Assembly: GCA_938075305.1 (NCBI GenBank) | Contig: CALJGV010000041.1 | Coordinates: forward strand, 1-64,000 | DNA: 64,000 nucleotides | Reading direction: 5' to 3' | Source of the DNA: an uncultured bacterium | GTDB taxonomy: Bacteria; Planctomycetota; UBA1135; GCA-002686595 | Part shown: positions 1-64,000 of the stretch, piece after piece | How positions within the stretch are numbered: position 1 is the first letter of the stretch | How the letters are laid out: the number at the start of each line of letters is the position of its first letter | The notes under the pieces: generated by a model | What the model was told of the DNA's origin: nothing | What the model saw: the letters and a program-made list of their open reading frames with translations, nothing else | The model's database searches: none | Translations under genes and position numbers: made by a program

Positions 1-1
1 G

Positions 2-208
2 CCCATCTCGAAGGCCTACGTGAAGGTCTACGGCATGGCCGGCGGCGAGGTGCGGTTCATCAAGGACGGCTACACCGACCTGCGGGGCCGCTTCGACTAC
101 GCCTCGGTCTCGGGGTACGAGGGGCCGCCGGTCTCGCGCTACTCGGTGCTGGTGCTCCACGAGGAGGCCGGCGCGACCATCACGGAGCTCTCACCGCCCA
201 TTCGCTGA
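2..208 (+). CDS. C-terminal end of a large protein (partial, starts before window)
   Basis: The reading frame is open from base 2 to the stop at 206-208, so this is the last 68 residues of a gene that begins outside the window. A GTG at 20 is only an internal codon. The tail reads AYVKVY, then GGEVRFIKDGYTDLRGRFDY, then VLVLHEEAGATI, and ends in PPIR. From memory, the pattern of lysine-rich strand, 'KDGYTDLRGRFDYAS' and 'ILVLHEEHGATI' closes large planctomycete proteins, probably with beta-sandwich or alpha-macroglobulin-like repeats. That family link cannot be tested on this fragment. No function is assigned. Confidence 0.75.
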   Translation, partial: PISKAYVKVYGMAGGEVRFIKDGYTDLRGRFDYASVSGYEGPPVSRYSVLVLHEEAGATITELSPPIR

Positions 209-333
209 GCGAGCGGCCCAGGGCTCGGTGGAGTCGTGTCGACGTGAGCTGGACAGCGCGCGGCGCCCCCGAGCGGGGCGCCGCGCGCTATCTTCTGCCC
301 CGAGGCCGCCGCGGCGATCGCCCGGCTCCCCCC

Positions 334-696
334 ATGAAGATCCCCACCCGCGATGAGCTCCGCGCCGAGCTCGCAGGCTTCGACGACACCCGCAAGAAGG
401 TGGTCGGCGGCATGCTGGCCCTCATGTTTCAGTCGCCGGAGAAGGCGCGGGACCGGGACTGGCTGGCGGAGCAGTTCACCCAGGTCTCCCTGCTCACCGG
501 GCAGTTCGAGAACGTCGAGCACGCCCACGAGGGGCTCGAGGTCGCCCAGGGCTGGATCCGGTCCAACATCGACCCGGTGCTGAACGCCTGCTTCGCCCTC
601 TTCGTGCTCGTGGCCGAGGACGTCCAGCAGGAGGACGCCGCGGCCGAGCTCACCACCGCGGACGCGATGCTGCGGGCCCTGGCCTACTTCGGCTGA
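334..696 (+). CDS. Small hypothetical protein, mostly helical
   Basis: This encodes 120 residues from an ATG at 334. A GTG at 244 in the same frame would add 30 Arg/Pro-rich residues that look like non-coding sequence, so the ATG is preferred although no clear ribosome binding site precedes it. The product has no signal peptide or membrane segment, is predicted mainly alpha-helical, and is acidic in its second half (VAEDVQQEDAAAELTTADAM). I do not recognise a family. Its last 13 bases overlap the end of the convergent acpH-like gene on the other strand. Confidence 0.6.
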   Translation: MKIPTRDELRAELAGFDDTRKKVVGGMLALMFQSPEKARDRDWLAEQFTQVSLLTGQFENVEHAHEGLEVAQGWIRSNIDPVLNACFALFVLVAEDVQQEDAAAELTTADAMLRALAYFG

Positions 697-1292
697 GGGT
701 CAGCGGCTCGGAGGTCCCTGCGGCGATCCTCCAGCCAGCGGGTGGCCTCGGGCCAGACCTCGAGGACACAGGCCTCGATCTCCGGGTAGCGCCGGCTGAG
801 CTCGTCGAAGCCCCTCGCGATGGGAGTCTCCCGGCGCAGGCGCCGGGCGATCCCCTCGAGCGCGCGCCGAACGTTCGCCCGGTCGCCGTACCCGCAGAGC
901 CAGTCGTCGGCGGCCATGCGAGGGGCCACCTCCACGAGGCGGGGGGGCAGGAGGTGGGCGTAGGTCTCGAACGAGCGGTAGAGGCTGCCCGTCACCTCGT
1001 CCATGGGTCGCGGGTGGAGGTCCACCCAGCGGCGGGCCAGGACATGGTCGGCGAACACGTCCAGGAGGATGCCCGAGAAGCGGCGCAGCTCCGCGGGGAA
1101 CCGGGCGCGCTCGGCGCGCACCCGGGGATGATCGTCGAACCACTGGTCCAGGGCACGATGCTCGAGGAGCGCGAAGCGCATGCCCGCGGGGAGGGACGCC
1201 ACATCGAGGCCCCGCCCGAAGTCTCCGAGCAGCGCTCCGAGCCGGGCCTCATCGGTGGGCTCGGCGAGGGTGACGTGCGCGAGGTAGTTCAC
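684..1292 (-). CDS. ACP phosphodiesterase-like protein (AcpH/DUF479 family)
   Basis: This 202-residue protein starts at a GTG (1292). The N-terminus NYLAHVTLA, followed by GALLGDFGRG, matches AcpH, which hydrolyses the 4'-phosphopantetheine arm from holo-acyl carrier protein in the cytoplasm. The length fits the family (about 190-210). Further matches are HRALDQWFDDHPRV and the FADHVLARRW segment, a helical HD-like core with the Asp/His residues expected for metal binding. It lies 16 bases downstream of the rluD-like gene on the same strand, so the two are probably cotranscribed. The family is confident. True ACP hydrolase activity is not, because many distant members are untested. Confidence 0.8.
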   Translation of the reverse strand: MNYLAHVTLAEPTDEARLGALLGDFGRGLDVASLPAGMRFALLEHRALDQWFDDHPRVRAERARFPAELRRFSGILLDVFADHVLARRWVDLHPRPMDEVTGSLYRSFETYAHLLPPRLVEVAPRMAADDWLCGYGDRANVRRALEGIARRLRRETPIARGFDELSRRYPEIEACVLEVWPEATRWLEDRRRDLRAADPQPK

Positions 1293-1308
1293 CTGTCGGG
1301 CGGGCCTG

Positions 1309-2223
1309 TCAGGACCCCGCCCGCAGGGCCGAGACCGCGGCGCTCAGGTCGGGGGGCAAGGGGGCCTCGAAGGTGAGGCGCTCGCCGGAGCGGGGGTGAT
1401 CGAAGCTCAGCCGCTCCGCGTGCAGGGCGAGGCGTACGCGACCCCCGGGCAGCGGAACTTGGGCACGGGTGCCGTAGAGGTGGTCCCCCGCCACGGGTAG
1501 CCCTCGGGCCGTGAGGTGGACGCGGATCTGGTGGCGGCGGCCGGTGCGGATCGTGCAGGCGAGCAGCGCGTGCCGCCCGAACTGCTCCAGCACCTCGACC
1601 TCGGTTGTGGCGTCCTTGCCGTCAGCGTCGTCCACCATCTGTCGGTCTGCCTTCCCCGGGACCGGACCCAGGGGCGCATCCACGGTGAAGTCCTGCTCGG
1701 GGCGGCCAGTCACGAGCGCGAGGTAGCGCTTGCCGACGGTGTGGGCTCGGAACTGGTCCTGGAGGGCCTTCAGCGTCTCCTCGTTGCGAGCGAAGACGAG
1801 CAGTCCGCTGGTGTCCCGGTCGAGGCGGTGGACCACCCCGGGCCGATCCACGCCGCGGGAGGTGGGCAGGGGGCCGTGGGAGGCCTCCAGGTGGCCCGCG
1901 AGGTCGACGACCTCGGAGCGGTCCGCGGCATGGGTCAGCCAGCCGGCTGGCTTGACCACCACCAGGAAGTCCTCCTCCTCGTGGAGGATCGCGACCTGGG
2001 GCTCCGCCTCCGAGCGCTCGCGCCCGACCTCCAGGACGGCGCCCCTGGCGACCTTCCCGTTCGACCGCAGGACCTTGCGCCCGTTGAGCTTGACCCGCCC
2101 TCGCCGCACCAGCTTCTGCAGTTGGGCCTTGGAGAGATCTCCGTGCAGCTGGTCGAGGACGCGGTCGAGGCGCTGTCCAGCCAGGGCCGCAGGGACCTCG
2201 ATGCGGTCGTATTCGGGGTGCAT
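1309..2223 (-). CDS. RluA/RluD-family 23S rRNA pseudouridine synthase
   Basis: The 304-residue product converts specific uridines in structured RNA, most likely 23S rRNA, to pseudouridine. An S4 RNA-binding domain covers about residues 10-70 (GQRLDRVLDQL, then RRGRVKLNGRKVL). The catalytic domain carries VHRLDRDTSGLLVFARN at 131-147, with the nucleophilic Asp at 135. KRYLALVTG and RTGRRHQIRVHL follow, as is typical of the RluA group. The ATG at 2223 is chosen because the open frame upstream encodes Arg/Ser-rich sequence that overlaps a terminator hairpin. The neighbouring acpH-like gene follows after 16 bases. Which RluA paralogue (C, D or other) cannot be decided from sequence alone. Confidence 0.92.
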   Translation of the reverse strand: MHPEYDRIEVPAALAGQRLDRVLDQLHGDLSKAQLQKLVRRGRVKLNGRKVLRSNGKVARGAVLEVGRERSEAEPQVAILHEEEDFLVVVKPAGWLTHAADRSEVVDLAGHLEASHGPLPTSRGVDRPGVVHRLDRDTSGLLVFARNEETLKALQDQFRAHTVGKRYLALVTGRPEQDFTVDAPLGPVPGKADRQMVDDADGKDATTEVEVLEQFGRHALLACTIRTGRRHQIRVHLTARGLPVAGDHLYGTRAQVPLPGGRVRLALHAERLSFDHPRSGERLTFEAPLPPDLSAAVSALRAGS

Positions 2224-2328
2224 GACGGGTCGCCGGGGGGGCGGTGCGGAGGGTATCCGATCGGCCCACTGCTTGCTGGCCGATCGGAGCCGGGTGGGGC
2301 CGACCGGTCCGAGGGAGCGGGAGGAACG

Positions 2329-2366
2329 AACGGAGCGCGCGCAGCCAGGGCTGCGCGCGCTCCGTT
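2329..2366 (-). terminator. Perfect 18-bp inverted repeat behind the kinase gene
   Basis: The arms 2329-2346 and 2349-2366 are exact reverse complements (AACGGAGCGCGCGCAGCC and its complement) separated by two bases. The hairpin sits 27 bases after the stop of the minus-strand kinase gene and about 105 bases upstream of the rluD-like start. It is probably the kinase transcript terminator. No U-tract follows on the minus strand, only a short pyrimidine-rich run, so an intrinsic mechanism is uncertain. Confidence 0.6.
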
Positions 2367-2392
2367 GATCGGGCGAGTGAGGGCTCTGCCCC

Positions 2393-3319
2393 TCAGTCCT
2401 TGCGGAGGAAGTCCACGAGGTCCTTCTCGAGGTCCTCGAGTCCATATTCCTGAACCGTGAGGCAGCGGTACACGATGGTGGCCAGCGCGTCCGGCGTGTT
2501 CGGGTTGAGGTCCTTCGGGGGGGTGTAGCTCAGGAAGAAGCTGAGGGACAGCCGCTCCGTCTCACCGCCCTGCTCCCGGCCGGCGTACTGCCAGGGGACC
2601 TCGTCGAAGGGCAGGACGCCCGTGAGGATCTCGTAGAGCATGACCCCGATGCCCATGACGTCTGCCTTGCTCTCCCGGAGGAGGAAGGGGTTGTAGTGGG
2701 GCGTCGTGGTGATCACGCCGCGCTCGTCGGCGCGCATGGCGGGATCCACCAGGACCACCGAGCCAGACGGCTTGACGATGATGTTCTCGGGCTTGAGGTC
2801 CCCGTGGTAGTCCATGGTTCCCGCGGCCTTGAGCTTCTGCAGGGAGCGGACGATCGTGAGGAACCAGTTGAGCCGGATGCCCTCGAGGGCACGGATCTTC
2901 TCGCGCAGCGTCTTGCCGCGCACGAAGTCCATGACCATCACGGGGCGGCCGTCGTGCCGGAAGCAGTCGCGCACGGTCACCACGTTCGGGCTCTTGACCT
3001 CCTGGAGGAGCTCGGACTCCTCCCGCACCAGGTCGTCGATCTCATGCACGTCCAGGAAGTCAATGCGGACCCCGTCCTGGCGGAAGAAGATGGCCTCCGC
3101 CGGCGTCTCGTCCGGGCTGATGCCCTCGGCCTGGCGCTTGTTCGTGATCTCGAGGAACCGAGTCACGTAACGGCCGCCACCGGCGACGTCACCGATCTTG
3201 AGAGCGACTTTCTGGCCTTCCTCGTCTTCAGCGAGGTAGACGAGCGAGAAGCCACCGCGTGCGATGAAATCGAGCACTCGGTACGTGCCGATGCGTTCGC
3301 CTGCTTCGAGTTTGATCAT
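2393..3319 (-). CDS. Soluble Ser/Thr protein kinase with altered catalytic motifs
   Basis: The 308-residue product is essentially one kinase domain with no membrane segment. The glycine-rich loop is IARGGFSLVYLAED (19-32) and the ATP lysine is K41 in VALKIGD. The catalytic loop is YHGDLKPENIIV (171-182), where HGD replaces HRD but the Asp is kept. The magnesium motif is VDPAMRAD (191-198), so DPA stands where DFG is expected. A threonine-rich activation loop (GVITTTPHYN) and helix F (KADVMGIGVMLYEILTG) follow. The ATG at 3319 is chosen because it precedes the kinase fold directly. The upstream frame is low-complexity. It has the residues needed for catalysis, but the DPA variant makes its activity less certain. 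Confidence 0.88.
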   Translation of the reverse strand: MIKLEAGERIGTYRVLDFIARGGFSLVYLAEDEEGQKVALKIGDVAGGGRYVTRFLEITNKRQAEGISPDETPAEAIFFRQDGVRIDFLDVHEIDDLVREESELLQEVKSPNVVTVRDCFRHDGRPVMVMDFVRGKTLREKIRALEGIRLNWFLTIVRSLQKLKAAGTMDYHGDLKPENIIVKPSGSVVLVDPAMRADERGVITTTPHYNPFLLRESKADVMGIGVMLYEILTGVLPFDEVPWQYAGREQGGETERLSLSFFLSYTPPKDLNPNTPDALATIVYRCLTVQEYGLEDLEKDLVDFLRKD

Positions 3320-3513
3320 CGAGAACTGCCTCGGGATCCGGTGAGCGTGATGGAGAGGGGTGCTGGGAGGGGCTGAGTGAGAACGCGGGAGGCTTCGTGA
3401 GCGTGCCTGGGACCGCGCCGTCATTCCCTCATCGAGAGAATCGGGCCGTGGATTGAGGGAATACCGGGGTCGGTCTGCGCTCAAATCCGTCAGGCGGGGC
3501 CGGAGGGGGCGGT

Positions 3514-3954
3514 TTATCCGCCAATTCCGCCTGGCAACCGGGCCCGCTCGGCCCGGGTCCGGGCCTCCAGTTGGCTGACCTCGAGCTCGACCATCCGAGC
3601 CCGTTCCCCGGCCCCGAGGATCCGCTGGACCCCCTCCAGGACGGTCCCCGTACCCAGCCAGGCGTCCTCTTCATGGGGGACGCGCTTCCAGGTTCGGCCC
3701 AGGTGGTCGATCATCCCGATGTCCTGGTCCCAGGGATTGCGGACCATGAAGAAGAACTCCTCCGAGTCTCCCTGGCCTGCGAAGCGGACCACGGAGCCGA
3801 GGAAGGAGTCCTCATCTTCGACCAGCCAGGCGCGCTGCGCCGGGGCCACGGAGAGCACGGCCCCCCTGGTCTCGACGGCGCCCACGGTCGTGGTGGAGGT
3901 GACGCAGCTGGCCACGGACAGGATGAGCCAGGGGAGCAACGGGGTGGGGCGCAT
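3514..3954 (-). CDS. Small lipoprotein of unknown function (YcfL-like size)
   Basis: The 146-residue protein has a lipoprotein signal: MRPTPLLPWLILSVASC with a lipobox LSVASC and Cys17. The mature part contains FMVRNPWDQDIGMIDHLGRT, suggesting a small beta-sandwich, and a charged C-terminal helix (VELEVSQLEARTRAERARL). It is divergent from the methionine aminopeptidase gene with 112 bases between them. The family is not recognised with confidence. Size and the 'V.N' strand pattern recall DUF1425/YcfL-type lipoproteins, which often accompany lpoB genes, but here it is far from the lpoB-like gene at 12245. Confidence 0.65.
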   Translation of the reverse strand: MRPTPLLPWLILSVASCVTSTTTVGAVETRGAVLSVAPAQRAWLVEDEDSFLGSVVRFAGQGDSEEFFFMVRNPWDQDIGMIDHLGRTWKRVPHEEDAWLGTGTVLEGVQRILGAGERARMVELEVSQLEARTRAERARLPGGIGG

Positions 3955-4066
3955 GGGGTGAGGCGACGGGCGGGGGCGTGTCTCGGGCGGAGGATCCCCG
4001 CACTTCCGGAGACCCACCGGCGACATCCCTCCCGACGGGAGTGCCATCGGCGGTAACATCACCCTG

Positions 4067-4960
4067 ATGAACGACGAAGGTCTGGAAAAGACGCGGCGCG
4101 CCGGGAAGATTGCCGCCGCGTGCCGGGAGTGGGCGCGGGGTGCGATTCAGCCGGGCGTCGAGCTCCGACACATCCTCGAGACGATCGAGTCGATGATCCG
4201 GGAGGCCGGGGCAGCGCCCGCCTTCCCGGCGCAGACTTCTCGCAACGAGTGCGCCGCCCACTACTGCTCCTCGCCGGACGACACGATGGTCTACGAGGAG
4301 GGCGACGTGGTGAAGGTCGACATGGGCGTCCACGTGGACGGGTGGATCGCGGACACCGCCTGCACGGTCGATCTCTCGGAGAAGGGGCAGAACGCCGATC
4401 TCATCGGCGCCTCCGCTGACGCCCTCGCGGCGGCCATCGCCCTGGTCGAGCCGGGTCGCCCGATCTCAGAGATCGGCGCCGCGGTCGAGCGCACGATCAC
4501 CCGGGCGGGCTTCGAGCCGGTCCGCAACCTGACCGGTCACGGGCTCGACCGATGGAAGGTGCATTGTGCTCCGCAGATCCCCAGCTACGGGGAGCGCGGA
4601 GGGGGACGCCTCCAGGAAGGATCGGTCATCGCCATCGAGCCCTTCGCCTGCACGGGCCGTGGCTTCATTCACGAGGCGGGTAAGGCAGAGGTCTTCATGC
4701 TCGTCGGCCCTCCGCGGAAGGCCAAGGGCATCGACAAGCAGGTCCTGCGGGCCATGCAGGGCTGGAACGGATTGCCCATCGCGCGCCGGTACTTCAACGA
4801 CCTCGACCGAGACGTGCTGGAGGACACCATCTCCAAGCTCGCGCGGCAGGGCTCACTGTTGCGCTACCCACCCCTGGTCGAGCAGCCCGGGGTCTTCGTC
4901 GCCCAGACCGAGCACACTCTCCACGTGGCCTCCGACGGGGTCGAGATCATCACGGCGTGA
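4067..4960 (+). CDS. map: Type II (archaeal/eukaryotic-type) methionine aminopeptidase
   Basis: This 297-residue M24 metallopeptidase removes N-terminal methionine from new proteins in the cytoplasm. The five metal ligands are visible: D85 (VKVDMGVHVDGW), D96 (IADTA), H158 (TGHGLDRW), E191 (IAIEPFACTGRGF) and E282 (VAQTEHT). Substrate histidines lie in ECAAHYCSS (H65) and KVHCAPQIPSY (H166). About 90 residues separate E191 from E282, including LPIARRYF and LLRYPPLVEQPG. This is the helical insertion that defines type II enzymes, and bacterial type I enzymes lack it. Length also matches archaeal enzymes (about 295). The start ATG at 4067 gives the family N-terminus. Confidence 0.93.
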   Translation: MNDEGLEKTRRAGKIAAACREWARGAIQPGVELRHILETIESMIREAGAAPAFPAQTSRNECAAHYCSSPDDTMVYEEGDVVKVDMGVHVDGWIADTACTVDLSEKGQNADLIGASADALAAAIALVEPGRPISEIGAAVERTITRAGFEPVRNLTGHGLDRWKVHCAPQIPSYGERGGGRLQEGSVIAIEPFACTGRGFIHEAGKAEVFMLVGPPRKAKGIDKQVLRAMQGWNGLPIARRYFNDLDRDVLEDTISKLARQGSLLRYPPLVEQPGVFVAQTEHTLHVASDGVEIITA

Positions 4961-5031
4961 CCGTCCATGGCCTCGCACCTGGGCTGAGCAAGGTGCTGGA
5001 AGGGTTTTCCCTGGTTCGCTAGGCTCGGCGC

Positions 5032-7275
5032 GTGATCACGCACCGCACTCGAGAGGGGAATGTCGCGGCCGCTCGATCTCTCGCAGATCTCCTCGCCGAG
5101 CGCGCAGTCGGCAGGGGGAGCGTCACCCCTGGTGACCGCGAGGGACGGCGGCTTTGCCAGGGACTCTGTGACGCCGTGGAGTCCCTCCACGCGAGTGGCG
5201 TCGTGCACGGCGCGCTACGTCCATCCGTGTTCCAGGTGGGGGGCGACGGGCTGGTCTCGCTGCTGCCGCGGACGACCTCGCCGCCGGGCACGTCCACGCT
5301 CCGGTACGCCTCTCCAGAGGTCGCCAAGGGGGCAGAGGCGACCGCGGCTTCGGACGCTTACTCCCTGGCCCTGGTCCTGATGGAGGTGCTCGTCGGCGGT
5401 CCGGTTCGGACGGGGTCCGAGGAGGAGATCGCAGCCCTCGCCGAGGACGGCATCGCGCCGGTGCCCGAGGCGGTGCCCGAACGCCTCCAGGCCCTCGTCG
5501 TGCGCTCCACGGCTCTCGAGCCGGCGTCCCGTCCGACGCCGGCCCAGTGGCGCGTCGCCTTCGAGCAGCAGCGAGCCGGCGGAGTGTCGCGTGGTCCGCT
5601 GCTCGTCCTGCTGGTCTGCGTAGTGGGACTGACCGTTGGCCTCGGGCTCTCGCAGCAACGCGCGGCGGAGGCGAGGGACCGCTCCGCGATTCAGCTGACC
5701 GACGCGCGGGCCAGCTTCGAGGGGCTCCTGCTGGGGACCTACGACGAGCTCGATCGGGTCGATGAGATCGGACCGCTCGCAGCTGCTGGAGCCCGGGCCC
5801 TCGCGTCCATCGAGGTGGAGGGAGCTGGCGGCGGCCTGGACCATCAGGAGATGCTCACCGTAGCTCTCGTGTGGAACGGGCGGGCCCAGCGACTCCTGGG
5901 CAGCCTCCCTGAGGCCAAGGAGCACTTCCGCCGGGCCATCGAGGCGGCGGCCGCGCTGCAGGGTCGGCCCCGCGCGCTCGAGGGGGAGGTCGCCGCGCGA
6001 ATCGCCCTCGGCGAGCTGGGCGTGGAGGAGCGCGATTTCAAGGAGGCCCGGGTGCAGTTCGGCCGCGCCATCGAGCTGTGCGAGGAGGCGATCGACGATG
6101 GAGCGGCGGACCGCTCGCTCCGCCTCGCGCAGGTCCGCGCGCTCATCAGCCTGGGCGACGTCTGCATGTCGTCCGGGAGGTCCAGCGCGTCGCGCGCGCT
6201 CAACCTCTTCACCCGCGCGCGGAAGGCGCTCGAGGACCCCGACGTCGTGCAGGATGGCGCCTTGCTCGACGTGCTCGAGTTGCGCTGTGACCTCGGAAAG
6301 CTCGCGGCCAACATGGCCTTCCAGGCGGGGGATCGAAACCAGGCCGTGGACCTGCTCAGCGAGCACGTGGGGCTCGCTGAGGACCTGATCGAGCGCGATC
6401 CCGGCTCCAGTCGGGCTCGTTGGACCCTCGCGCGCGGCGCTGACGTGCTCGCCAGGAGTCAGCGTGAGCTGGGCCGCTACCTCGAGGCGATCGAGGCCCA
6501 CCGCAGGTCGATCGAGGCCTGGCGTCTCCTCCAGGAGATGGAACCCGGGAAGATCTCGTGGCGCCGCGAGGGGGCCAAGTCGGCCGCCCTGTTGGCGGAC
6601 TCCCTGCGGGTCGTCGGGCTCGGAGAGGAGGCCGCGCAGCTCCACCTGGAGAGCATCCAGCTCATGGACGAGCTGATGGCCTCCGGGGACCTTCCAGCGT
6701 CGTTCCAGCTGGACGTCGTGCAGCAGCAGCTCAGCCGCACCGAGGCCTTCCTGGCCGATGGGGAGATCCTGCGAGCCCGTGAGGAGCTCCGTAGCCTGCG
6801 CTCACGGCGGTCCAAGGCTGGCCCGGCGGCCCTCAAGCACCGCCGGGCGGGAGACCTGGGGATCAGGGCCAACGTCGTCGAGGCCGAACTCCTGCTGGCG
6901 CAGGGGCGCTGGACGGGCGCCAGGCAGAAGGCCTTGGCCGTCATGAACGCGATCCAGGCCGAGGCCATAGCTGGTGACGATCGACGGCTCCGGATGGACC
7001 GCGCTCGCGCGCTCCTGGTGAGCGGCGCCGTCGCGGAGGCCGAGGGGGACAACGAGCTCGCCGCCAGCAGCCGCGAGCGGTCGCTGGGCCTGATCGTGGA
7101 GCTGCGCAAGCGGCGGCCCGTTGACCCTCAGCTCATCGCCCTGCAGGCCCGTGTGCTGTTCACCCTGGGCCGGGACCAGGAGGCGGCGAAGGCGATCCGA
7201 ACCCTGAACGAGATGGGGGTCCAGGACGCTCGCTTGAGCGCTCTGAAGGCCGCCGCGCAGCAACTGCGTCGGTGA
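5032..7275 (+). CDS. Membrane pseudokinase with TPR-like repeats
   Basis: The 747-residue protein starts at GTG 5032. Residues 40-175 match the C-lobe of a protein kinase: SLHASGVVHGALRPSVFQV (catalytic loop), RYASPEVAKG (APE motif) and SDAYSLALVLMEVLVGG. The catalytic loop reads HGALRPSVF, so Asp, Lys and Asn of HRDLKPxN are lost, and the N-lobe with glycine loop and lysine is absent. A single membrane helix follows at about 188-207 (LLVLLVCVVGLTVGLGL). The remaining 540 residues are helical repeats of TPR type (EAKEHFRRAIEAAAAL; EARVQFGRAIELCEEAI; RYLEAIEAHRRSIEAW). It is probably a catalytically dead, membrane-anchored scaffold. The planctomycete norm is an active kinase with this layout. 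Confidence 0.8.
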   Translation: MITHRTREGNVAAARSLADLLAERAVGRGSVTPGDREGRRLCQGLCDAVESLHASGVVHGALRPSVFQVGGDGLVSLLPRTTSPPGTSTLRYASPEVAKGAEATAASDAYSLALVLMEVLVGGPVRTGSEEEIAALAEDGIAPVPEAVPERLQALVVRSTALEPASRPTPAQWRVAFEQQRAGGVSRGPLLVLLVCVVGLTVGLGLSQQRAAEARDRSAIQLTDARASFEGLLLGTYDELDRVDEIGPLAAAGARALASIEVEGAGGGLDHQEMLTVALVWNGRAQRLLGSLPEAKEHFRRAIEAAAALQGRPRALEGEVAARIALGELGVEERDFKEARVQFGRAIELCEEAIDDGAADRSLRLAQVRALISLGDVCMSSGRSSASRALNLFTRARKALEDPDVVQDGALLDVLELRCDLGKLAANMAFQAGDRNQAVDLLSEHVGLAEDLIERDPGSSRARWTLARGADVLARSQRELGRYLEAIEAHRRSIEAWRLLQEMEPGKISWRREGAKSAALLADSLRVVGLGEEAAQLHLESIQLMDELMASGDLPASFQLDVVQQQLSRTEAFLADGEILRAREELRSLRSRRSKAGPAALKHRRAGDLGIRANVVEAELLLAQGRWTGARQKALAVMNAIQAEAIAGDDRRLRMDRARALLVSGAVAEAEGDNELAASSRERSLGLIVELRKRRPVDPQLIALQARVLFTLGRDQEAAKAIRTLNEMGVQDARLSALKAAAQQLRR

Positions 7276-7420
7276 GGTTTCCGCGCACGACGCCGCCGCC
7301 TCCCGGCTGCTTTCGTGGCAAGGACCCGTGGGGCGCTGCCGAATGAGCTACCGCCAGGGCGCTCGGCAGTCTGCCTACAAGCCTCGATACCTGTGATGTT
7401 CAGGGCAGCGAGCCGTCGCC

Positions 7421-7451
7421 CTGGCGTGCCCCTCCCCGGGGCGACCGCCAG
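7421..7451. terminator. Nested hairpin between convergent genes
   Basis: The outer stem CTGGCG/CGCCAG (7421-7426 with 7446-7451) encloses GCCCC/GGGGC (7428-7432 with 7438-7442). It lies 3 bases from the GNAT stop and serves as a possible shared terminator for the convergent pseudokinase and GNAT genes. No U-tract is seen on either side. Confidence 0.4.
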
Positions 7452-7454
7452 CGA

Positions 7455-7958
7455 TCAGACGGCGTCGATCGCGCGCTCGAGCATCGCGACCTCCGACTCC
7501 GGGTCGTAGGGACGCTTTCGTGCGACCTCAGTGAACCCGAAGCGGGCGTGGAAGCCGAGGGATGGTTCGTTGGCAGGGACGGTGTTCACCTCGGCGCAGA
7601 AGACCGGCCGCGACCCGGCGCCCGCCCGCGAGATGGCCTCGTGGTAGAGCGCCTGTCCGATTCCAACGCCGCGGTGGTCGGCGTCGACAGCGATTCTGTC
7701 CACGTAGAAGAAGGCTTGATGCCGCTCGCTGAACCAGCGGTAGTTCGGGCTGCTGTAGTCCGCGCCCTCGGTCAGGAACACGGCGAAGGCGACCACCTCG
7801 CCCTCCACCTCGACCACGGGCAGCCAAGCGGCGCTGGCGGCGAAGGCCGCGAGCTTGTCGTGGTCCATGCCGCCCACCTCGGGGACGTTGGCCCCATTGA
7901 TCTCCAGGACCCTGCCGGTGTCCTGTTCCTGGTAGTCGCGGATGGTGAACGGATCCAT
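7455..7958 (-). CDS. GNAT-family N-acetyltransferase
   Basis: The 167-residue protein transfers an acetyl group from acetyl-CoA to an unknown amine. MDPFTIRDYQEQDTGRVLEI is a typical GNAT opening. The acetyl-CoA loop is VDADHRGVGIGQALYHEAI (Q/RxxGxG/A type). NTVPANEPSLGFHARFGFTEV is the usual C-terminal motif. The ATG at 7958 lies 7 bases after the mutS stop, so the gene is probably the distal member of a mutS operon. The linkage has no obvious mechanistic meaning. The substrate cannot be inferred. Confidence 0.87.
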   Translation of the reverse strand: MDPFTIRDYQEQDTGRVLEINGANVPEVGGMDHDKLAAFAASAAWLPVVEVEGEVVAFAVFLTEGADYSSPNYRWFSERHQAFFYVDRIAVDADHRGVGIGQALYHEAISRAGAGSRPVFCAEVNTVPANEPSLGFHARFGFTEVARKRPYDPESEVAMLERAIDAV

Positions 7959-7965
7959 GGCGAGC

Positions 7966-10629
7966 TCAGCGGAGGCCCTTGAGGTGGGCCAGCAGGCTGA
8001 GGGCCTCCATGGGGGTGGTGGCCTCCACGTCGATCTCATCCACGGCCTTCTCGAGCTCGGAGGGCTCGTTGTCGAAGAGGCCCAGCTGCAGGCCGGGGGG
8101 AAGCTCGAAGGCGGCGAAGCGAGCGGGGTCCAGGACGCGGCCGCCGAGGTCCTCGGCCTCCCGCTCGATGTCCTTGAGGACCGCCCTCGCGCGCTCGATC
8201 AGGTCCGAGGGGACGCCGGCGAGCCGCGCGACCTGGATGCCGTAGGAGCGGTCCGTGCCGCCCTGGACGATCTGGTGGAGGAAGACGATCTCGTCGTCCC
8301 ACTCACGGACGGCGACGGACAGGTTGTGGACCCCGGTGAGTTCGCCGGAGAGCTCGGTGAGCTGGTGATAGTGGGTGGCGAAGAGGGTCCTGGCGCGCAC
8401 CTGGTCGTGGAGGTGCTCGACGATGGCCCAGGCGAGGGCGAGGCCGTCGAAGGTGCTGGTCCCGCGGCCCACCTCGTCCAGGACCACCAGACTCTTGGCG
8501 CCCGCGTTGTTCAGGATGTTGGCGATCTCGACCATCTCGACCATGAAGGTCGACGCGCCCCGCGAGAGGTCATCGGCGGACCCGATCCTCGTGAAGATCC
8601 GGTCGCACACGCCCACCTTGGCGGCGGCCGCCGGGACGAAGGAGCCGATCTGCGCCAGGAGGACGATGAGGGCGGTCTGTCGGATGTAGGTCGACTTACC
8701 CGCCATGTTCGGGCCGGTGATGATCCCGACGCTGCGCTTCTTGCGGTCGAGAGAGGTGTCGTTGGGGACGAAGGTGACGTCGGTCTGCGTCGCCTCAATG
8801 ACCGGGTGACGGCCGGCCTCGATCTCGATGCTGTCGCCGCCGTCCACGCTTGGGGCGCAGTAGCGGCGGGTGGCGGCGGTCTGGGCGAGGCCCGCGAGCA
8901 CGTCGACCTCGGCCAGGGCGCGAGCGGTGACCAGGATGCGCGGGACCTCGCGAGCGACCTCCTCCTTGAGGGCCTGGAAGATGTCGTACTCCAGGTCCTT
9001 CGCCCGCTCCTCGGCGCGCAGGACCTTGTCCTCGAACTCCTTCAGCTCCGGCGTGATGTAGCGCTCGGCGTTCTTGAGGGTCTGCTTGCGGACGAATTCC
9101 GGCGGCACCTGAGCGACCTGGCCGCGCGGCACCTCGAGGTAGTAGCCGAAGACGCTGTTGAAGCCGATCTTGAGCCCGGGGATCCCGTACCGCTCGATGG
9201 CCTCGGCCTGGAAGCGCGCCATCCAGGCCTTGCCGTCCCCGGCGATCTGGCGGAGCTCGTCCAGGTCGGCGTCCACCCCGGTCGCGATCACCCCGCCCTC
9301 CTTGATCGTCATGGGGGGTGACTCGACCACGCGGGAGTCGATGGAGCCGATGACGTCCTCGAGCGGGTCGAGGGCCACGCGGAGGTCACCGAGGACCTTG
9401 GAGTAGACGGCGTCGAGCTTGGCGACCAGGGGCGCCACGACGCGGAGTGACCCCGCGAGGGCCACCAGGTCCCGGGCGTTGACCCGGCCCGTCGCCACCT
9501 TGGCCACCAGGCGCTCGATGTCCAGCACGCCGCCGAGGTGGTCCCGGACCTCCTCGCGAAGGAAGGGCGCGTCCACGAACTCGGCCACGCCGCGCTGACG
9601 GTGGAGGATGACCTCGACGTCGCGCAGCGGGTTCAGGAGCCAGTCGCGCATCAGGCGGCCGCCCATGGGTGTGAGCGTGGCGTCGATCGTGTCGAGGAGC
9701 GATCCCTCGCGCCGCGCGCCGCGTTGGGTCTGGGTGAGCTCCAGGCAGGCTCGGGTGGCTCGGTCGAGGACGAGGTGCTGCCCTGTGTCGACCCGCTCAA
9801 GGCGCAGGAGATGCTCACAGCTGCCGCGCTGGGTCTCGAGGGCGTACTCAACGGCGGCGCCGGCCGCGCAGATGCCGAGGGCATCGTCGTCGAAGCCGAA
9901 GCCCTCGAGGGTCTTCACCTTGAACTGCTCGTTCAGCACGCGACGGCAGGTGTCCCGGGCGAAGCGCCAGGGTTCGCGCCATGTGATGCGCTGGGCGAGG
10001 TCCAGCTGGAGCTGTTCAGCGAGCTCGGGCGCCGTGCGGGGCAGGTCCTCGGGGACGAGCAGCTCGGCCGGGGCCACGCGGGCGAGCTCGTCCATGACGC
10101 GGTCCACGGCCACGTCGCAGGCCGCCGCGCGGCCGGTCGAGAGGTCGATCCAGGCGAGACCTGCGCGCCCTCCATCGAGGAGCAGGGCGGCGAGGTAGTT
10201 GCTGGCCCGTGAGTCGAGCTCGTCCTCCTCGGTGATGGTTCCGGCGGTCACCACGCGCACGATGGCGCGGTCGACGATGCCCTTGGTGGTGCGCGGGTCA
10301 CCGGTCTGCTCGCAGACGGCCACCTTGTGCCCCGCGCGCACGAGCCGCATGAGGTACGGCTCCATGGACTTCACGGGGACGCCGGCCATGGGCATGGCGT
10401 CGGCGCCCTTGGCCCGCGAGGTGAGGGCGATCCCCAGCTCCCGGCTCGCTACCTCGGCGTCGCTGCCGAACAGCTCGTAGAAGTCGCCCATGCGGAAGAA
10501 CAGCAGGGCGTCGCCAGCCTCACGCTTCGCGGCGTTGAACTGGTCCATCATGGTCACCTTCGGCTTCTTGCCGGAGCCGCGCACGGTCTTGGCGGCGGTG
10601 GTGGACTTGGGGTGCTCGGTGCTCGTCAT
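7966..10629 (-). CDS. mutS: DNA mismatch repair protein MutS
   Basis: The 887-residue protein recognises base mismatches and small loops and starts repair. The mismatch-binding motif is MGDFYELFG near residues 47-55 (Phe50, Glu52). Connector, lever and clamp domains follow, including GIPGLKIGFNSVFGYYLEV. The C-terminal ABC ATPase has GPNMAGKSTYIRQ (Walker A, about residue 638), LVVLDEVGRGTSTFDGLALAW (Walker B and D loop) and FATHYHQL. The length is normal for MutS1. About 26 basic residues precede the usual MMDQFNAAKREAGD start, and ATGs there are possible alternatives. No mutL is in this window. Confidence 0.97.
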   Translation of the reverse strand: MTSTEHPKSTTAAKTVRGSGKKPKVTMMDQFNAAKREAGDALLFFRMGDFYELFGSDAEVASRELGIALTSRAKGADAMPMAGVPVKSMEPYLMRLVRAGHKVAVCEQTGDPRTTKGIVDRAIVRVVTAGTITEEDELDSRASNYLAALLLDGGRAGLAWIDLSTGRAAACDVAVDRVMDELARVAPAELLVPEDLPRTAPELAEQLQLDLAQRITWREPWRFARDTCRRVLNEQFKVKTLEGFGFDDDALGICAAGAAVEYALETQRGSCEHLLRLERVDTGQHLVLDRATRACLELTQTQRGARREGSLLDTIDATLTPMGGRLMRDWLLNPLRDVEVILHRQRGVAEFVDAPFLREEVRDHLGGVLDIERLVAKVATGRVNARDLVALAGSLRVVAPLVAKLDAVYSKVLGDLRVALDPLEDVIGSIDSRVVESPPMTIKEGGVIATGVDADLDELRQIAGDGKAWMARFQAEAIERYGIPGLKIGFNSVFGYYLEVPRGQVAQVPPEFVRKQTLKNAERYITPELKEFEDKVLRAEERAKDLEYDIFQALKEEVAREVPRILVTARALAEVDVLAGLAQTAATRRYCAPSVDGGDSIEIEAGRHPVIEATQTDVTFVPNDTSLDRKKRSVGIITGPNMAGKSTYIRQTALIVLLAQIGSFVPAAAAKVGVCDRIFTRIGSADDLSRGASTFMVEMVEIANILNNAGAKSLVVLDEVGRGTSTFDGLALAWAIVEHLHDQVRARTLFATHYHQLTELSGELTGVHNLSVAVREWDDEIVFLHQIVQGGTDRSYGIQVARLAGVPSDLIERARAVLKDIEREAEDLGGRVLDPARFAAFELPPGLQLGLFDNEPSELEKAVDEIDVEATTPMEALSLLAHLKGLR

Positions 10630-10877
10630 GGGCCTCGATGCAAGAATGTAACCGAGGGGGGCCGCGGCCTCCGCACTTGTGGCGAGGAGGAGTCCGCCAG
10701 GCGGCCCAGCCGGGGTGAGTTGGGCCGGGGAGGGTCCAACCGGTCGCGGGTGGACCCGGGCGGGCCGAGACCGGGGCTTTCGAGGGTGGAGACGTCGATC
10801 AGGGCTTATGCTCTCGTCAGAGCCCGCTCGTACCCCACACCGGACCCACCCCCGGCGCGGATGAGGGCTCCCACCCC

Positions 10878-12248
10878 GTGATCACCAGACCTCGACTGGA
10901 CCGGCTGCTCCTCACAGCTCCGGTCCCCATCCTCGCGCTCTCGGCGTGCGCGACCTACAACGAGCGGGTAGAGGCTCCCCTGCGCGCGTTCGAAGGGGGG
11001 CAATTCGCCGCCGCCGAGGCGCTCTTCGGGGAGGGAGAGTCAGACGGGTCGCCCTTCCTGTCGTCTGCGGAGGCGGGGACGGCCGCATTCGTGGGCGGGG
11101 ACTTTGGAGGCGCGCTCGATCACCTGCACGCCGCCGAGGACGCGGTCCGTGACGTGGAGGAGCGTGCCCTGATCGGGGGGGAGGGGCTGACCGAGGACCT
11201 GCTGTCCCTGGTCATCAACGAGGGGCAGAAGGCGTACGCCGGAGAGGGCTACGAGCGGGTCATGCTGCACTCGCTGCTCGGGATGTGCTACCTGGCCCGG
11301 GGCGCCCCCGACGACGTCCTCGTGGAGGCACGCCGCGTGGACCAGCTCCTCACCGCGGAGGAGCAGCTGTACGACACCGAGTACCGGGCCGGCGGCCTCG
11401 GGCACCTGCTGTCCGCCGTTGCCTACGAGCTGGTGGGGAAGCCGGGCGAGGCCTTCATCGACTACAAGCGGATGCTCGAAAAGGGCATCGGGGGAGAGCT
11501 GACCACCTCCGCCCTGCGGCGCCTGGGCGGACGCCTAGGTCGCCTGGATGAGCTCGACCTCCCCGAGGGTGCCGAGGGGCCGCCCCGGGGCTGGCCCAGC
11601 GTCGTCCTTGTGGGGGGGCTCGGCATGGGGCCGGCCAAGCGTGAGATCAGGATCGACGTGCCGATCGACGGGGGAATCTTCGCCTGGTCCGTCCCGGAAT
11701 TCGACGGTGGGACGTCCCCCGCTTCCGCCCTCGACATCGTCCTCCCAGGCCGCTCCATGCGGGTCCGAGCTTCCGAGATCGAGGACGTCGCCGCGGTGGC
11801 CAAGCGGAATCTCGAGGACAGGATTGCCTGGCTCGCCGTTCGGTCGGCGGTCCGTGGGCTCCTGAAGCGCGAGGCCGCGGAGCAGCTTCGGAGGAGCTCG
11901 GACACCGAGTGGCTCGCCGTCGCGATGGACGTGTTCACCATCGCCTCGGAGCGGGCGGACCTCCGCGCGTGGCGAACGCTGCCCCAGCGCTGGGTCGCGG
12001 CCCGCGTCTTCCTCCCGCCGGGAGAGGCGGTCGCCCTCGAGCTGGCCACGGACGCGGGCGCGACCGTGGAGCTCGGCTCCTTCCGGCTCGAGGCGGGGGA
12101 GACCATGTTCGTCCTCTCCAGGGCGCTCCGAAGCGGGCTCACAGCACACGTCATCGGTGGGGAGAGGCTCCCCGACTCGCCACCGCTGGCCGATCCAACA
12201 TCCAACCCATCCCAACCCGCGCCGGACCCTCCGGCGTCCAAACCATGA
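10878..12248 (+). CDS. COG3014-like TPR lipoprotein, partner of the LpoB-type gene
   Basis: The 456-residue protein starts at GTG 10878 and has a lipoprotein signal with lipobox LSAC (Cys24). Residues 30-220 form TPR-like helices (FEGGQFAAAEALFGEGESD; RVMLHSLLGMCYLARGAPDD; EARRVDQLLTAEEQLYD). Residues 240-420 are beta-rich (SVVLVGGLGMGPAKREIRID). Organisation and gene context match COG3014, an uncharacterised family found next to LpoB in other Gram-negatives. The stop overlaps the lpoB-like start (ATGA, 12245-12248), so the two are translationally coupled. It is probably a periplasmic, lipid-anchored component of cell-wall synthase control. That role is inferred from linkage. Confidence 0.72.
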   Translation: MITRPRLDRLLLTAPVPILALSACATYNERVEAPLRAFEGGQFAAAEALFGEGESDGSPFLSSAEAGTAAFVGGDFGGALDHLHAAEDAVRDVEERALIGGEGLTEDLLSLVINEGQKAYAGEGYERVMLHSLLGMCYLARGAPDDVLVEARRVDQLLTAEEQLYDTEYRAGGLGHLLSAVAYELVGKPGEAFIDYKRMLEKGIGGELTTSALRRLGGRLGRLDELDLPEGAEGPPRGWPSVVLVGGLGMGPAKREIRIDVPIDGGIFAWSVPEFDGGTSPASALDIVLPGRSMRVRASEIEDVAAVAKRNLEDRIAWLAVRSAVRGLLKREAAEQLRRSSDTEWLAVAMDVFTIASERADLRAWRTLPQRWVAARVFLPPGEAVALELATDAGATVELGSFRLEAGETMFVLSRALRSGLTAHVIGGERLPDSPPLADPTSNPSQPAPDPPASKP

Positions 12249-12895
12249 AATTCACCACCACGGCGCTGCTCGCAGCGATCCTCGCCACGTCGTTCCAGGC
12301 CACCGGCTGCAGCTCGATCCGTTACGGCGACGCGGACAAGACGGAGACGACCACGATCGACTGGGGGTCGAAGGACCTCCAGCAGTTCGCCGACTTCATG
12401 GTCGGTTCGCTGATCGAGAGCCCCGGCCTGAACTACATGGACAGCGAGGGGAAGGGCGCAGACAAGCGCATCATCGTCGCCTTCGGTGGCATCGCGAACG
12501 AGACGAGCGAGCACATCAACACCGAGATGATCTCTCGACGGATCCAGGACCAGCTCCTGGAGAGCGGCAAGTTCCGCTTCGTTGCGCGCAAGGAGGCCGC
12601 GGGCCAGAGCGAGATCGAGGACGAGGTCCGCTTCCAGCAGGGTTCGGGCCGGGTCAAGCCGGAGATGGCCAAGGCCTTCGGCCAGCAACTGGGGGCCGAC
12701 ATCGTGCTCTACGGGGCGCTCGCGGACATCTCCAAGAGCACGGGCCGGTCCATCGAGAGCGTCGGGACCAAGAAGAAGGACGTCTACTACCAGTTCTATC
12801 TGTCGGCCGTGAACATCACGACCGGCGAGATCCTCTGGGGGAAGACCGAGGACATCCGCAAGGAAGCGACGGTGGGCCTCTTCGGGCGGGGTTGA
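12245..12895 (+). CDS. LpoB-family penicillin-binding protein activator
   Basis: The 216-residue lipoprotein has signal and lipobox FQATGC (Cys22). The mature domain has the LpoB pattern: DLQQFADFMVGSLIESP, DKRIIVAFGGIANETSEHIN, MISRRIQDQLLESGKFRFV, LGADIVLYGALADISK, YYQFYLSAVNITTGEILW. In Enterobacteria LpoB is an outer-membrane lipoprotein that stimulates the bifunctional peptidoglycan synthase PBP1b. Its presence with the coupled COG3014-like gene upstream suggests the organism regulates peptidoglycan synthesis. The KTEDIRKE end is also typical. It could serve another target if no class A PBP exists in the genome. Confidence 0.88.
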   Translation: MKFTTTALLAAILATSFQATGCSSIRYGDADKTETTTIDWGSKDLQQFADFMVGSLIESPGLNYMDSEGKGADKRIIVAFGGIANETSEHINTEMISRRIQDQLLESGKFRFVARKEAAGQSEIEDEVRFQQGSGRVKPEMAKAFGQQLGADIVLYGALADISKSTGRSIESVGTKKKDVYYQFYLSAVNITTGEILWGKTEDIRKEATVGLFGRG

Positions 12896-13044
12896 CCGAC
12901 AAAACCCCCGATCCGGCGTTCGCGCGGTCCGGCCCTCCGGCTTCAACCCCCAACGGGACGTTGGAGAGCGCCTCGTTGGTAGGAGTTTGAGAGAGAGAGA
13001 GTCCGTCTCGAGGATCCAGTGTCCTCGGCTCGGAATCGGAGTCG

Positions 13045-13082
13045 CCGGCTTCCGCGGTCCCAACCCGGAGGCCGGTCTTTTG
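13045..13082 (+). terminator. Intrinsic terminator of the COG3014-lpoB operon
   Basis: The arms CCGGCTTCCG (13045-13054) and CGGAGGCCGG (13066-13075) pair over 10 bp with one G-U. A U-rich run TCTTTTGTTG follows directly. It lies 150 bases after the lpoB-like stop. Confidence 0.7.
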
Positions 13083-13124
13083 TTGTCTCTCAAGCGTCGC
13101 CTGGGTGGCCTCGAGGGGGTGGGG

Positions 13125-13266
13125 GAGCGGTCCCGAGGATTCATCGAATTCTCGGTTCGATTTCCGACCGCTCGCGGCTCACCACACCACAGCAATGAGC
13201 TGTGCTGGGGATCCTGACTCTCACGAGTCAATTAGGCCCGCCGGAGCCCTCCGGCGGGCCTTCTCC
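13125..13266 (+). ncRNA. Possible small structured RNA ending in a terminator
   Basis: Four hairpins follow one another. The first pairs GAGCGGTC/GACCGCTC (13125-13132 with 13166-13173) around CCGAG/CTCGG. The second is CACAGC/GCTGTG (13188-13193 with 13199-13204). The third is GACTC/GAGTC (13216-13220 with 13225-13229). The last is a strong 11-bp terminator stem at 13235-13260. The segment is isolated by an upstream terminator. I recognise no known RNA family. A tRNA or tmRNA reading was tried and failed. Transcription is unproven. Confidence 0.3.
13235..13266 (+). terminator. Strong GC hairpin terminator
   Basis: GGCCCGCCGGA (13235-13245) pairs perfectly with TCCGGCGGGCC (13250-13260) over a GCCC loop and is followed by TTCTCC. 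It would stop plus-strand transcription before the convergent rimJ-like gene. Confidence 0.6.
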
Positions 13267-13328
13267 GTTGGCGCCAGCGGGCGCCGCCCCTCAGGACGCC
13301 TCGAGGGGCGCACGACGGAGGAAGTCGA

Positions 13329-13976
13329 TCAGGTGTTGCTGCGCAGGGAGCGTGGGGTCCCACCAGCCGCGGCGGACTCCGTCCGGACCGAGTCGGGCTC
13401 CGGCCGGATCAGAGACGTGAGGACGTGATCACGCCAGGCGCCGTCGATGAAGAGGTAGTCGCGGGCGAACCCCTCCCTCTCGAACCCCAGCCGCTCGAGG
13501 ACCGCGGCGCTGCGCTCGTTCTCCGGGCGATAGGCCGCCATGACCCGGTGGAGCCGCATGTCGTCGAAGGCATAGCGCACGATGCGCCCGAGGGCCTCGC
13601 CCATGAGGCCGCGGCCCACCATGTCCCGGTCGAGGCTGTATCCGATGACCGCGGACTGGAACGCCCCGCGCACGATCTGGCTGAGATTGGCGACGCCGAT
13701 GATCTGCTCGCTGGCGCGGGGGCCCTCGGCGCCATCCGGCTCGCGCAGCCGCAGGACGGTCCGGACGCTCTGGCCCCCGTGGAACTCGTCCAGGGCAGCG
13801 CGGAGCTGCCGGACCCAGAAGGGGTGGCTGTAGTAATCGAGGGGGCGCGCGGGCTCCCACGGCCCGAGGTGACCGCTGTTCCGCCGGCAGTAATCGGCCA
13901 TGGCGTCCGCGGCCGAGACACCGGGGATTTCCACGACCAGGCGTTCGGTCACCAATTGCAGCGCACGTCTCGTCAC
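13329..13976 (-). CDS. RimJ/RimL-type GNAT acetyltransferase
   Basis: The 215-residue protein starts at GTG 13976, which gives the normal family N-terminus TRRALQLVTERLVVEI. A GGGGGAG stretch about 14 bases upstream could be its ribosome binding site. Motifs are IIGVANLSQIVRGAFQSAVI, VGRGLMGEALGRIVRYAFDD (acetyl-CoA loop) and PENERSAAVLERLGFEREGF, then DYLFIDGAWRDHVL. These match RimJ, which acetylates the N-terminus of ribosomal protein S5. Related enzymes modify other proteins or small amines, so the substrate is open. The start region faces the epimerase gene, giving a short divergent promoter region. Confidence 0.87.
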   Translation of the reverse strand: MTRRALQLVTERLVVEIPGVSAADAMADYCRRNSGHLGPWEPARPLDYYSHPFWVRQLRAALDEFHGGQSVRTVLRLREPDGAEGPRASEQIIGVANLSQIVRGAFQSAVIGYSLDRDMVGRGLMGEALGRIVRYAFDDMRLHRVMAAYRPENERSAAVLERLGFEREGFARDYLFIDGAWRDHVLTSLIRPEPDSVRTESAAAGGTPRSLRSNT

Positions 13977-14115
13977 TCCGCTAACGTACTCCCCCGCGCA
14001 GCACCGCGCAGGACCTTCCTCCCCCCCCGTGCCTCCCCCGCCGAATCCGGGACACCCCTTCTCCCTCTGGGGGGGAGCGGCTGGCCCGACCGGATTCCAC
14101 GGCCCATCCTGACCC

Positions 14116-15090
14116 ATGTCCCTCACCCTGGTTACCGGCGGCGCCGGCTTCATTGGCTCGCATCTCGTGGATGGACTGGTCGCCCGGGGCGGCCGCGTGC
14201 GGGTCCTCGACAACCTCTCGAGCGGCAAGCTAGGGAACCTCGCTGCTCACGATCCTGGGCCTGTCGGCTCGGGCTCGCAGGTCGAGTTCCTCGAGGGAGA
14301 CATCGTGGATCCGGCCACATGCGCCACGGCCATGGAGGGCGTAGACGGTGTCCTGCACGAGGCGGCGCAGGTCTCCGTCCCCGCCAGCATCGAGGACCCG
14401 GTCCGCAGCTACGCCGTCAACGTCCAGGGGACGCAGAACCTCCTGGAGGCCGCGCGCGACCAGGGGACGGGCCGCTTCGTGATGGCGGCCTCATCCGCGG
14501 CCTACGGCGAGTCCCCCGAGCTCCCCAAGCACGAGGGGATGGTGCCCGCGCCGCTCTCGCCCTACGCCTCCGGCAAGGTGGCGGGGGAGCACCTCCTACG
14601 GGTCTACGGGACCTGCTACGGGATCAAGACCGTGGCGCTGCGATACTTCAACGTCTTCGGGCCCCGCCAGGCAGACGACAGCCCGTACACGGGAGTCATT
14701 GCCATCTTCGTCCGGGAACTGCTCCAGGGGCGGACGCCGACGATCTTCGGGGACGGCGGGCAGACCCGCGACTTCACCTTCGTGGACAACGTGGTCGCGG
14801 CGAACCTCGCGGCCCTCGAGTGCGAGGCGGAGCCCGGCGTGGTGGTCAACGTCGGGGGCGCCGAGCGCGTCTCCCTCAACGACCTCTACAAGGTCATCGC
14901 CGCCGAGCTTGGCGGCTCTCCGGAGCCGGGCCGGGGCCCCGAGCGAGCCGGCGATATTCGCCACAGCCTGGCGTCCATCGACCGGGCCCGGGACCTCCTC
15001 GGCTACGAGCCCAGAGTGCGCTGGCAGGACGGCCTGAGGCAGACGCTGGCGTGGTATCGAGAGGCGGCCAGCGCGGGGCCGGCGAGCTGA
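14116..15090 (+). CDS. NAD-dependent sugar nucleotide epimerase (GalE/WbpP-like extended SDR)
   Basis: The 324-residue protein has the NAD-binding loop TGGAGFIGSH (7-16), the catalytic Ser near 126-127 (MAASSAAYG) and the Y150-x3-K154 pair (YASGK). ALRYFNVFGPRQ, FGDGGQTRDFTFVDNVV and GDIRHSLASIDRARDLLGY follow. The last motif and the overall pattern suit UDP-GlcNAc 4-epimerases of the WbpP type more than classical GalE, but dehydratases and other epimerases share much of it. It probably supplies a sugar nucleotide for surface polysaccharide. It precedes pckA by 195 bases and is likely separate from it. Confidence 0.85.
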   Translation: MSLTLVTGGAGFIGSHLVDGLVARGGRVRVLDNLSSGKLGNLAAHDPGPVGSGSQVEFLEGDIVDPATCATAMEGVDGVLHEAAQVSVPASIEDPVRSYAVNVQGTQNLLEAARDQGTGRFVMAASSAAYGESPELPKHEGMVPAPLSPYASGKVAGEHLLRVYGTCYGIKTVALRYFNVFGPRQADDSPYTGVIAIFVRELLQGRTPTIFGDGGQTRDFTFVDNVVAANLAALECEAEPGVVVNVGGAERVSLNDLYKVIAAELGGSPEPGRGPERAGDIRHSLASIDRARDLLGYEPRVRWQDGLRQTLAWYREAASAGPAS

Positions 15091-15146
15091 GGCGAGGGAG
15101 CGTCGGCTCCCAGCCGTGGACTGGGCCGAGACTCCCCCTGATCTGT

Positions 15147-15175
15147 TTGCCCGTTCCGAGGCACCCCGGTACCCT
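15147..15175 (+). promoter_or_regulatory. Candidate sigma-70-type promoter for pckA
   Basis: TTGCCC (15147-15152) and TACCCT (15170-15175) are separated by 17 bases, a good fit to -35 and -10 boxes, about 110 bases ahead of the pckA start. The call is by eye only. In GC-rich DNA such matches are more informative than in AT-rich DNA but remain unproven. Confidence 0.35.
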
Positions 15176-15285
15176 TTTTGCGCCAAACGGCGCCTCGGCA
15201 GCGCCTCCAGGGTCACCATGGCTCCCTCCGGGGTGCGCCAATCTGTCCCGGCTTCACCCATCACTGCCGCTACGCCATCGACTCC

Positions 15286-16944
15286 ATGGGCCTCCAAGAC
15301 GATCTCCAAGCTCAGTTCGGCCTGACCGAATGCTCGTACCGAGCCAACCTCTCGAAGGACGAGCTCTTCCACGCAGCGATCGAGAACGACCGGGGCCGGA
15401 TCCGCCCGGGCGGCCCCGATGACGAGCCCAAGGCCTACGCCAGCAAGCTGGGCGTCGATGGTCCGCTCTTCTTCTACAGCGACCCCAGCTGTACGGGCCG
15501 GCCCGTGAAGGACACCTTCGCGGTGGCCCACCCGAGCCTCGACGAGAAGATCTGGTGGAAGAACGACCTCCAGAAGTTCGACCCCGCCAGCTTCGACGTG
15601 TTGCTGGGCCGGGTCGCCGAGCACCTCAACGCGCGCAAGGCGACGCTCTTCGTCAAGGACGTCTATTGCGGTACGGACCCCAGCTATGCGGTCCCGTACC
15701 GCTTCGTGGGCGAGTACGCGACCCACGCGATGTTCGTCCACAACATGTTCCCCAAGGGGATCGAGGGGGTCGACGGTGAGGATGGCAAGCGCTGGACCCT
15801 GCTCAACGTCCCCAGCTTCCGGGCGGACCCGGCCATCGACGGGACTCTCAGCAAGCGGGCGGTCATCGCGGACTTCGAGCGGCGCATCATGCTGGTGGTG
15901 GGGCGCGCGGATTACTGCGGCGTGAACAAGAAGGGGATGTTCACGGTGATGAACTACCTCCTGCCGGAGCTCGGGCACATGTCGATGCACTGCTCGGCCA
16001 ACATCGGCGCGGGCGGCGACGGAGCGATCCTCTTCGGGCTCTCCGGCACCGGTAAGACGACCCTCTCCGCCGATCCGGACCGCAAGCTCATCGGTGACGA
16101 CGAGCACGCGTGGACCGACGCGGGCGTCTCGAACCTCGAGGACGGCTGCTACGCCAAGCTCATCGACCTGGACAAGGAGGCCGAGCCCATCATCGCGGCG
16201 GCCCTGAGCACCCGAGGGACCGTGGTGGAGAACGTGCCGGCGCTGCCCGGGAAAGCGCTCGCGGACACCGACCCCCAGGAGCTGGACCTCACCGACGGCT
16301 CCATCACCGAGAACACCCGCATCAGCTACCCGCTGGACGCCAACCCCAACGTCGCCGACGGCGGCCGTGGCGGCCACCCCGAGACGATCGTGCTGCTCAC
16401 GGCGGACGCCTTCGGCGTGCTCCCGCCGGTGTCGATCCTCGACGCGCGCGAGGTCATGTACCACTTCGTCCAGGGTTTCACCGCGAAGCTCGCCGGCACG
16501 GAGGTGGGGGTCACCGAGCCCACCGCCGCCTTCTCGGCGTGCTTCGGTGCGCCCTTCATGCCGCACCGCCCGCCCGTCTACGCGAAGAAGCTCGCGGAGA
16601 AGATGGCGCAGCACGAGACCCGCTGCGTCCTCCTGAACACCGGTTGGACCGGGGGCGCCTACGGGGAGGGCAAGCGCATCTCCATCAAGGACACCCGCGC
16701 CCTCCTGAACGCGGCGCTGGCGGGTGACCTCCACACCGACGGGATGGAGTACGACGAGCACCCGATCTTCGGGCTCAAGATGCCCAAGAGCTGCCCTGGC
16801 GTGGACCCCGAGATCCTCGACCCGCGGAAGTGCTGGTCGGACCAGGCTGCCTACGACGCCGCAGCGACCAAGCTCGCGACCATGTTCCGGGAGAACTTCG
16901 AGAAGAAGGGCTTCGCGGACCTCGGGATCGAGGCCGCCATCTGA
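15286..16944 (+). CDS. pckA: ATP-dependent phosphoenolpyruvate carboxykinase
   Basis: The 552-residue enzyme converts oxaloacetate and ATP to phosphoenolpyruvate, CO2 and ADP, linking the TCA cycle to gluconeogenesis. The ATP-type signatures are clear: the P-loop GLSGTGKTTLSADP (251-264), GDDEHAW (270-276), VNKKGMFT with the active-site lysines (about 213-220), RISYPLDANPN and NTGWTGGAYGEGKRI. The length is close to other ATP-type enzymes (about 530-540) and far from GTP-type ones. The ATG at 15286 gives MGLQDDLQAQFGL, the expected start. Upstream frame residues look non-coding. Confidence 0.96.
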   Translation: MGLQDDLQAQFGLTECSYRANLSKDELFHAAIENDRGRIRPGGPDDEPKAYASKLGVDGPLFFYSDPSCTGRPVKDTFAVAHPSLDEKIWWKNDLQKFDPASFDVLLGRVAEHLNARKATLFVKDVYCGTDPSYAVPYRFVGEYATHAMFVHNMFPKGIEGVDGEDGKRWTLLNVPSFRADPAIDGTLSKRAVIADFERRIMLVVGRADYCGVNKKGMFTVMNYLLPELGHMSMHCSANIGAGGDGAILFGLSGTGKTTLSADPDRKLIGDDEHAWTDAGVSNLEDGCYAKLIDLDKEAEPIIAAALSTRGTVVENVPALPGKALADTDPQELDLTDGSITENTRISYPLDANPNVADGGRGGHPETIVLLTADAFGVLPPVSILDAREVMYHFVQGFTAKLAGTEVGVTEPTAAFSACFGAPFMPHRPPVYAKKLAEKMAQHETRCVLLNTGWTGGAYGEGKRISIKDTRALLNAALAGDLHTDGMEYDEHPIFGLKMPKSCPGVDPEILDPRKCWSDQAAYDAAATKLATMFRENFEKKGFADLGIEAAI

Positions 16945-16969
16945 GCGGCTCGGGGCTTACGCTCTAGGG

Positions 16970-17365
16970 ATGACTGACTCCATCGAAGAGCGCCGTCAGG
17001 CGCCCTACCTCGAGGGCCTCGCCCTCTTTGGCGAGGACCGGCACGAGGAGGCCATCGCGAAGTACGAGGAGTCCCTCGCGGTGGACCCGACGTGGACGGA
17101 GTCCATGCACGGCAAGGCCATGGCCTTGATGCAGCTCGAGCGTTACGACGAGGCGATCGAGCTGGGGCTGAAGATTGTCGAGCTCGACCCCGATGACGCC
17201 TTCGCGCACACCTCGCTCTCGATCTTCTACCAGCGCAAGGGGCTGATCGACGAGGCGGAGGCCGAGGGGGCCAAGGCGCGCATGATCTCCTGGAAAGAGG
17301 AGCTCAAGTCCAACCCGGACGCGCGCCCTCCTGGGCCTGCCGGGAACCTCGACGTCTTCCAGTAG
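16970..17365 (+). CDS. Small TPR-repeat protein
   Basis: The 131-residue soluble protein is made of about two and a half TPR units: YLEGLALFGEDRHEEAIAKY, then HGKAMALMQLERYDEAIELG, then HTSLSIFYQRKGLIDEAEAE. A Pro-rich C-terminal tail ends in NLDVFQ, a tail type common in planctomycete TPR proteins. It starts 26 bases after the pckA stop, so the two may be cotranscribed. TPR proteins are protein-protein adaptors. The partner is unknown. Confidence 0.8.
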   Translation: MTDSIEERRQAPYLEGLALFGEDRHEEAIAKYEESLAVDPTWTESMHGKAMALMQLERYDEAIELGLKIVELDPDDAFAHTSLSIFYQRKGLIDEAEAEGAKARMISWKEELKSNPDARPPGPAGNLDVFQ

Positions 17366-17380
17366 GTCGGGAGCCGGCGG

Positions 17381-17422
17381 CGGGGCGGCGAGCCGCGGAC
17401 CCACCGCGAGCCCTCCGCCCCG
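17381..17422. terminator. Bidirectional hairpin between convergent genes
   Basis: CGGGGCGG (17381-17388) pairs with CCGCCCCG (17415-17422) around an inner CGCGG/CCGCG stem. It lies between the TPR gene stop and the SufT-like stop. No U-tract is visible. Confidence 0.4.
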
Positions 17423-17443
17423 AGCCGTCCGGTCGTCCTGGAC

Positions 17444-17770
17444 TCAGTCGTCGCTGTCGTCGCCGTCCTCGGAGTCCATCCCGAGGGCCTTGCGCCCCTC
17501 ATCGGAGATGAGGTGCGGGGTCCACGCGGGCTCGAAGACGATCTCGATGTCGGTCTCCTCGATGCCGTCGAGGCTGTTGCAGCGCCGGCGCATCACGTCG
17601 GGGATGGTGCGGGCCTCGGGGCAGGACTGGGAGGTGAGGGTCATGGTGATGAGGACCTTGGGATCCTCGACCTTGACGTCGTAGATCAGCCCGAGGTCGA
17701 CGATGTTGACGGGGATCTCGGGATCGAAGACCTGCTTCAGCTGGTCGTAGACTTCTTCGGTGGTGGGCAT
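17444..17770 (-). CDS. MIP18/DUF59-family iron-sulfur assembly protein (SufT-like)
   Basis: The 108-residue protein carries VFDPEIPVNIVDLGLIYDV and ITMTLTSQSCPEA, the hallmarks of the MIP18/DUF59 fold, with the conserved cysteine in SCPEA. Family members (SufT, PaaD, eukaryotic CIA2) help deliver Fe-S clusters. IVFEPAWTPHLISDEGRKALG follows, and the C-terminus is a short acidic tail. An AGGAG sits 7 bases before the ATG at 17770, which settles the start. It stands alone. No suf genes are adjacent. Confidence 0.88.
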   Translation of the reverse strand: MPTTEEVYDQLKQVFDPEIPVNIVDLGLIYDVKVEDPKVLITMTLTSQSCPEARTIPDVMRRRCNSLDGIEETDIEIVFEPAWTPHLISDEGRKALGMDSEDGDDSDD

Positions 17771-17970
17771 GGGGGGGGCTCCTGGGGGGAATTCTGAGCC
17801 CAGGGAATAAGCCCGACCCGACGCCCCGTCCAGCGACGAACGGGGATCTCGACGATTCAGGGTGATAGGGCAGCGCCTCACGCCGGGATCCGCTGATGGT
17901 CGAGGAGCGCCAGTTCGCCGTTTCACGGGGGTCCGTTGGCCCCCTGAAGGGGAGCGGGGGATAATCCGGT

Positions 17971-18921
17971 ATGCCTGCAGGGAGCGGAGTGGAGCCGGTG
18001 GTCTTCGAGGCCATCTACAAGGAGCGCGTGTGGGGAGGGCGCCAGCTCGAGACCGACCTCGGGCGCGAGCTCCCCGACGCCCAGACGCCCTTCGGGGAGG
18101 CCTGGGAGATCGTGGATCGTCCCGACGACCGCGGGCGGGTCGCCACCGGGGAGCACGCAGGGCGCACGCTCCAGGAACTCTGGAGCCACCACCGCGAGGA
18201 GCTGTTCGGGGCGGGCCTGGAGGGCGCAGGCCCGGACTTCCCCATGCTCCTGAAGATCCTGGATGCCCGCCGCCACCTCTCGGTCCAGGTCCACCCGCCG
18301 GCGTCCGTCGCCGCGGAGCTGGGCGGTGAGGCCAAGACGGAGATGTGGTACGTGCTCGCCGCGGATCCGGGGGCCAAGCTCTTCGTCGGGGTGAAGGAGG
18401 GCGTGACCCGGGCGTCCTTCGAGCGGGCGATCGAGGAGGGCCGGACCGAGGAGACCCTGCACGTCCTCCAGCCCGAGGTCGGCGAGTTCCTCTTCATCCC
18501 CAGCGGCCGGCTCCACGCCATCGGCGCCGGGCTCGTCTTGTTCGAGATGCAGCAGAACAGCGACACGGTCTACCGGGTCTTCGACTGGAACCGGGTGGGC
18601 CTCGACGGCGCTCCACGCCAGCTCCACACCCACGAGGCCCTCCGGTGCATCGACTTCAGCGACGTGGCTCCCTCCATGGGGAAGGCCGACGGCGAGCAGC
18701 TCGTGGACTGCGAGCACTTCCGGGTGGAGCGCTGGAGGCTCGAGCCGGGCACCCCGCGCGGCGGCGGCGAGCCGCGCTTCGCGCTCTACACCGTCGTGGA
18801 GGGGACCGTGAGCTGCGGGGCCTCGACCTTCGGTCCTGGCGCCTCCTTCCTCCTCCCCGTGGGCGGCGCCCCGCTCGCGGCGCCTGCGGGGGCCGTCGTC
18901 CTGCGCACCACGCTCCCCTGA
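17971..18921 (+). CDS. manA: Mannose-6-phosphate isomerase, class I
   Basis: The 316-residue cupin enzyme interconverts fructose-6-phosphate and mannose-6-phosphate, feeding GDP-mannose synthesis. The opening VFEAIYKERVWGG is typical. Zinc ligands are Q106 and H108 (LSVQVHPP), E124 (KTEMWYVL) and H182 (IPSGRLHAIG). QQNSDTVYRVFDWNR is the family signature arginine region. The size matches the short Bacillus-type enzyme. It stands alone between convergent neighbours. Confidence 0.93.
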   Translation: MPAGSGVEPVVFEAIYKERVWGGRQLETDLGRELPDAQTPFGEAWEIVDRPDDRGRVATGEHAGRTLQELWSHHREELFGAGLEGAGPDFPMLLKILDARRHLSVQVHPPASVAAELGGEAKTEMWYVLAADPGAKLFVGVKEGVTRASFERAIEEGRTEETLHVLQPEVGEFLFIPSGRLHAIGAGLVLFEMQQNSDTVYRVFDWNRVGLDGAPRQLHTHEALRCIDFSDVAPSMGKADGEQLVDCEHFRVERWRLEPGTPRGGGEPRFALYTVVEGTVSCGASTFGPGASFLLPVGGAPLAAPAGAVVLRTTLP

Positions 18922-18934
18922 GCCGACCCCAGGG

Positions 18935-19324
18935 TCAGTCGTAGGGGGCGAACCCGGCCTCACCGAGCCGATCGACGGCCTCGTCGAGGCGGTGGCCGGG
19001 GACCAGGACGTAGTCGGTATCGAAGGTGGAGAGGGCGAAGACGCTGATCTCTGCCCCCGCGAGGACCGCGGTGATCTCTGCCAGGAGGCCGACGATGGCG
19101 AAGTCCAGGGGGCCCTCCACCTCGAGCGCGCCCCAGCCACCGCTGACCTCGCCCCACGCCGCGCGCTCGGGCCGCTCTCGGCACACGACGCTGAGCTCCG
19201 CCTCGGTCCGCCCGATCCAGACCATGGGCTCGTCCCCGAGGCCTGCGGGGAGCGGGTCTCTCGCGGGCAGCCGGTGGATGCTGAACGTGTGCCTGAGGCG
19301 ACGGATGCGGGGTCGTTGCTCCAT
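18935..19324 (-). CDS. ACT-domain regulatory protein
   Basis: The 129-residue protein carries LDFAIVGLLAEITAVLAGAE, then ISVFALSTFDTDYVLVPGHR, which match the ACT_7 type also found in CASTOR proteins and small bacterial amino-acid sensors. ACT domains bind amino acids or other small ligands. The N-terminal half (RLRHTFSIHRLPARDPLP) is a second degenerate ACT-like half. No linked enzyme is present. The ligand is unknown. Confidence 0.82.
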   Translation of the reverse strand: MEQRPRIRRLRHTFSIHRLPARDPLPAGLGDEPMVWIGRTEAELSVVCRERPERAAWGEVSGGWGALEVEGPLDFAIVGLLAEITAVLAGAEISVFALSTFDTDYVLVPGHRLDEAVDRLGEAGFAPYD

Positions 19325-19438
19325 TTCAGCCCTCAGGTTCGTCCGTGAACGCGTGTCCGCGACCCCCGTCGCCGGGGGCTCGCGGCGCCGCGGGGGAGGG
19401 CTCCAGGAGCTTCCCCCGCCGCGTCCGTGACGTCTCGT

Positions 19439-21322
19439 TCAGTTCGAGTCGCCCTCGCCCTTCGGCGCCTTGCGGGTGGCCACCCAGGCGTAGCCGTCGG
19501 AGTCGGGGGAGCTCTTCACGTCTCCCTTGAGGCTCCCGTCTTCCTGGAGCTTACCGGTGGCGGTGAGCGTGCCGTAGCTGTCGGAGTCGTACTGGAAGGT
19601 GAGCGTCTTCTTGGCGGCGTCCCACTTGCCCTTCTCGAGCTTGCGGCGCTCCTCACCCATGATCATGCTCCCGGTCACCGCGCCCTCGCCGTCCATGGCG
19701 AGCACGAGGGCGAACTCGAGTCCGGGGGTGGTGAACTCGGCGCTCCAGTCCCCCGTGATGGGGGAGTCACCGCTGGCCTGCTTCGTGTCCTTGGACTCCG
19801 TGGCGGGCTCCTCCTCCGCCTTCTCCTCAGCCGGCGGCTCGGGGATGTAGCGCGGCAGGAGCGTGTCGGCCATGGCCAGGCTGTAGGCGGTCACGGCGGA
19901 GCAGGTGGCGGACTGGATCAGGTACTCCTCGATGGCGTACTCGAGCGTGTCGCGCTGGGTGTGCCAGGAGAACCGGTAGCCCATACCCTCGAGCCCGGGT
20001 CGGTTCTTCTCGGTCCAGAAGAAGCCGGGCACGCCCTTGCGGTTGAAGGACGCGTGGTCCGAGCTGCCGCCGCGGGGCATCTTGTCCCGCACCTCGATGT
20101 CGATGGGGAGCTCGGGGAACGCGGCGTTCACCGGGGCGATGGCCGCGGCGAGCATGGGCTCCATGCTCTCGATGCAGAAGAGGCCGCCCTGGTAGTAGGT
20201 GCCGCCGTCGTCCACGAAGCAGGCGGAGATGCCCTCCAGCTCCTCGTCGGTGAGGCTCTCCACGTAGCCGCGGCTCCCGAGGAGCCCCTGCTCCTCTCCG
20301 GACCACAGGCAGAAGCGGATGGTGCGCCGGGGCTGGACGCCCGCGGCCATCAGGATGCGGGCGGTCTCCAGGGTGACCGACGATCCGGTGCCGTTGTCCT
20401 GGGTGCCCTGGGAGCCCGGGCCGTTCCAGGAGTCCAGGTGAGCGGAGATGATGACCACCTCGTCGGGGAACTCCGTGCCGCGGATCTCGGCGATGGTGTT
20501 GAAGACGCCGAAGGGGCCTTCGGTGAAGTAGTGCTTGAGGTCGGCCTCGATCTCCACCTCCTCGCCGTCCGAGAGGCGCGAGTTGATGGCGTCGTAGTCC
20601 TGGCGACGGATGGTGATCTCGACCTCGGTGGGGAGCGTCTCCATGGTCAGCTCCCGCCAGCCGCGGACCCCGCCTGTGGTGATCTCGTCCCGTGAGCTGC
20701 CCCGCAGCTTGCCGAGGAAGGTGAACCCCTTAAGGGCCTCCTCCACCTCCTTGCGCTCCTCGCGCTCGGCCTTGGCGGCGTCGCGGTCGCGGTTCCTCCG
20801 CCGGCGGCTCTCCTTGGAGAGCAGCCACGCGCCCTCGAGCTGGTCGCGGACCGCCTCGAGCTCCTCCATGGTCTTGGGCTCCTTGACGACCCGACCGCGC
20901 ACGGGGCCGTCGGTGCCCGCGCCCCACGCGCGGGTCGTGAACTCGATCTCCCGCTCGACCGGCCCGACCATCTTCACGCTGCTGGGGCCACGGTCGAAGC
21001 GGACCGGGACCTCGCCCCAGCGGTGCAGGCGCGCACCGGTGAGGCCGAGCTCGGTGAAGCGATCGCGGGACCAGACGTTGGCGCGCTCCAGCGCCGAGGA
21101 GCCGGTGAGGCGCGGCCCGATCTCCTCGCTGATGTAGGTCAGGGTCTCCCAGACCTGGGAGTTGTTCTTCCCCTCGTCGATGATCGCCGCGACCACTTCC
21201 TCCATGGGCGTGGCCTCGTCGGGGGCCGCGGCGGGGTCAATGGGCGCTTCCTGGGCGCTGGCGGCGGCGCAGAGCAGGATCGGGACGAGGACGGTCCGGG
21301 GGGAGAGGAGCGAGAAGGACAT
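19439..21322 (-). CDS. Exported M28-family zinc metallopeptidase
   Basis: The 627-residue protein has a Sec signal peptide (VLVPILLCAAASAQ, cleavage near residue 24). The M28 aminopeptidase domain holds IISAHLDSWNGPGSQGTQDN, LWSGEEQGLLGS and GGSSDHASFNRKGVPG, with the expected His/Asp/Glu zinc ligands. SWHTQRDTLEY supplies the last His. About 110 residues at the C-terminus (DWSAEFTTPGLEFALVLAMD, TFQYDSDSYGTLTATGKL) form a small beta domain of the kind appended to amidohydrolases and peptidases in this group. It is probably periplasmic and digests peptides. The ATG at 21322 gives the signal peptide. Confidence 0.9.
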   Translation of the reverse strand: MSFSLLSPRTVLVPILLCAAASAQEAPIDPAAAPDEATPMEEVVAAIIDEGKNNSQVWETLTYISEEIGPRLTGSSALERANVWSRDRFTELGLTGARLHRWGEVPVRFDRGPSSVKMVGPVEREIEFTTRAWGAGTDGPVRGRVVKEPKTMEELEAVRDQLEGAWLLSKESRRRRNRDRDAAKAEREERKEVEEALKGFTFLGKLRGSSRDEITTGGVRGWRELTMETLPTEVEITIRRQDYDAINSRLSDGEEVEIEADLKHYFTEGPFGVFNTIAEIRGTEFPDEVVIISAHLDSWNGPGSQGTQDNGTGSSVTLETARILMAAGVQPRRTIRFCLWSGEEQGLLGSRGYVESLTDEELEGISACFVDDGGTYYQGGLFCIESMEPMLAAAIAPVNAAFPELPIDIEVRDKMPRGGSSDHASFNRKGVPGFFWTEKNRPGLEGMGYRFSWHTQRDTLEYAIEEYLIQSATCSAVTAYSLAMADTLLPRYIPEPPAEEKAEEEPATESKDTKQASGDSPITGDWSAEFTTPGLEFALVLAMDGEGAVTGSMIMGEERRKLEKGKWDAAKKTLTFQYDSDSYGTLTATGKLQEDGSLKGDVKSSPDSDGYAWVATRKAPKGEGDSN

Positions 21323-21491
21323 CGTTGCTGGTGGGTGTAGGAGCGGGCCCCTCAAGGTGCCCGATCGGACGGGACGGAGGCGGGAGCCTGCCCTGATCCT
21401 AGCCGGACCGGCCAAACCTCGCCGGACGCTTGCCCCTCCCGTACAGCGGGTGCGTGGGCCATGGGCGAGGGCGGCCTAGTAGGATCGTGGC

Positions 21492-22754
21492 GTGCACCGC
21501 GCCCTCTCCAGCTGGTTCCTGATCGTCTCGAGGTCGATGCGTGAGCACCGGCTCTCGACCTCGATCACGGTGGGCGCGGGTGCGCTGGCGAGCGGCCTGG
21601 TCATGGCGGTGTTCGCGATCCACGCCGCGACCTCCGACGCGTTCTCGGGGTCCAGCTCGGACTACGACGCGATCCTGGGAGCGCCCGGTGGCCAGGGCCA
21701 GTTGGTGCTCAACACCCTCTTTCACCTGGACGCATCCCAGGGGAACCTCCCCTGGTCCATGTACGAGGCCATCGCCGCTGACCCAGGCGTCGAGCGCGCG
21801 GTGCCCTACGCCCTCGGCGACAACTTCCGGGGCTTCCGGATCATCGGCACGACCGGGGACGCCTTCGTGGGGCGTGAGCCCCTGAGCCCGGGGGCGTGGT
21901 TCGACCCGGAGAAGCGCCAGGCGGTGGTGGGGGCGGCGGTGGCCCGGGAGACGGGGCTGACCCGTGGAGAGATCTTCCAGCCGAGCCACGGCCTCACCTA
22001 CGACCCCGACGACCCGCGCCGCCACGCCACCCCTTACGTGGTCACGGCCGTCATGGCGCCCACGGGGACCCCCGACGACCGCGCCATCTTCATCCCGATC
22101 GAGGGGATCTACCGCATGGACGGCCACGAGCTGCGGGGCTCCGGGGAGGCCATCGGGTCGGAGGCGTTCCGCGAGGCCGAGATCCCCGACGAGCACAAGG
22201 AGGTCTCTGCCGTGCTCCTCCGCTTCCGGCGCGGCGGGATCAACCCCGGCCTGCGGCTCAACCACGAGATCAACGTGGTCGGGGACCGCGCCACCCTCGC
22301 CTGGCCCATCGCGCAGGTGCTGGCGGACCTCTACCGGAAGCTCTTCTGGGCCATCGAGGTGCTGCGGATCGTGGCGCTCATGGTGGTCGTGGTCGCGGGC
22401 GGGGCCCTGCTCGCCAGCCTCTACAACACGATGAACGAGCGGCGGCGGGAGCTCGCGATCCTCCGCAGCCTCGGCGCGAGCCGGGGGATGATCTTCGGCG
22501 CCATCGTGGGCGAGGCCGCGGTCATCGCGCTCCTCGGCGCGCTCCTCGGCTTCCTGGTGGAGCAGGCGATCCTCGCCCGGGTCAGCGAGACCCTCCTCGC
22601 CACCACGGGCGTGCTCCTGTCCGCGGGGGACGCCTGGGGGGCACATCTCTGGACGCCCCTCGGGATGATCGCCGTGGGGGGCGTCGCCGGGGTCGTTCCG
22701 GCGCTGAAGGCGTACGCTGTGGACCCGAGCCAGACCCTGGCCCGCGGATCATGA
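21492..22754 (+). CDS. MacB/FtsX-type ABC transporter permease
   Basis: The 420-residue protein (GTG start) has an N-terminal membrane helix (TVGAGALASGLVMAVFAI), a large periplasmic domain of about 220 residues, and three C-terminal helices: LRIVALMVVVVAGGALLASL, IFGAIVGEAAVIALLGALLG and PLGMIAVGGVAGVVPALKAY. ERRRELAILRSLGASRGMI is the coupling-helix motif that contacts the ATPase. MacB-type systems move lipoproteins, peptides or hydrophobic substrates by mechanotransmission. No ATPase gene is adjacent on the left, as would be usual. The stop overlaps the DUF3299 lipoprotein start by 4 bases, implying a joint function. Confidence 0.88.
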   Translation: MHRALSSWFLIVSRSMREHRLSTSITVGAGALASGLVMAVFAIHAATSDAFSGSSSDYDAILGAPGGQGQLVLNTLFHLDASQGNLPWSMYEAIAADPGVERAVPYALGDNFRGFRIIGTTGDAFVGREPLSPGAWFDPEKRQAVVGAAVARETGLTRGEIFQPSHGLTYDPDDPRRHATPYVVTAVMAPTGTPDDRAIFIPIEGIYRMDGHELRGSGEAIGSEAFREAEIPDEHKEVSAVLLRFRRGGINPGLRLNHEINVVGDRATLAWPIAQVLADLYRKLFWAIEVLRIVALMVVVVAGGALLASLYNTMNERRRELAILRSLGASRGMIFGAIVGEAAVIALLGALLGFLVEQAILARVSETLLATTGVLLSAGDAWGAHLWTPLGMIAVGGVAGVVPALKAYAVDPSQTLARGS

Positions 22755-23572
22755 GCCTCCGCCCCCTCCTCCTGATGACCCTCCTGGTGACGTCCTGCCA
22801 GGACGAGCCTCCGCCCTCGGGCGGCGTCGAGGAGCTGGCCTATGACGGCGGCGCCCTCGACGGGAGCGAGGACGACCGGGTCCCCGACCTCGTGGTCGCG
22901 CAGGGACTGCCCGCCTCGGGGCAAGCCGCCGGCGCGGACGCGGAGCGTGACCCCGCGCGACAGGCGGAGCTCGAGGCGTTGGCGGCGACGTACGAGACCA
23001 TGCCCATCGACGACCTCCTCGCCTCCATGGGGCTGGCCCGTGATGAGGAGACGCAGATGATGGACCTGCCGGACGAGACGATCCGGCAGCTCGCTATCGC
23101 GCGGCTATGGCGCGAAGCGGCCCGACCGGATGACGGGGGCGCTCCACGCCGCCGTGAAGACGGTCACCTCGAGGTGCGCTTCCGTCACCTCTCCCTCGAC
23201 GACCTCGATGACGAGGCGTACGAGTCGGTCATGGACGACCTGATGCGTGGCGAGAAGCGCTTCCCGGAGGGGGTCGCCGCCCTCGACGGAGAACGCGTGG
23301 AGATCGTCGGCTACATGATCCCCGAGGAGTGGCAGCGCCGGGAGGTGACCGAGTTCATGCTCGTCCGCGATCTCCTCGCCTGCTGCTTCGGCGGCGCGCC
23401 CCAACCGGACGAGTGGATCCACGTCTCCATGAAGGAGGGCAGCGGCTCGCCGTACTTCCCCTTCGTCGCGGTGAGCGTCACGGGCACACTCCGCATCGAG
23501 GGCATCGACGATGGAGCCGGCTATGCCGCTGGCTGCTTCCGGATCGAGGGCAAGGGGACCGAGGAGCTCTGA
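22751..23572 (+). CDS. DUF3299-containing lipoprotein
   Basis: The 273-residue protein has a lipoprotein signal with lipobox LLVTSC (Cys16). A disordered acidic region to about residue 130 is followed by a compact domain: DGERVEIVGYMIPEEWQRRE, FMLVRDLLACCFGGAPQPDE and VSVTGTLRIEGIDDG. The 'GYMIP...CCFG' pattern is DUF3299, known mainly from being encoded beside MacB/FtsX permeases in planctomycetes and proteobacteria. The conserved Cys pair could bind metal. Start and permease stop overlap (ATGA, 22751-22754). Confidence 0.86.
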   Translation: MSLRPLLLMTLLVTSCQDEPPPSGGVEELAYDGGALDGSEDDRVPDLVVAQGLPASGQAAGADAERDPARQAELEALAATYETMPIDDLLASMGLARDEETQMMDLPDETIRQLAIARLWREAARPDDGGAPRRREDGHLEVRFRHLSLDDLDDEAYESVMDDLMRGEKRFPEGVAALDGERVEIVGYMIPEEWQRREVTEFMLVRDLLACCFGGAPQPDEWIHVSMKEGSGSPYFPFVAVSVTGTLRIEGIDDGAGYAAGCFRIEGKGTEEL

Positions 23573-23752
23573 GCCTCGCCTGCACGCGGTCCTTAGTAAG
23601 GGTCGTATCAGTCCTGGCCAGTTCCCGCCCCGGGCTCGGGCGCGAGCCCCCCCTATTTCGAGGCCGAGACTATGCTCGATTTGTCCGCGCGTGCGCCCTC
23701 AGCGCAAGATCGCCGGATTGCCTTCCAGCCCCGTCATGCTCCAGCTGTAGCC

Positions 23753-23760
23753 GGAGAGGA
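23753..23760 (+). promoter_or_regulatory. Ribosome binding site of the S9 peptidase gene
   Basis: GGAGAGGA lies 5 bases before the ATG at 23766. It is one of the clearest Shine-Dalgarno sequences in the window and fixes the start. Confidence 0.6.
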
Positions 23761-23765
23761 CCCCC

Positions 23766-26700
23766 ATGCGACGACTCCTTTGGCCCCAGGCCCTCCTGTT
23801 CACTCTGATCGCGTGCCCCCTCGTCTCCGGCGCGCCCGCGGCCCAGGACGAGCTCGGCCGCCGTCCACTTGAGCACGAGGACTACGACCGCTGGAACTCG
23901 GTCCGGAGCTCCGGCCTCTCACCCGACGGCGCCTGGGTGGCGTTCACTACCCGGCCGGCCGACGGAGATGGGACGCTGACGATCCGCAAGATCGCGACCC
24001 AGGAGCAGTTCACCATCGAGCGCGGGTCGTCCGCCAGCTTCACGCGGGACAGCCGGTACGCGATCTACCTCGTGCGGCCCGCGGAGAAGGAGGGTGAGGA
24101 GGGCGGCCGTGGTGGAGCCGGAGCGAGCCTTGAGATCCTCGACCTCGAGACGGAGCGGACGGTGAGCCTGCCGGGGGTGCGCTCGTTCCGCCTCCCCGAG
24201 GAGGCCTCCGGCTGGATCGTCTACACCCCCTCCGGTGGCTCCGAGGACGCCGCGGCACGGAAGGGCGCCTCGGAGATGAGCGAGACGTACAGCATCGCGA
24301 GCGGCGGGCTGGAGCCCGCGGGTCCGGTGCCGGCGGTCACGCCCGAGGCTCCCGAGAAACCCAAGGGGGAGGCCGGTAAGACAGAGGCCGAGACACCCTC
24401 CGAGGCGGCCAAGGAGAAGGCCTCGAAGCGGGGCGGGAAGAAGAGCCGCAAGGATGACCGCACCAAGAAGAATGGCAGCGTGCTCGTGCTCCGCGACCTG
24501 GCGACGGGCATGGAACAGCGGATTCCGGACGTCTCGTCCCATGGCTTCAGCAAGTACGGCCGCTGGCTGGTCTACGCGACGTCGGCCACGGACGCCGAGG
24601 ACGACGGGGTGTTTGCCATGGAGCTCGCCACGGGCGAGATTCAGCCGCTGATCACCGGGCGCGGGGCTTATCAGTCCATCGCAATCAGCGAGGACGAGAA
24701 GCGCGTTGCGTTCCTCAGCGACCGGGACGACTACGGCCCCGAGAAGCCGAGCATGTCCCTCTACCACTGGGCGGAGGGGGACGAGTCTGCGGCCAGGATC
24801 GCCGGTGAGGAGACCGAGGGCATCCCCGAGGGCTGGTGGATCGCTGCCTCGGGGCCGCGCTTCACCGAGGACAACCGGCGCCTCCTCTTCAACACCCAGC
24901 CGAAGCCCGACGACGCGGGCAAGACCAAGGCGCAGCTGGAGAAGGAGAAGAAGGCCAGGGCCAAGGATCCGGTCGTCAAGCTGGACATCTGGCACTGGAA
25001 GGACGACGCCCTCCAGCCCCGCCAGCTGCTCCAGGCCGAGCAGGAGCGCCGCCGGAGCTACCCGGCCCTCTTCGACATCGAGGCCGGCAAGGTCGTTCAG
25101 CTGGCGACCAGGGAGATGCCCTCCGTGCGGGTGGACGCGCGCTCCTCCAGCGACATGGCCGTCGGGACGTCGTCCCGCCGGTACGCGGTGTCGGACTCTT
25201 GGGAGTCTCCGGGCTTCAGCGACTCCTACGTGGTGGACCTCAAGACGGGCGAGGCGCGCCTCGTCCTCGAGCGGGTCCGCGGGACGGCGAGCATGTCGCC
25301 CGCCGGCCGGTTCCTCACCTGGTGGGACCCGGACCAGCGCAAGATGTTCGCGATGCCGACCGCGGGCGGCGACACCGTGGACCTCTCGGAGGGGATCCCC
25401 ACGTCCCTCGCCAACGAGCTCCACGACACGCCGGCGCCGCCGCGCTCCTACCGCACCGCGGGCTGGCTGGACGGGGACGCGGCGCTCCTGATCTACGATC
25501 GCTTCGACATCTGGCAGGTGGACCCCACGGGCGCCGAGCCCGCGCGCTGCCTCACCGGAGAGCGCGGCCGAGCCGAGCGCCTCCGCTACCGCTACCAGTC
25601 GCTGGATCGAGAGGCGCGCTCCATCGACCCCGCCCAGCCCATGCTGCTGACGGTGTTCGACGAGGGCACGAAGGCCTCTGGCGTGGCGCGGCTCGACGCC
25701 GCGACGGGCGAGATCACGACGCTGCTCATGCTCGACGAGCGGATCGGCGCCCCGGTCAAGGCCAAGGACGCCGACACCCTCGTGATGACGCGCCAGACCT
25801 TCCGCCGGTACCCGGACCTGTGGGCGACCACCACGGCGTTCGAGAGCCTCAAGCGCCTCAGCTGGGCGAACCCCCAGCAGCGGGAGTACCTCTGGGGTAC
25901 CGCCGAGCTCGTGCACTACGAGACCACCGAGGGTGTCCCCCTGGACGGGATCCTCTACAAGCCCGATAACTTCGACCCGACGCGCAAGTACCCCATGATG
26001 GTGTACTTCTACGAGCGCAACTCGGACAACCTGCACCGCTACGTCACGCCGTCAGCGGGGAGCTCGTCCATCAACTACGCGTTCTACGTCAGCCGCGGCT
26101 ACGTCCTGTTCGTCCCCGATATTCCCTACACCACGGGGGAGCCGGGGATCAGCTGCGCGAACGCGGTGCTGCCAGGGGTGCAGTCCATCGTGGACATGGG
26201 CTTCGTGGATCCCGACCGGATCGGGGTCCAGGGCCACAGCTGGGGCGGGTATCAGATCGCCTACCTGGTGACGATGACCAACGTCTTCGCGTGTGCGGAG
26301 TCCGGAGCGCCCGTCAGCAACATGACCAGCGCCTACGGCGGGATCCGTTGGGCCAGCGGCATGAGCCGGATGTTCCAGTACGAGAAGACCCAGAGCCGGA
26401 TCGGCGGCACCCTCTGGGAGGCGCGTGACCTGTACCTGAAGAACTCCCCGGTGTTCTACGCCGACAAGATCGAGACGCCGCTCCTGATCCTCCACAACGA
26501 CGAGGACGGCGCGGTCCCGTGGTACCAGGGCATCGAGCTCTTCGTGGCCATGCGCCGCCTCGGTAAGCCCGCGTGGATGCTGAACTACAACGGGGAGGCC
26601 CACGGGCTGCGGCGGAAGGAGAACCGGGTCGACTTCGCCCGTCGAATGCAGCAGTTCTTCGACCACTACCTGATGGACGGCCCCGCGACCCGCTGGATCG

Positions 26701-26819
26701 CCGAGGGCGTCCCGGCGGTCGACAAGGGGCGGGAATTCGGCTTCGAGCCCGTCCCGGCCCCTGCGGTCGAGGAGGCGCCCACGGAGGCGGTTCCGGAGGG
26801 CGCTGCGAGCGAGGGGTGA
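23766..26819 (+). CDS. Exported S9-family prolyl oligopeptidase-like serine peptidase
   Basis: The 1017-residue protein has a signal peptide (LLWPQALLFTLIACPLVSGA). The first 680 residues form a beta-propeller with TolB/WD-like strands, interrupted by a Lys/Glu/Pro-rich linker near 190-240 (KEKASKRGGKKSRKDDRTKK). The alpha/beta-hydrolase domain has the triad Ser825 (GHSWGGYQ), Asp914 (LHNDEDGAVPW) and His946 (NGEAHGLRR). FDPTRKYPMMVYFYERNSDN is the usual domain opening. It probably cleaves short peptides in the periplasm. The acidic tail EEAPTEAVPEGAASEG is low-complexity. Confidence 0.92.
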   Translation: MRRLLWPQALLFTLIACPLVSGAPAAQDELGRRPLEHEDYDRWNSVRSSGLSPDGAWVAFTTRPADGDGTLTIRKIATQEQFTIERGSSASFTRDSRYAIYLVRPAEKEGEEGGRGGAGASLEILDLETERTVSLPGVRSFRLPEEASGWIVYTPSGGSEDAAARKGASEMSETYSIASGGLEPAGPVPAVTPEAPEKPKGEAGKTEAETPSEAAKEKASKRGGKKSRKDDRTKKNGSVLVLRDLATGMEQRIPDVSSHGFSKYGRWLVYATSATDAEDDGVFAMELATGEIQPLITGRGAYQSIAISEDEKRVAFLSDRDDYGPEKPSMSLYHWAEGDESAARIAGEETEGIPEGWWIAASGPRFTEDNRRLLFNTQPKPDDAGKTKAQLEKEKKARAKDPVVKLDIWHWKDDALQPRQLLQAEQERRRSYPALFDIEAGKVVQLATREMPSVRVDARSSSDMAVGTSSRRYAVSDSWESPGFSDSYVVDLKTGEARLVLERVRGTASMSPAGRFLTWWDPDQRKMFAMPTAGGDTVDLSEGIPTSLANELHDTPAPPRSYRTAGWLDGDAALLIYDRFDIWQVDPTGAEPARCLTGERGRAERLRYRYQSLDREARSIDPAQPMLLTVFDEGTKASGVARLDAATGEITTLLMLDERIGAPVKAKDADTLVMTRQTFRRYPDLWATTTAFESLKRLSWANPQQREYLWGTAELVHYETTEGVPLDGILYKPDNFDPTRKYPMMVYFYERNSDNLHRYVTPSAGSSSINYAFYVSRGYVLFVPDIPYTTGEPGISCANAVLPGVQSIVDMGFVDPDRIGVQGHSWGGYQIAYLVTMTNVFACAESGAPVSNMTSAYGGIRWASGMSRMFQYEKTQSRIGGTLWEARDLYLKNSPVFYADKIETPLLILHNDEDGAVPWYQGIELFVAMRRLGKPAWMLNYNGEAHGLRRKENRVDFARRMQQFFDHYLMDGPATRWIAEGVPAVDKGREFGFEPVPAPAVEEAPTEAVPEGAASEG

Positions 26820-26907
26820 CCCGCGCGCCGACAGGGCGACCTGACCGGCCTGAGATTGATGGACCTCTCCCTCGCAGCTTGAGCGGGGGAGAGAACACAA
26901 TGTCGCC

Positions 26908-29031
26908 ATGCCCAGGTCCCGCTACGAACTCGCCCTGCTGATCCCGGTCATCGCGCTGACGGTCGCCTGCCCGAAGGACACGTCGATCTTCGACGACCAG
27001 ACGCCGCCCACCGCGACCCTCGACTTCCCGTTCGACGGCGCGCTGGCGAGCGGGCCCGCGCTCACCTTCAGGGGTACGGCCCAGGACCCCTCCGGGGTGA
27101 CGTCGGTGACGGTCGACTTCGCCGAGGCGTCCACCTCGGACGGATACGCCACGTGGGAGGTCTCGCTGGAGATCCCGTCGGGGGACCTGTTCGTGCAGGT
27201 CGGGACGCGGGACCAGTTCAACTACGACCCCCAGGCGGTGACCATCAACATGGAGCGCCAGGGCGAACTGGTGGGGCCCACGGCGCTCGACTTCAACCCC
27301 TCGACGGGCCAGCTGGTCTTCACGGATGTGGAGCTCGAGGGCCTCTCGGGGCTCGTGCCGGCCGAGGCGCTCGTGCAGAACCTCAGCGCGCCGAACATAG
27401 GGCAGGGACCGGAGCTGGCTGGCTGCACGGGGGTCGCGGTGGACGGAGCGGCCGCGACCGCCTACGTCGTGGACTCGATCACCCCCGGGCTGCTCGCCGT
27501 GGACCTCAGCTCCGGGACGCGGACCGTCTTCTCCGACGGGGCCACCGGCGCGGGGGCGGCCTTCTCATCGCCCGTGGACGTCGCCCTGGACGCGACCGGT
27601 GCGCGGCTGCTGGTGACCGACGACGGGCTGGACGCGGTCATCGCGGTGGACCTCGCCACGGGCGACCGCTCGGTCTTCTCCGACGGGGTCACCGGCACCG
27701 GGGCGGCTCTGACCTCGCCGGCGGGGGTCGCCATCGACAGCGTCGGTGGAGCGCTCTACGTGGCGGATCGCGCTGGGTCCGTGGTGCAGGTGGACCTCAC
27801 GACGGGGGACCGGACGACGGTCTCCGGGGGAGGGACGGGCGCCGGCCCTGCCTTCTCGGCGCCGACCTACCTGAGCCTCGACCTCACCATGGATCGGCTG
27901 TACGTGAGCGATCTCGGCCTGGGGGCGATCCTCGAGGTGAACCTGACGTCGGGGGATCGGGTGGAGGTCTCAGGGCCGGGTGTGGGCACGGGGGATCTCT
28001 TCGACCAGCTCGAGGACCTCTGGCTGGACGAGGCCTCGGGCCGCCTGCTCGTGCTCGACAGCGACGCTCCGGCCGTTTGGTCGGTGGACCTCGCGACGGG
28101 GGACCGCACGATCTCCTACGAGTTCCGCCGGGGGACGGGGGACCGCGACGTGACCCTCGACGCTGTGACCACCGCTCCGGTGGGCGCCGACGCGATCTAC
28201 GCGGTGGCCCGAGGCGAGGCGGCCATCCTCCGGCTCGCGACGCCGAGCGGCGACCGGACCGTGCTCTCGGACGCCTCCACTGGTGCAGGCCCCGCTCTGA
28301 TCGAGCCGACGGATGCGCGAGCCCTGGCGCCGGGCGGCGCGGCGGGGCTCGACGGCCAGCTTCTGGTCGTGGATCGGGGCCAGGCGGCGCTGCTCTCCGT
28401 GGATCCTGTGACGGGGGACCGAACGGTGCTCTCGGCCGGTGGGACGGGGACGGGGGCTGCCTTCGTGGACCCCGCAGGCGTCGCGGTGGACGCCACCGGG
28501 GCCATCGCCTGGGTCACGGACCTGGGCGCAGATGCGGTGGTGGAGGTGGACCTCGCCACGGGCAATCGGACCACGATCTCCGGCGGAGGTATCGGGGCCG
28601 GGCCGGCCTTCGACGCCCCGGTCCGCGCGCTCCAGGACCCGGGTGACCCCGGCCGGCTGCTCGTGATGGACCGCGGCCTGCTGGCCGTCGTCGCCGTGCA
28701 GCTGACGTCGGGCGCCGGAGCGGGAGACCGGACGGTCCTCTCCGACGGCACCACGGGCACGGGCGATCCGTTCCAGTCCCTGGCAGGCGCGGCGATGACC
28801 GCCGCCGGGCTCCTCGTGTGCGATCCCACCGCGGGCGAGCTGGTCCTGGTGGACCTCGCCTCGGGCGACCGGACCCTGGCCGCGGGCGGCGCCGTGGGCT
28901 TCGGCCCGCGCCTCGATGCTCCCAGTGGCCTCGCGGCGCGGACGGGGGGGGACGGCCTCTACCTCGTCACCGACGGGGCGACGTTCCTGGTGGAGCCCAC
29001 GGTGGGGGACCGGGTGGTCCTCTCCCTCTGA
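26908..29031 (+). CDS. Lipoprotein with tandem 49-residue beta-propeller repeats
   Basis: The 707-residue protein has a lipoprotein signal ending at Cys21 (ALTVAC). Residues 30-115 look like an Ig-like domain (TPPTATLDFPFDGALASG, FRGTAQDPSGVTSVTVDF). From about residue 198 the chain repeats a unit near VDLATGDRTVFSDG, then TGTGAAF, then GVAVDATGARLLVTD, roughly ten times with a 49-residue period, as expected of NHL/SMP-30-like propeller blades. The base sequence repeats as well, suggesting recent internal duplication. It is surface or periplasm exposed. No enzyme motif is seen. Binding or adhesion is a guess. Confidence 0.85.
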   Translation: MPRSRYELALLIPVIALTVACPKDTSIFDDQTPPTATLDFPFDGALASGPALTFRGTAQDPSGVTSVTVDFAEASTSDGYATWEVSLEIPSGDLFVQVGTRDQFNYDPQAVTINMERQGELVGPTALDFNPSTGQLVFTDVELEGLSGLVPAEALVQNLSAPNIGQGPELAGCTGVAVDGAAATAYVVDSITPGLLAVDLSSGTRTVFSDGATGAGAAFSSPVDVALDATGARLLVTDDGLDAVIAVDLATGDRSVFSDGVTGTGAALTSPAGVAIDSVGGALYVADRAGSVVQVDLTTGDRTTVSGGGTGAGPAFSAPTYLSLDLTMDRLYVSDLGLGAILEVNLTSGDRVEVSGPGVGTGDLFDQLEDLWLDEASGRLLVLDSDAPAVWSVDLATGDRTISYEFRRGTGDRDVTLDAVTTAPVGADAIYAVARGEAAILRLATPSGDRTVLSDASTGAGPALIEPTDARALAPGGAAGLDGQLLVVDRGQAALLSVDPVTGDRTVLSAGGTGTGAAFVDPAGVAVDATGAIAWVTDLGADAVVEVDLATGNRTTISGGGIGAGPAFDAPVRALQDPGDPGRLLVMDRGLLAVVAVQLTSGAGAGDRTVLSDGTTGTGDPFQSLAGAAMTAAGLLVCDPTAGELVLVDLASGDRTLAAGGAVGFGPRLDAPSGLAARTGGDGLYLVTDGATFLVEPTVGDRVVLSL
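27499..29028 (+). repeat. About ten tandem 147-bp repeats inside the propeller gene
   Basis: Units begin near 27499, 27646 and 27793 with 'GTGGACCTC..C..CGGG' and recur until the stop. Regular units encode 49 residues. Some later units carry insertions, for example the one with SGAGAGDRT. Confidence 0.75.
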
Positions 29032-29054
29032 GCAGTCGAGGCGCCCCCCGGGGA

Positions 29055-29071
29055 GCGGGCCAGGGGCCCGC
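29055..29071. terminator. Short hairpin between convergent genes
   Basis: GCGGGCC (29055-29061) and GGCCCGC (29065-29071) form a 7-bp stem with a 3-base loop between the propeller gene and the FKBP gene. It is a possible bidirectional terminator. Confidence 0.35.
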
Positions 29072-29077
29072 GGACCC

Positions 29078-29560
29078 TCAACGGACGCTGAGCAGCTCCA
29101 TCTCGAACTTGAGGTCGCCGCGCCCGGGGTACGCCAGCGCCTCCGGCATGAGGATCACGAAGCTGTCGCCCACCCGCATACGGGAGACGACCTTGTCCCA
29201 TCCGACGATGGCCTGGCCGGAGCCGACCTGGAACGTGAAGGGGCGGCTCCCCGGATCCAGCACCTCGCCGTTCGCCTTCATGGCCTTGTAGGCCAGCGTG
29301 GCGGTCTTCCCCGTGCCACAGGCGGCGCCGGAACCGTTGCCACGGACCTCGAGGATCTCGACGTCCGGGACCCCGTTCAATCCGGAGGGAATGGTGTCGC
29401 CCACGGACCACCCGGCCGCGGCGCTCGCGGTGTTCGTCGGAGGCGCAGCCTCGGCGGGGGCGGCGTCGGCCGGTGAATTCGGGGCCTCGGGAGCAGGCGC
29501 CTCGGTGCAGCAGGCGGTGAGCGCTGCGAGGAGCGCGGCGGAGAGGAGGGGGGCTTTCAT
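29078..29560 (-). CDS. FKBP-type peptidyl-prolyl isomerase lipoprotein
   Basis: The 160-residue protein has a lipoprotein signal (LLAALTAC, Cys17) and an Ala/Pro-rich linker to residue 48. The FKBP domain follows: ATLAYKAMKANGEVLDPGS, FTFQVGSGQAIVGWDKVVSR, MRVGDSFVILMPEALAYPGR and a final LKFEMELLSVR strand. Such proteins catalyse cis-trans isomerisation at proline and help folding of exported proteins. The rather divergent YPGRG loop replaces the usual YG, so activity may be weak. A Cys-Cys at 17-18 and one internal Cys are present. Confidence 0.87.
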   Translation of the reverse strand: MKAPLLSAALLAALTACCTEAPAPEAPNSPADAAPAEAAPPTNTASAAAGWSVGDTIPSGLNGVPDVEILEVRGNGSGAACGTGKTATLAYKAMKANGEVLDPGSRPFTFQVGSGQAIVGWDKVVSRMRVGDSFVILMPEALAYPGRGDLKFEMELLSVR

Positions 29561-29779
29561 GGTGGACCAAGGCTAGGGGATCGGAACCTCGGAGGCGATC
29601 CTCCGGCGCGAAGAGCGCCCCATCGGCGAGCAGCTGCCAGGGGGCCACCTTGGCGTTCTGGCTGGATGGAGGCGCCGGAGAGGAGCGATCTCTCCACGAT
29701 GGCCGCCTCGCGGTTGCCCGTGTGGTGGCGATTCTGGAGGCTAGGGGAGCACGCTCCCTCAGCACCCTGGAGAAGTCCC

Positions 29780-30742
29780 ATGAGATGGATGCCCGTTCAG
29801 AGTCTCGCCCTGCTGGCGTACAGCTTCGCGTCCTGCGCCAGTGGAGACCTGCGACCGATCCACGATGGCCCCGTGCCGCCGATGGTGCTGGACTCGAGCG
29901 GCCAGGTGGAGACCTCCGTCGCACCTCTTGGCCCCGGTCGCGTGGCGGTGGAGGACGTCGCGGCGGCCGCCGATGCTGGGCACAGGGACGGCGAGCCCTG
30001 GTCGACCTTCGGCCTCGAGGTGGGCAGCGTGAGCTCTGCGATCGACAGCACCGTGCGAGTCGGGCTCGCTGGCGCTGGCGTGGGGCTGGACCTGGAGGAC
30101 CTGCTCGGCCTGAACCGATCCAACACGACCGTAAAGGCCAGGGCTTTCTGGAGGTACACAGAGAACCAGCGCCATCGCGTGGACCTCTCCTGGCTCGATC
30201 TGAATCGGCGAGGCAAGAAGACCGTCACCCAGGACATCGAGATCGGGAACGGGGAGGTGATCACCGCAGGAACTACCGCCACTACCAGGCTAGATCTGCG
30301 GCTCATCAGGGCGCAGTACAGCTACTCCTTCTACCAGGACGACCGCGTGGACCTCGGCGTGGGCGGGAGCCTCTACGTGCTGCCCATCGACTTCCAGCTT
30401 GAGGCCACCGGCGTGTCGGACAACGCGGACTCGTTCGGGGTGACCGCGCCGCTCCCGGCGGTCGGGCTGCGCTTCGACTTCGCGATCACTCCGCGCTGGC
30501 TGCTCCAGAGCGACTTGAACCTCTTCTACATCGAGTTCGACGAGTACAGGGGCTCGCTGACCAGCTGGTCCGGGGGCGTGGAGTACCGGCCCTGGGATCA
30601 CTTCGCGCTCGGCCTCGGGCTGGAGTCCTTCGCCCTCGGGGTGGAGCAGAACGGCGGGACGGACGTGCCAGGCGTGAACGAGGCAGGCTCCATCGATCTC
30701 GGCTACATCGGGCTCGGGTTCACGCTGAAGACGCGCTGGTGA
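29780..30742 (+). CDS. Outer-membrane beta-barrel-like lipoprotein
   Basis: The 320-residue protein starts at ATG 29780, 7 bases after GGAG. The signal ends in the lipobox FASC (Cys19). After a disordered region to about residue 70, the sequence alternates in the manner of amphipathic beta-strands: FWRYTENQRHRVDLSWLDL, RLDLRLIRAQYSYSFYQDD, RVDLGVGGSLYVLPIDFQL, RFDFAITPRWLLQSDLNLFY, and a final GYIGLGFTLKTRW with terminal aromatic residue. This is typical of 8-12-stranded outer-membrane proteins. The combination of a possible lipid anchor with a barrel is unusual, and Cys19 may instead be part of a Sec signal. No substrate is implied. Confidence 0.75.
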   Translation: MRWMPVQSLALLAYSFASCASGDLRPIHDGPVPPMVLDSSGQVETSVAPLGPGRVAVEDVAAAADAGHRDGEPWSTFGLEVGSVSSAIDSTVRVGLAGAGVGLDLEDLLGLNRSNTTVKARAFWRYTENQRHRVDLSWLDLNRRGKKTVTQDIEIGNGEVITAGTTATTRLDLRLIRAQYSYSFYQDDRVDLGVGGSLYVLPIDFQLEATGVSDNADSFGVTAPLPAVGLRFDFAITPRWLLQSDLNLFYIEFDEYRGSLTSWSGGVEYRPWDHFALGLGLESFALGVEQNGGTDVPGVNEAGSIDLGYIGLGFTLKTRW

Positions 30743-30846
30743 GGGGCGAGGCGGTGGCGGTCACCGGCCGCGACAGCGCGTGGTAGCTTGGGGTCGCGCC
30801 CTCATCGACGCGCTCGCTCTCCCCGACAGGCACCACCCTCACCGCC

Positions 30847-31824
30847 ATGCTTCGCACCCTCTTTCTCCTCGCCGCGGCGGCCGCGCCCGCGCCCCTCTTC
30901 GCCGACGCAGAGGCGGTCCCCCCCAAGAAGCCCGTCCAGGTCTTCATCCTCGCGGGTCAATCGAACATGGTCGGCGCGGGCACGGTGCCCGCCAACCCTG
31001 ACCGCAACGGGGGGAAGGGGAGCCTCGAGTACCTCGTCACCGCGAAGGAGGCGAAGAAGCGCTGGTCGCACCTGGTCGACAAGAAGGGGGGGTGGATCGC
31101 CCGGGAGGATGTCTGGATCAACTACTTCGACCGCTACGGCGAGCTGACCCCGGGCTACGGAGGGAACGAGGGCCAGATCGGTCCGGAGCTGGGCTTCGGT
31201 CACGCCGTTGGGGAGGGCTGCGATGAGCAGGTCCTCCTCGTCAAGGTGGCCTGGGGCGGGAAGAGCATCGGCAAGGACTTCCGTCCGCCGAGCGCCGGCG
31301 GAGAGGTCGGCCCGGAGTACACCAAGCTCTTCGAGGAGATCCGTCGGGCCCTGGATGCCATCGAGGAGCGGTTCGAGGGTTACAAGGGGCAGGGCTTCGA
31401 GCTGGCCGGCATCGGGTGGCACCAGGGTTGGAACGACCGGGTGAACCAGGCCTTCAACGACGAGTACGAGAAGAACCTGGCTTGCTTTATCCGTGACGCA
31501 CGCAAGGAACTGGAGGCTCCCGACCTGCCGTTCGTCATCGCCGAGACCGGCATGAGCGGCCGCGAGGAGAAGCACCCAAGGGCGCTCTCGCTCATGCGGG
31601 CTCAGGCGAAGGTCGCCACCTACCGCGAGTTCAAGGGCAACGTGGCCTTCGTGGCGACCCGCGATTTCTATCGCCCGGGGGAGGAGTCGCCCTCGAACCA
31701 GGCGTACCACTGGAACAGCAACGCCGAGACCTACCTCCTCATCGGAGAGGGCATGGGCGAGGCCATGCTCGAGCTGCTCCCGAGGTACCGGAAGAAGCGC
31801 GCCAAGGCGGCGCGCGGCCGCTAG
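30847..31824 (+). CDS. Exported SASA-domain (sialate O-acetylesterase-like, CE6) esterase
   Basis: The 325-residue protein has a signal peptide (LFLLAAAAAPAPLFA). The SGNH-type nucleophile motif is FILAGQSNMVGAG (Ser39). ELAGIGWHQGWNDR is the oxyanion and Asp-bearing block. NQAYHWNSNAETYLLIGEGM holds the C-terminal catalytic His. The family removes acetyl groups from sialic acid or xylan. Planctomycetes have many such genes for polysaccharide breakdown. Its end overlaps the lipid operon's last gene by 4 bases on the opposite strand, leaving no room for a terminator. Confidence 0.9.
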   Translation: MLRTLFLLAAAAAPAPLFADAEAVPPKKPVQVFILAGQSNMVGAGTVPANPDRNGGKGSLEYLVTAKEAKKRWSHLVDKKGGWIAREDVWINYFDRYGELTPGYGGNEGQIGPELGFGHAVGEGCDEQVLLVKVAWGGKSIGKDFRPPSAGGEVGPEYTKLFEEIRRALDAIEERFEGYKGQGFELAGIGWHQGWNDRVNQAFNDEYEKNLACFIRDARKELEAPDLPFVIAETGMSGREEKHPRALSLMRAQAKVATYREFKGNVAFVATRDFYRPGEESPSNQAYHWNSNAETYLLIGEGMGEAMLELLPRYRKKRAKAARGR

Positions 31825-34378
31825 GCGTTCCGCGCGCCGGTCATCTGCTGGACGAGGTGCCGGACGGTCCGCGGGAGGAACCGCTGCCTGCGGACCCGGT
31901 GGATCACGTGATAGGCCGTGAGCCGGGTCACCAGCAGGGCGTGACGCGCTCGCGCGGCGTCGCGGGCCCAGGCCTCTCGGTCGAGGGGAATGCCCGACGC
32001 GCGCTCGAGGGCCACGCGGTGCGCCTCCACCCAGCGCTCCGGGTCCGCGGGACCGACGAAGGCCAGGAGCTCGACCAGGTCGCGCTGGGGGACGTCGAGG
32101 GTGGCGAGCTCCCAGTCGTAGGCGACGAGGCTGGGGCCGGTGTCGGAGCGCCGGAAGCCCACGTTGCGGGGGTTGAAGTCCCCGTGGATCAGGGTGCGGG
32201 GTGTGCCTGACGGGGCATCCTCCAGGAGCTCGTCGAGCACCCCTTCGAGATCCACTCCGCTCCAGCCATGGAAGTCCTCGGCGGCGCTCGCCGTGAGGGC
32301 GCGCCAGAATGGCGCGAGCTTCCGCAGCCGGTCGGGGGTTGGGGGCGCACCGATCCAGGGTGCTCCCTCGAGCTCATCGGCGCGGCCCAGATAGGCGGCG
32401 TGGATCGAGGCGAGGCCTTCCACGGCGGCCGAGAGGTGGGCGTCGGTCCAGTCTTCGGGGCGGTCCGCGGAGTCCATGAGCTCCAGGTCTCCAAGGTCCT
32501 CCATCAGGAGCCACCGTCGACCCTCGGCCTCGTCCACGTGGGTCCCCAGGTGCCGGGGCCGGTGGCTCGCGAGGGCCGGATCCGCGAGCAGCTGCGTCTC
32601 CCGCAGGTGCGCCCCCAGGAGGCCGGCCTCGAGTCCGTGCTCGCGCCAGCGAGCGCCGAGCTCGTCGCTGGCCATGGCGAAGACCCTGACGAGCACGCCG
32701 TGGAGCTCGTGGTCCTGCTGTCGGGCCTTGAGGACAGCGGTTCCCTCGGCCCCGTGCCAGCGGGAGAGTCCGCTGGCGGCGCCAAAGCGCCACGCGCCAA
32801 GCTCCGCCAGGATGCTGCTGCCCTCGAGGCGCTCCACCCCGGGGCGGGTGGCGCCGAGGCGGCGTTCCACGAAGGCGCGCTGCGCGGCGCGTTCGCTGGC
32901 CTCCTGCTCCTCGGGGCTCGCGGCCCGTGCGGGCGCGGCAGGGGGAGGAGCGAGGTACCCCGCGCTCTCTAGCCCCGCGGTCCACCGTTCCAGGAGGGTG
33001 GTGGTCGGCTCCGGGCAGCGATGCCCGTGGGCCTCGAGCCAGGCCGCGCTCGCGCCCGAGTCCACCTGGGTCCGCCGCGACTCCTCGTACTGCTGGGGGA
33101 GGGTGCAGGCGCCCTCCCCGCCGGGTCGGGACCGCAGGAACGGAAGCAGCGCCTTGAGGGCGTGGGTCGCGGGGGCGGCCTCGACCTCGGAGAGCCAGGC
33201 GTCGTAGGGGACGAGCCGCAGGTCGTGGCCGTAGAGCGCGTGCCACAGCACGACCTCACGGAAGGGGCGAGGGCGCGGGCTGACCAGGTGGAGCGCCACC
33301 TGACCATCGGGGCCCTGGGCCGCGCGCTCCGCGAGCGCGGCGGCCACGTGATCCACCGGGACCGCGTCCACGTTCCAGTCGAGGTCGGGGGCCAGGCCGA
33401 GCTCAATGCACCCCTTCATGAGGGCGGAGAGGAAGTCTCCAGGGTTCCCGGCGCCCGTTCGCGAGTCGCCGGCGACGAGGGACGGCCGCGCGATCGTGAT
33501 GGGGAGTCCCCGTCGCCCCGCCTCGAGGACAAGCTCCTCGGCCACGGCCTTCCCCGCGGCGTAGCCGAGGTCGAGCCCGCCGAGGTGCTCCAGGGGTTCC
33601 GCGCCCTCGTCCAGCTCATCCGCGCCATCGCGGGCGTAGAGGACGGAGATGGAGGAGCAGAAGTGGAAGGCCTTGGGCCGGTGCTCGCAGGCGAGGCGGA
33701 GCAGCTCCCGGGTGCCCTCGGCGTTGGACGTCCGAAGCGCGGCATAGGGGGAGACCCAGTCCACCTTCGCCGCGAGGTGGAGGACCGCGTCGACCTCCTC
33801 GCCGAGGCGAGCCCACGTGAACGGGTCGAGGCCGAGCCGGGGCCGCTCGAGGTCGCCGGCCAGGACCTCGATCCGATCCCCGGCGCCGTCGAGGCCCCGC
33901 GACGCCAGCGCCTCGACCACGCGGGCGCCGTCGCCCCCGCGGACCAGGCAGGTCACCCTGGCCTCCGTCGTCTGGAGGAGCTGGGCGAGGGTGTGGGCGC
34001 CGAGGAAGCCCGTGGCGCCCGTCATGAGCACGTGCTCCGGGGGACCTGCCGGTCGGGGCGCGAGGGGCGGCCGAATCTCCGCGGGAAGGGTCGCGTCGGA
34101 CCACGGGTCGGCGGTGCAGGTCGCGGTTCCCCTGGCGAGCCACTCCAGGGCGGCGCGGGGTGAGGGGTGCTCGTAGAGCAGCGTGTCGGGCACCGTCACC
34201 CCGAGCCGCTGCCGGAGCTCCTCGGTGAGCTCGACCGCGGTCACCGAGTCCAGGCCCAGCTCGAAGAGCGGCGCGTCGGGGTCCACGGCCTCGACCGGGA
34301 CCCCGAGGAGGTCGGCGATGCGGATCACGAGCCAGGCCAGGTCGGGATCGCCGGTTCCGAGGTGGGGGAGCGCGAGGG

Positions 34379-34382
<4 letters not shown>
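31821..34382 (-). CDS. Fused acyl carrier protein / thioester reductase / APH-type kinase
   Basis: The 853-residue protein has three parts. Residues 12-85 are an ACP with the phosphopantetheine Ser46 in LFELGLDSVTAVEL. Residues 115-490 are an NAD(P)H thioester reductase of the carboxylic-acid-reductase kind, with VLMTGATGFLGAH (119-130), the Y274-x3-K278 pair (LGYAAGKAVAEE) and GNPGDFLSALMKGC. Residues 510-853 are an aminoglycoside/choline-kinase-like fold with the Brenner loop HGDFNPRNVG (733-742) and YDWELATLD. The likely job is to hold an acyl chain received from the adjacent acyl-AMP ligase, release it reductively as aldehyde or alcohol, and phosphorylate a hydroxyl. Start and upstream stop overlap by 4 bases. 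The combination is unfamiliar to me. Confidence 0.85.
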
Positions 34383-36124
<1,742 letters not shown>

Positions 36125-36129
36125 GGTGG

Positions 36130-36924
36130 TCACTGGCGGCGCGCGGCCTTCCTCCGCTGGTGGACGGTGTTCAGGGCGTCGAACACCGCCGCGCGCTGTT
36201 CGTCCAGGGCCTCGACCGTCCACTCGCTGGTGTCGATCGTGGGCAGGACCTCTACGGTCACGGTGCCGGGGCGCACGTCGAGCCCGAGGCCCGGGTCCAC
36301 CGCGGGAGGGACCTCGATGTAGAAGGGGACGATGGGTGTCTGGAGGTCGGTCGCCATGTGGAAGGCACCCTTGTTGAAGGCGCCGAGCTCACCGGTGGTG
36401 ATCCGCTGTCCCTCGGGGGACAGGTAGACGGACTCCCCCGTGCGCTTCAGGGTGGCCGCAGCGCGGGCGAAGATCCGCTTGCGCGCCTCGGGGTACTCCT
36501 GGGGCACGGTCCAGAAGATCCCTGTCACGTAGCCGATCAGGCCGAGCGGCAGGATCTTCCGCAGGAACCCGGACAGGAAGAACCGCGCGCCGGGGAGCCC
36601 GAGCGCGATCAGCACGAACATGTCCACCGAGGACGTGTGGTTGGAGACGTAGACGGTCTGAGTCCGCGGAAACGGGAGCGCCCCGACGACCTTGAGGCGG
36701 ACGCCCCAGAGGGCGAGCACGGCGCGCCCGATCCAGGTGCTCAGGGCGAGGTACATGCGCCGGAACTGGAAGAGCGTCAGGACGGCGACGAGGAGCAGCA
36801 GGACGCTCCCCACGGACAGCGTCGTGAACACGATCGCGGAGAGGCACCAGAGCCGCAGGGTGGCGCGGAGCGAGCGCTCCTCGTCGCTGCGGGCCGAGCG
36901 CCCGACGCCGAGGAAGGTGCTCAC
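36130..36924 (-). CDS. PlsC-family acyltransferase (1-acylglycerol-3-phosphate acyltransferase-like)
   Basis: The 264-residue protein has two N-terminal hydrophobic helices (FTTLSVGSVLLLLVAVLTLF and a shorter one). The acyltransferase motifs are VSNHTSSVDMF (HX4D), GARFFLSGFLRKILPLGLIG (motif II), YLSPEGQRITTGELGAFNKG (motif III) and TPIVPFYIE (motif IV). It transfers an acyl chain to a glycerophosphate-like hydroxyl at the membrane. The GTG at 36924 is chosen because it overlaps the methyltransferase stop as GTGA, and the upstream frame is a shadow of that gene. It could use acyl-ACP made by the neighbouring FAAL. Confidence 0.9.
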   Translation of the reverse strand: MSTFLGVGRSARSDEERSLRATLRLWCLSAIVFTTLSVGSVLLLLVAVLTLFQFRRMYLALSTWIGRAVLALWGVRLKVVGALPFPRTQTVYVSNHTSSVDMFVLIALGLPGARFFLSGFLRKILPLGLIGYVTGIFWTVPQEYPEARKRIFARAAATLKRTGESVYLSPEGQRITTGELGAFNKGAFHMATDLQTPIVPFYIEVPPAVDPGLGLDVRPGTVTVEVLPTIDTSEWTVEALDEQRAAVFDALNTVHQRRKAARRQ

Positions 36925-37943
36925 GCGGGCCTCCGGCAGACCACGGATTGCATGGCGAGGTTGTTCTTGCGGGCGAACATGAGCCAGGGGCTGACGAGCG
37001 CTTGACCGAGCAGGTACCGGCCCAACTCCTGACGGGGGACGAAGCCGCGGCCCTTCAGCTGGCCGAAGCGCCACCCCGCATAGATGTAGAACCACGGTGG
37101 GAAGGCGCCGTAGGGGAGGTGCGTCTCGACCTCGAACCCGGCGCGCTCGACGGCGCGGAGCAGCTGCTCTCGCGAGAAGAGGACGGTGTGCTGGGGCGCC
37201 TGAAGGCCGGGCCATCGGTCGCCGTACCAGCGCGCGGTGCGGCTGTCGAGACGGGGCACCTCGATGACCATCTGCCCCCCCGGCCGCAGGACCTCGCGGC
37301 AGCGCTCCAGGGTCGCGGGCGGGTCGTAGTCGTGCTCCAGGTAGTGCCACATGGTCACCAGGTCCATGGACCCCGGCTCGATGGGGGCCTCGCTGAAGAG
37401 CCCCTGGATGAAGCGGTTGTGCTCGAAGGCGGGAGCGTCCGAGAGGTCCTTGAAGTCGACGCCGACCCCGGTGCACCCGTGCCGCTTGCGGAGCTCCTCG
37501 AGGAAGGTCCCCGCCGCGCACCCGATGTCGAGGACGCGCGAGGTGGGGTCGAGGGGGACGAAGCGGTTGACGAGCTTGCGCTTGTCCCGGTCGTGCTTGC
37601 CCATGACCCACCGGTAGAAGGGAGTGAGCACCCCGAAGTCCGAGCTCTTGCGGTGGGCGATGTAGGTGTCGTCGTACCACTCGGCGATCCCGTCCGCCGG
37701 GATGCGCGGGTCCTGGTAGGCGAGCCCGCAGTCGTCGCAGGTGTGGAAGGTGAAGCGGCCTGGCTTGCCGCCGAGGTCGTCCTTCGCCTCGGTGAGGAAC
37801 GTCTTGCTGGAGCTCCCGCAGGCGTAGCAGTCGACCGCTTCGAGGTCGTGACTCCCCATCAGGGGCGGGGCCTTGAGGGCACGGGAGGGGCTCGCGGTGG
37901 CGGCCGCCTCGGGCGCCTGCTGGTCAGGGTTGGTGAGCGTCAT
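36921..37943 (-). CDS. Class I SAM methyltransferase with N-terminal zinc ribbon
   Basis: The 340-residue protein has a zinc-ribbon-like start, CYACGSSS...CDDCGLAYQDPRIP, followed by a Rossmann methyltransferase domain: RVLDIGCAAGTFLEELRKRH (motif I), GVGVDFKDLSDAPAF, MDLVTMWHYLEHDYDPPATL and LRPGGQMVIEVPRLDSRTAR. This layout is frequent in polysaccharide and natural-product clusters (C- or O-methyltransferases acting on sugars or lipids). Embedded in the lipid operon with 4-base overlaps on both sides, it probably methylates the lipid product or its head group. Confidence 0.88.
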   Translation of the reverse strand: MTLTNPDQQAPEAAATASPSRALKAPPLMGSHDLEAVDCYACGSSSKTFLTEAKDDLGGKPGRFTFHTCDDCGLAYQDPRIPADGIAEWYDDTYIAHRKSSDFGVLTPFYRWVMGKHDRDKRKLVNRFVPLDPTSRVLDIGCAAGTFLEELRKRHGCTGVGVDFKDLSDAPAFEHNRFIQGLFSEAPIEPGSMDLVTMWHYLEHDYDPPATLERCREVLRPGGQMVIEVPRLDSRTARWYGDRWPGLQAPQHTVLFSREQLLRAVERAGFEVETHLPYGAFPPWFYIYAGWRFGQLKGRGFVPRQELGRYLLGQALVSPWLMFARKNNLAMQSVVCRRPA

Positions 37944-38527
37944 CGGAGGTCCGGGTCGGTGGCGCGCTCATGGAGGACGAGCGCGCCGTAGAGGAGCGTC
38001 ATGGCGGCGACGCGTGGGAGGGTGTGGGCGCCTGAGGTGCCGAGGAGCACGGCGAGGGCGGGGTACTTGGCGAGGAGCACCAGGGCGTGGATCCAGGGGC
38101 GCTGGCGCGGAATCACGTACCAGCTGCCAAGGGCGACCAGGAGCGCCACGAGGCCTGCGGCCCGGGCGGGCGCGACCCCGTGGAGCGTCACCAGCGCGGA
38201 CGCGAGGCCCGCGCAGAGCACGGCCACGTGCTGGCCCGCGGACGCGGCGCGCACGAGGCTGCGCTCGGGATGGCGGAGGCGATCGGACGCGCGGTCCACG
38301 AGGTCGTCGAGCAGCCGCAGGCAGACCACGAGCAGGTAGGCAGTGCCCAGCCGGAGCGCGGCGCCCGCCGCGCCAGGCCAGGGACCACCCGCCATGCCCG
38401 CGGCGACGATCGCCGTCGCGAGGAGCGGGAAGCGCCAGGCCCCGGATCCTCCGAGCACGCGCTCGGTGAACCAGGCGATGGGCCCTGAGGCCGACCGGCT
38501 GGGGCTACTCGTCGACGATACGGACAT
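37940..38527 (-). CDS. Short UbiA-like integral membrane protein
   Basis: The 195-residue protein is mostly hydrophobic with about six helices. After the second helix it carries RLLDDLVDRASDRLRHPERS, close to the first Asp-rich motif of UbiA prenyltransferases (DDxxDxxxDRxxHPxR) that binds Mg-diphosphate. Classical UbiA proteins have about 290 residues, nine helices and a second Asp motif. Here the second half is missing. It may be a minimal UbiA-like transferase or a degenerate half. Its start overlaps the dikinase by 23 bases and its stop overlaps the methyltransferase start by 4. Confidence 0.65.
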   Translation of the reverse strand: MSVSSTSSPSRSASGPIAWFTERVLGGSGAWRFPLLATAIVAAGMAGGPWPGAAGAALRLGTAYLLVVCLRLLDDLVDRASDRLRHPERSLVRAASAGQHVAVLCAGLASALVTLHGVAPARAAGLVALLVALGSWYVIPRQRPWIHALVLLAKYPALAVLLGTSGAHTLPRVAAMTLLYGALVLHERATDPDLR

Positions 38528-41039
38528 GGCCGCGGCCTCCGTCCACTCGGATCTTCTGGCCGGTCGTGAGGGCCCCGGTCACCCCGGGGACACCCACCAC
38601 GGTGGGCAGGCCGTACTCGCGGGCGAGGATCGCGCCGTGGGAGAGCAGGCCACCGCGCTCCACCACGAGGCCGGAGATGAGCGGGAAGAGGGGGGCCCAC
38701 CCCGGGTCGGTCTGCCGCGTCACGAGGATGTCGCCCGGCGAGACCTCCCCGGCGTCCGCGAGGTCGGTGAGGACCACGGCGCGCCCCGTGATGACCCCGG
38801 CGCACGCGCCTGCACCGTCGAGGCGCGAGGTGTCCCCGGCCTCCTCCTCGCTGCCGATCCACACCTCACCCTCGGGCAGCGTGAAAGCGCTCGGCGGACG
38901 GACGGCGGCCTGCCGGGCGTGCTCCTCGCGGCGCACGACGGCGACCCGAGCCGCGCTCGCCGGCTGGAGGGCGGATCCTGCGGCGAGGTCGCAGAGCTCC
39001 TCGAGGGAGAAGTAGACCGCGTCGTCCGCGTGCTCGAGCAGCCCTTCCCGGACCATGGCGGCGCCCAACGCGAGGGCGACGTCCCGCAGTCGGCGATAGA
39101 GGAGGGCCTGCTTGCCGCGGGCTCGCTCGCGCATGGTGACCGACCGGGCGCACGCCCGGGCGATGGGGCCGAGCGCGAAGCCCCGCCACCCACCCAGCTC
39201 CCTGGCCAGTCGCTTGATGGCCCGCAGGCGCTCGTCGGCCCGGACCGCCGCCACCTCGTCGGGGGCCGGGCCCTCGGCGTCGAGGTAGGCCCGGAGCAGG
39301 GAGAGCACCCGGGCGGGCTCCTCCTGGTAGCTCGGCACCGTGAACACGAGCTCTCCGGAGCAGCGGTGGCCGTGGTCCTCGAGCCACGCCTCGAAGGCCG
39401 CGCGGAAGGTCGCGTGCCTGGGCCGCTCCCGGATGGCCGCGAGGGCGACCGCGTCGTCGCCGCTGCGCAGGAGGATCTCAAGCTCGTCGTCCGGCGCAGC
39501 GCGCACGAGGCGGGCCAACTCCCAAAGCCCCGCCGCAGGGGCGGCGCTCACCACGTCGAGGCCCTGTAGGACCTCGCCGGCGGCAGCGCGCGGATCTCCG
39601 CTCACCGGGGAGAGCACCTTGAGGAGCAGGCCGTGGGTGATCATGGCGCTCGCGTCCGCCAGCCCGGCGTCGGTCCACCGGTGGCGGCGGATGCGCGTGA
39701 AGCCCTCCACGCGCGTGCCGAGGTCCACGCGGTCGAGCTCGGCGAGGACCTCTCTCGAGGTGGATCGTGCGTAGGCGTCCACCCGCGCCTCGAAGCGCTC
39801 GACGCCGCGCTCCAGGCGGAGCCAGGCCCGCGTCATGCGAACCGCCGTGCCGCAGAGCCGCAGGGCGCTGCGCAGCCGCCCGTCCGGGGCCACTCGCTCC
39901 GCCTCGGGGAAGCCCTCCGCGCCCGTGAACGCGTTGAAGGACGAGGTCAGGAAGGCGCCCCCCGGGGCCGCTCGCATGACCGCATGGAGGTTGGTGAGCT
40001 GGTAGTACAGGCGCCCCTCGTGGGCGCCGACCAGGCGCTCAAGGCGAGGTTCGAGGGCCGAGAGGGCGCGCTCGGAGACGCCGATGACCCGGGCCAGGCC
40101 GCGGAAGTAGTGGGTATAGCCCGTGGCGGCGACGGAGTACTGCAGGGGCGTGATCGGCGTGGGGAAGTTCTCGTCCACGTTGGCGTTGGTCCACGCCACC
40201 TTGGCCCGCGTGCAGGCGACGGCCGTGATGGGGCGCGACTGGACCACGTGCAGCTCACCGTCCTGGTCGAGCACCCACTCCACGTCCTGCTCGGAGCGCC
40301 CCGTCCGCCGGGCTTGGGCCGCGAGGCGTACGAGCTTGTCCCTGGCGTCGAGCAGGGGCCGCGGGTCGACCTCCCCCTCGAGTCGCTGCAGCTCCGTGAT
40401 CACTCCGGCGCGGTCGAGGGAGAGTCGTCCGGGGGTGACGCGCCCGGAGACCAGGTCCTCGCCAGGCCCGTGGACGTACTCCACCAGCGTCCGCTCGGCC
40501 GCGGGCTCGGCGGGGTCGCAGGTGAACAGGACGCCGGCGAAGTGGGCGTGGATCTGACGCTGGACGAGGACGGCCAGTCCGCCGAGGGGGCGGCCCCTGC
40601 GCGCCTCGTAGGCCCGGACGCGCTCGGCGGCGCGGGCCGCCCAGCATTGGCGGAGCGCGAGCTCGAGGTGGTGCGACCCCTCCACGTCGGCGATGGACTC
40701 GAGCATGCCAGCGAAGGACGCGTCGGCGGAGTCCTCGCCCAGGCCGGAGCTCCGGACGATCAGCGTGCCCTCGAGGTGCCGGCAGGCGTCGAGCAGCACG
40801 CCCTGGAGCGGTTCGGGGAGGGCCGTGCCGCGGATCCCAGCGGCGTCGTGCTCGTCGAGGCCCGTGGCGGTCAGGAACTCGCGGCGGAAGCGGTCGGTGA
40901 TCACCACGCCTGCGGGGACGGGGAGGCCCGCGGCCGCCAGGGCGGCCTGGCTCGCCGCCTTGGCGCCGAAGAGCGCGGCGTCGTGGGCGGCTTCGAGCCG
41001 GACGAAGGGCGCCGCCTCGGTGGTGGGGTGGAGGACCAT
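38505..41039 (-). CDS. Rifampin-phosphotransferase/PEP-synthase-like dikinase
   Basis: The 844-residue protein starts with a PPDK-type ATP-binding domain (1-300: LIVRSSGLGEDSADASFAGM; AGVLFTCDP; VEWVLDQDGELHVVQSRPIT). A large helical middle domain follows (about 310-750). It ends with the swivelling phosphohistidine domain (GVITGRAVVLTDLADAGEVS; GGLLSHGAILAREYGLPTVV, with the catalytic His). There is no C-terminal PEP/pyruvate barrel. ATP domain, unique middle, His at the end is the order of rifampin phosphotransferase, which moves the beta-phosphate of ATP to an alcohol. Here it probably phosphorylates a lipid or polyol hydroxyl. It overlaps neighbours by 1 and 23 bases. Confidence 0.85.
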   Translation of the reverse strand: MVLHPTTEAAPFVRLEAAHDAALFGAKAASQAALAAAGLPVPAGVVITDRFRREFLTATGLDEHDAAGIRGTALPEPLQGVLLDACRHLEGTLIVRSSGLGEDSADASFAGMLESIADVEGSHHLELALRQCWAARAAERVRAYEARRGRPLGGLAVLVQRQIHAHFAGVLFTCDPAEPAAERTLVEYVHGPGEDLVSGRVTPGRLSLDRAGVITELQRLEGEVDPRPLLDARDKLVRLAAQARRTGRSEQDVEWVLDQDGELHVVQSRPITAVACTRAKVAWTNANVDENFPTPITPLQYSVAATGYTHYFRGLARVIGVSERALSALEPRLERLVGAHEGRLYYQLTNLHAVMRAAPGGAFLTSSFNAFTGAEGFPEAERVAPDGRLRSALRLCGTAVRMTRAWLRLERGVERFEARVDAYARSTSREVLAELDRVDLGTRVEGFTRIRRHRWTDAGLADASAMITHGLLLKVLSPVSGDPRAAAGEVLQGLDVVSAAPAAGLWELARLVRAAPDDELEILLRSGDDAVALAAIRERPRHATFRAAFEAWLEDHGHRCSGELVFTVPSYQEEPARVLSLLRAYLDAEGPAPDEVAAVRADERLRAIKRLARELGGWRGFALGPIARACARSVTMRERARGKQALLYRRLRDVALALGAAMVREGLLEHADDAVYFSLEELCDLAAGSALQPASAARVAVVRREEHARQAAVRPPSAFTLPEGEVWIGSEEEAGDTSRLDGAGACAGVITGRAVVLTDLADAGEVSPGDILVTRQTDPGWAPLFPLISGLVVERGGLLSHGAILAREYGLPTVVGVPGVTGALTTGQKIRVDGGRGHVRIVDE

Positions 41040-41623
41040 CAGGCAGGACGCGCCTTGAAGCCCCGGCGCCAGAGGAGGACGTTGAAGAGCCAGTGCACCA
41101 CCGGCCCCGCGAGCAGGACCACGAGCCAGGTCCCGGCGGGGAGGCCGAAGGTGAGGTGGACCGCGAGGAGCAGGCCGAGGATGGAGTCGAGGCGGTCGGC
41201 GATGAAGCAGACGGTGGCGGCGAGCCGGCCGTGGGGGGCGCCGCCGGGGGCGACGTCGAGCTGCCGCTTGACGAAGGAGTTGGGCAGCTCGCCCAGCATG
41301 AACCCGAGGCCGCCCACGAGTCCGAGCAGGGCGTAGCCTCCAGGGCCCAGGTCCCAGAGGTGATCGGCGGCGCGGGGGGCGAGGGCGAGCGCCACGCCGA
41401 GGCCAAGGCAGGTGAGCCCCGAGGCGGGCACCATGACCACCAGGCCGCGGAGGGTCTTGTTGGCGCCGAACAGGCGGCGGCCCCGGAGGTGGAGGCCGGC
41501 GTCGAGCGGGACCCGCAGGGACTCCAGGGCGGAGCCGGGGAGCCAGCGGGTCTGGAGCCAGCCCGAGAGGGAGAAGGCCGTGAGCAGGAACAGCCCGCGG
41601 GCCAGGGCGTCGGGGTCGATCAC
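41039..41623 (-). CDS. CDP-archaeol synthase-like (CarS/DUF46) membrane CTP transferase
   Basis: The 194-residue protein has about five membrane helices. LFGANKTLRGLVVMVPASGL, FMLGELPNSFVKRQLDVAPG and IADRLDSILGLLLAVHLTFG match the CarS/DUF46 pattern (GxNKTLRG, LGE...SFVKR, D.xD). In archaea this enzyme makes CDP-archaeol from unsaturated archaetidic acid and CTP. It is related to bacterial CdsA. In this operon it could CTP-activate a non-standard lipid phosphate. The GTG at 41623 overlaps the desaturase stop (GTGA). Its stop shares one base with the dikinase start. Confidence 0.83.
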   Translation of the reverse strand: MIDPDALARGLFLLTAFSLSGWLQTRWLPGSALESLRVPLDAGLHLRGRRLFGANKTLRGLVVMVPASGLTCLGLGVALALAPRAADHLWDLGPGGYALLGLVGGLGFMLGELPNSFVKRQLDVAPGGAPHGRLAATVCFIADRLDSILGLLLAVHLTFGLPAGTWLVVLLAGPVVHWLFNVLLWRRGFKARPA

Positions 41624-42594
41624 AGCTGGAACTCCGTGGTGTTCGAGTTCTCGAAGAGGAAGCGCTCGCCGGAGAGGCGCTTGGCGCCGCGGAGGAACCG
41701 CCAGGCGCTCACTCGACGCGGCGGCACCCACGGCACCTGGTGGAGGCGATATCCGGGGACCTGCGGGTAGGCGTGGTGCCGCTCGTGCTCGCCCGTGCCG
41801 CAGAGGAGCCCCAGGCCGATCCACCTGGGGAAGTCCACGGAGCGGGTGTACTCGGTCTGCTCGGTCCCGAGCCTCGGGCGGACGGGCTCCTCGCCCGCCG
41901 TGGGCATGGGGATGTGGGTGTGCTGGCTGAGGATCAGCGGGTCCTGGAAGGCGAGGCCGAGGACGACCCCGGGGCCTACGAGCCAGAGCAGGTGCACGGG
42001 GCCCACCGCAGCCGCGAGGGCACCGTAGGCGAGGACCTGGACCAGGGCGGCGCGCCGTGCCGCGGACCCTCTCCCCTTGTGGAATTGCTCGAGGCGGCGG
42101 ACGTTCCAGAAGTTGTTCCACCGGTAGGCGATGGAGAAGAGCGGGAGCCAGGTGCGCCACGCGACGTTCGCGAGCTGGCGCTCAAGCCTCCCGCGGGTCC
42201 GCGGCGCGAGGGACTCGGTGGTCGAATCCCGGTCCTGCCACCCCGTCCATCGGTGGTGCCCGGCGTGGACCAGGCGCCAGGTGGAGAAGGGGATGAGCGC
42301 CAGGAGGCCAGCGAGGTGGCCCGCGGCGCGGTTCAGCGCGCGAGCGCGGAAGAGGCTGCCGTGCCCCGCCTCGTGGAGCAGGCAGAACCACTGCAAGGTG
42401 CCGAACCCGATCAGCACCTGCCCGATGGCCCACAGGAGGAGCGAGCTCTGCGCGGCGAGGGCGACGCCTCCGCCGACGAGCGTGACGCCGCTCAACACGA
42501 AGGCTGCACCGGCCGCGTTCGAGGGACTCAGTCCGTCGAGGGTCTTCGGGCCAGGGATGAGTGCAGGCGAGGAGGCAGGATCCTTGGTCGGCAT
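41620..42594 (-). CDS. Membrane fatty acid desaturase
   Basis: The 324-residue di-iron membrane protein introduces a double bond (or hydroxyl) in a fatty acyl chain. The three His boxes are LLHEAGHGSL, HAGHHRWTGW and GEHERHHAYPQVP, with an extra LSQHTHIP. Four hydrophobic stretches lie between them. The ATG at 42594 has GGTGGGG about 7 bases upstream. A GTG at 42597 is immediately before it. This is the first gene of the eight-gene lipid operon. The 'SNTTEF' C-terminus is unremarkable. It may use lipid-linked or ACP-linked chains. Confidence 0.92.
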   Translation of the reverse strand: MPTKDPASSPALIPGPKTLDGLSPSNAAGAAFVLSGVTLVGGGVALAAQSSLLLWAIGQVLIGFGTLQWFCLLHEAGHGSLFRARALNRAAGHLAGLLALIPFSTWRLVHAGHHRWTGWQDRDSTTESLAPRTRGRLERQLANVAWRTWLPLFSIAYRWNNFWNVRRLEQFHKGRGSAARRAALVQVLAYGALAAAVGPVHLLWLVGPGVVLGLAFQDPLILSQHTHIPMPTAGEEPVRPRLGTEQTEYTRSVDFPRWIGLGLLCGTGEHERHHAYPQVPGYRLHQVPWVPPRRVSAWRFLRGAKRLSGERFLFENSNTTEFQL

Positions 42595-42806
42595 CACGAC
42601 CCCACCATGCGCTCTGGGCGACGTGGAACCGAGGCCGTTCCCGTCGATCGAGCCACCAAGCGAGGCTTATCGATGAACCCTCGAACGGGGTCCGGTCAAC
42701 GTGGCGGCCGTCTCCCTCGCCAGGAGATGAGCGAGCAGCTATCCAGACCCTTCCGTGCCTCCACCAGGTTTCTGGAATGTGTCGAGGCGGCGGCTTGCCC
42801 GCCGGT

Positions 42807-44291
42807 TCAGTCTCCTCGGAAGCACCAGAGGTTGCTCTCGGTGCGCACGAACAACGACCCGTTCACGACCGCGGGGGTCGCGAAGAGGCCGTCCTCGAAG
42901 TCCACGTAGTGCACGATCTCGAGGCCCTCGGACTCGGCGTCCAGCACGTAGAGGGTGCCCTCGGCGGAGCCCACCAGGACGTGACCGGCGAGCCCCATGG
43001 GGGACATGTAGTACTCGCTGCGGTCCGGCAAGCGCTCGCGGTCCAGGACACGCTTCCCGCTCGCCGCGTCGATAGCGCTCACGATGCCGCCGGCCTTCAT
43101 GAGCCAGATGCGGTCCCGGTAGAGCAGGGGAGAGGCGACGTAGGGGAGGCCGCGCTTCCAGGTCCACTCCACGTGGCTCGCGGTGACGTCGCCCTCTCCG
43201 CCGCGGCGGATCGCCATCAGGACGTTGGCGCCGGGGGTCTTCGGGCCACCTGGCGGGGTGATCAGCTCCTCACGCTCCCAGACGCCGTTCTTGTTCTGAT
43301 CGAGGAACCCGAAAGCGTCCTTCGCCCGGCACTCGGGCAGCTCATCGAGCTCCACGGTCCCATTGTCATTGGCGTCGAGCCGATCGAAGAGCAGGTTGGG
43401 GTCGGCGACCTCGGCGTCCGAGAGCTCCAGGGAGCGGCCGAACCCCGCGTCCCAGAAGGAGCGGCCCGTGGCGTTCGGGGTGCTCCACGCGCCGAAGTAG
43501 AGGGTGTCCGCGTTGGCGGTGGGGGTCGTGCAACTGAAGACCGTGACGCCGTTCACGTTCCACAGGGGTGCGCCCGTCTTCGGGTCGAAGGAGCACACCT
43601 GGCTGGTCCCCCCGATGATCAGCTCCTCGCGGTCGGCGTTGCTCCAGAGGTAGGGCGTGCCGTGGCTCTCGATGAAGCCGAAGCGGTCGATCTTCCAGGC
43701 GACCTCGCCGGTCTCGGCGTCGAAGGCGAACACCGCCGCCTCCGGGGCGCCGTCACGGGAGAGGATCACGTTGCCGCCGGCGAGGATGGGGGAGGTGCCG
43801 ACGCCGAACCCGTAGCCGGGGTGGGGCATGCGCTCCTCCCAGAGGAGCTGCCCCTCGAGGTCGAGGGCCACGAGGCCGTAGGAGTCCACGTAGACGAAGA
43901 GCCGCTCGCCGTCCGTGCAGGGCGTGGAGACGGCGGGGACCGCGTCGGAGTGCGAGTACGCCGGCGGCTCGTCGGCGAGGAAGCTGCGGCGCCAAAGCTC
44001 GTGCCCGGTGGCTCGATCGATGCCGACAACCACCCCGCGCGCGCCCAGCTGGCCCGTGATGAACACCGTGTCCCCGTGCACGCAGGGGGAGGAGTGCCCG
44101 GCGGGCAGGGGGGCGCGCCAGCGCAGGTGCCGCTCGGGACCGAAGTCCAGGGGGATCGAGTCGTCCTCGGAGACCGGATGGCCGCCGGGCCCGCGGAACT
44201 GGGGCCACGAGGAGGTCTCGTCCTGCTGGAGCGCGAAGGCGGGGCCCATCAGGGCGAGGAGGAGGGCGGTCGGACCAGGAAGGAGGCGCAT
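42807..44291 (-). CDS. Exported PQQ-like beta-propeller protein with EF-hands
   Basis: The 494-residue protein has a signal peptide (ALLLALMGPAFA). WPQFRGPGGHP is the classical opening of planctomycete 'outer membrane biogenesis BamB-like' PQQ propellers. Blade motifs recur (VVVGIDRATGHELWRR; VFAFDAETGEVAWKI; VCSFDPKTGAPLWN; LYVLDAESEGLEIV). Between blades, around residues 320-365, two EF-hand calcium loops are inserted: RLDANDNGTVELDELPE and FLDQNKNGVWEREEL. It is probably periplasmic. The 209 bases after its stop separate it from the desaturase operon on the same strand, so linkage to that operon is possible but not shown. Confidence 0.88.
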   Translation of the reverse strand: MRLLPGPTALLLALMGPAFALQQDETSSWPQFRGPGGHPVSEDDSIPLDFGPERHLRWRAPLPAGHSSPCVHGDTVFITGQLGARGVVVGIDRATGHELWRRSFLADEPPAYSHSDAVPAVSTPCTDGERLFVYVDSYGLVALDLEGQLLWEERMPHPGYGFGVGTSPILAGGNVILSRDGAPEAAVFAFDAETGEVAWKIDRFGFIESHGTPYLWSNADREELIIGGTSQVCSFDPKTGAPLWNVNGVTVFSCTTPTANADTLYFGAWSTPNATGRSFWDAGFGRSLELSDAEVADPNLLFDRLDANDNGTVELDELPECRAKDAFGFLDQNKNGVWEREELITPPGGPKTPGANVLMAIRRGGEGDVTASHVEWTWKRGLPYVASPLLYRDRIWLMKAGGIVSAIDAASGKRVLDRERLPDRSEYYMSPMGLAGHVLVGSAEGTLYVLDAESEGLEIVHYVDFEDGLFATPAVVNGSLFVRTESNLWCFRGD

Positions 44292-44509
44292 GGTTGGAGC
44301 GGGGGCAGGCACGTGGTGAGGGAAGGAACTGCGGACGGCAGGGGCGCCCATGATGACCCGTCTGGATCTGGACCCCGGTTGCCAGGCGCGGATCTTTTGG
44401 CTCAAGGCGCAGCCGCCCGGGCGGGGGCTCAAGGAATCGGGCGCTCGCGCCGATCGACATGGCACGGACTTAGATCGCCCTCCCCCAACCCCACGAGCCT
44501 GCTCTCCAC

Positions 44510-45004
44510 ATGAACTTCAACAAGCAGAAGTCCCAGCGGTACGCCTTTGCCCACGAGCGCATGAATCGCGCGATGGCGCAGGGGTTCTACCTGGAAGCCA
44601 TCACGATCTGCGAGTCGCTCATCTCCGATCGACTGCTCTCGAGCCTCGACCGCCGTCGAGGCGTGGAGCGCAATGCGCGGACGGGACTCCACCGGTTGAT
44701 CAACGCTCACCTCGACGAGACGCTCCTAGACCGCTCTTCCGAGACCCACGGCGAGAAGCTACTGGACGTCTTCTCTGCGCTCCGAGTCTGGAAGGACAAG
44801 CGCAACGAGTTGCTCCACGGCATCGCCAAGTGCCTGCCCGGGGACGAGGTGCACTCCAGTCCGATCCTCATGGAGCAGGCTAAGGACGCAGCGGAGGAGG
44901 GCCTCCGTCTGTTCCGTCACCTGGACAACTGGCACGGGCGCCACGCCCGCAGGGCCGCGAGCACCCCGGCGACCGCGGCCACCGGTGCGAAGCGAGCCGC
45001 CTAG
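44510..45004 (+). CDS. HEPN-like hypothetical protein
   Basis: The 164-residue soluble helical protein opens with a basic stretch, then AQGFYLEAITICESLISDRL (24-42) and a helix pair ending WKDKRNELLHGIAK. The R98-x4-H103 (RNELLH) arrangement is the HEPN signature found in RNases of toxin-antitoxin and abortive infection systems and in some nucleotide-binding proteins. I know a widespread uncharacterised bacterial family with the 'EAI...ES.I.DRL' helix. No MNT antitoxin gene is next to it. The C-terminal tail (ASTPATAATGAKRAA) is low-complexity. The function is unknown. Confidence 0.7.
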   Translation: MNFNKQKSQRYAFAHERMNRAMAQGFYLEAITICESLISDRLLSSLDRRRGVERNARTGLHRLINAHLDETLLDRSSETHGEKLLDVFSALRVWKDKRNELLHGIAKCLPGDEVHSSPILMEQAKDAAEEGLRLFRHLDNWHGRHARRAASTPATAATGAKRAA

Positions 45005-45034
45005 CGCGGCCCTCTCCAGCGCCGGTGCAGCGGC

Positions 45035-45625
45035 CTAGCTGGCCAGCGTCCCGAAGGCTTCCAGCGCAGCATCCGCCGCGGCGCGGGCCCGGGGGAGCTC
45101 CTCGCGGCCCTCGTCACCGTGGCCGTCGGCGGCCATGCTCCAGGCCCGGTTGAGGAGTCGCTCGCAGGTGGCGAAGTGGCTCCACACCGAGGCGTAGGCG
45201 TCGAAGCCGACCGAGGCAGCGAACTCATCGCTCTGGCTCCCCAGCTCGAAGAGGACGCCGCCGCGCAGGTCGTCGATCTCTCGGATGAGCTCTGCATCCG
45301 CAGGGCGCGCCTCATCGAGGCGGGTCACGGCGTCTCGGACGCTCACGAGCTGATCGCCGATGCCGGCGAGGTGTTCGTGGTCCCCTCCCCCCTCGGTCGT
45401 GCGCTGCGTGCGCGAGAGGACCCCTCCAGCGAAGAGGGCGGCGAGTCCCACGCCGAGGAGCGTCCAGGCGAGGGGCTCGGTGGAGCCGAGCTCCTCCGCG
45501 GACGAACCGCCCTCGATCAGAGCCTCGCCGGCCGCGGACTTCTCGGGGGAGTGGAACCCCGTCGCTCCGATGGTGGCGACGATGAACCCGACCAGGACGA
45601 GCGCTTGGTTGATCTTCTGCTGCAT
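45035..45625 (-). CDS. Two-helix membrane protein linked to the OPT transporter
   Basis: The 196-residue protein has helices at about 8-24 (ALVLVGFIVATIGATGF) and 52-70 (AWTLLGVGLAALFAGGVLS), then a soluble acidic helical domain (LAGIGDQLVSVRDAVTRLDE; ADAELIREIDDLRGGVLFEL). AGGAAG-like AGGAAGC lies about 7 bases before the ATG. It starts 14 bases after the OPT stop and is surely cotranscribed with it, so it may be an accessory subunit. I recognise no family. Confidence 0.72.
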   Translation of the reverse strand: MQQKINQALVLVGFIVATIGATGFHSPEKSAAGEALIEGGSSAEELGSTEPLAWTLLGVGLAALFAGGVLSRTQRTTEGGGDHEHLAGIGDQLVSVRDAVTRLDEARPADAELIREIDDLRGGVLFELGSQSDEFAASVGFDAYASVWSHFATCERLLNRAWSMAADGHGDEGREELPRARAAADAALEAFGTLAS

Positions 45626-45639
45626 GGTGCTTCCTGGGC

Positions 45640-47508
45640 TCAGAGGGACTGGGCGACCTTGACGACCGCGTTGGTGATGTTCACGAGGGCATCGCCCACG
45701 ATCAGGCCTGCGGCCAGCGGGACGCCCTTGTCCTCCACGAAGCGCGGACCCTTCTTCTTGGTGACGAACATGCTGATCAGCCCGCCGAGGCCGAAGACGA
45801 TCATGTACTTGAAGGGCAGGTACAGGGAGAGGCCGATCATCACGCCCAGGCCGGGGGAGACCAGGAGAGAGACCACCAGGCCGAGCAGGGCGCCGGTGAG
45901 GTACTTGCCGAGGGGGATGTCACCGGACTGGACGATCTCGATCGCCGCCTGCAGCGCACCTGCCTGCGGCGCGCCGAGTACCGGGATCCCAGCGGCAAGC
46001 TCCTGGGCGGAGCCACCGTTGGCAGCGTAGGCCGCCTGGACCTCGGGGCCAGCTTCCACGGCGCGCTCCCACATGACCTGGGCCTGCTCCGGACCGAACG
46101 CGTAGGCCTCCCAGAGGACGAACACGACGAGGAGCGACACCCCCGGACCGATCCAGCAGGTGGCGATCTGCGCGATCTGCTGCTTCAGGGGGCGGCCGCC
46201 CACCAGGTAGCCGGTCTTGAGGTCCGCCATCATGTCGGCGCACATGGAGGTCGCCACGCAGACGGCGGCGCCCAGGGTGACCGCCGGAATGATCGAGCTG
46301 GTCTCTCCAGGCCCGAGGATGCCCATGAGGATCGCGATGGCGATGAGCGACAGGCCCGAGAGCGGGGACCAGTCGGTGCGTCCGGTGGTCTGGGCGACCA
46401 CCAGGCTGGCGAGCCAGAGCCAGGTGATGCCGGCGACGGTGACCAGACCCGCCTCGACCCAGCTGACGGCGTCGCCGCCGGAGATCTTCGCGGCGGCGAA
46501 GAAGAGGACCCCGCCGATCAGGGTGCCCGTGCCCACGACGTTCATGGACACCTCTTCCCGTCGCCCGCCGGCCTCGTCGCCTCCGCCGCGGAGGCTGGCG
46601 AGGGCGGCCTTGAGCGCGGGGAGCGCGATCACGATGCCCGCGACGGCTCCGCCGAGGATCATGCCGATGCCCACCTTGTTGGCGGTGAAGTTGCGGAAGC
46701 CGTTGGCGAGGGCGTCCGCGGCCTCGTAGTCCTTGCCGAACACGTTGAAGGCCGCGAAGTCCGGCTCCACCCACCCGAGCCAGACGCACGCGGGGATCAG
46801 GACCCAGAAGTTCAGCAGCGTGCCGTAGAGGATCGCGAGACCCGGGCGTCCCGCGATGAAGCCGGCGCCGAGGGAGAGCAGGCTGGCGGCGAAGACCAGG
46901 CGGATCCCCGCCGGGAGGCCGAGCGCCTCGCCCAGGTGGAAGGAGTCGGCGATGACGGCGCCGGATCCCGTCCAGTCGAGGGTGAGGCCGGTGAACACCG
47001 CGGCCACGACAATGCCGATGGTCAGCAGCCGAGCCTTCTCGATGCCCGCGCCCGGCGAGCGGAGGATCGTCCCGACCGCGATGGCCGAGGGAAAGCGCAG
47101 GCGCTCCAGGTCGATGATCTGGCGGCGCAGCGGGATGATCATCACCACGCCGAGGAGTGAGCCAGCCACACCGGCCATCACGACCGAGGACCAGTTCACG
47201 CTGTCACTCAGCCGCGCCCCGTTGCGCTCCAGGAGGAAGAGCACCGGGATCGTGAAGATGATCCCCGAGTTCACGGTGTTGACCGAGGAGGCGATCGTCT
47301 GGAAGACGTTGACCTCGAGGATCGACCCCTGGCGCAGGATGCCGCGCAGGATGCCGAAGCCGATGATGGCGCCGACCGTGGATCCGACGATGGTGAAGCC
47401 GATCTGCAGGCCGGCGAACACGATGCCCATGTTGAGCACGAGTCCGACGAGCACGCCGCCGATCAGCGCCTGGGGGGTGAGCTCTCGATAGGTGCCTCGA
47501 GGTGTCAC
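45640..47508 (-). CDS. OPT-family oligopeptide transporter
   Basis: The 622-residue polytopic protein has about 14-16 helices. The start TYRELTPQALIGGVLVGLVL and then NMGIVFAGLQIGFTIVGSTV is typical of bacterial OPT proteins, as are FQTIASSVNTVNSGIIFTIP, MCADMMADLKTGYLVGGRP (cytoplasmic loop) and the C-terminal VGDALVNITNAVVKVAQS. OPT proteins import peptides, glutathione or metal chelates with protons. The start is GTG 47508, with GGAG 8 bases before it. The upstream frame is low-complexity and was rejected. A small membrane protein follows immediately. Confidence 0.93.
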   Translation of the reverse strand: MTPRGTYRELTPQALIGGVLVGLVLNMGIVFAGLQIGFTIVGSTVGAIIGFGILRGILRQGSILEVNVFQTIASSVNTVNSGIIFTIPVLFLLERNGARLSDSVNWSSVVMAGVAGSLLGVVMIIPLRRQIIDLERLRFPSAIAVGTILRSPGAGIEKARLLTIGIVVAAVFTGLTLDWTGSGAVIADSFHLGEALGLPAGIRLVFAASLLSLGAGFIAGRPGLAILYGTLLNFWVLIPACVWLGWVEPDFAAFNVFGKDYEAADALANGFRNFTANKVGIGMILGGAVAGIVIALPALKAALASLRGGGDEAGGRREEVSMNVVGTGTLIGGVLFFAAAKISGGDAVSWVEAGLVTVAGITWLWLASLVVAQTTGRTDWSPLSGLSLIAIAILMGILGPGETSSIIPAVTLGAAVCVATSMCADMMADLKTGYLVGGRPLKQQIAQIATCWIGPGVSLLVVFVLWEAYAFGPEQAQVMWERAVEAGPEVQAAYAANGGSAQELAAGIPVLGAPQAGALQAAIEIVQSGDIPLGKYLTGALLGLVVSLLVSPGLGVMIGLSLYLPFKYMIVFGLGGLISMFVTKKKGPRFVEDKGVPLAAGLIVGDALVNITNAVVKVAQSL

Positions 47509-47678
47509 GCGCTGCTCCGTGGTAGGGGGGAAGGGAGTGCGCCAGTCTGCACGATCCCGTGCCCGTTCGCACGGATGCCACCCGCGGACTCCCGGGGAGA
47601 CCGAGCCGGGTTCGGGTGTTGGCCTGGCGACCCTCTCCGTTCTGGCGCTCCGGAGGGAGGGCGAGTACACCGAAGGCC

Positions 47679-48611
47679 ATGAACTGTCTGCAAGCCGCCT
47701 CGATCGCCCTCGGACTCGCCCTCTCGCCCTCCTGCTCGACGATCCCCGGTGCAGACGAGGTCTTCGTCGAGGGGTCGCTGCGGACCCTCGCCACGGGGCT
47801 GGGCTTCACCGAGGGGCCGGTCTGGCTCGCCGATGAGGACCGGCTGGTCTTCAGCGATATACCGGCGGCGAAGCTCATGTGCTGGACGGAGGATGGCGGG
47901 GTCGCGGTGTTCCGTGAGTCGCCGAACCCCAACGGCAACCTGCTCGACCACCAGGGGCGGCTGCTCACCTGCCGGCACGGCGCCCGCGACGTGGTGCGCA
48001 CCGAACCCGACGGTTCGATCACGGTCCTGGCTTCGGGCTGGGACGGCCGGCGGTTCAACTCGCCGAACGACCTCGCCGTGGACCTCGACGGCGACCTCTG
48101 GTTCACCGATCCCCCCTGGGGGCTCCCCGGCCAGCGGGAGGGGCGGGAGCTCGACGAGAACGGCGTCTACCGCCTCGAGGTCGCCACCGGCGAGGTCACC
48201 CGGGTCTCCACCCTCCACGCGATGCCCAACGGGATCGCGCTCTCGCCGCTCGAGGATGCCCTCTACGTCACAGATACTGGCGGGCACCCCTCGCACCCCG
48301 ACGAGGCGAGGCGGACCTCGGAGGGCAACGTGACCTGCTACGCCATGGGCGCCGACGGATCGCTCTCGGTGCGCTGGCAGGCGCCGGTGATCAGCGACGG
48401 CATCGCCGTGGACGAGTTCGGCCGCGTCTTCACCACCACGGGCGGCGGCATCGTCGTGCTCGATCCGGGGGACGGCCACGTCGTGACGACCCTCGAGGTG
48501 CCCGAGCAGCCGGCCAACTGCTGCTTCGGCGGCGCGGACAGGCGGACCCTCTTCATCACGGCGCGGACCGGTCTGTATAGCGTTCGCACGGCGGCGGCCG
48601 GCTCGCGCTGA
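47679..48611 (+). CDS. SMP-30/gluconolactonase-like exported protein
   Basis: The 310-residue six-bladed propeller carries the SMP-30 motifs: LGFTEGPVWLADEDRLVFSD (opening), NPNGNLLDHQGRLLTCRHGA, FNSPNDLAVDLDGDLWFTDP (metal-binding Asn/Asp) and HAMPNGIALSPLEDALYVTD. Members hydrolyse sugar lactones with a divalent metal. An N-terminal signal is present (MNCLQAASIALGLALSPSC). Cys19 could be a lipobox, though SPSC is imperfect. The start ATG at 47679 fits the signal. It is divergent from the OPT gene. Confidence 0.9.
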   Translation: MNCLQAASIALGLALSPSCSTIPGADEVFVEGSLRTLATGLGFTEGPVWLADEDRLVFSDIPAAKLMCWTEDGGVAVFRESPNPNGNLLDHQGRLLTCRHGARDVVRTEPDGSITVLASGWDGRRFNSPNDLAVDLDGDLWFTDPPWGLPGQREGRELDENGVYRLEVATGEVTRVSTLHAMPNGIALSPLEDALYVTDTGGHPSHPDEARRTSEGNVTCYAMGADGSLSVRWQAPVISDGIAVDEFGRVFTTTGGGIVVLDPGDGHVVTTLEVPEQPANCCFGGADRRTLFITARTGLYSVRTAAAGSR

Positions 48612-48789
48612 CCGACGATTCGGTCGACATCTGGTGGACGACGTTGTGCCGCGCGGATGTCCGCGCAGCAGATCGGAGGCGATCCGCTGCGCTGTAGCGC
48701 AGGGCGGAAACAACTGGACCGGAGCAGCGATCTAGCGTCCCGGCGCTTCCCACTTCGGGGAGGCGTCATCGCCAGATCAGATCCCGACC

Positions 48790-49644
48790 ATGATTCGTTT
48801 CCTCACCCTCGCCCTCGCTGTGCTCACTGCGACAGCGTCCACGGCCGCTGCTCAGACCAAAGTCACCATCCTCTGGGGGGACACCATTGGCTTCGGCGCC
48901 GAGGGCGCCCTCGCCCCCCTGAACGACCCCTTCACCGAAGTCGCGCTGCCGACCCGCGCTGGCGTCCTCGAGACCCAGATCACGGAGCTGGATGGGTTCT
49001 ACGACATCGCGCCGTATCGCACGCACGGCGCTGACTACAGCAACAACTTCTTCGGGAACATTAGCCTCACGAGCGGCGTGGCGTACGTCTCGGCGCGCCT
49101 CGGCGAAGGCGCGGACCGCGTCGTCGTGAACCTCTGCGCCCCCTCGACGGACTGTGAGCCGGACGGCTTCTGGGACTGGCAGATCTGGGGCAGCAGCGTC
49201 CAGCGGGATGGAGTCACCTTCAACTCCTTCCGGGACCGTCAGCTGAATGTGCAGAGCCAGCTCGCAGCGCTCTTCTCCGGCCCGGGGGGCTACGTCATCG
49301 ACACGATCGGCTTCTCGTGCTTCAACCAGGGGAGTTGGGGTACCACGAGCCCCAACATCGCCGCGGACAACGCCCGTGAGATGTCGGCCCTGCTCGCCTT
49401 CGCCGCCGCCGCGCTGCCGAACGTCACGGCGCCGAGCGTCAAGACCGTCGCGGTCCGTCGATATGACGTCAGCACGCTGCTCCTGCCGAACCCGGGCTTC
49501 AACAATCTCGCGTGCAACACGTGGACGGGGTACGAGGTCGACCTCCGATCGCTCAACCAGTACGTGAGCTCCGACGGTCTGCACCTCGACAGCTTCGGCC
49601 TGTGGCGCGCCGGCGTGGAACTCGGGAAGGCCCTCTACCTCTGA
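48790..49644 (+). CDS. Exported SGNH-hydrolase-like protein with altered nucleophile block
   Basis: The 284-residue protein has a signal peptide (FLTLALAVLTATASTAAAQ). The mature chain opens KVTILWGDTIGFGAEGAL (24-41), placed like block I of SGNH hydrolases (GDSxxxG) but with Thr32 in place of Ser. Near the end SSDGLHLDSFGLWRAG holds D262 and H265, like block V (DxxH). Two Cys (NLCAPSTDC) may form a disulphide. If truly SGNH-like, it would be inactive or use Thr. The family is tentative. Its region 49408-49513 is duplicated in the remnant downstream. Confidence 0.6.
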   Translation: MIRFLTLALAVLTATASTAAAQTKVTILWGDTIGFGAEGALAPLNDPFTEVALPTRAGVLETQITELDGFYDIAPYRTHGADYSNNFFGNISLTSGVAYVSARLGEGADRVVVNLCAPSTDCEPDGFWDWQIWGSSVQRDGVTFNSFRDRQLNVQSQLAALFSGPGGYVIDTIGFSCFNQGSWGTTSPNIAADNAREMSALLAFAAAALPNVTAPSVKTVAVRRYDVSTLLLPNPGFNNLACNTWTGYEVDLRSLNQYVSSDGLHLDSFGLWRAGVELGKALYL

Positions 49645-49656
49645 GTCCGGACCGAG

Positions 49657-49685
49657 GTCGCGCTGTCGGCTACAGACAGCGCGAC
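49657..49685 (+). terminator. Perfect 11-bp hairpin after the SGNH-like gene
   Basis: GTCGCGCTGTC (49657-49667) and GACAGCGCGAC (49675-49685) pair fully over a 7-base loop, 12 bases after the stop. No U-run follows, so it is only a probable terminator. Confidence 0.5.
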
Positions 49686-49735
49686 CCCCAAACCTGCGCG
49701 GGCGGGTGTTGGACGCATCACCGCCATCCCTGAGC

Positions 49736-50064
49736 AATTCGTGTACGCGGACATCGAGGGTGCCCGCGCGGCCGGCGGTGTCAGGGCGACCATCGGCTAC
49801 CAGGCTGGCGGCGTCTCGAACACCTATCAGTACGGTCTCAAGGCTCCCGCCATGGTCCGTGACGGATCGGTGATCTCGATCGGCAACACCGAGGTCTTCA
49901 TGACGGACGAGCTGGCCGGGTCCTTGGCTGCGCTCCTGAACGTCACGGCGCCGCTCATCAAGACCGTCGCGGTGGGTCGGGATGACGTCAGCGCGCTGGT
50001 CTTGCAGAGCCCGGGCTTCAAGAGCCTCGCGGGCGCCGCGCTGAGCGAGGCGTCCGAACTCTGA
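49736..50064 (+). pseudogene. Chimeric gene remnant from both neighbouring genes
   Basis: An open frame runs to a stop at 50062-50064. Positions 49736-49925 match 51296-51485 of the following repeat-protein gene (10 differences in the 180 bases 49741-49920). Directly after, 49927-50032 match 49408-49513 of the preceding SGNH-like gene (about 83% identical), in the same frame. It has no signal peptide, no start context and no whole domain, so it is a remnant. A likely origin is tandem duplication of the gene pair followed by deletion. The following 234 bases (50065-50298) hold no gene I can recognise. Confidence 0.75.
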
Positions 50065-50298
50065 GCGAGCGCCTGGTCCCTTGGGCGCTTGGGGTGGTAG
50101 CGCCGCTGGCCTTGTGCCCGGAGAGTGACCTGGCCTCTGAGCGGACGCATCCGTGTCTGAAGGTGGTCGGCGCGCCACGGATCTGAATTAGGGGCGGGCG
50201 GGTGTGGTCGTTGGAAACACTCGCACCGGACCCGAGGACTAGCCTCCTCCACAGACCTAATTCCGGGTCGAACCACGAACCCAACGACTTCATTCAGA

Positions 50299-52467
50299 AT
50301 GAGAAGCCTGCTCCTTTCCACCCTACTCACGGTCTCAGCCGCGGGTATCGCCACTGGTCAGACCACCCTCAGCGCCAACGCGGTCTCCAACAACTTCCTC
50401 AGCACGCCTGGAAGCGCGCTCTTCTTCGACGTCGAAGCTCGCTTTGACTCTCGAATCACTCACCTCTCCACCGCCAGCTTCAACGACCTCGGAGACAACT
50501 TCGACGTCGAGGTCTTCGTGAGGAGCGGCTCAGGGCTCGGGAACCCGGGCCCGGGTCAGGACCCGACCGGCTGGGTCTCGCTCGGCCTCGCGACCGGGAC
50601 CCAGAACGGCGTCTCCGTCCTCGAACCCTCCGGTCAGATCGACATTCCGGACATTCTCGTCCCCTGCAACACGGTGGTCGGAGTGGCCCTCGTCTTCCCG
50701 GACTCGGCGCCGCGTTACTTCGGGACGGGACCCGCACCGCTCCAGACCTTCAGCGACGGAGACCTGACGCTGACGACCGGTGACTCTCGAACGGCCCCCT
50801 TCACCACCGGTGGGGGCTTCTTCTCCTCCCGCGGGCTCGTGGGAGACCTGACCTACGAGGTTTCGCCGGTGGCGAGCGCCCTCCGGATGACGGACGCCCT
50901 GCCCGGGACGTTCATCGATATCTCGTCGACGGGGACCCCCCTCAGCCTCTCCGACGACGGCGAGGCCGACATCGTCACGGCGATCGGAAACTCGCTCTTC
51001 GCCGCCGGTACCGTCCGGGTCGGCAGCAACGGCGCGGTGCGCTTCGCGGGCGCCGGGCAGAATCTCTCCTTCATCAACGCCGGCCTGCCCTCGCCGAACG
51101 CCTTCGACGGTGACCAGGCGCTGATGCCCTTCTGGGACGATATCAACACTTCTGGTGGCCTCAATGGGGAGATCTACTGGGAAGAGGTCGGCGACCAGCT
51201 GATCGTCCAGTGGGATGGCGTGGACTTCTTCGGCGGCGCTCTGGACACCGCGACGTTCCAGCTGCAGGTCAACGCGACCGGGCCGATCCCCGCGCAGTTC
51301 GTGTACGTGGACATCGAGGGTGCCCGCGCGGCCGGCGGTGCCAGCGCGACCATCGGCTACCAGGCTGGCGGAGTCTCGAACACCTATCAGTACGGGCTCA
51401 ATGCTCCCGCCATGGTCCGTGACGGATCGGTGATCTCGATCGTCAACACCCAGGTCCTCATGACGGACCAGCTGGCCGGGTCCTTCATCGACATCTCGGC
51501 GACCGGCACCGCGCTCAGCCTCTCGGACGACGGCGAGATCGACATCATCACCACCGTTGGCAATGACCTACTTGCGGCCGGCACGGTGCGGGTGGGCAGC
51601 AACGGAGGACTCCGGTTCGATGGCACGGGCTCGAGCTTGGGGTTCAGCAACACCAACCTCCCGTCGGCGAATGCCTTCGCGGGTGACCAGACGCTGCTTC
51701 CTTTCTGGGACGACATCGACACGGCTAGCGGAGCCGAGGGTGAGATCTACTGGCAGGAGATTGGTGACACGCTGATCGTCCAGTGGGACGCGGTCGAGTT
51801 CTTCCCCGGTGGGACTGGCGGCGTCGAGACGGCGACCTTCCAGGTCCAGGTCCACGGCTCCGGGCCCGCCTATGCGCAGTACGTCTACGCAGATGTCTCC
51901 AGCGTGCGGGCTGATGGGGGCGTTTCGGCCACCATCGGTTACCAGGGCGGCATGATCGGCGGCGACGCGGCGTACAGCTTCAACATCGCTGGCGCCGTGA
52001 ACGACGGGACCGTGCTGTCGCTCACCGACGGCCGAGATACGCTTGGCACGAACTACTGCGTGGCCAACCTGAATTCGACGGGTGTCGAGAGTCGGATCTC
52101 CGCGACGGGGTCGCCCTCGATCGCCTGTGACAACCTCGAGCTGACGGCGTCCAACCTCCCGGCCAACTCGTTCGGCTTCTTCATCTGCTCGCGAGACACG
52201 GGCTTCGTCCCGTTCGCGGGCGGGGCGGCAGGCAACATCTGCCTCGGCGGCTCGATCGGGCGCGGCGTGGGCGTTGGAATCCTGAACTCGGGTCCCGACG
52301 GCTCGATCACGACCCCGGCCATGCTGAGCAGCCTGCCGACCCCGACGGGGCCGGTCGCGGCGATTGCGGGCGACACCTGGAACTTCCAGGCCTGGCACCG
52401 TGATGCCGTCGGAGGAGTCGCGACGTCGAACTTCACTGGCGGACTCCAGGTTCAGTTCATCAACTGA
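50299..52467 (+). CDS. Exported repeat protein with planctomycete-type C-terminal domain
   Basis: The 722-residue protein has a signal peptide (LLLSTLLTVSAAGIATGQ). Residues 22-190 form a beta-rich first domain. Two copies of a 191-residue unit follow (about 197-387 and 388-578), each with TFIDISSTGTPLSLSDDGEA-like, AAGTVRVGSNG, FWDDI, GEIYWEEVGDQLIVQWDGV and ATIGYQ segments. The last 140 residues (TNYCVANLNSTG; FGFFICSRDTGFVPF; NICLGGSIGRG; TWNFQAWHRD) match a C-terminal domain I know as very common in one planctomycete lineage. It is probably cell-surface or secreted. No catalytic motif is seen. Confidence 0.85.
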   Translation: MRSLLLSTLLTVSAAGIATGQTTLSANAVSNNFLSTPGSALFFDVEARFDSRITHLSTASFNDLGDNFDVEVFVRSGSGLGNPGPGQDPTGWVSLGLATGTQNGVSVLEPSGQIDIPDILVPCNTVVGVALVFPDSAPRYFGTGPAPLQTFSDGDLTLTTGDSRTAPFTTGGGFFSSRGLVGDLTYEVSPVASALRMTDALPGTFIDISSTGTPLSLSDDGEADIVTAIGNSLFAAGTVRVGSNGAVRFAGAGQNLSFINAGLPSPNAFDGDQALMPFWDDINTSGGLNGEIYWEEVGDQLIVQWDGVDFFGGALDTATFQLQVNATGPIPAQFVYVDIEGARAAGGASATIGYQAGGVSNTYQYGLNAPAMVRDGSVISIVNTQVLMTDQLAGSFIDISATGTALSLSDDGEIDIITTVGNDLLAAGTVRVGSNGGLRFDGTGSSLGFSNTNLPSANAFAGDQTLLPFWDDIDTASGAEGEIYWQEIGDTLIVQWDAVEFFPGGTGGVETATFQVQVHGSGPAYAQYVYADVSSVRADGGVSATIGYQGGMIGGDAAYSFNIAGAVNDGTVLSLTDGRDTLGTNYCVANLNSTGVESRISATGSPSIACDNLELTASNLPANSFGFFICSRDTGFVPFAGGAAGNICLGGSIGRGVGVGILNSGPDGSITTPAMLSSLPTPTGPVAAIAGDTWNFQAWHRDAVGGVATSNFTGGLQVQFIN
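50887..52034 (+). repeat. Two 573-base in-frame domain repeats
   Basis: Unit 1 starts at 50887 (MTDALPGTFIDIS) and unit 2 at 51460 (MTDQLAGSFIDIS), exactly 191 codons apart. Identity is highest in the FIDIS, VRVGSNG and YWxExGDxLIVQWD segments. The last third of unit 1 plus the start of unit 2 is what the upstream remnant copies. Confidence 0.8.
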
Positions 52468-52774
52468 GCCCGGATCCACGTGCGGCTCTGCGCCGCTCCG
52501 TTGGCCTCCCGTCCCCGGCTTCGTGCCGGGGGCGGGGGGCCGTCTTTTTGGGCGAGGACCGCAGGGGCACCCGTTGAGGAAGAGGGCCAGCGCGGGGAGC
52601 CCCCTGACCGCGTGGGTGACGTTCGGAAGGGCGGTCCAGTGCTTTCGGACTCGTCATCCACTATCCTCGAACCGGCGCACGAGCGACGGTCCTGGCGCGG
52701 CGCTCGCCGCTCCGGCGACTCGTCCAGTCCTCGAGCCCTCGACCCCGCGCGTTGCCCACCACGCCCCCTACACC
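52468..52774 (+). other. 307-base intergenic stretch
   Basis: It contains the terminator at 52503-52549 and then about 225 bases leading to the SnoaL-like lipoprotein start. The open frames here show no domain or signal. A promoter for the next gene must lie here, but none is convincing by eye. Confidence 0.5.
52503..52549 (+). terminator. Intrinsic terminator of the repeat-protein gene
   Basis: A 17-base arm (52503-52519) pairs with 52525-52541 over the loop TTCGT, with several G-U pairs. The core CCCCGGC/GCCGGGG is perfect. GTCTTTTT follows directly. It is the clearest terminator in the window. Confidence 0.8.
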
Positions 52775-53281
52775 ATGCCCAAGCTCACCTCACTGACCCT
52801 CGCAGCCCTCTCGCTCTCTGGCGCGCTCCTGGGGTGCGCCGCTCCCGGAGCCCCCAACCACGCAGAGTGGTCTGGCGTGGTGGACCAGAACGACCCCCGG
52901 ACCCAGTATGCGCTGGACTTGTCGGCGGCTTACACCAGCAACGACTTCGCCGCGTGGATGGAGTACCTCGCCGAGGACGCGGAGATCATGGTGAACGACG
53001 CGACGATGAACCGGGAAGAGGTGATCGCGGCCTTCTCGGCAGGCCATGACGTCTTCGACGGCATCGCGCACGAGGACCTGAACGTCACGACCATGCTCTA
53101 CAACAACGGGACCGTGTTCACGAACATGTGGTACACGTGGACCGGGACGGCGAAGGCCTCTGGTGAGGCGCTCTCCGTGAAGGGGTATTGCTGGATGCAG
53201 TGGGAGGGTGACACGGTCATCGCGCTCTACAACGCCTTCGATCCCACCCTCTACAACGAGGCCTTATCGGCCGACGGCTGA
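52775..53281 (+). CDS. SnoaL/NTF2-like lipoprotein
   Basis: The 168-residue protein has a lipoprotein signal, lipobox ALLGC (Cys21). The mature domain reads YTSNDFAAWMEYLAEDAEIM, MNREEVIAAFSAGHDVFDGI, TVFTNMWYTWTGTAKASGEA and KGYCWMQWEGDTVIALYNAF, the cone-shaped alpha+beta fold of the SnoaL/NTF2-like superfamily, with the usual 'x(D/E)...G' ligand cavity residues. Such proteins bind or isomerise small molecules. Here the lipid anchor places it in the periplasm. It stands alone. Confidence 0.8.
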   Translation: MPKLTSLTLAALSLSGALLGCAAPGAPNHAEWSGVVDQNDPRTQYALDLSAAYTSNDFAAWMEYLAEDAEIMVNDATMNREEVIAAFSAGHDVFDGIAHEDLNVTTMLYNNGTVFTNMWYTWTGTAKASGEALSVKGYCWMQWEGDTVIALYNAFDPTLYNEALSADG

Positions 53282-53305
53282 GGGCGCCCCGTCCGGGGCC
53301 GGCGC

Positions 53306-54127
53306 TCAGGCGCCGACGACCGCGCGCAGGAATCTCTCGACCCTTGCGCGCCCTGCGGGCTGGAAGAGGACGCCCGGGGAGTTGTGACCCCCGGCGCCCT
53401 CGATCCACTCCACAGGTGGCCGCGCCGCCTGCGCCAGGGCGGCGCCCATGTCGGCGGGGATCAGCTCGTCATCCGGCGAGTGGGCGATGGCGACGGGGAC
53501 CGTGACCTCGTCCATCTTGGCCAGGTTGTCGTACTCGATGCCCGGGAACCACCGGAGCGGGATCCACGGGTAGAGGAGCTCCGCCATGTCCGGAATCGAA
53601 GTGAAGGTGCTCTCCAGGAAGAGGCCGGCCACGGGCTGGCGGAGGGCGAGCTCGAGCGCGACGGCGCCGCCGAGGGAGCGGCCATAGGCGACGACCTTGG
53701 ACGGTTCGAAGCCCCCCTCGGCGGTGACCCAGCCGTAGGCGGCCTCCGCGTCGAGGTAGGTGCCGGCCTCGCCTGGTGAGCCGGTGCTCGCGCCGTAGCC
53801 CCGGTAGTCGTAGAGCAAAACGGAGAACCCCATGGCGACGAGGGCTCTCGCCGCCCTCGCCCGGCCCTCGATGTTGCCGGCGTTCCCGTGGCTGAAGATG
53901 ACCGCCCCGAGAGGCTCCGGCGCCGGGAGGAACCAGGCCCCGAGGGTCTCCCCGTCGCTGGTCGCGAGCGACACGGCGCGGCAGGGGTACCCGAGGTCCT
54001 CGGGCTGCCGGGACGGCGATGGCCCGGGGAAGTAGACGAGCCGCGGCTGGAGGGCGAGCACCGCCACGAGGCCGACGAGGTAGGCGGCGGCCAGCGCGCC
54101 CATGATTCGCAGGAGCCGGGGCCGCAC
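53306..54127 (-). CDS. Membrane-anchored alpha/beta hydrolase (BEM46/ABHD13-like)
   Basis: The 273-residue protein has an N-terminal membrane helix (MGALAAAYLVGLVAVLAL), then LVYFPGPSPSRQPEDLGYP, the typical BEM46 lead-in. AVIFSHGNAGNIEGR is the oxyanion region, VAYGRSLGGAVALEL the nucleophile elbow (Ser), HSPDDELIPADMG the Asp and GAGGHNSPG the His. The family includes serine hydrolases of unknown lipid or ester substrates. The start is GTG 54127 or ATG 54103. It follows the sulfatase-like gene after 4 bases, so the two form an operon. Confidence 0.88.
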   Translation of the reverse strand: MRPRLLRIMGALAAAYLVGLVAVLALQPRLVYFPGPSPSRQPEDLGYPCRAVSLATSDGETLGAWFLPAPEPLGAVIFSHGNAGNIEGRARAARALVAMGFSVLLYDYRGYGASTGSPGEAGTYLDAEAAYGWVTAEGGFEPSKVVAYGRSLGGAVALELALRQPVAGLFLESTFTSIPDMAELLYPWIPLRWFPGIEYDNLAKMDEVTVPVAIAHSPDDELIPADMGAALAQAARPPVEWIEGAGGHNSPGVLFQPAGRARVERFLRAVVGA

Positions 54128-54131
54128 GGGG

Positions 54132-55553
54132 TCAGCGCGGCTCCCGGCGCCCGAGGTTGTAGCCGAGGCCCCTGAGCTTGCGCTCGAGCTCCTCGGAGAG
54201 CGGCGCAGTGTTGGTGTGGCGGCGGAGCTTGGAGAACTCGGACGCCGTCCGGTCGACGTCGGTCTGTGTCGCAGCCTGGACGGAGCTCTGGGGGTCGAAG
54301 GCGCGGTGGGAGGCGGCGCGGTCCCCGCCCTCGACCCGCGCGCGCACCGTCACGGTGTCCCCTACGACCATGCCCTGCTGCTCATCGGGGATGAGGTACT
54401 CGCCTCCCTCGATCCAGCCGCCGTTGCCCAGGTGGAGCAGGGACGGCTCGTCCTGGCGGAGGTCGCGCTCCTCTCCGTCGGTCAGGTTCGCCGCGGCGAG
54501 TCCCTCCGGCCTCCCGATCCCGGCGAGGCCGAGCAGGGTGGGGCCGAGCAGGCGGTTCTCGACTCGCTCCGTGACCCGCGTCCCCGGCGAGATCCCTGGA
54601 CCGGTCAGGATCAGGGGGACGTGGACGCTCTCCGGGTAGAGCTGTCCGCCGTGCCCCATGAGGCCGTGCTCCAGGAACTCCTCTCCGTGGTCCGAGGTCA
54701 CCGCGAGGAGCGTTCGATCCAGGGGCCCGCGACGCCGGAGGACCTCGAGGAGATCCCTGATGGCGAGGTCCGCGTCGCGCACCTCGGCCGCATAGCAGCG
54801 CCGCCGCCAGCCCACGAAGTCATCGATGGCCCCCTGGTCGTAGGGAGCCCCCTCGATCATGAGGTTGTACGCCCGGGTCACGGCGCCGAGGTCCCCTTCC
54901 GAGGGGGGCGCCGGGAGGTCGAGGGCCGCCGCGGATTCCGCGGAGGGCCGATAGGGCGAGTGGGGTTCCACCAGGTGGACGTAGAGGAAGAAGGGCTCCC
55001 CGGGCTGGCGCTCCGCGAGCCACGCCGTCGCGCGCTCCAGGGGGACGGCCGCCTCATCCCAGCTATCGTCCGTTCCTTCCCACCGGTCGAAGCCGCGGCC
55101 GAAGCCAAGCTCGGCGTCCATGATCGGGTTGGCCACGAAGGCCGCGGTTGCCCAGCCCGCGGACTGAAACGCGGCGGCCACGCTGGGAACGTCCGGGGAA
55201 ATCGACGAGCCGTCCCTGCCGATGAGCCCGTGCTCGGGAGGGAGCTTGCCCGTGAGCAGCGACGCGGTGGAGGGCCACGTCCACGAGGACGTCGCGAGGC
55301 AGCGTTCGAAGAGCGTGCCGCCCTCCGCCAGGGCGTCCATGGTGGGCGTCACCGCCTCCGCGGCTCCATAGGCGCCGAGGGCGTCGGCGCGGAGGGTGTC
55401 CACGACCACGACGACCACTGCGTCCACCGGCGGCGGGGTCGGGGCCGCCGGCTGGCAGCCGCTGACGATCGCCGGGGCGAGGGCCAACGCGGCCGGGACC
55501 CACGGGCGTGCCGAACGGGCGCGGCCTGCTGGGTTGGTGCGAGGGGATTGCAT
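54132..55553 (-). CDS. Sulfatase-fold lipoprotein without the FGly motif
   Basis: The 473-residue protein has a lipoprotein signal, lipobox IVSGC (Cys33). The alkaline-phosphatase-like fold is shown by VVVVVVDTLRADALGAYG, LYVHLVEPHSPYRP, LLAVTSDHGEEFLEHGLMGH and VHVPLILTGPG. The active-site position reads SSWTWPSTASLLTG. Thr92 stands where sulfatases have the Cys/Ser that becomes formylglycine, and the motif Arg is Thr96. Thr nucleophiles occur in phosphoethanolamine transferases and some phosphodiesterases of this superfamily. It is therefore probably not a sulfatase. An AGGA-containing stretch precedes the ATG. It is linked to the hydrolase downstream. Confidence 0.85.
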   Translation of the reverse strand: MQSPRTNPAGRARSARPWVPAALALAPAIVSGCQPAAPTPPPVDAVVVVVVDTLRADALGAYGAAEAVTPTMDALAEGGTLFERCLATSSWTWPSTASLLTGKLPPEHGLIGRDGSSISPDVPSVAAAFQSAGWATAAFVANPIMDAELGFGRGFDRWEGTDDSWDEAAVPLERATAWLAERQPGEPFFLYVHLVEPHSPYRPSAESAAALDLPAPPSEGDLGAVTRAYNLMIEGAPYDQGAIDDFVGWRRRCYAAEVRDADLAIRDLLEVLRRRGPLDRTLLAVTSDHGEEFLEHGLMGHGGQLYPESVHVPLILTGPGISPGTRVTERVENRLLGPTLLGLAGIGRPEGLAAANLTDGEERDLRQDEPSLLHLGNGGWIEGGEYLIPDEQQGMVVGDTVTVRARVEGGDRAASHRAFDPQSSVQAATQTDVDRTASEFSKLRRHTNTAPLSEELERKLRGLGYNLGRREPR

Positions 55554-55704
55554 GGCGGGCGGTCCTCACCGAGGGGAGGCTTGGCTTCTATCCTACTTGG
55601 GGAGCGCGGTGATCCTGGCCTGGACCGCCGCCAACCGGGTCGAGGCGACGAGAGCCGTCGCCGCAGCGGCGTACGGCTTGATCCACGCGGGCCGGTCGCG
55701 AAGA

Positions 55705-55920
55705 ATGCCCTCGCGGATGCCCACGACCCTGAACAAGACCATCGCGTGGGCCGGGGCGCTGGCCTTGCTCGTCCTCCACCTCGACTTTTGGCGTGACCGG
55801 GGGACCTCGCTGCTCATGGGCTGGATGCCGCAGGAGCTTGCCTGGCGCATGGGGTGGATGCTGCTGTCGACCCTCTACCTCGTCTGGTTCTGCCGCGCCG
55901 TCTGGGTGGAGGAGGACTGA
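55705..55920 (+). CDS. DUF3311-like small membrane protein
   Basis: The 71-residue protein (or 67 from ATG 55717) has two helices: TIAWAGALALLVLHLDFW and AWRMGWMLLSTLYLVWFC. The LHLDFW motif between helix and loop, and the position 3 bases before an SSS symporter gene, match DUF3311-type small subunits found with sodium:solute symporters (compare YhdT/PanF and similar pairs). It probably assists the transporter. Neither candidate start has a strong ribosome binding site. Confidence 0.75.
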   Translation: MPSRMPTTLNKTIAWAGALALLVLHLDFWRDRGTSLLMGWMPQELAWRMGWMLLSTLYLVWFCRAVWVEED

Positions 55921-55923
55921 CCC

Positions 55924-57402
55924 GTGGATCCCCTCACCTCGTTCTTCATCGCCCTCGTCGCCTACGTGGCCCTCGTTCTCGGCGTCGGGGTGATGGCGAC
56001 CCGCCGCGCGGGCTCGTCTTCCGAGGAGTACTTCCTCGCCGGCCGGGGCCTGGGGACGCTGGTCCTGTTCATGGCGCTCTTCGGGACCAACTGCACGGCG
56101 TTCGTCCTCGTGGGCATCCCTGGCCAGTCGTATCACGACGGGCTGGGCGTCTTCAGCATCAACGCGCCCATCATCGCCCTCGGGATCCCGCTGACCTTCT
56201 GGGCCATCGGGTCGCCGGCGCGCCGGCTGGCCCGGGAGCTCGGGGCCATGACGCCGGCCGAGCTCTACTCGCGCCGGTTTGGATCCCGCGCGGTGGGGAT
56301 GGTCATGTTCGCCTTCTTCACGGTCTACACCCTGCCGTACATGGTCACGGCGATCCGGGGGGCAGCCGTCACGCTGACGGTGGTGACCGAGGGGCAGGTC
56401 CCCGAGTGGTTCGGCGGCGCGGCGGTGCTCGTGGTGGCGCTCGTCTATACTTCCCTCGGGGGCATGCGCGCGACCGCGTGGACCAACGTCGTCCAGGGGG
56501 TGATCTTCCTGGGCTTCATGATCGCCGCCTTCTTCGTCTTCGCCAACGGCGTCGGCGGCGATGAGGGCATCGGCGGCGCCATGCGCGCGGTACGAGACCA
56601 CGACCCCGAGCTCCTGGGGGTCAAGGACACGGGCCTCTACGCACCGGCGGCCTGGACCTCCTGGAGCCTCGCGATCTCTCTGACGGTGGTCGCCTTCCCG
56701 CACATGCTGGTGCGGCTCATGGCGGCCGACTCCGACCGGACCCTGAAGAACATCTGCCGGCTGTATCCGGTGGCGCTCATTGCCCTGTGGGCGCCGGCGG
56801 TCATGGTCGGGGTCTTCGGCGCCGTCGCCTTCCCGGGGCTGGAGGGCAAGGAGTCCGACCGCATCTTCTCGATGATGGTCACCGAGTACCTGCCGCCCGC
56901 GCTCTCGGCCCTGGGCTTCCTCGCGGTGCTTGCGGCGGTGATGTCGACGCTGGACGCGCAGATCCTCACCCTGGGCTCGATGCTCTCCCGCGACATCCTG
57001 CGGCCGTCGAAGGACCCCAAGGGCGACGTGCGCCGGGGCCGGGCCTTCGGCGTGGTCATCGCCGTGGCGGTGTTCGTGCTCTGGCGGGTCGGGGGGCAGT
57101 CGATCTTCTCCCTCGCCTCCGTGTCCTTCTCGGGCTACGTCACCCTGACCCCGGCCCTGTTCCTCGGTCTCCGCTGGCGCCGCTTCAATGCGGCGGGGGC
57201 GCTGACCTCGATCCTTGGGGCGAACGCCGTCTACTTCCTGGCCCTTGAGTCCGCGGGTGGGCTGGGCGGCGCCATGTCGCCCGCCTGGTTCGGGTACCTC
57301 CCCGTGATGTGGGGCTTCCTCGCAGGTTGCGCGGGCGCGGTCCTGGGGACGTACCTCGGTGGCCAGCGCGGCGCCGGGGTCGCGCCCGCCACCGGGACCT
57401 GA
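55924..57402 (+). CDS. Sodium:solute symporter (SSS family)
   Basis: The 492-residue protein (GTG start) has about 13 helices. ATRRAGSSSEEYFLAGRGLG is the SSS signature near the N-terminus. LVYTSLGGMRATAWTNVVQG and LAVLAAVMSTLDAQILTLGS supply the Na-binding helix motif. The family couples Na+ to uptake of organic solutes. The pairing with a DUF3311-like protein suggests an organic acid such as pantothenate or a monocarboxylate, but the substrate is open. Its stop abuts the convergent methyltransferase stop with no spacer. Confidence 0.92.
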   Translation: MDPLTSFFIALVAYVALVLGVGVMATRRAGSSSEEYFLAGRGLGTLVLFMALFGTNCTAFVLVGIPGQSYHDGLGVFSINAPIIALGIPLTFWAIGSPARRLARELGAMTPAELYSRRFGSRAVGMVMFAFFTVYTLPYMVTAIRGAAVTLTVVTEGQVPEWFGGAAVLVVALVYTSLGGMRATAWTNVVQGVIFLGFMIAAFFVFANGVGGDEGIGGAMRAVRDHDPELLGVKDTGLYAPAAWTSWSLAISLTVVAFPHMLVRLMAADSDRTLKNICRLYPVALIALWAPAVMVGVFGAVAFPGLEGKESDRIFSMMVTEYLPPALSALGFLAVLAAVMSTLDAQILTLGSMLSRDILRPSKDPKGDVRRGRAFGVVIAVAVFVLWRVGGQSIFSLASVSFSGYVTLTPALFLGLRWRRFNAAGALTSILGANAVYFLALESAGGLGGAMSPAWFGYLPVMWGFLAGCAGAVLGTYLGGQRGAGVAPATGT

Positions 57403-58128
57403 TCAGCTGCCAGCGGCGGGCCTGCGGTAGCGCGCGACGAAGCGCCGGAGCGGGGGCGTCTCGTCGTCGAGGTAGTCCTCGAAGGACCGCTCGACGAGCC
57501 CTAGCTCGGTGAAGGTTGCGAGCTCGGCGCGGAGCAGGGGCCACGGGAGCTGGCCGGGGTCGTCCTCCTCGTCCCGTCCTCGGGCGATGATCCAGAGCTC
57601 TCCTCCTGGGGCGACGAGGGAGGCGAGCGGGGCCAGCGCCGCCGCGCGGCGGCCCGGGTGCAGGACCTGGAGGGTGTAGATCTCGACCACGAGCTGGAAG
57701 CCCGCCGAGCTCTGGACCGCAGGGGCGAACAGGTCGGCGGCGAACCACCGGATCGGTGGGTCCGGGAACCGCCGGGCCGCCTGAGCGACGGCGCTCGGAG
57801 CGACGTCGAAGGCCGTGACCCGCGCGCCCTGACTCGCGAGCCACGCGGCGTCGTCGCCGTAGCCAGCTCCTGATACCAGCACGCTGGGTTGAGGGGCGAG
57901 GTCATCGGCCCAGGCCTCCCAGCGGGCGGTGAGGTTGGGATTGGGGACGCGGTCGCCCCAGAAAACCAGCTCTGGCCGCTCGACCGCCTCGTGGTAGAGG
58001 TCCTCGCACCACCCGTCCGGCCGCCCGTCACGGGCGGCCTTCGCGCGGAGAGCGCGGGCCCGTGACCGCGGGTCAGGGCGTCCCGCGGGCTCGGGCGCGG
58101 GATCATCGGGGGGACACGGTTGGGACAC
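57403..58128 (-). CDS. TPMT-like SAM methyltransferase
   Basis: The 241-residue protein starts at GTG 58128. PELVFWGDRVPNPNLTARWE resembles the TPMT family opening (xFWxxRYxxGxTPW). LVSGAGYGDDAAWLASQGAR is motif I, followed by VTAFDVAPSAVAQAARRFPD. LVAPGGELWIIARGRDEED is the post-motif strand. TPMT-like bacterial enzymes methylate thiols, selenium or tellurium compounds, or halides. The N-terminal 35 residues are Pro/Arg-rich and may not be translated. It is divergent from the PSCyt gene. Confidence 0.82.
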   Translation of the reverse strand: MSQPCPPDDPAPEPAGRPDPRSRARALRAKAARDGRPDGWCEDLYHEAVERPELVFWGDRVPNPNLTARWEAWADDLAPQPSVLVSGAGYGDDAAWLASQGARVTAFDVAPSAVAQAARRFPDPPIRWFAADLFAPAVQSSAGFQLVVEIYTLQVLHPGRRAAALAPLASLVAPGGELWIIARGRDEEDDPGQLPWPLLRAELATFTELGLVERSFEDYLDDETPPLRRFVARYRRPAAGS

Positions 58129-58263
58129 GGCGGGGGGGGGCTGGATGCGGCGTCCAGACTACAGGTCAGCGGCCTGGAGCGCGCGCGGGGTCCCATGGCG
58201 CCTGAACAGGCCTCGGGCTGGTCGCGGTCGCGTTCCTCGAGGCGCTGGGATACGGTCCTACCC

Positions 58264-60987
58264 ATGCCGCTCCCTTCCCATGCCGCGATCGCTCTGGCGT
58301 GCATGCTCTCCTCGACGGGCCTCGCGGGAGGGGCGGGCACCATGCTGGACGGTCCGGACTACGCCGCGGAGATCGCGCCGATCTTCGCGCAGCGGTGCGT
58401 CGAGTGCCACGGGCCCGACCGCCAGGAGAGCGGGCTCCGGCTGGACCTGTTCCCCCGCGTGCTAGGTGGGGGAGACTCCGGCGAGCCGGGGGTGGTGCCC
58501 GGGGCCGCTGCTCGCAGCGAGGTCCTGCGGCGGATCACCACCGAGGACGAGTTCGAGGTGATGCCGCCGGCCGGTGAGCGCCTGAGCGACGCGGACGCGG
58601 CCCTCCTGCGGAGGTGGATTGACGCTGGCGCGCACGGACCTGAGGGGCAGCAGGCGATCGGTGAGTCCACCTGGGCGGGGGATGGTGACCCCCGCGCGCA
58701 CTGGGCGTTCCAGCCGCTGGCGGACGGCGGCGTCGAGGGGGGTGGTCCGTCGACGCTGGATGACTTCATTCGAGCTGAGCTCGAGGTGGCTGGGCTTGTG
58801 CCGTCCCCGACTGCGGAACGGAGGGTCCTGATTCGCCGGCTTTACCTGGATGTCCACGGCCTGCTGCCCGCGCCCGAGGCGGTGGCCGCCTTCGTGGAGG
58901 ACTCGAGCCCCGACGCCTGGCCGCGGCTCGTCGATGAGGTCCTCGCCAGCCCGCGCTATGGAGAACGCTGGGCCCAGCACTGGCTCGACGTCGTGCAGTA
59001 CGCCGAGACGAACGGCTTCGAGATGAACACCCCTCGTCCGACCGCGTACCACTACCGCGACTGGGTGATTCGCGCGCTCAACGAGGACCTGCCCTACGAC
59101 CGGTTCGTCTTCCAACAGCTGGCCGGCGACACGGTGGGAGAGGACGCGGCCACGGGCTTCCTCGTGGCGGGGGCCAGCGACGAGGTGAAGAGCGAGGAGG
59201 TCGCGTACACCGCTCAACAGCGACAGGACGAGCTGGCGGCCATGGTCAACACCACCTCGACGGCGTTCCTGGGGCTGACGGTGGGCTGCGCGCGCTGTCA
59301 CAACCACAAGTTCGACCCCGTCAGTCAGGGTGAGTACTACGCCATGACCGCGGTGCTGGCTGGGGTTCGTCACGGTGAGCGCCCGCTGGCCTCCCCCGAG
59401 ATGGAGCAGCGGCGTCAGCGCGTCGATGGGTACCGCGCTGAGCTCGAGTTGCTCAGGGACGACCTCCACGCGCGGCGGCGCGCGGTGACCTCCCGCTGGA
59501 ACGAAGAGCGCTTCGCTCCGAGGCCCGCCACGGCGCTCCGGTTCACGGTCGAGGCCACGAACAGGGGCGAGCCCTGCATCGACGAGCTCGAGGTCTGGTC
59601 CGGTGGCGAGAACGTGGCCCTCTCCGCGAAGCCCTCGTCCTCGGGCAACCTCCCGGGCTATCCCCGTCACGCGCTCGCCCACATCAACGACGGCCTGGTC
59701 GGCAATGACCACAGCTGGATCTCGGACGCGCCTGGCGGCGGGTGGGTGCAGCTCGATCTCGCCGAGGGTCACGTCGTGGACCGGGTGGTCTGGGCCCGCG
59801 ATCGGTCCGGCCGATATGACGACCGGACACCGACCCGCTACCGCATCGAGCTCCTGGACGAGGGGGGGGCCTGGACGAGGGTGGCGGGGTCTCAGGATCG
59901 ACAGGAGTTCGGCGAGGAGGGGGGGGAGGAGAGGGCGCTGGCCGCCTCACCCGCGGTGCTCGAGTCCCTCGCCACCGCCGAGGAGGCCCTGCGGCTGGCT
60001 CAGGCGGCGCCGCCCGCGATGGTGTACGGAGGCCGTCTCGAGGAGCCGCCCCCGGTCTACCGGCTGTTCAGGGGAGACGTGACCGCCCAGCGCGAGCTGG
60101 TGGCGCCCGACATTCCGGCGATCCTCGGCAGCCTCGAGCTGACCGCGGAGGCGCCTGGGCCCTTGCGGCGCGTGGCGATGGCCCGCGCCATCACCGAGGA
60201 GGCGGGCGCCCTGGCGGCGCGCGTGATGGTGAACCGGATCTGGGCCCACCACTTCGGCACCGGGCTCGTGGCGACCCCCGGCGACCTCGGCGTCAACGGC
60301 GCGCCGCCCACGCACCCGGCCTTGCTCGACTGGCTGTCGGCTCGCTTCATCGAGGGCGGCTGGTCCATGAAGGCGATCCACCGGCGGATCCTCCTCTCGG
60401 ACACGTACCGCCAGTCCAGCGCGCCGAGCCCTGCCGCCCTCGCGGTGGACGCCGACGCGCGGTGGCTCTGGCGCTTCCCTCCTCGACGGCTCGAGGCGGA
60501 GGTACTCCGCGACTGCATCCTGCAGCTTGGCGGGAACCTCGACCTGAGCATGGGAGGCCCAGGCTTCAGCCTCTTCGAGCCGAACGACAACTACGTCCGG
60601 GTCTATCTTCCCAAGGCGTCGCTCGATCCAGGGGATCACCGCCGCATGGTCTACCTGCACAAGGTGCGCATGGAGACGGTCCCGGTCTTCGGCGCCTTTG
60701 ATGTGCCCGACGCCGGCCAGGTGTGCCCCACCCGGGGCCGATCCACCACCGCGATCCAGGCGCTCAACCTCTTCAACAGCCCCTTCGTGCTCGCCCAGGC
60801 GCGCCGGATGGCGGCGCGCCTCGAGGCGTCCGGTCCGGACGTCGTGGAGGTCGCGTACGGCCTGGCCTATGGCCGCGCTGCCGGACCTGGCGAGGTGCAG
60901 GCCGCCGGGGCCTTCATCGAGCAGGAGGGCCTGGAGGCCTTCTGTCGGGCGGTCCTCAACTCCAACGAGCTGGTGTTCCTCCCGTGA
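58264..60987 (+). CDS. PSCyt1-DUF1549-DUF1553 planctomycete cytochrome protein
   Basis: The 907-residue protein has a signal peptide ([20 protein letters not shown]). A cytochrome c-like PSCyt1 domain carries CVECH (45-49). DUF1549 follows ([60 protein letters not shown]). A discoidin-like insert sits near 430-550 ([33 protein letters not shown]). DUF1553 ends it ([39 protein letters not shown]). This set is nearly restricted to Planctomycetota and relatives. It is periplasmic. A link to polysaccharide or sulfated glycan breakdown is suspected. Its stop overlaps the DUF1501 start. Confidence 0.93.
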
Positions 60988-62426
60988 CGCGCCTCAGTCG
61001 AAGGGACCTGCTCGGGCACATGAGCTCGGGCTTGGGCTTCATGGCCGCATCGCACCTCCTGAGGGCGGACGGCCGGCTCGTGGAGGACGCAGTCTCGATC
61101 GATCCGGGCGCCCCCTTTGCTGCGCGCTCGCCGCACTTTGCGCCCAGGGCCAAGAACGTCGTGGTGATCTTCTGCAGCGGCGCCCTGAGCCAGGTGGACT
61201 CGTTCGATCACAAGCCCGAGCTGATCCGTCGGCACGACACGCCGCTCCCGGGCGGCGACGGGCTGATCACCTTCCAGGGCGCGAACGGGAACCTGCACCG
61301 GCCCCTCTACGACTTTCGACCGCGGGGGGAGTGCGGGAAGATGACGAGCGACCTGCTCCCGCAGCTCGGAGACCTCTCGGACGATCTCTGCTACATCCAC
61401 TCGCTGCACACGAAGACGGCGACCCACGGGCCGGGTGAGAACTGCATGTCGACGGGGTACATCCTCGATGGCTTCCCGAGCATGGGCGCCTGGGCGACCT
61501 ACGCGCTGGGGAGCGAGTGCGACGACCTCCCGGCCTTCGTGGCGATCCCCGATCCCCGCGGGGTGCCCCAGAGCTCCATCAACAACTGGGGCGCTGGCTT
61601 CCTGCCGGCCGCCTTCCAGGGGACGCCGTTCAACGCCGCGCGGCCCGTGCAGAACCTCGCGCCGCCGCCGGGGCTGGACCTCCGGCGTGACCGGGCGACG
61701 CGCGACTTCCTCAGGCGCTTGAACGAGGCGCACCTCGACCGCTACCCGGGGGACGCCGAGCTCGCGGCCCGGATCGCGAGCTATGAGATGGCCGCCAGGA
61801 TGCAGCTCTCCGTACCGGAGGTGACCGACCTCTCCACCGAGTCGGCGTCCACGCGGCGCATGTACGGCACGGACGACCCCAACCCGTTGAAAGCCGGGTT
61901 CGCCCGCAACTGCCTCCTCGCCCGGCGGCTCGTGGAGAAGGGCGTCCGCTTCGTCCAGCTGTTCAACGGTGCCTACGCCATGGGGGAGGGCAAGGGCAAC
62001 TGGGACGGGCACCAGCAGCTGAAGACGGACTATGACGTGCATGGGCCGATCCTGGACCAGCCTGCAGCGGCGCTGATCCGGGACCTCAAGCAGCGCGGCA
62101 TGCTCGAGGACACCCTCGTCGTGCTGTGCACCGAATTCGGCCGGATGCCCACCTTCCAGGCGGGCGCTCAGGGCCGTGACCACAACCCGTCGGCTATGAC
62201 GGCGATCCTCGCCGGCGCCGGCGTCAAGGCGCCGTTCACCCATGGGGCAACGGACGACTTCGGATGGAAGTCGGTCGTCGATCCGGTCAGCGTGCACGAC
62301 TTCCACGCGACGATCCTCCACCTCCTCGGACTCGATCACACGCGCCTGACCCATTACCACAACGGGCTCCAACGCCGCCTGACCGATGTTCACGGCGAGG
62401 TCATCTCGGACATCCTAGAGGGCTGA
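60984..62426 (+). CDS. DUF1501 protein (twin-arginine exported)
   Basis: The 480-residue protein starts at GTG 60984, overlapping the previous stop as GTGA. The N-terminus [20 protein letters not shown] looks like a Tat signal (R6-R7). [69 protein letters not shown] and [20 protein letters not shown] are classical DUF1501 blocks in an alkaline-phosphatase-like fold. It is the usual partner of PSCyt/DUF1553 proteins in planctomycetes. Biochemical function is unknown. Confidence 0.94.
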
Positions 62427-62479
62427 ATCCGACCTGGAGCGGATCGAGGCGTAGCGCCACCGGCCCCGCAGGTCAGCGA

Positions 62480-62501
62480 GGGGCCCTCGGGATAGGGCCC
62501 C
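62480..62501. terminator. Hairpin between convergent DUF1501 and pirin genes
   Basis: GGGGCCCT (62480-62487) pairs perfectly with AGGGCCCC (62494-62501) over a 6-base loop, 5 bases from the pirin stop. It probably serves both directions. Confidence 0.45.
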
Positions 62502-62506
62502 CCCGG

Positions 62507-63220
62507 TCATCGCTCGAGGTCCCACACGATGACGTCAGCGCGCTGGATGCCCTCGAGGCGCAGGACCGCCTCATCCACGACTCCCGCGCCGTCGCCGGGA
62601 CCCAGGACGAGGTCGTTCAGGCGAAGCTCCCCGGAGCTGACGTGGACCCAGGCGCGCCTCCCCTCGACCGACAGGCTCGCCGTCTCGGAGGGGTCAAAAG
62701 TGCCCAGGAAGAGGCGCGCGTCCTGGCCGATCTGGATCGGAGCGGAGGAGGCGTCGCCGGTGGTCGTCGCGGGTCCAACGGCCAGGGCGAGCTTGCCCTG
62801 GCGCTGGACCGCGGGGATGTGCCGCTGGTCATAGCGGGGTTCGCCGCCAGCTTGAGCGGGTTCGACCCACATCTGGAGCAGGTGCAGCGGCTCGTCTTCG
62901 GAGGCGTTGAACTCGCTGTGGGTCACGCCTGACCCCGCCGACATGTACTGCACGTCCCCCGGCCGGATCACCGATCCGTTGCCCATGCTGTCCTCGTGGC
63001 GGAGCTCGCCCTCGAGCACCACGGTCACGATCTCCATGTCCTGGTGCGGGTGCCTGGGGAACCCGCCCCCCCCCTGAATCCGGTCCTGGTTCAGGACCCG
63101 CAGGCTCCCCCACTGCATGAACGCCGGGTCGAAGTAGCTCGCGAAGGAGAACGTGTGGCGCGCGTCGAGCCAGCCGTGGTCGGCGTGGCCCCGATCGGCG
63201 GAGGGGCGAAGCGTGATCAT
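62507..63220 (-). CDS. Pirin-family cupin protein (YhaK/YhhW-like)
   Basis: The 237-residue bicupin has metal ligands H57, H59, H101 and E103 in GFPRHPHQDMEIVTVVLEGE and SGVTHSEFNASEDEPLHLLQ. DARHTFSFASYFDPAFMQWG is the family opening. The size fits YhhW, which has quercetinase activity in E. coli. Many members are redox sensors with unknown substrates. The start ATG at 63220 is well defined. It is alone on its strand between the convergent DUF1501 gene and the next minus-strand gene, 16 bases upstream, with which it may be cotranscribed. Confidence 0.93.
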   Translation of the reverse strand: MITLRPSADRGHADHGWLDARHTFSFASYFDPAFMQWGSLRVLNQDRIQGGGGFPRHPHQDMEIVTVVLEGELRHEDSMGNGSVIRPGDVQYMSAGSGVTHSEFNASEDEPLHLLQMWVEPAQAGGEPRYDQRHIPAVQRQGKLALAVGPATTTGDASSAPIQIGQDARLFLGTFDPSETASLSVEGRRAWVHVSSGELRLNDLVLGPGDGAGVVDEAVLRLEGIQRADVIVWDLER

Positions 63221-63236
63221 GGCTCCGATTAGCCCC

Positions 63237-63998
63237 TCACTGGTCCTCTTCAAGCAAGAGCTGGATAGCGCCCGACGTCTCGATGGTGATCGGCTCGAGT
63301 CCCTCCCATTCAGGGTCGCCCTGGACGTGCTGGCCGAAGATCCGAACCGGAGCGGTGAATCCGCTCCCGTCGGCATCGAGCGGGGCCGCGGAGATCCGCG
63401 CGTCGGCTCTCAGGGTCGGGGGGAGGTGGATCATGAGTCGGCCCCGCACGTCCGACCTCAGGCGGTGCCCGCCGTGGAACCCGTAGCTGTTGGTCCAGCC
63501 CCTGGAGCGGGTCCCTTCGGGCAGGGAGATCCTGCTGGGGGCCTCGGGCCGGAACTGGAGTCGGAAGGCCGTCCCCGGGGTCGGCGGGAGGAACTCCACC
63601 AGGTGGACCTCCAGGTCCTCGAAGGTCAGCGCGGTTCGCTGAGCATCCACCGAGACGGAGGTCTCGAAGATGGTGACGGGACGGTCATGCCCACCCTCCA
63701 GCGGCGTCGAGCCGAGGTTGAGGACCGGGTGGCTGGGCACCAGCGTCGCCTCGAACGTGGCGTGCCCTTGATGATCGAGGACGCGGGTCTCCCTCATGAT
63801 GACGTGGGGGATACGGATCCCCGACTGCTGCGCGCCGCCCGCCGGGTCGCTCCAGGTCAGGGTGGCCTCGAGGGACCCGTTGAGGCCCACGAGGCGAGGG
63901 AACTCCACTCGAAGTGGTTGGCTTCGAACCAGCCGGCACACGATCTCCTCGTGGGTGACATCGGGGTCGAGCGGGAAGCCTCGGCTCCCGTAGCCGGG
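63237..63998 (-). CDS. Hypothetical beta-rich protein (partial, runs off right edge)
   Basis: The frame stays open to the window end, so the N-terminus is missing. The GTG at 63941 is probably internal because GYGSRGFPLDPDVTHEEIVC precedes it in frame. The 254 visible residues alternate like beta-strands (LEATLTWSDPAGGAQQSGIR; TVEVSVDAQ-type segments; GYGSRGFPLDPDVTHEEI). DVTHEEIVCRLVRSQPLRVE may be the end of a carboxypeptidase-regulatory-like repeat. No catalytic motif and no family is recognised. The gene lies 16 bases upstream of the pirin gene on the same strand. Confidence 0.65.
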   Translation of the reverse strand, partial: PGYGSRGFPLDPDVTHEEIVCRLVRSQPLRVEFPRLVGLNGSLEATLTWSDPAGGAQQSGIRIPHVIMRETRVLDHQGHATFEATLVPSHPVLNLGSTPLEGGHDRPVTIFETSVSVDAQRTALTFEDLEVHLVEFLPPTPGTAFRLQFRPEAPSRISLPEGTRSRGWTNSYGFHGGHRLRSDVRGRLMIHLPPTLRADARISAAPLDADGSGFTAPVRIFGQHVQGDPEWEGLEPITIETSGAIQLLLEEDQ

Positions 63999-64000
63999 CG

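What the first reader, a model, noticed from the sequence alone, without database searches (positions are those of the whole stretch)
31821..42594. Eight-gene translationally coupled operon for an unknown lipid
Seen: eight minus-strand genes with junctions of 4, 1, 23, 4, 4 (overlaps), 5 (gap) and 4 bases. Known families: desaturase, CarS/DUF46, RPH-like dikinase, UbiA-like, SAM methyltransferase, PlsC, FAAL, and an ACP/thioester-reductase/APH fusion. Inference: a fatty acid is adenylated by the FAAL, loaded on the ACP, reduced to an aldehyde or alcohol, phosphorylated, acylated by PlsC and CTP-activated, with desaturation and methylation. The chemistry recalls ElbD-dependent ether lipids of myxobacteria, where ligase, ACP, reductase and acyltransferase lie in one protein, but here they are split and joined by archaeal-like CTP transferase, prenyltransferase-like and dikinase genes. 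I know no described pathway with this set.
Basis: partly seen in the sequence, partly recalled or inferred. Interest (0 to 1): 0.88.

Follow-up and report, generated by a model that had tools for sequence, protein, structure and literature searches.

The report
Bacterial operon for an unknown phospholipid
Eight tightly packed genes, kept together as a set in distantly related bacteria of one phylum, probably build an unusual membrane lipid by joining enzyme types normally split between archaeal and bacterial lipid making.

Summary
All eight are under purifying selection, and the same order recurs at about 26-58% protein identity in three genomes of another family. One same-genus genome shows a single 10.7 kb deletion of the block. 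Relatives reveal modules: desaturase, RPH-like phosphotransferase, UbiA-fold protein, methyltransferase and PlsC are constant where visible; CarS is usual; the FAAL/ACP-TR-APH front end is absent or replaced by an HMG-CoA-reductase/APH fusion or by PEP mutase-type genes in other lineages. A CDP-alcohol phosphatidyltransferase lies just upstream in two genomes.

Most likely this is a parallel CDP-activated phospholipid pathway: a phosphorylated alcohol is made, extended by a UbiA-fold transferase, acylated by PlsC, activated by CarS with CTP, and given a head group. No activity or product has been shown. Ten searches of the held literature listed no paper describing this set.

The parts
41620..42597 (-). 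membrane fatty acid desaturase-like protein (325 aa, GTG at 42597 or ATG at 42594)
   Evidence: PF00487 E 3e-29; His boxes HEAGH, HAGHH, HERHH; orthologues in L032, L033, L073, L115, L116 and variants
41039..41623 (-). CarS-like CTP:lipid-phosphate cytidylyltransferase (194 aa)
   Evidence: PF01864 E 7.6e-10, over cut-off; ELPNSxxKR and DxxDS; the family's only CarS hits, in 3 of 81 genomes, lie at this operon
38505..41039 (-). RPH-like dikinase/phosphotransferase (844 aa): ATP-grasp, middle domain, mobile His domain; no Pfam hit for a PEP barrel
37940..38527 (-). short UbiA-fold membrane protein (195 aa) ending just after the second conserved acidic motif
   Evidence: PF01040 23 bits, below cut-off; fold matches 4od5, 7bpu, 6m31, 8j8j; DDxxDxxxD in 15 of 17, KYP in 17 of 17; dN/dS 0.27-0.30
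36921..37943 (-). SAM-dependent methyltransferase (340 aa), the best conserved member, used as cluster marker
   Evidence: PF13489 E 9.3e-30; 44-55% identity to homologues outside the genus; profile hits in 7 of 392 phylum genomes
36130..36924 (-). PlsC-type acyltransferase (264 aa)
   Evidence: PF01553 E 1e-16; NHx4D and PEG in 13 of 13
34379..36124 (-). fatty acyl-AMP ligase (FAAL, 581 aa)
   Evidence: PF00501 E 9.3e-56; PDB matches led by 7r7e (titled polyketide synthase) and 3kxw, FAALs by recall, and by entries titled FadD23, FadD32 and fatty acyl-adenylate ligase
31821..34382 (-). acyl carrier protein / thioester reductase / APH kinase fusion (853 aa)
   Evidence: PF00550, PF07993, PF01636, TIGR01746 over cut-off; ACP GLDS, reductase GATGFLG and YxxxK, kinase HxDFNPRN in 6 of 6 orthologues
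32135..42797 (.). block missing in genome G073 of the same genus; flanks 88-91% identical and joined there, with a 104-codon tail of the last gene left

Best explanation
A self-contained, accessory CDP-lipid pathway that runs parallel to ordinary phospholipid synthesis. Supply module: FAAL adenylates a fatty or hydroxy-fatty acid and loads it on the ACP; the thioester reductase releases it as an alcohol (or aldehyde); the APH domain phosphorylates the alcohol (inferred). Core: the RPH-like enzyme phosphorylates a lipid alcohol, or phosphorylates the alkyl phosphate again (inferred from architecture); the UbiA-fold protein joins a hydrophobic chain and a phosphorylated alcohol, as its nearest folds do (inferred); PlsC esterifies a remaining hydroxyl; CarS turns the lipid phosphate into a CDP-lipid; a CDP-alcohol phosphatidyltransferase, encoded just upstream on the same strand in two relatives and presumably elsewhere in this genome, attaches the head group. 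The desaturase and methyltransferase tailor chain and head. Shown: gene content, order, conservation, motifs, module swapping, predicted folds of two proteins. Inferred: every reaction, the order of the middle steps, and the product.
For: Same eight genes in the same order in 6 of 20 loci examined, from two families related only at phylum level; the block is deleted as one piece in G073; purifying selection on all eight; gene distances co-vary, r 0.84-0.998. CarS with a CDP-alcohol phosphatidyltransferase just upstream of the desaturase in L115 and L116, and CarS beside a CDP-alcohol phosphatidyltransferase and Psd in L083, with a dikinase and a UbiA-like gene next to them, point to a CDP-lipid and a head group. 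The UbiA-like model resembles DGGGP synthase 7bpu, archaeal lipid synthase 6m31 and a membrane PRTase 8j8j, which use phosphorylated alcohols (recalled). The APH domain is homologous (22% identity) to that of an HMG-CoA-reductase/APH fusion in L074, and its profile hits 5 of 392 genomes at E <= 1e-12: four carriers and the G073 remnant. This ties thioester-to-alcohol reduction to phosphorylation.
Against: No activity, product or lipidome is known. Types D and E have no supply module next to the core, and type E (L070, L071) no CarS either, so CarS cannot be needed at the locus in all versions. Dikinase and UbiA-like genes also sit with DUF3419 (BtaA-type) genes without CarS, so their shared step may not be phospholipid-specific. 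By profile the dikinase's best NCBIfam model is one named phosphoenolpyruvate synthase (NF004881, 413 of 883 bits), ahead of RedH (304) and RPH (247), all under cut-off. CarS is not peculiar to archaea: the control search also rings in Thermus composti and Deinobacterium chartae. Known UbiA chemistry needs an allylic diphosphate (recalled). The window UbiA-like protein is cut short after motif 2 and its best Foldseek E is 0.15. The distance correlation partly reflects shared ancestry and near-identical rows.
Confidence: 0.5

Rival explanations
1. Alkyl or alkenyl ether phospholipid (ElbD-like) pathway: FAAL, ACP, reductase and PlsC do what the ElbD domains do in myxobacteria and the other genes tailor the product.
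For: The same kinds of domain (ligase, ACP, reductase, acyltransferase) are listed for ElbD (passages of PMC9131029); ElbD homologues are reported in Planctomycetota MAGs (passages of PMC11868695).
Against: In 11 of the 14 core loci without the full set, the visible stretch after the methyltransferase has no FAAL or thioester reductase; the five elb genes as described in the passage include no dikinase, UbiA, CarS or APH, though elbC is of unknown function; ElbD is one protein.
Confidence: 0.2
2. Non-glycerol backbone lipid: the three front ends all deliver a molecule with a free hydroxyl and a phosphate or phosphonate (diol phosphate, mevalonate phosphate, hydroxyethylphosphonate), which replaces glycerol phosphate; PlsC acylates the hydroxyl and CarS activates the phosphorus end.
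For: FAAL/ACP-TR-APH (window), HMG-CoA reductase-APH (L074) and PEP mutase + phosphonopyruvate decarboxylase + phosphonate-type Fe-ADH (L072) are chemically unrelated routes to such a unit. 1,2-diols replace glycerolipids in Thermomicrobium roseum, with the steps unknown (passages of PMC2615216).
Against: L072, L098 and L099 carry two PlsC-type domains, which fits glycerol phosphate better; the phosphonate-type matches and the HMG-CoA reductase match to TIGR00533 (253 of 442 bits) are under their curated cut-offs, and PEP-mutase hits under cut-off also occur in 6 of 14 control genomes; types D and E have no such front end nearby.
Confidence: 0.15
3. The front end makes a head group rather than a chain or backbone; the core makes an ordinary acyl lipid and the head group varies between lineages.
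For: Hydroxyethylphosphonate and phosphorylated short alcohols are plausible acceptors for a CDP-alcohol phosphatidyltransferase; front ends differ while the core is constant.
Against: Does not explain the dikinase or UbiA-like protein, nor a FAAL, whose class is known for long chains (recalled).
Confidence: 0.1

Closest known systems
ElbD ether-lipid system of Myxococcus xanthus (passages of PMC9131029)
   Same: fatty-acid ligase, ACP, reductase and AGPAT-like acyltransferase domains
   Different: there one protein in an operon with HAD-like and epimerase genes; here separate FAAL and PlsC, and added CarS, UbiA-fold protein, RPH-like dikinase, APH, desaturase, methyltransferase
Archaeal phospholipid route: DGGGP synthase (UbiA) then CDP-archaeol synthase (CarS), then head-group transfer
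   Same: a UbiA-fold protein and CarS in one operon, with a CDP-alcohol phosphatidyltransferase just upstream in two relatives
   Different: no GGGP synthase among the eight genes; PlsC acyltransferase present; UbiA-like protein short and with a changed second motif. In the Ca. Cloacimonetes genomes with archaeal-type lipid genes CarS was not detected (passage of PMC7852524)
Rifampin phosphotransferase (RPH)
   Same: domain architecture and predicted fold, histidine motif
   Different: far below the RPH family cut-off (247 of 999 bits); substrate unknown; scores higher against RedH (304) and NF004881 (413), also under their cut-offs
Loci with RPH-like dikinase, UbiA-like and DUF3419 (BtaA-type) genes: L034, L036, L075, L082, L084
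   Same: RPH-like dikinase and UbiA-like protein side by side or one gene apart in a lipid context
   Different: DUF3419 (PF11899 tested in L034 and L075; others by sequence resemblance), HMG-CoA-reductase-like genes in L075, L082, L084 and no CarS, MT, PlsC, desaturase; I found no description of them either, but searched for them only once

Membership tests
ElbD ether-lipid system | reductase, ligase, ACP and acyltransferase in one protein | tested here: not met
   separate genes; only ACP and reductase are fused, to a kinase
ElbD ether-lipid system | ether lipids lost on deletion | not testable with these tools
   needs lipidomics
Archaeal-type ether phospholipid pathway | CarS homologue | tested here: met
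   PF01864 over cut-off in the window and L073; not exclusive to archaea (control)
Archaeal-type ether phospholipid pathway | UbiA-fold DGGGP synthase | tested here: inconclusive
Archaeal-type ether phospholipid pathway | GGGP synthase | not tested
   not among the eight genes; the whole genome was not searched for it
Rifampin phosphotransferase | ATP-grasp, middle and His domains without PEP barrel | tested here: met
Rifampin phosphotransferase | family score over curated cut-off | tested here: not met
   NF041857 247 of 999 bits
FAAL | closest to FAALs, not to CoA ligases | tested here: met
   of the first 15 PDB matches six are titled AMP ligase or adenylate ligase and the others are FAALs by recall; entries titled CoA ligase outside FadD28 score 77 bits or less against 239-410; in NCBIfam, FAAL models fill most of the first ten places but all are under cut-off
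Thioester reductase domain | TIGR01746 over cut-off, GxTGFLG and YxxxK | tested here: met
   283 bits, cut-off 213; motifs 6 of 6
Phosphonate biosynthesis | PEP mutase in the genome | tested here: not met
   no TIGR02320 hit in G000 (assembly 89.99% complete); hits in 3 of 10 carriers, one of them at the locus

The most novel reading that the evidence does not exclude
A bacterial pathway that makes hybrid membrane phospholipids across the lipid divide: a UbiA-fold transferase puts an ether-linked chain on a phosphorylated alcohol, PlsC adds an ester-linked fatty acid to the same molecule, and archaeal-type CarS activates it. The chain or backbone supplier is interchangeable (FAAL-thioester reductase-kinase, HMG-CoA reductase-kinase, or phosphonate enzymes), so that related bacteria make different members of one undescribed lipid class, possibly with a non-glycerol backbone.
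Probability: 0.25. Interest if true: 0.92.

Novelty: new variant of a known kind. Interest (0 to 1): 0.72.

Why it matters
The lipid divide between archaea and bacteria and the producers of orphan environmental lipids are open questions, and the phylum (probably Planctomycetota, my inference) is named in a recent survey as a possible source of very diverse lipids (passage of PMC11868695). An operon that pairs UbiA-fold and CarS enzymes with PlsC, and whose supply module differs between lineages while the core stays, gives a concrete set of genes and carrier genomes with which an unknown lipid class could be found by lipidomics and gene deletion. The HMG-CoA-reductase/APH and thioester-reductase/APH fusions with homologous kinase domains are a natural experiment on what the pathway needs: a reduced, phosphorylated alcohol.

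Tried and rejected
PEP synthase as the dikinase's role: not my first choice because no PEP-barrel domain is hit and RPH is the whole-length structural match, although the best NCBIfam model bears the name phosphoenolpyruvate synthase. Phosphonolipid as the window's product: rejected, no PEP mutase hit in G000, though the assembly is incomplete. Anti-phage defence: no PADLOC match for the two of eight proteins tested, P0003 and P0008. Plasmid spread: no match for the methyltransferase in the plasmid collection at E 1e-30. Horizontal gain by the window genus was considered; the G073 junction, inside one contig of one incomplete genome, indicates instead a block that was present and lost there. 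Why five other same-genus genomes lack it was not tested. The promoter scan found nothing; the one terminator-like match is at chance level.

Limits. Gene calls in relatives come from my own codon-score caller; the first version mis-called antisense frames and was replaced (onward). The genomes are draft assemblies. Of the 20 loci examined, L099, L118, L119, L120, L121, L122 and L124 are cut by contig ends and not fully typed; the 21st genome with a methyltransferase hit, G745, has it split over two contigs and was not examined. The N-terminal PlsC2 domain of type D was shown for L098 and L099; L117 and L123 have N-terminal extensions that were not checked. The genome-contig scan reached only two close relatives, so other phyla are untested. 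In one search loci lacking a gene were left out gene by gene; W, L032 and L033 and the type D rows are near relatives and inflate r. One search left out L032, L119, L122; the deepest split of its trees is weakly supported (a node at 0.3 in the dikinase tree, 0.65 in the MT tree). Alignment A5 left out L119 and L122. Motif patterns for CarS, ACP and reductase were wrong or too strict and were redone (CarS for the window only). UbiA labels in L083, L085, L086, L115 and L124 rest on similarity and position; L083, L115 and L124 have no Pfam hit, and L034's is under cut-off.

Papers: listings (searches returned no paper); passages only of PMC11868695, PMC7852524, PMC9131029, PMC2615216. The phylum name is my inference from gene style; no call names it.

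Full report
Observation. Pfam supports each label; only UbiA is weak (23 bits, cut-off 34.2). In the window proteins the catalytic motifs looked for are present: three His boxes in the desaturase, ELPNSxxKR and DxxDS in CarS, SHGA in the dikinase, DDxxDxxxD in the UbiA-like protein, NHx4D and PEG in PlsC, GLDS in the ACP, GATGFLG and YxxxK in the reductase, HGDFNPRN in the kinase. All eight genes show dN/dS of 0.09-0.30 against two same-genus orthologues, including the short UbiA-like gene.

Distribution. In the window's family, orthologous dikinase (89-100% identity) and CarS occur in 3 of 81 genomes, G000, G075 and G078, all with the whole block; G014 and G015 have divergent full-length dikinases (31-35%) in another setting. 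In G073 of the same genus the two flanks of the block, 88-91% identical to the window, abut, leaving only 104 codons of the last gene: window 32135-42797 is missing there. The block was therefore most likely present in an ancestor and lost in one piece. The methyltransferase profile hits 7 of 392 genomes of a phylum-wide sample, 3 of 146 in the order of G418, 1 of 2, 2 of 10 and 1 of 1 in the orders of G085, G254 and G097, and 14 of 241 in the family of G418; these sets overlap. Of 21 carriers I examined 20 loci. Six have all eight genes in the same order and strand: the window, L032, L033, L073 (G418), L115 (G692), L116 (G686). Identities of the last three to the window run from about 26% (UbiA-like) to 58% (MT).

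Modules. The other loci keep a core and change the rest. Type B, L074: PlsC-desaturase fusion, MT, UbiA-like, dikinase, CarS, and an HMG-CoA reductase domain (PF00368, E 1e-94; TIGR00533 253 of 442 bits) fused to an APH domain homologous to the window's (22% identity). Type C, L072: PEP mutase-like (TIGR02320 285 bits, cut-off 320), desaturase, phosphonopyruvate decarboxylase-like halves, and on the other strand PlsC, MT, UbiA-like, dikinase, a second PlsC, CarS and an Fe-ADH closest to the phosphonate type (178 bits, cut-off 424). Type D, L098, L099, L117, L123 (L118-L122 partly visible): desaturase, in L098 and L099 with a fused second PlsC domain, CarS, dikinase, UbiA-like, MT, and a separate PlsC nearby. 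Type E, L070, L071: desaturase, dikinase, UbiA-like, MT, PlsC only. L124 is cut on both sides. PlsC is seen in 14 of 20 loci; in the other six (L118-L122, L124) contig ends hide the side where it would lie. L115 and L116 have a CDP-alcohol phosphatidyltransferase (PF01066) just upstream of the desaturase on the same strand. Trees of dikinase and MT put the window beside type E (support 0.96 in both) and the other type A loci in a separate group (0.92 and 0.84). The eight-gene order is thus in two separate lineages of the core: ancestral, or moved as a unit; the deepest split itself is weakly supported.

Wider context. RPH-like dikinase and UbiA-like genes are neighbours, or one gene apart, in other loci too: with DUF3419 (BtaA-type; PF11899 tested in L034 and L075) in L034, L036, L075, L082, L084, with HMG-CoA-reductase-like genes in L075, L082, L084 and an AMP-ligase in L082, and in L083 with CarS, a CDP-alcohol phosphatidyltransferase and a phosphatidylserine decarboxylase. 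The UbiA label is over Pfam's cut-off only in L075 among those scanned. The pair looks like a lipid-building unit to which different head-group modules are attached.

Mechanism. I commit to a parallel CDP-lipid pathway, confidence 0.5. The strongest points are CarS with a CDP-alcohol phosphatidyltransferase next to the operon in two relatives, PlsC in every core whose contig reaches it, and homologous kinases fused to two unrelated thioester-to-alcohol reductases. The order of the phosphorylation, UbiA-fold and acylation steps is inferred. The front end is a supply module, not the core. Whether it supplies a chain, a backbone or a head group is undecided; I give these as rivals. None of the reactions has been shown.

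Known systems. ElbD shares domains but not architecture or partners (passages of PMC9131029). Archaeal lipid synthesis shares UbiA fold and CarS; a study of Ca. Cloacimonetes genomes with archaeal-type lipid genes reports that CarS was not detected there (passage of PMC7852524), while CarS-family hits exist in other bacteria such as Thermus and Deinobacterium (control). My ten searches of the held open-access library listed no paper describing this gene set; subscription papers are mostly missing from it. I rate it a new variant of a known kind: familiar enzyme families and a familiar activation logic, in an undescribed and modular combination.

Noticed in passing
L132 (G073:C16:235000-246229), positions 10023-10036: Deletion scar of the whole operon in a same-genus genome, with the tail of the last gene left downstream of the PQQ-type gene.
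   Followed up: yes
L075, L082, L084 (and cut in L077): HMG-CoA-reductase-like, UbiA-like, RPH-like dikinase and DUF3419 (BtaA-type) genes with a membrane protein that looks by eye like a dolichol/phytol kinase (no Pfam hit in L075, L082, L084), and an AMP-ligase in L082; perhaps another undescribed lipid pathway.
   Followed up: partly
L083 5240-12016: CarS, CDP-alcohol phosphatidyltransferase and phosphatidylserine decarboxylase genes beside a dikinase and a UbiA-like gene.
   Followed up: partly
L072 1118-4123: PEP mutase-like gene, desaturase and split phosphonopyruvate decarboxylase-like genes in one run, facing the core lipid genes: a candidate phosphonolipid cluster.
   Followed up: partly
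L074 10039-12345: HMG-CoA reductase domain fused to an APH kinase domain.
   Followed up: partly
L034 9329-19461 and L036 11236-19946: Two RPH-like dikinases within about 10 kb of each other on opposite strands, with UbiA-like, DUF3419 and Psd-like genes between them.
   Followed up: no
window 53366-53444: The only tRNA gene ARAGORN finds in the window, tRNA-His (gtg), minus strand.
   Followed up: no
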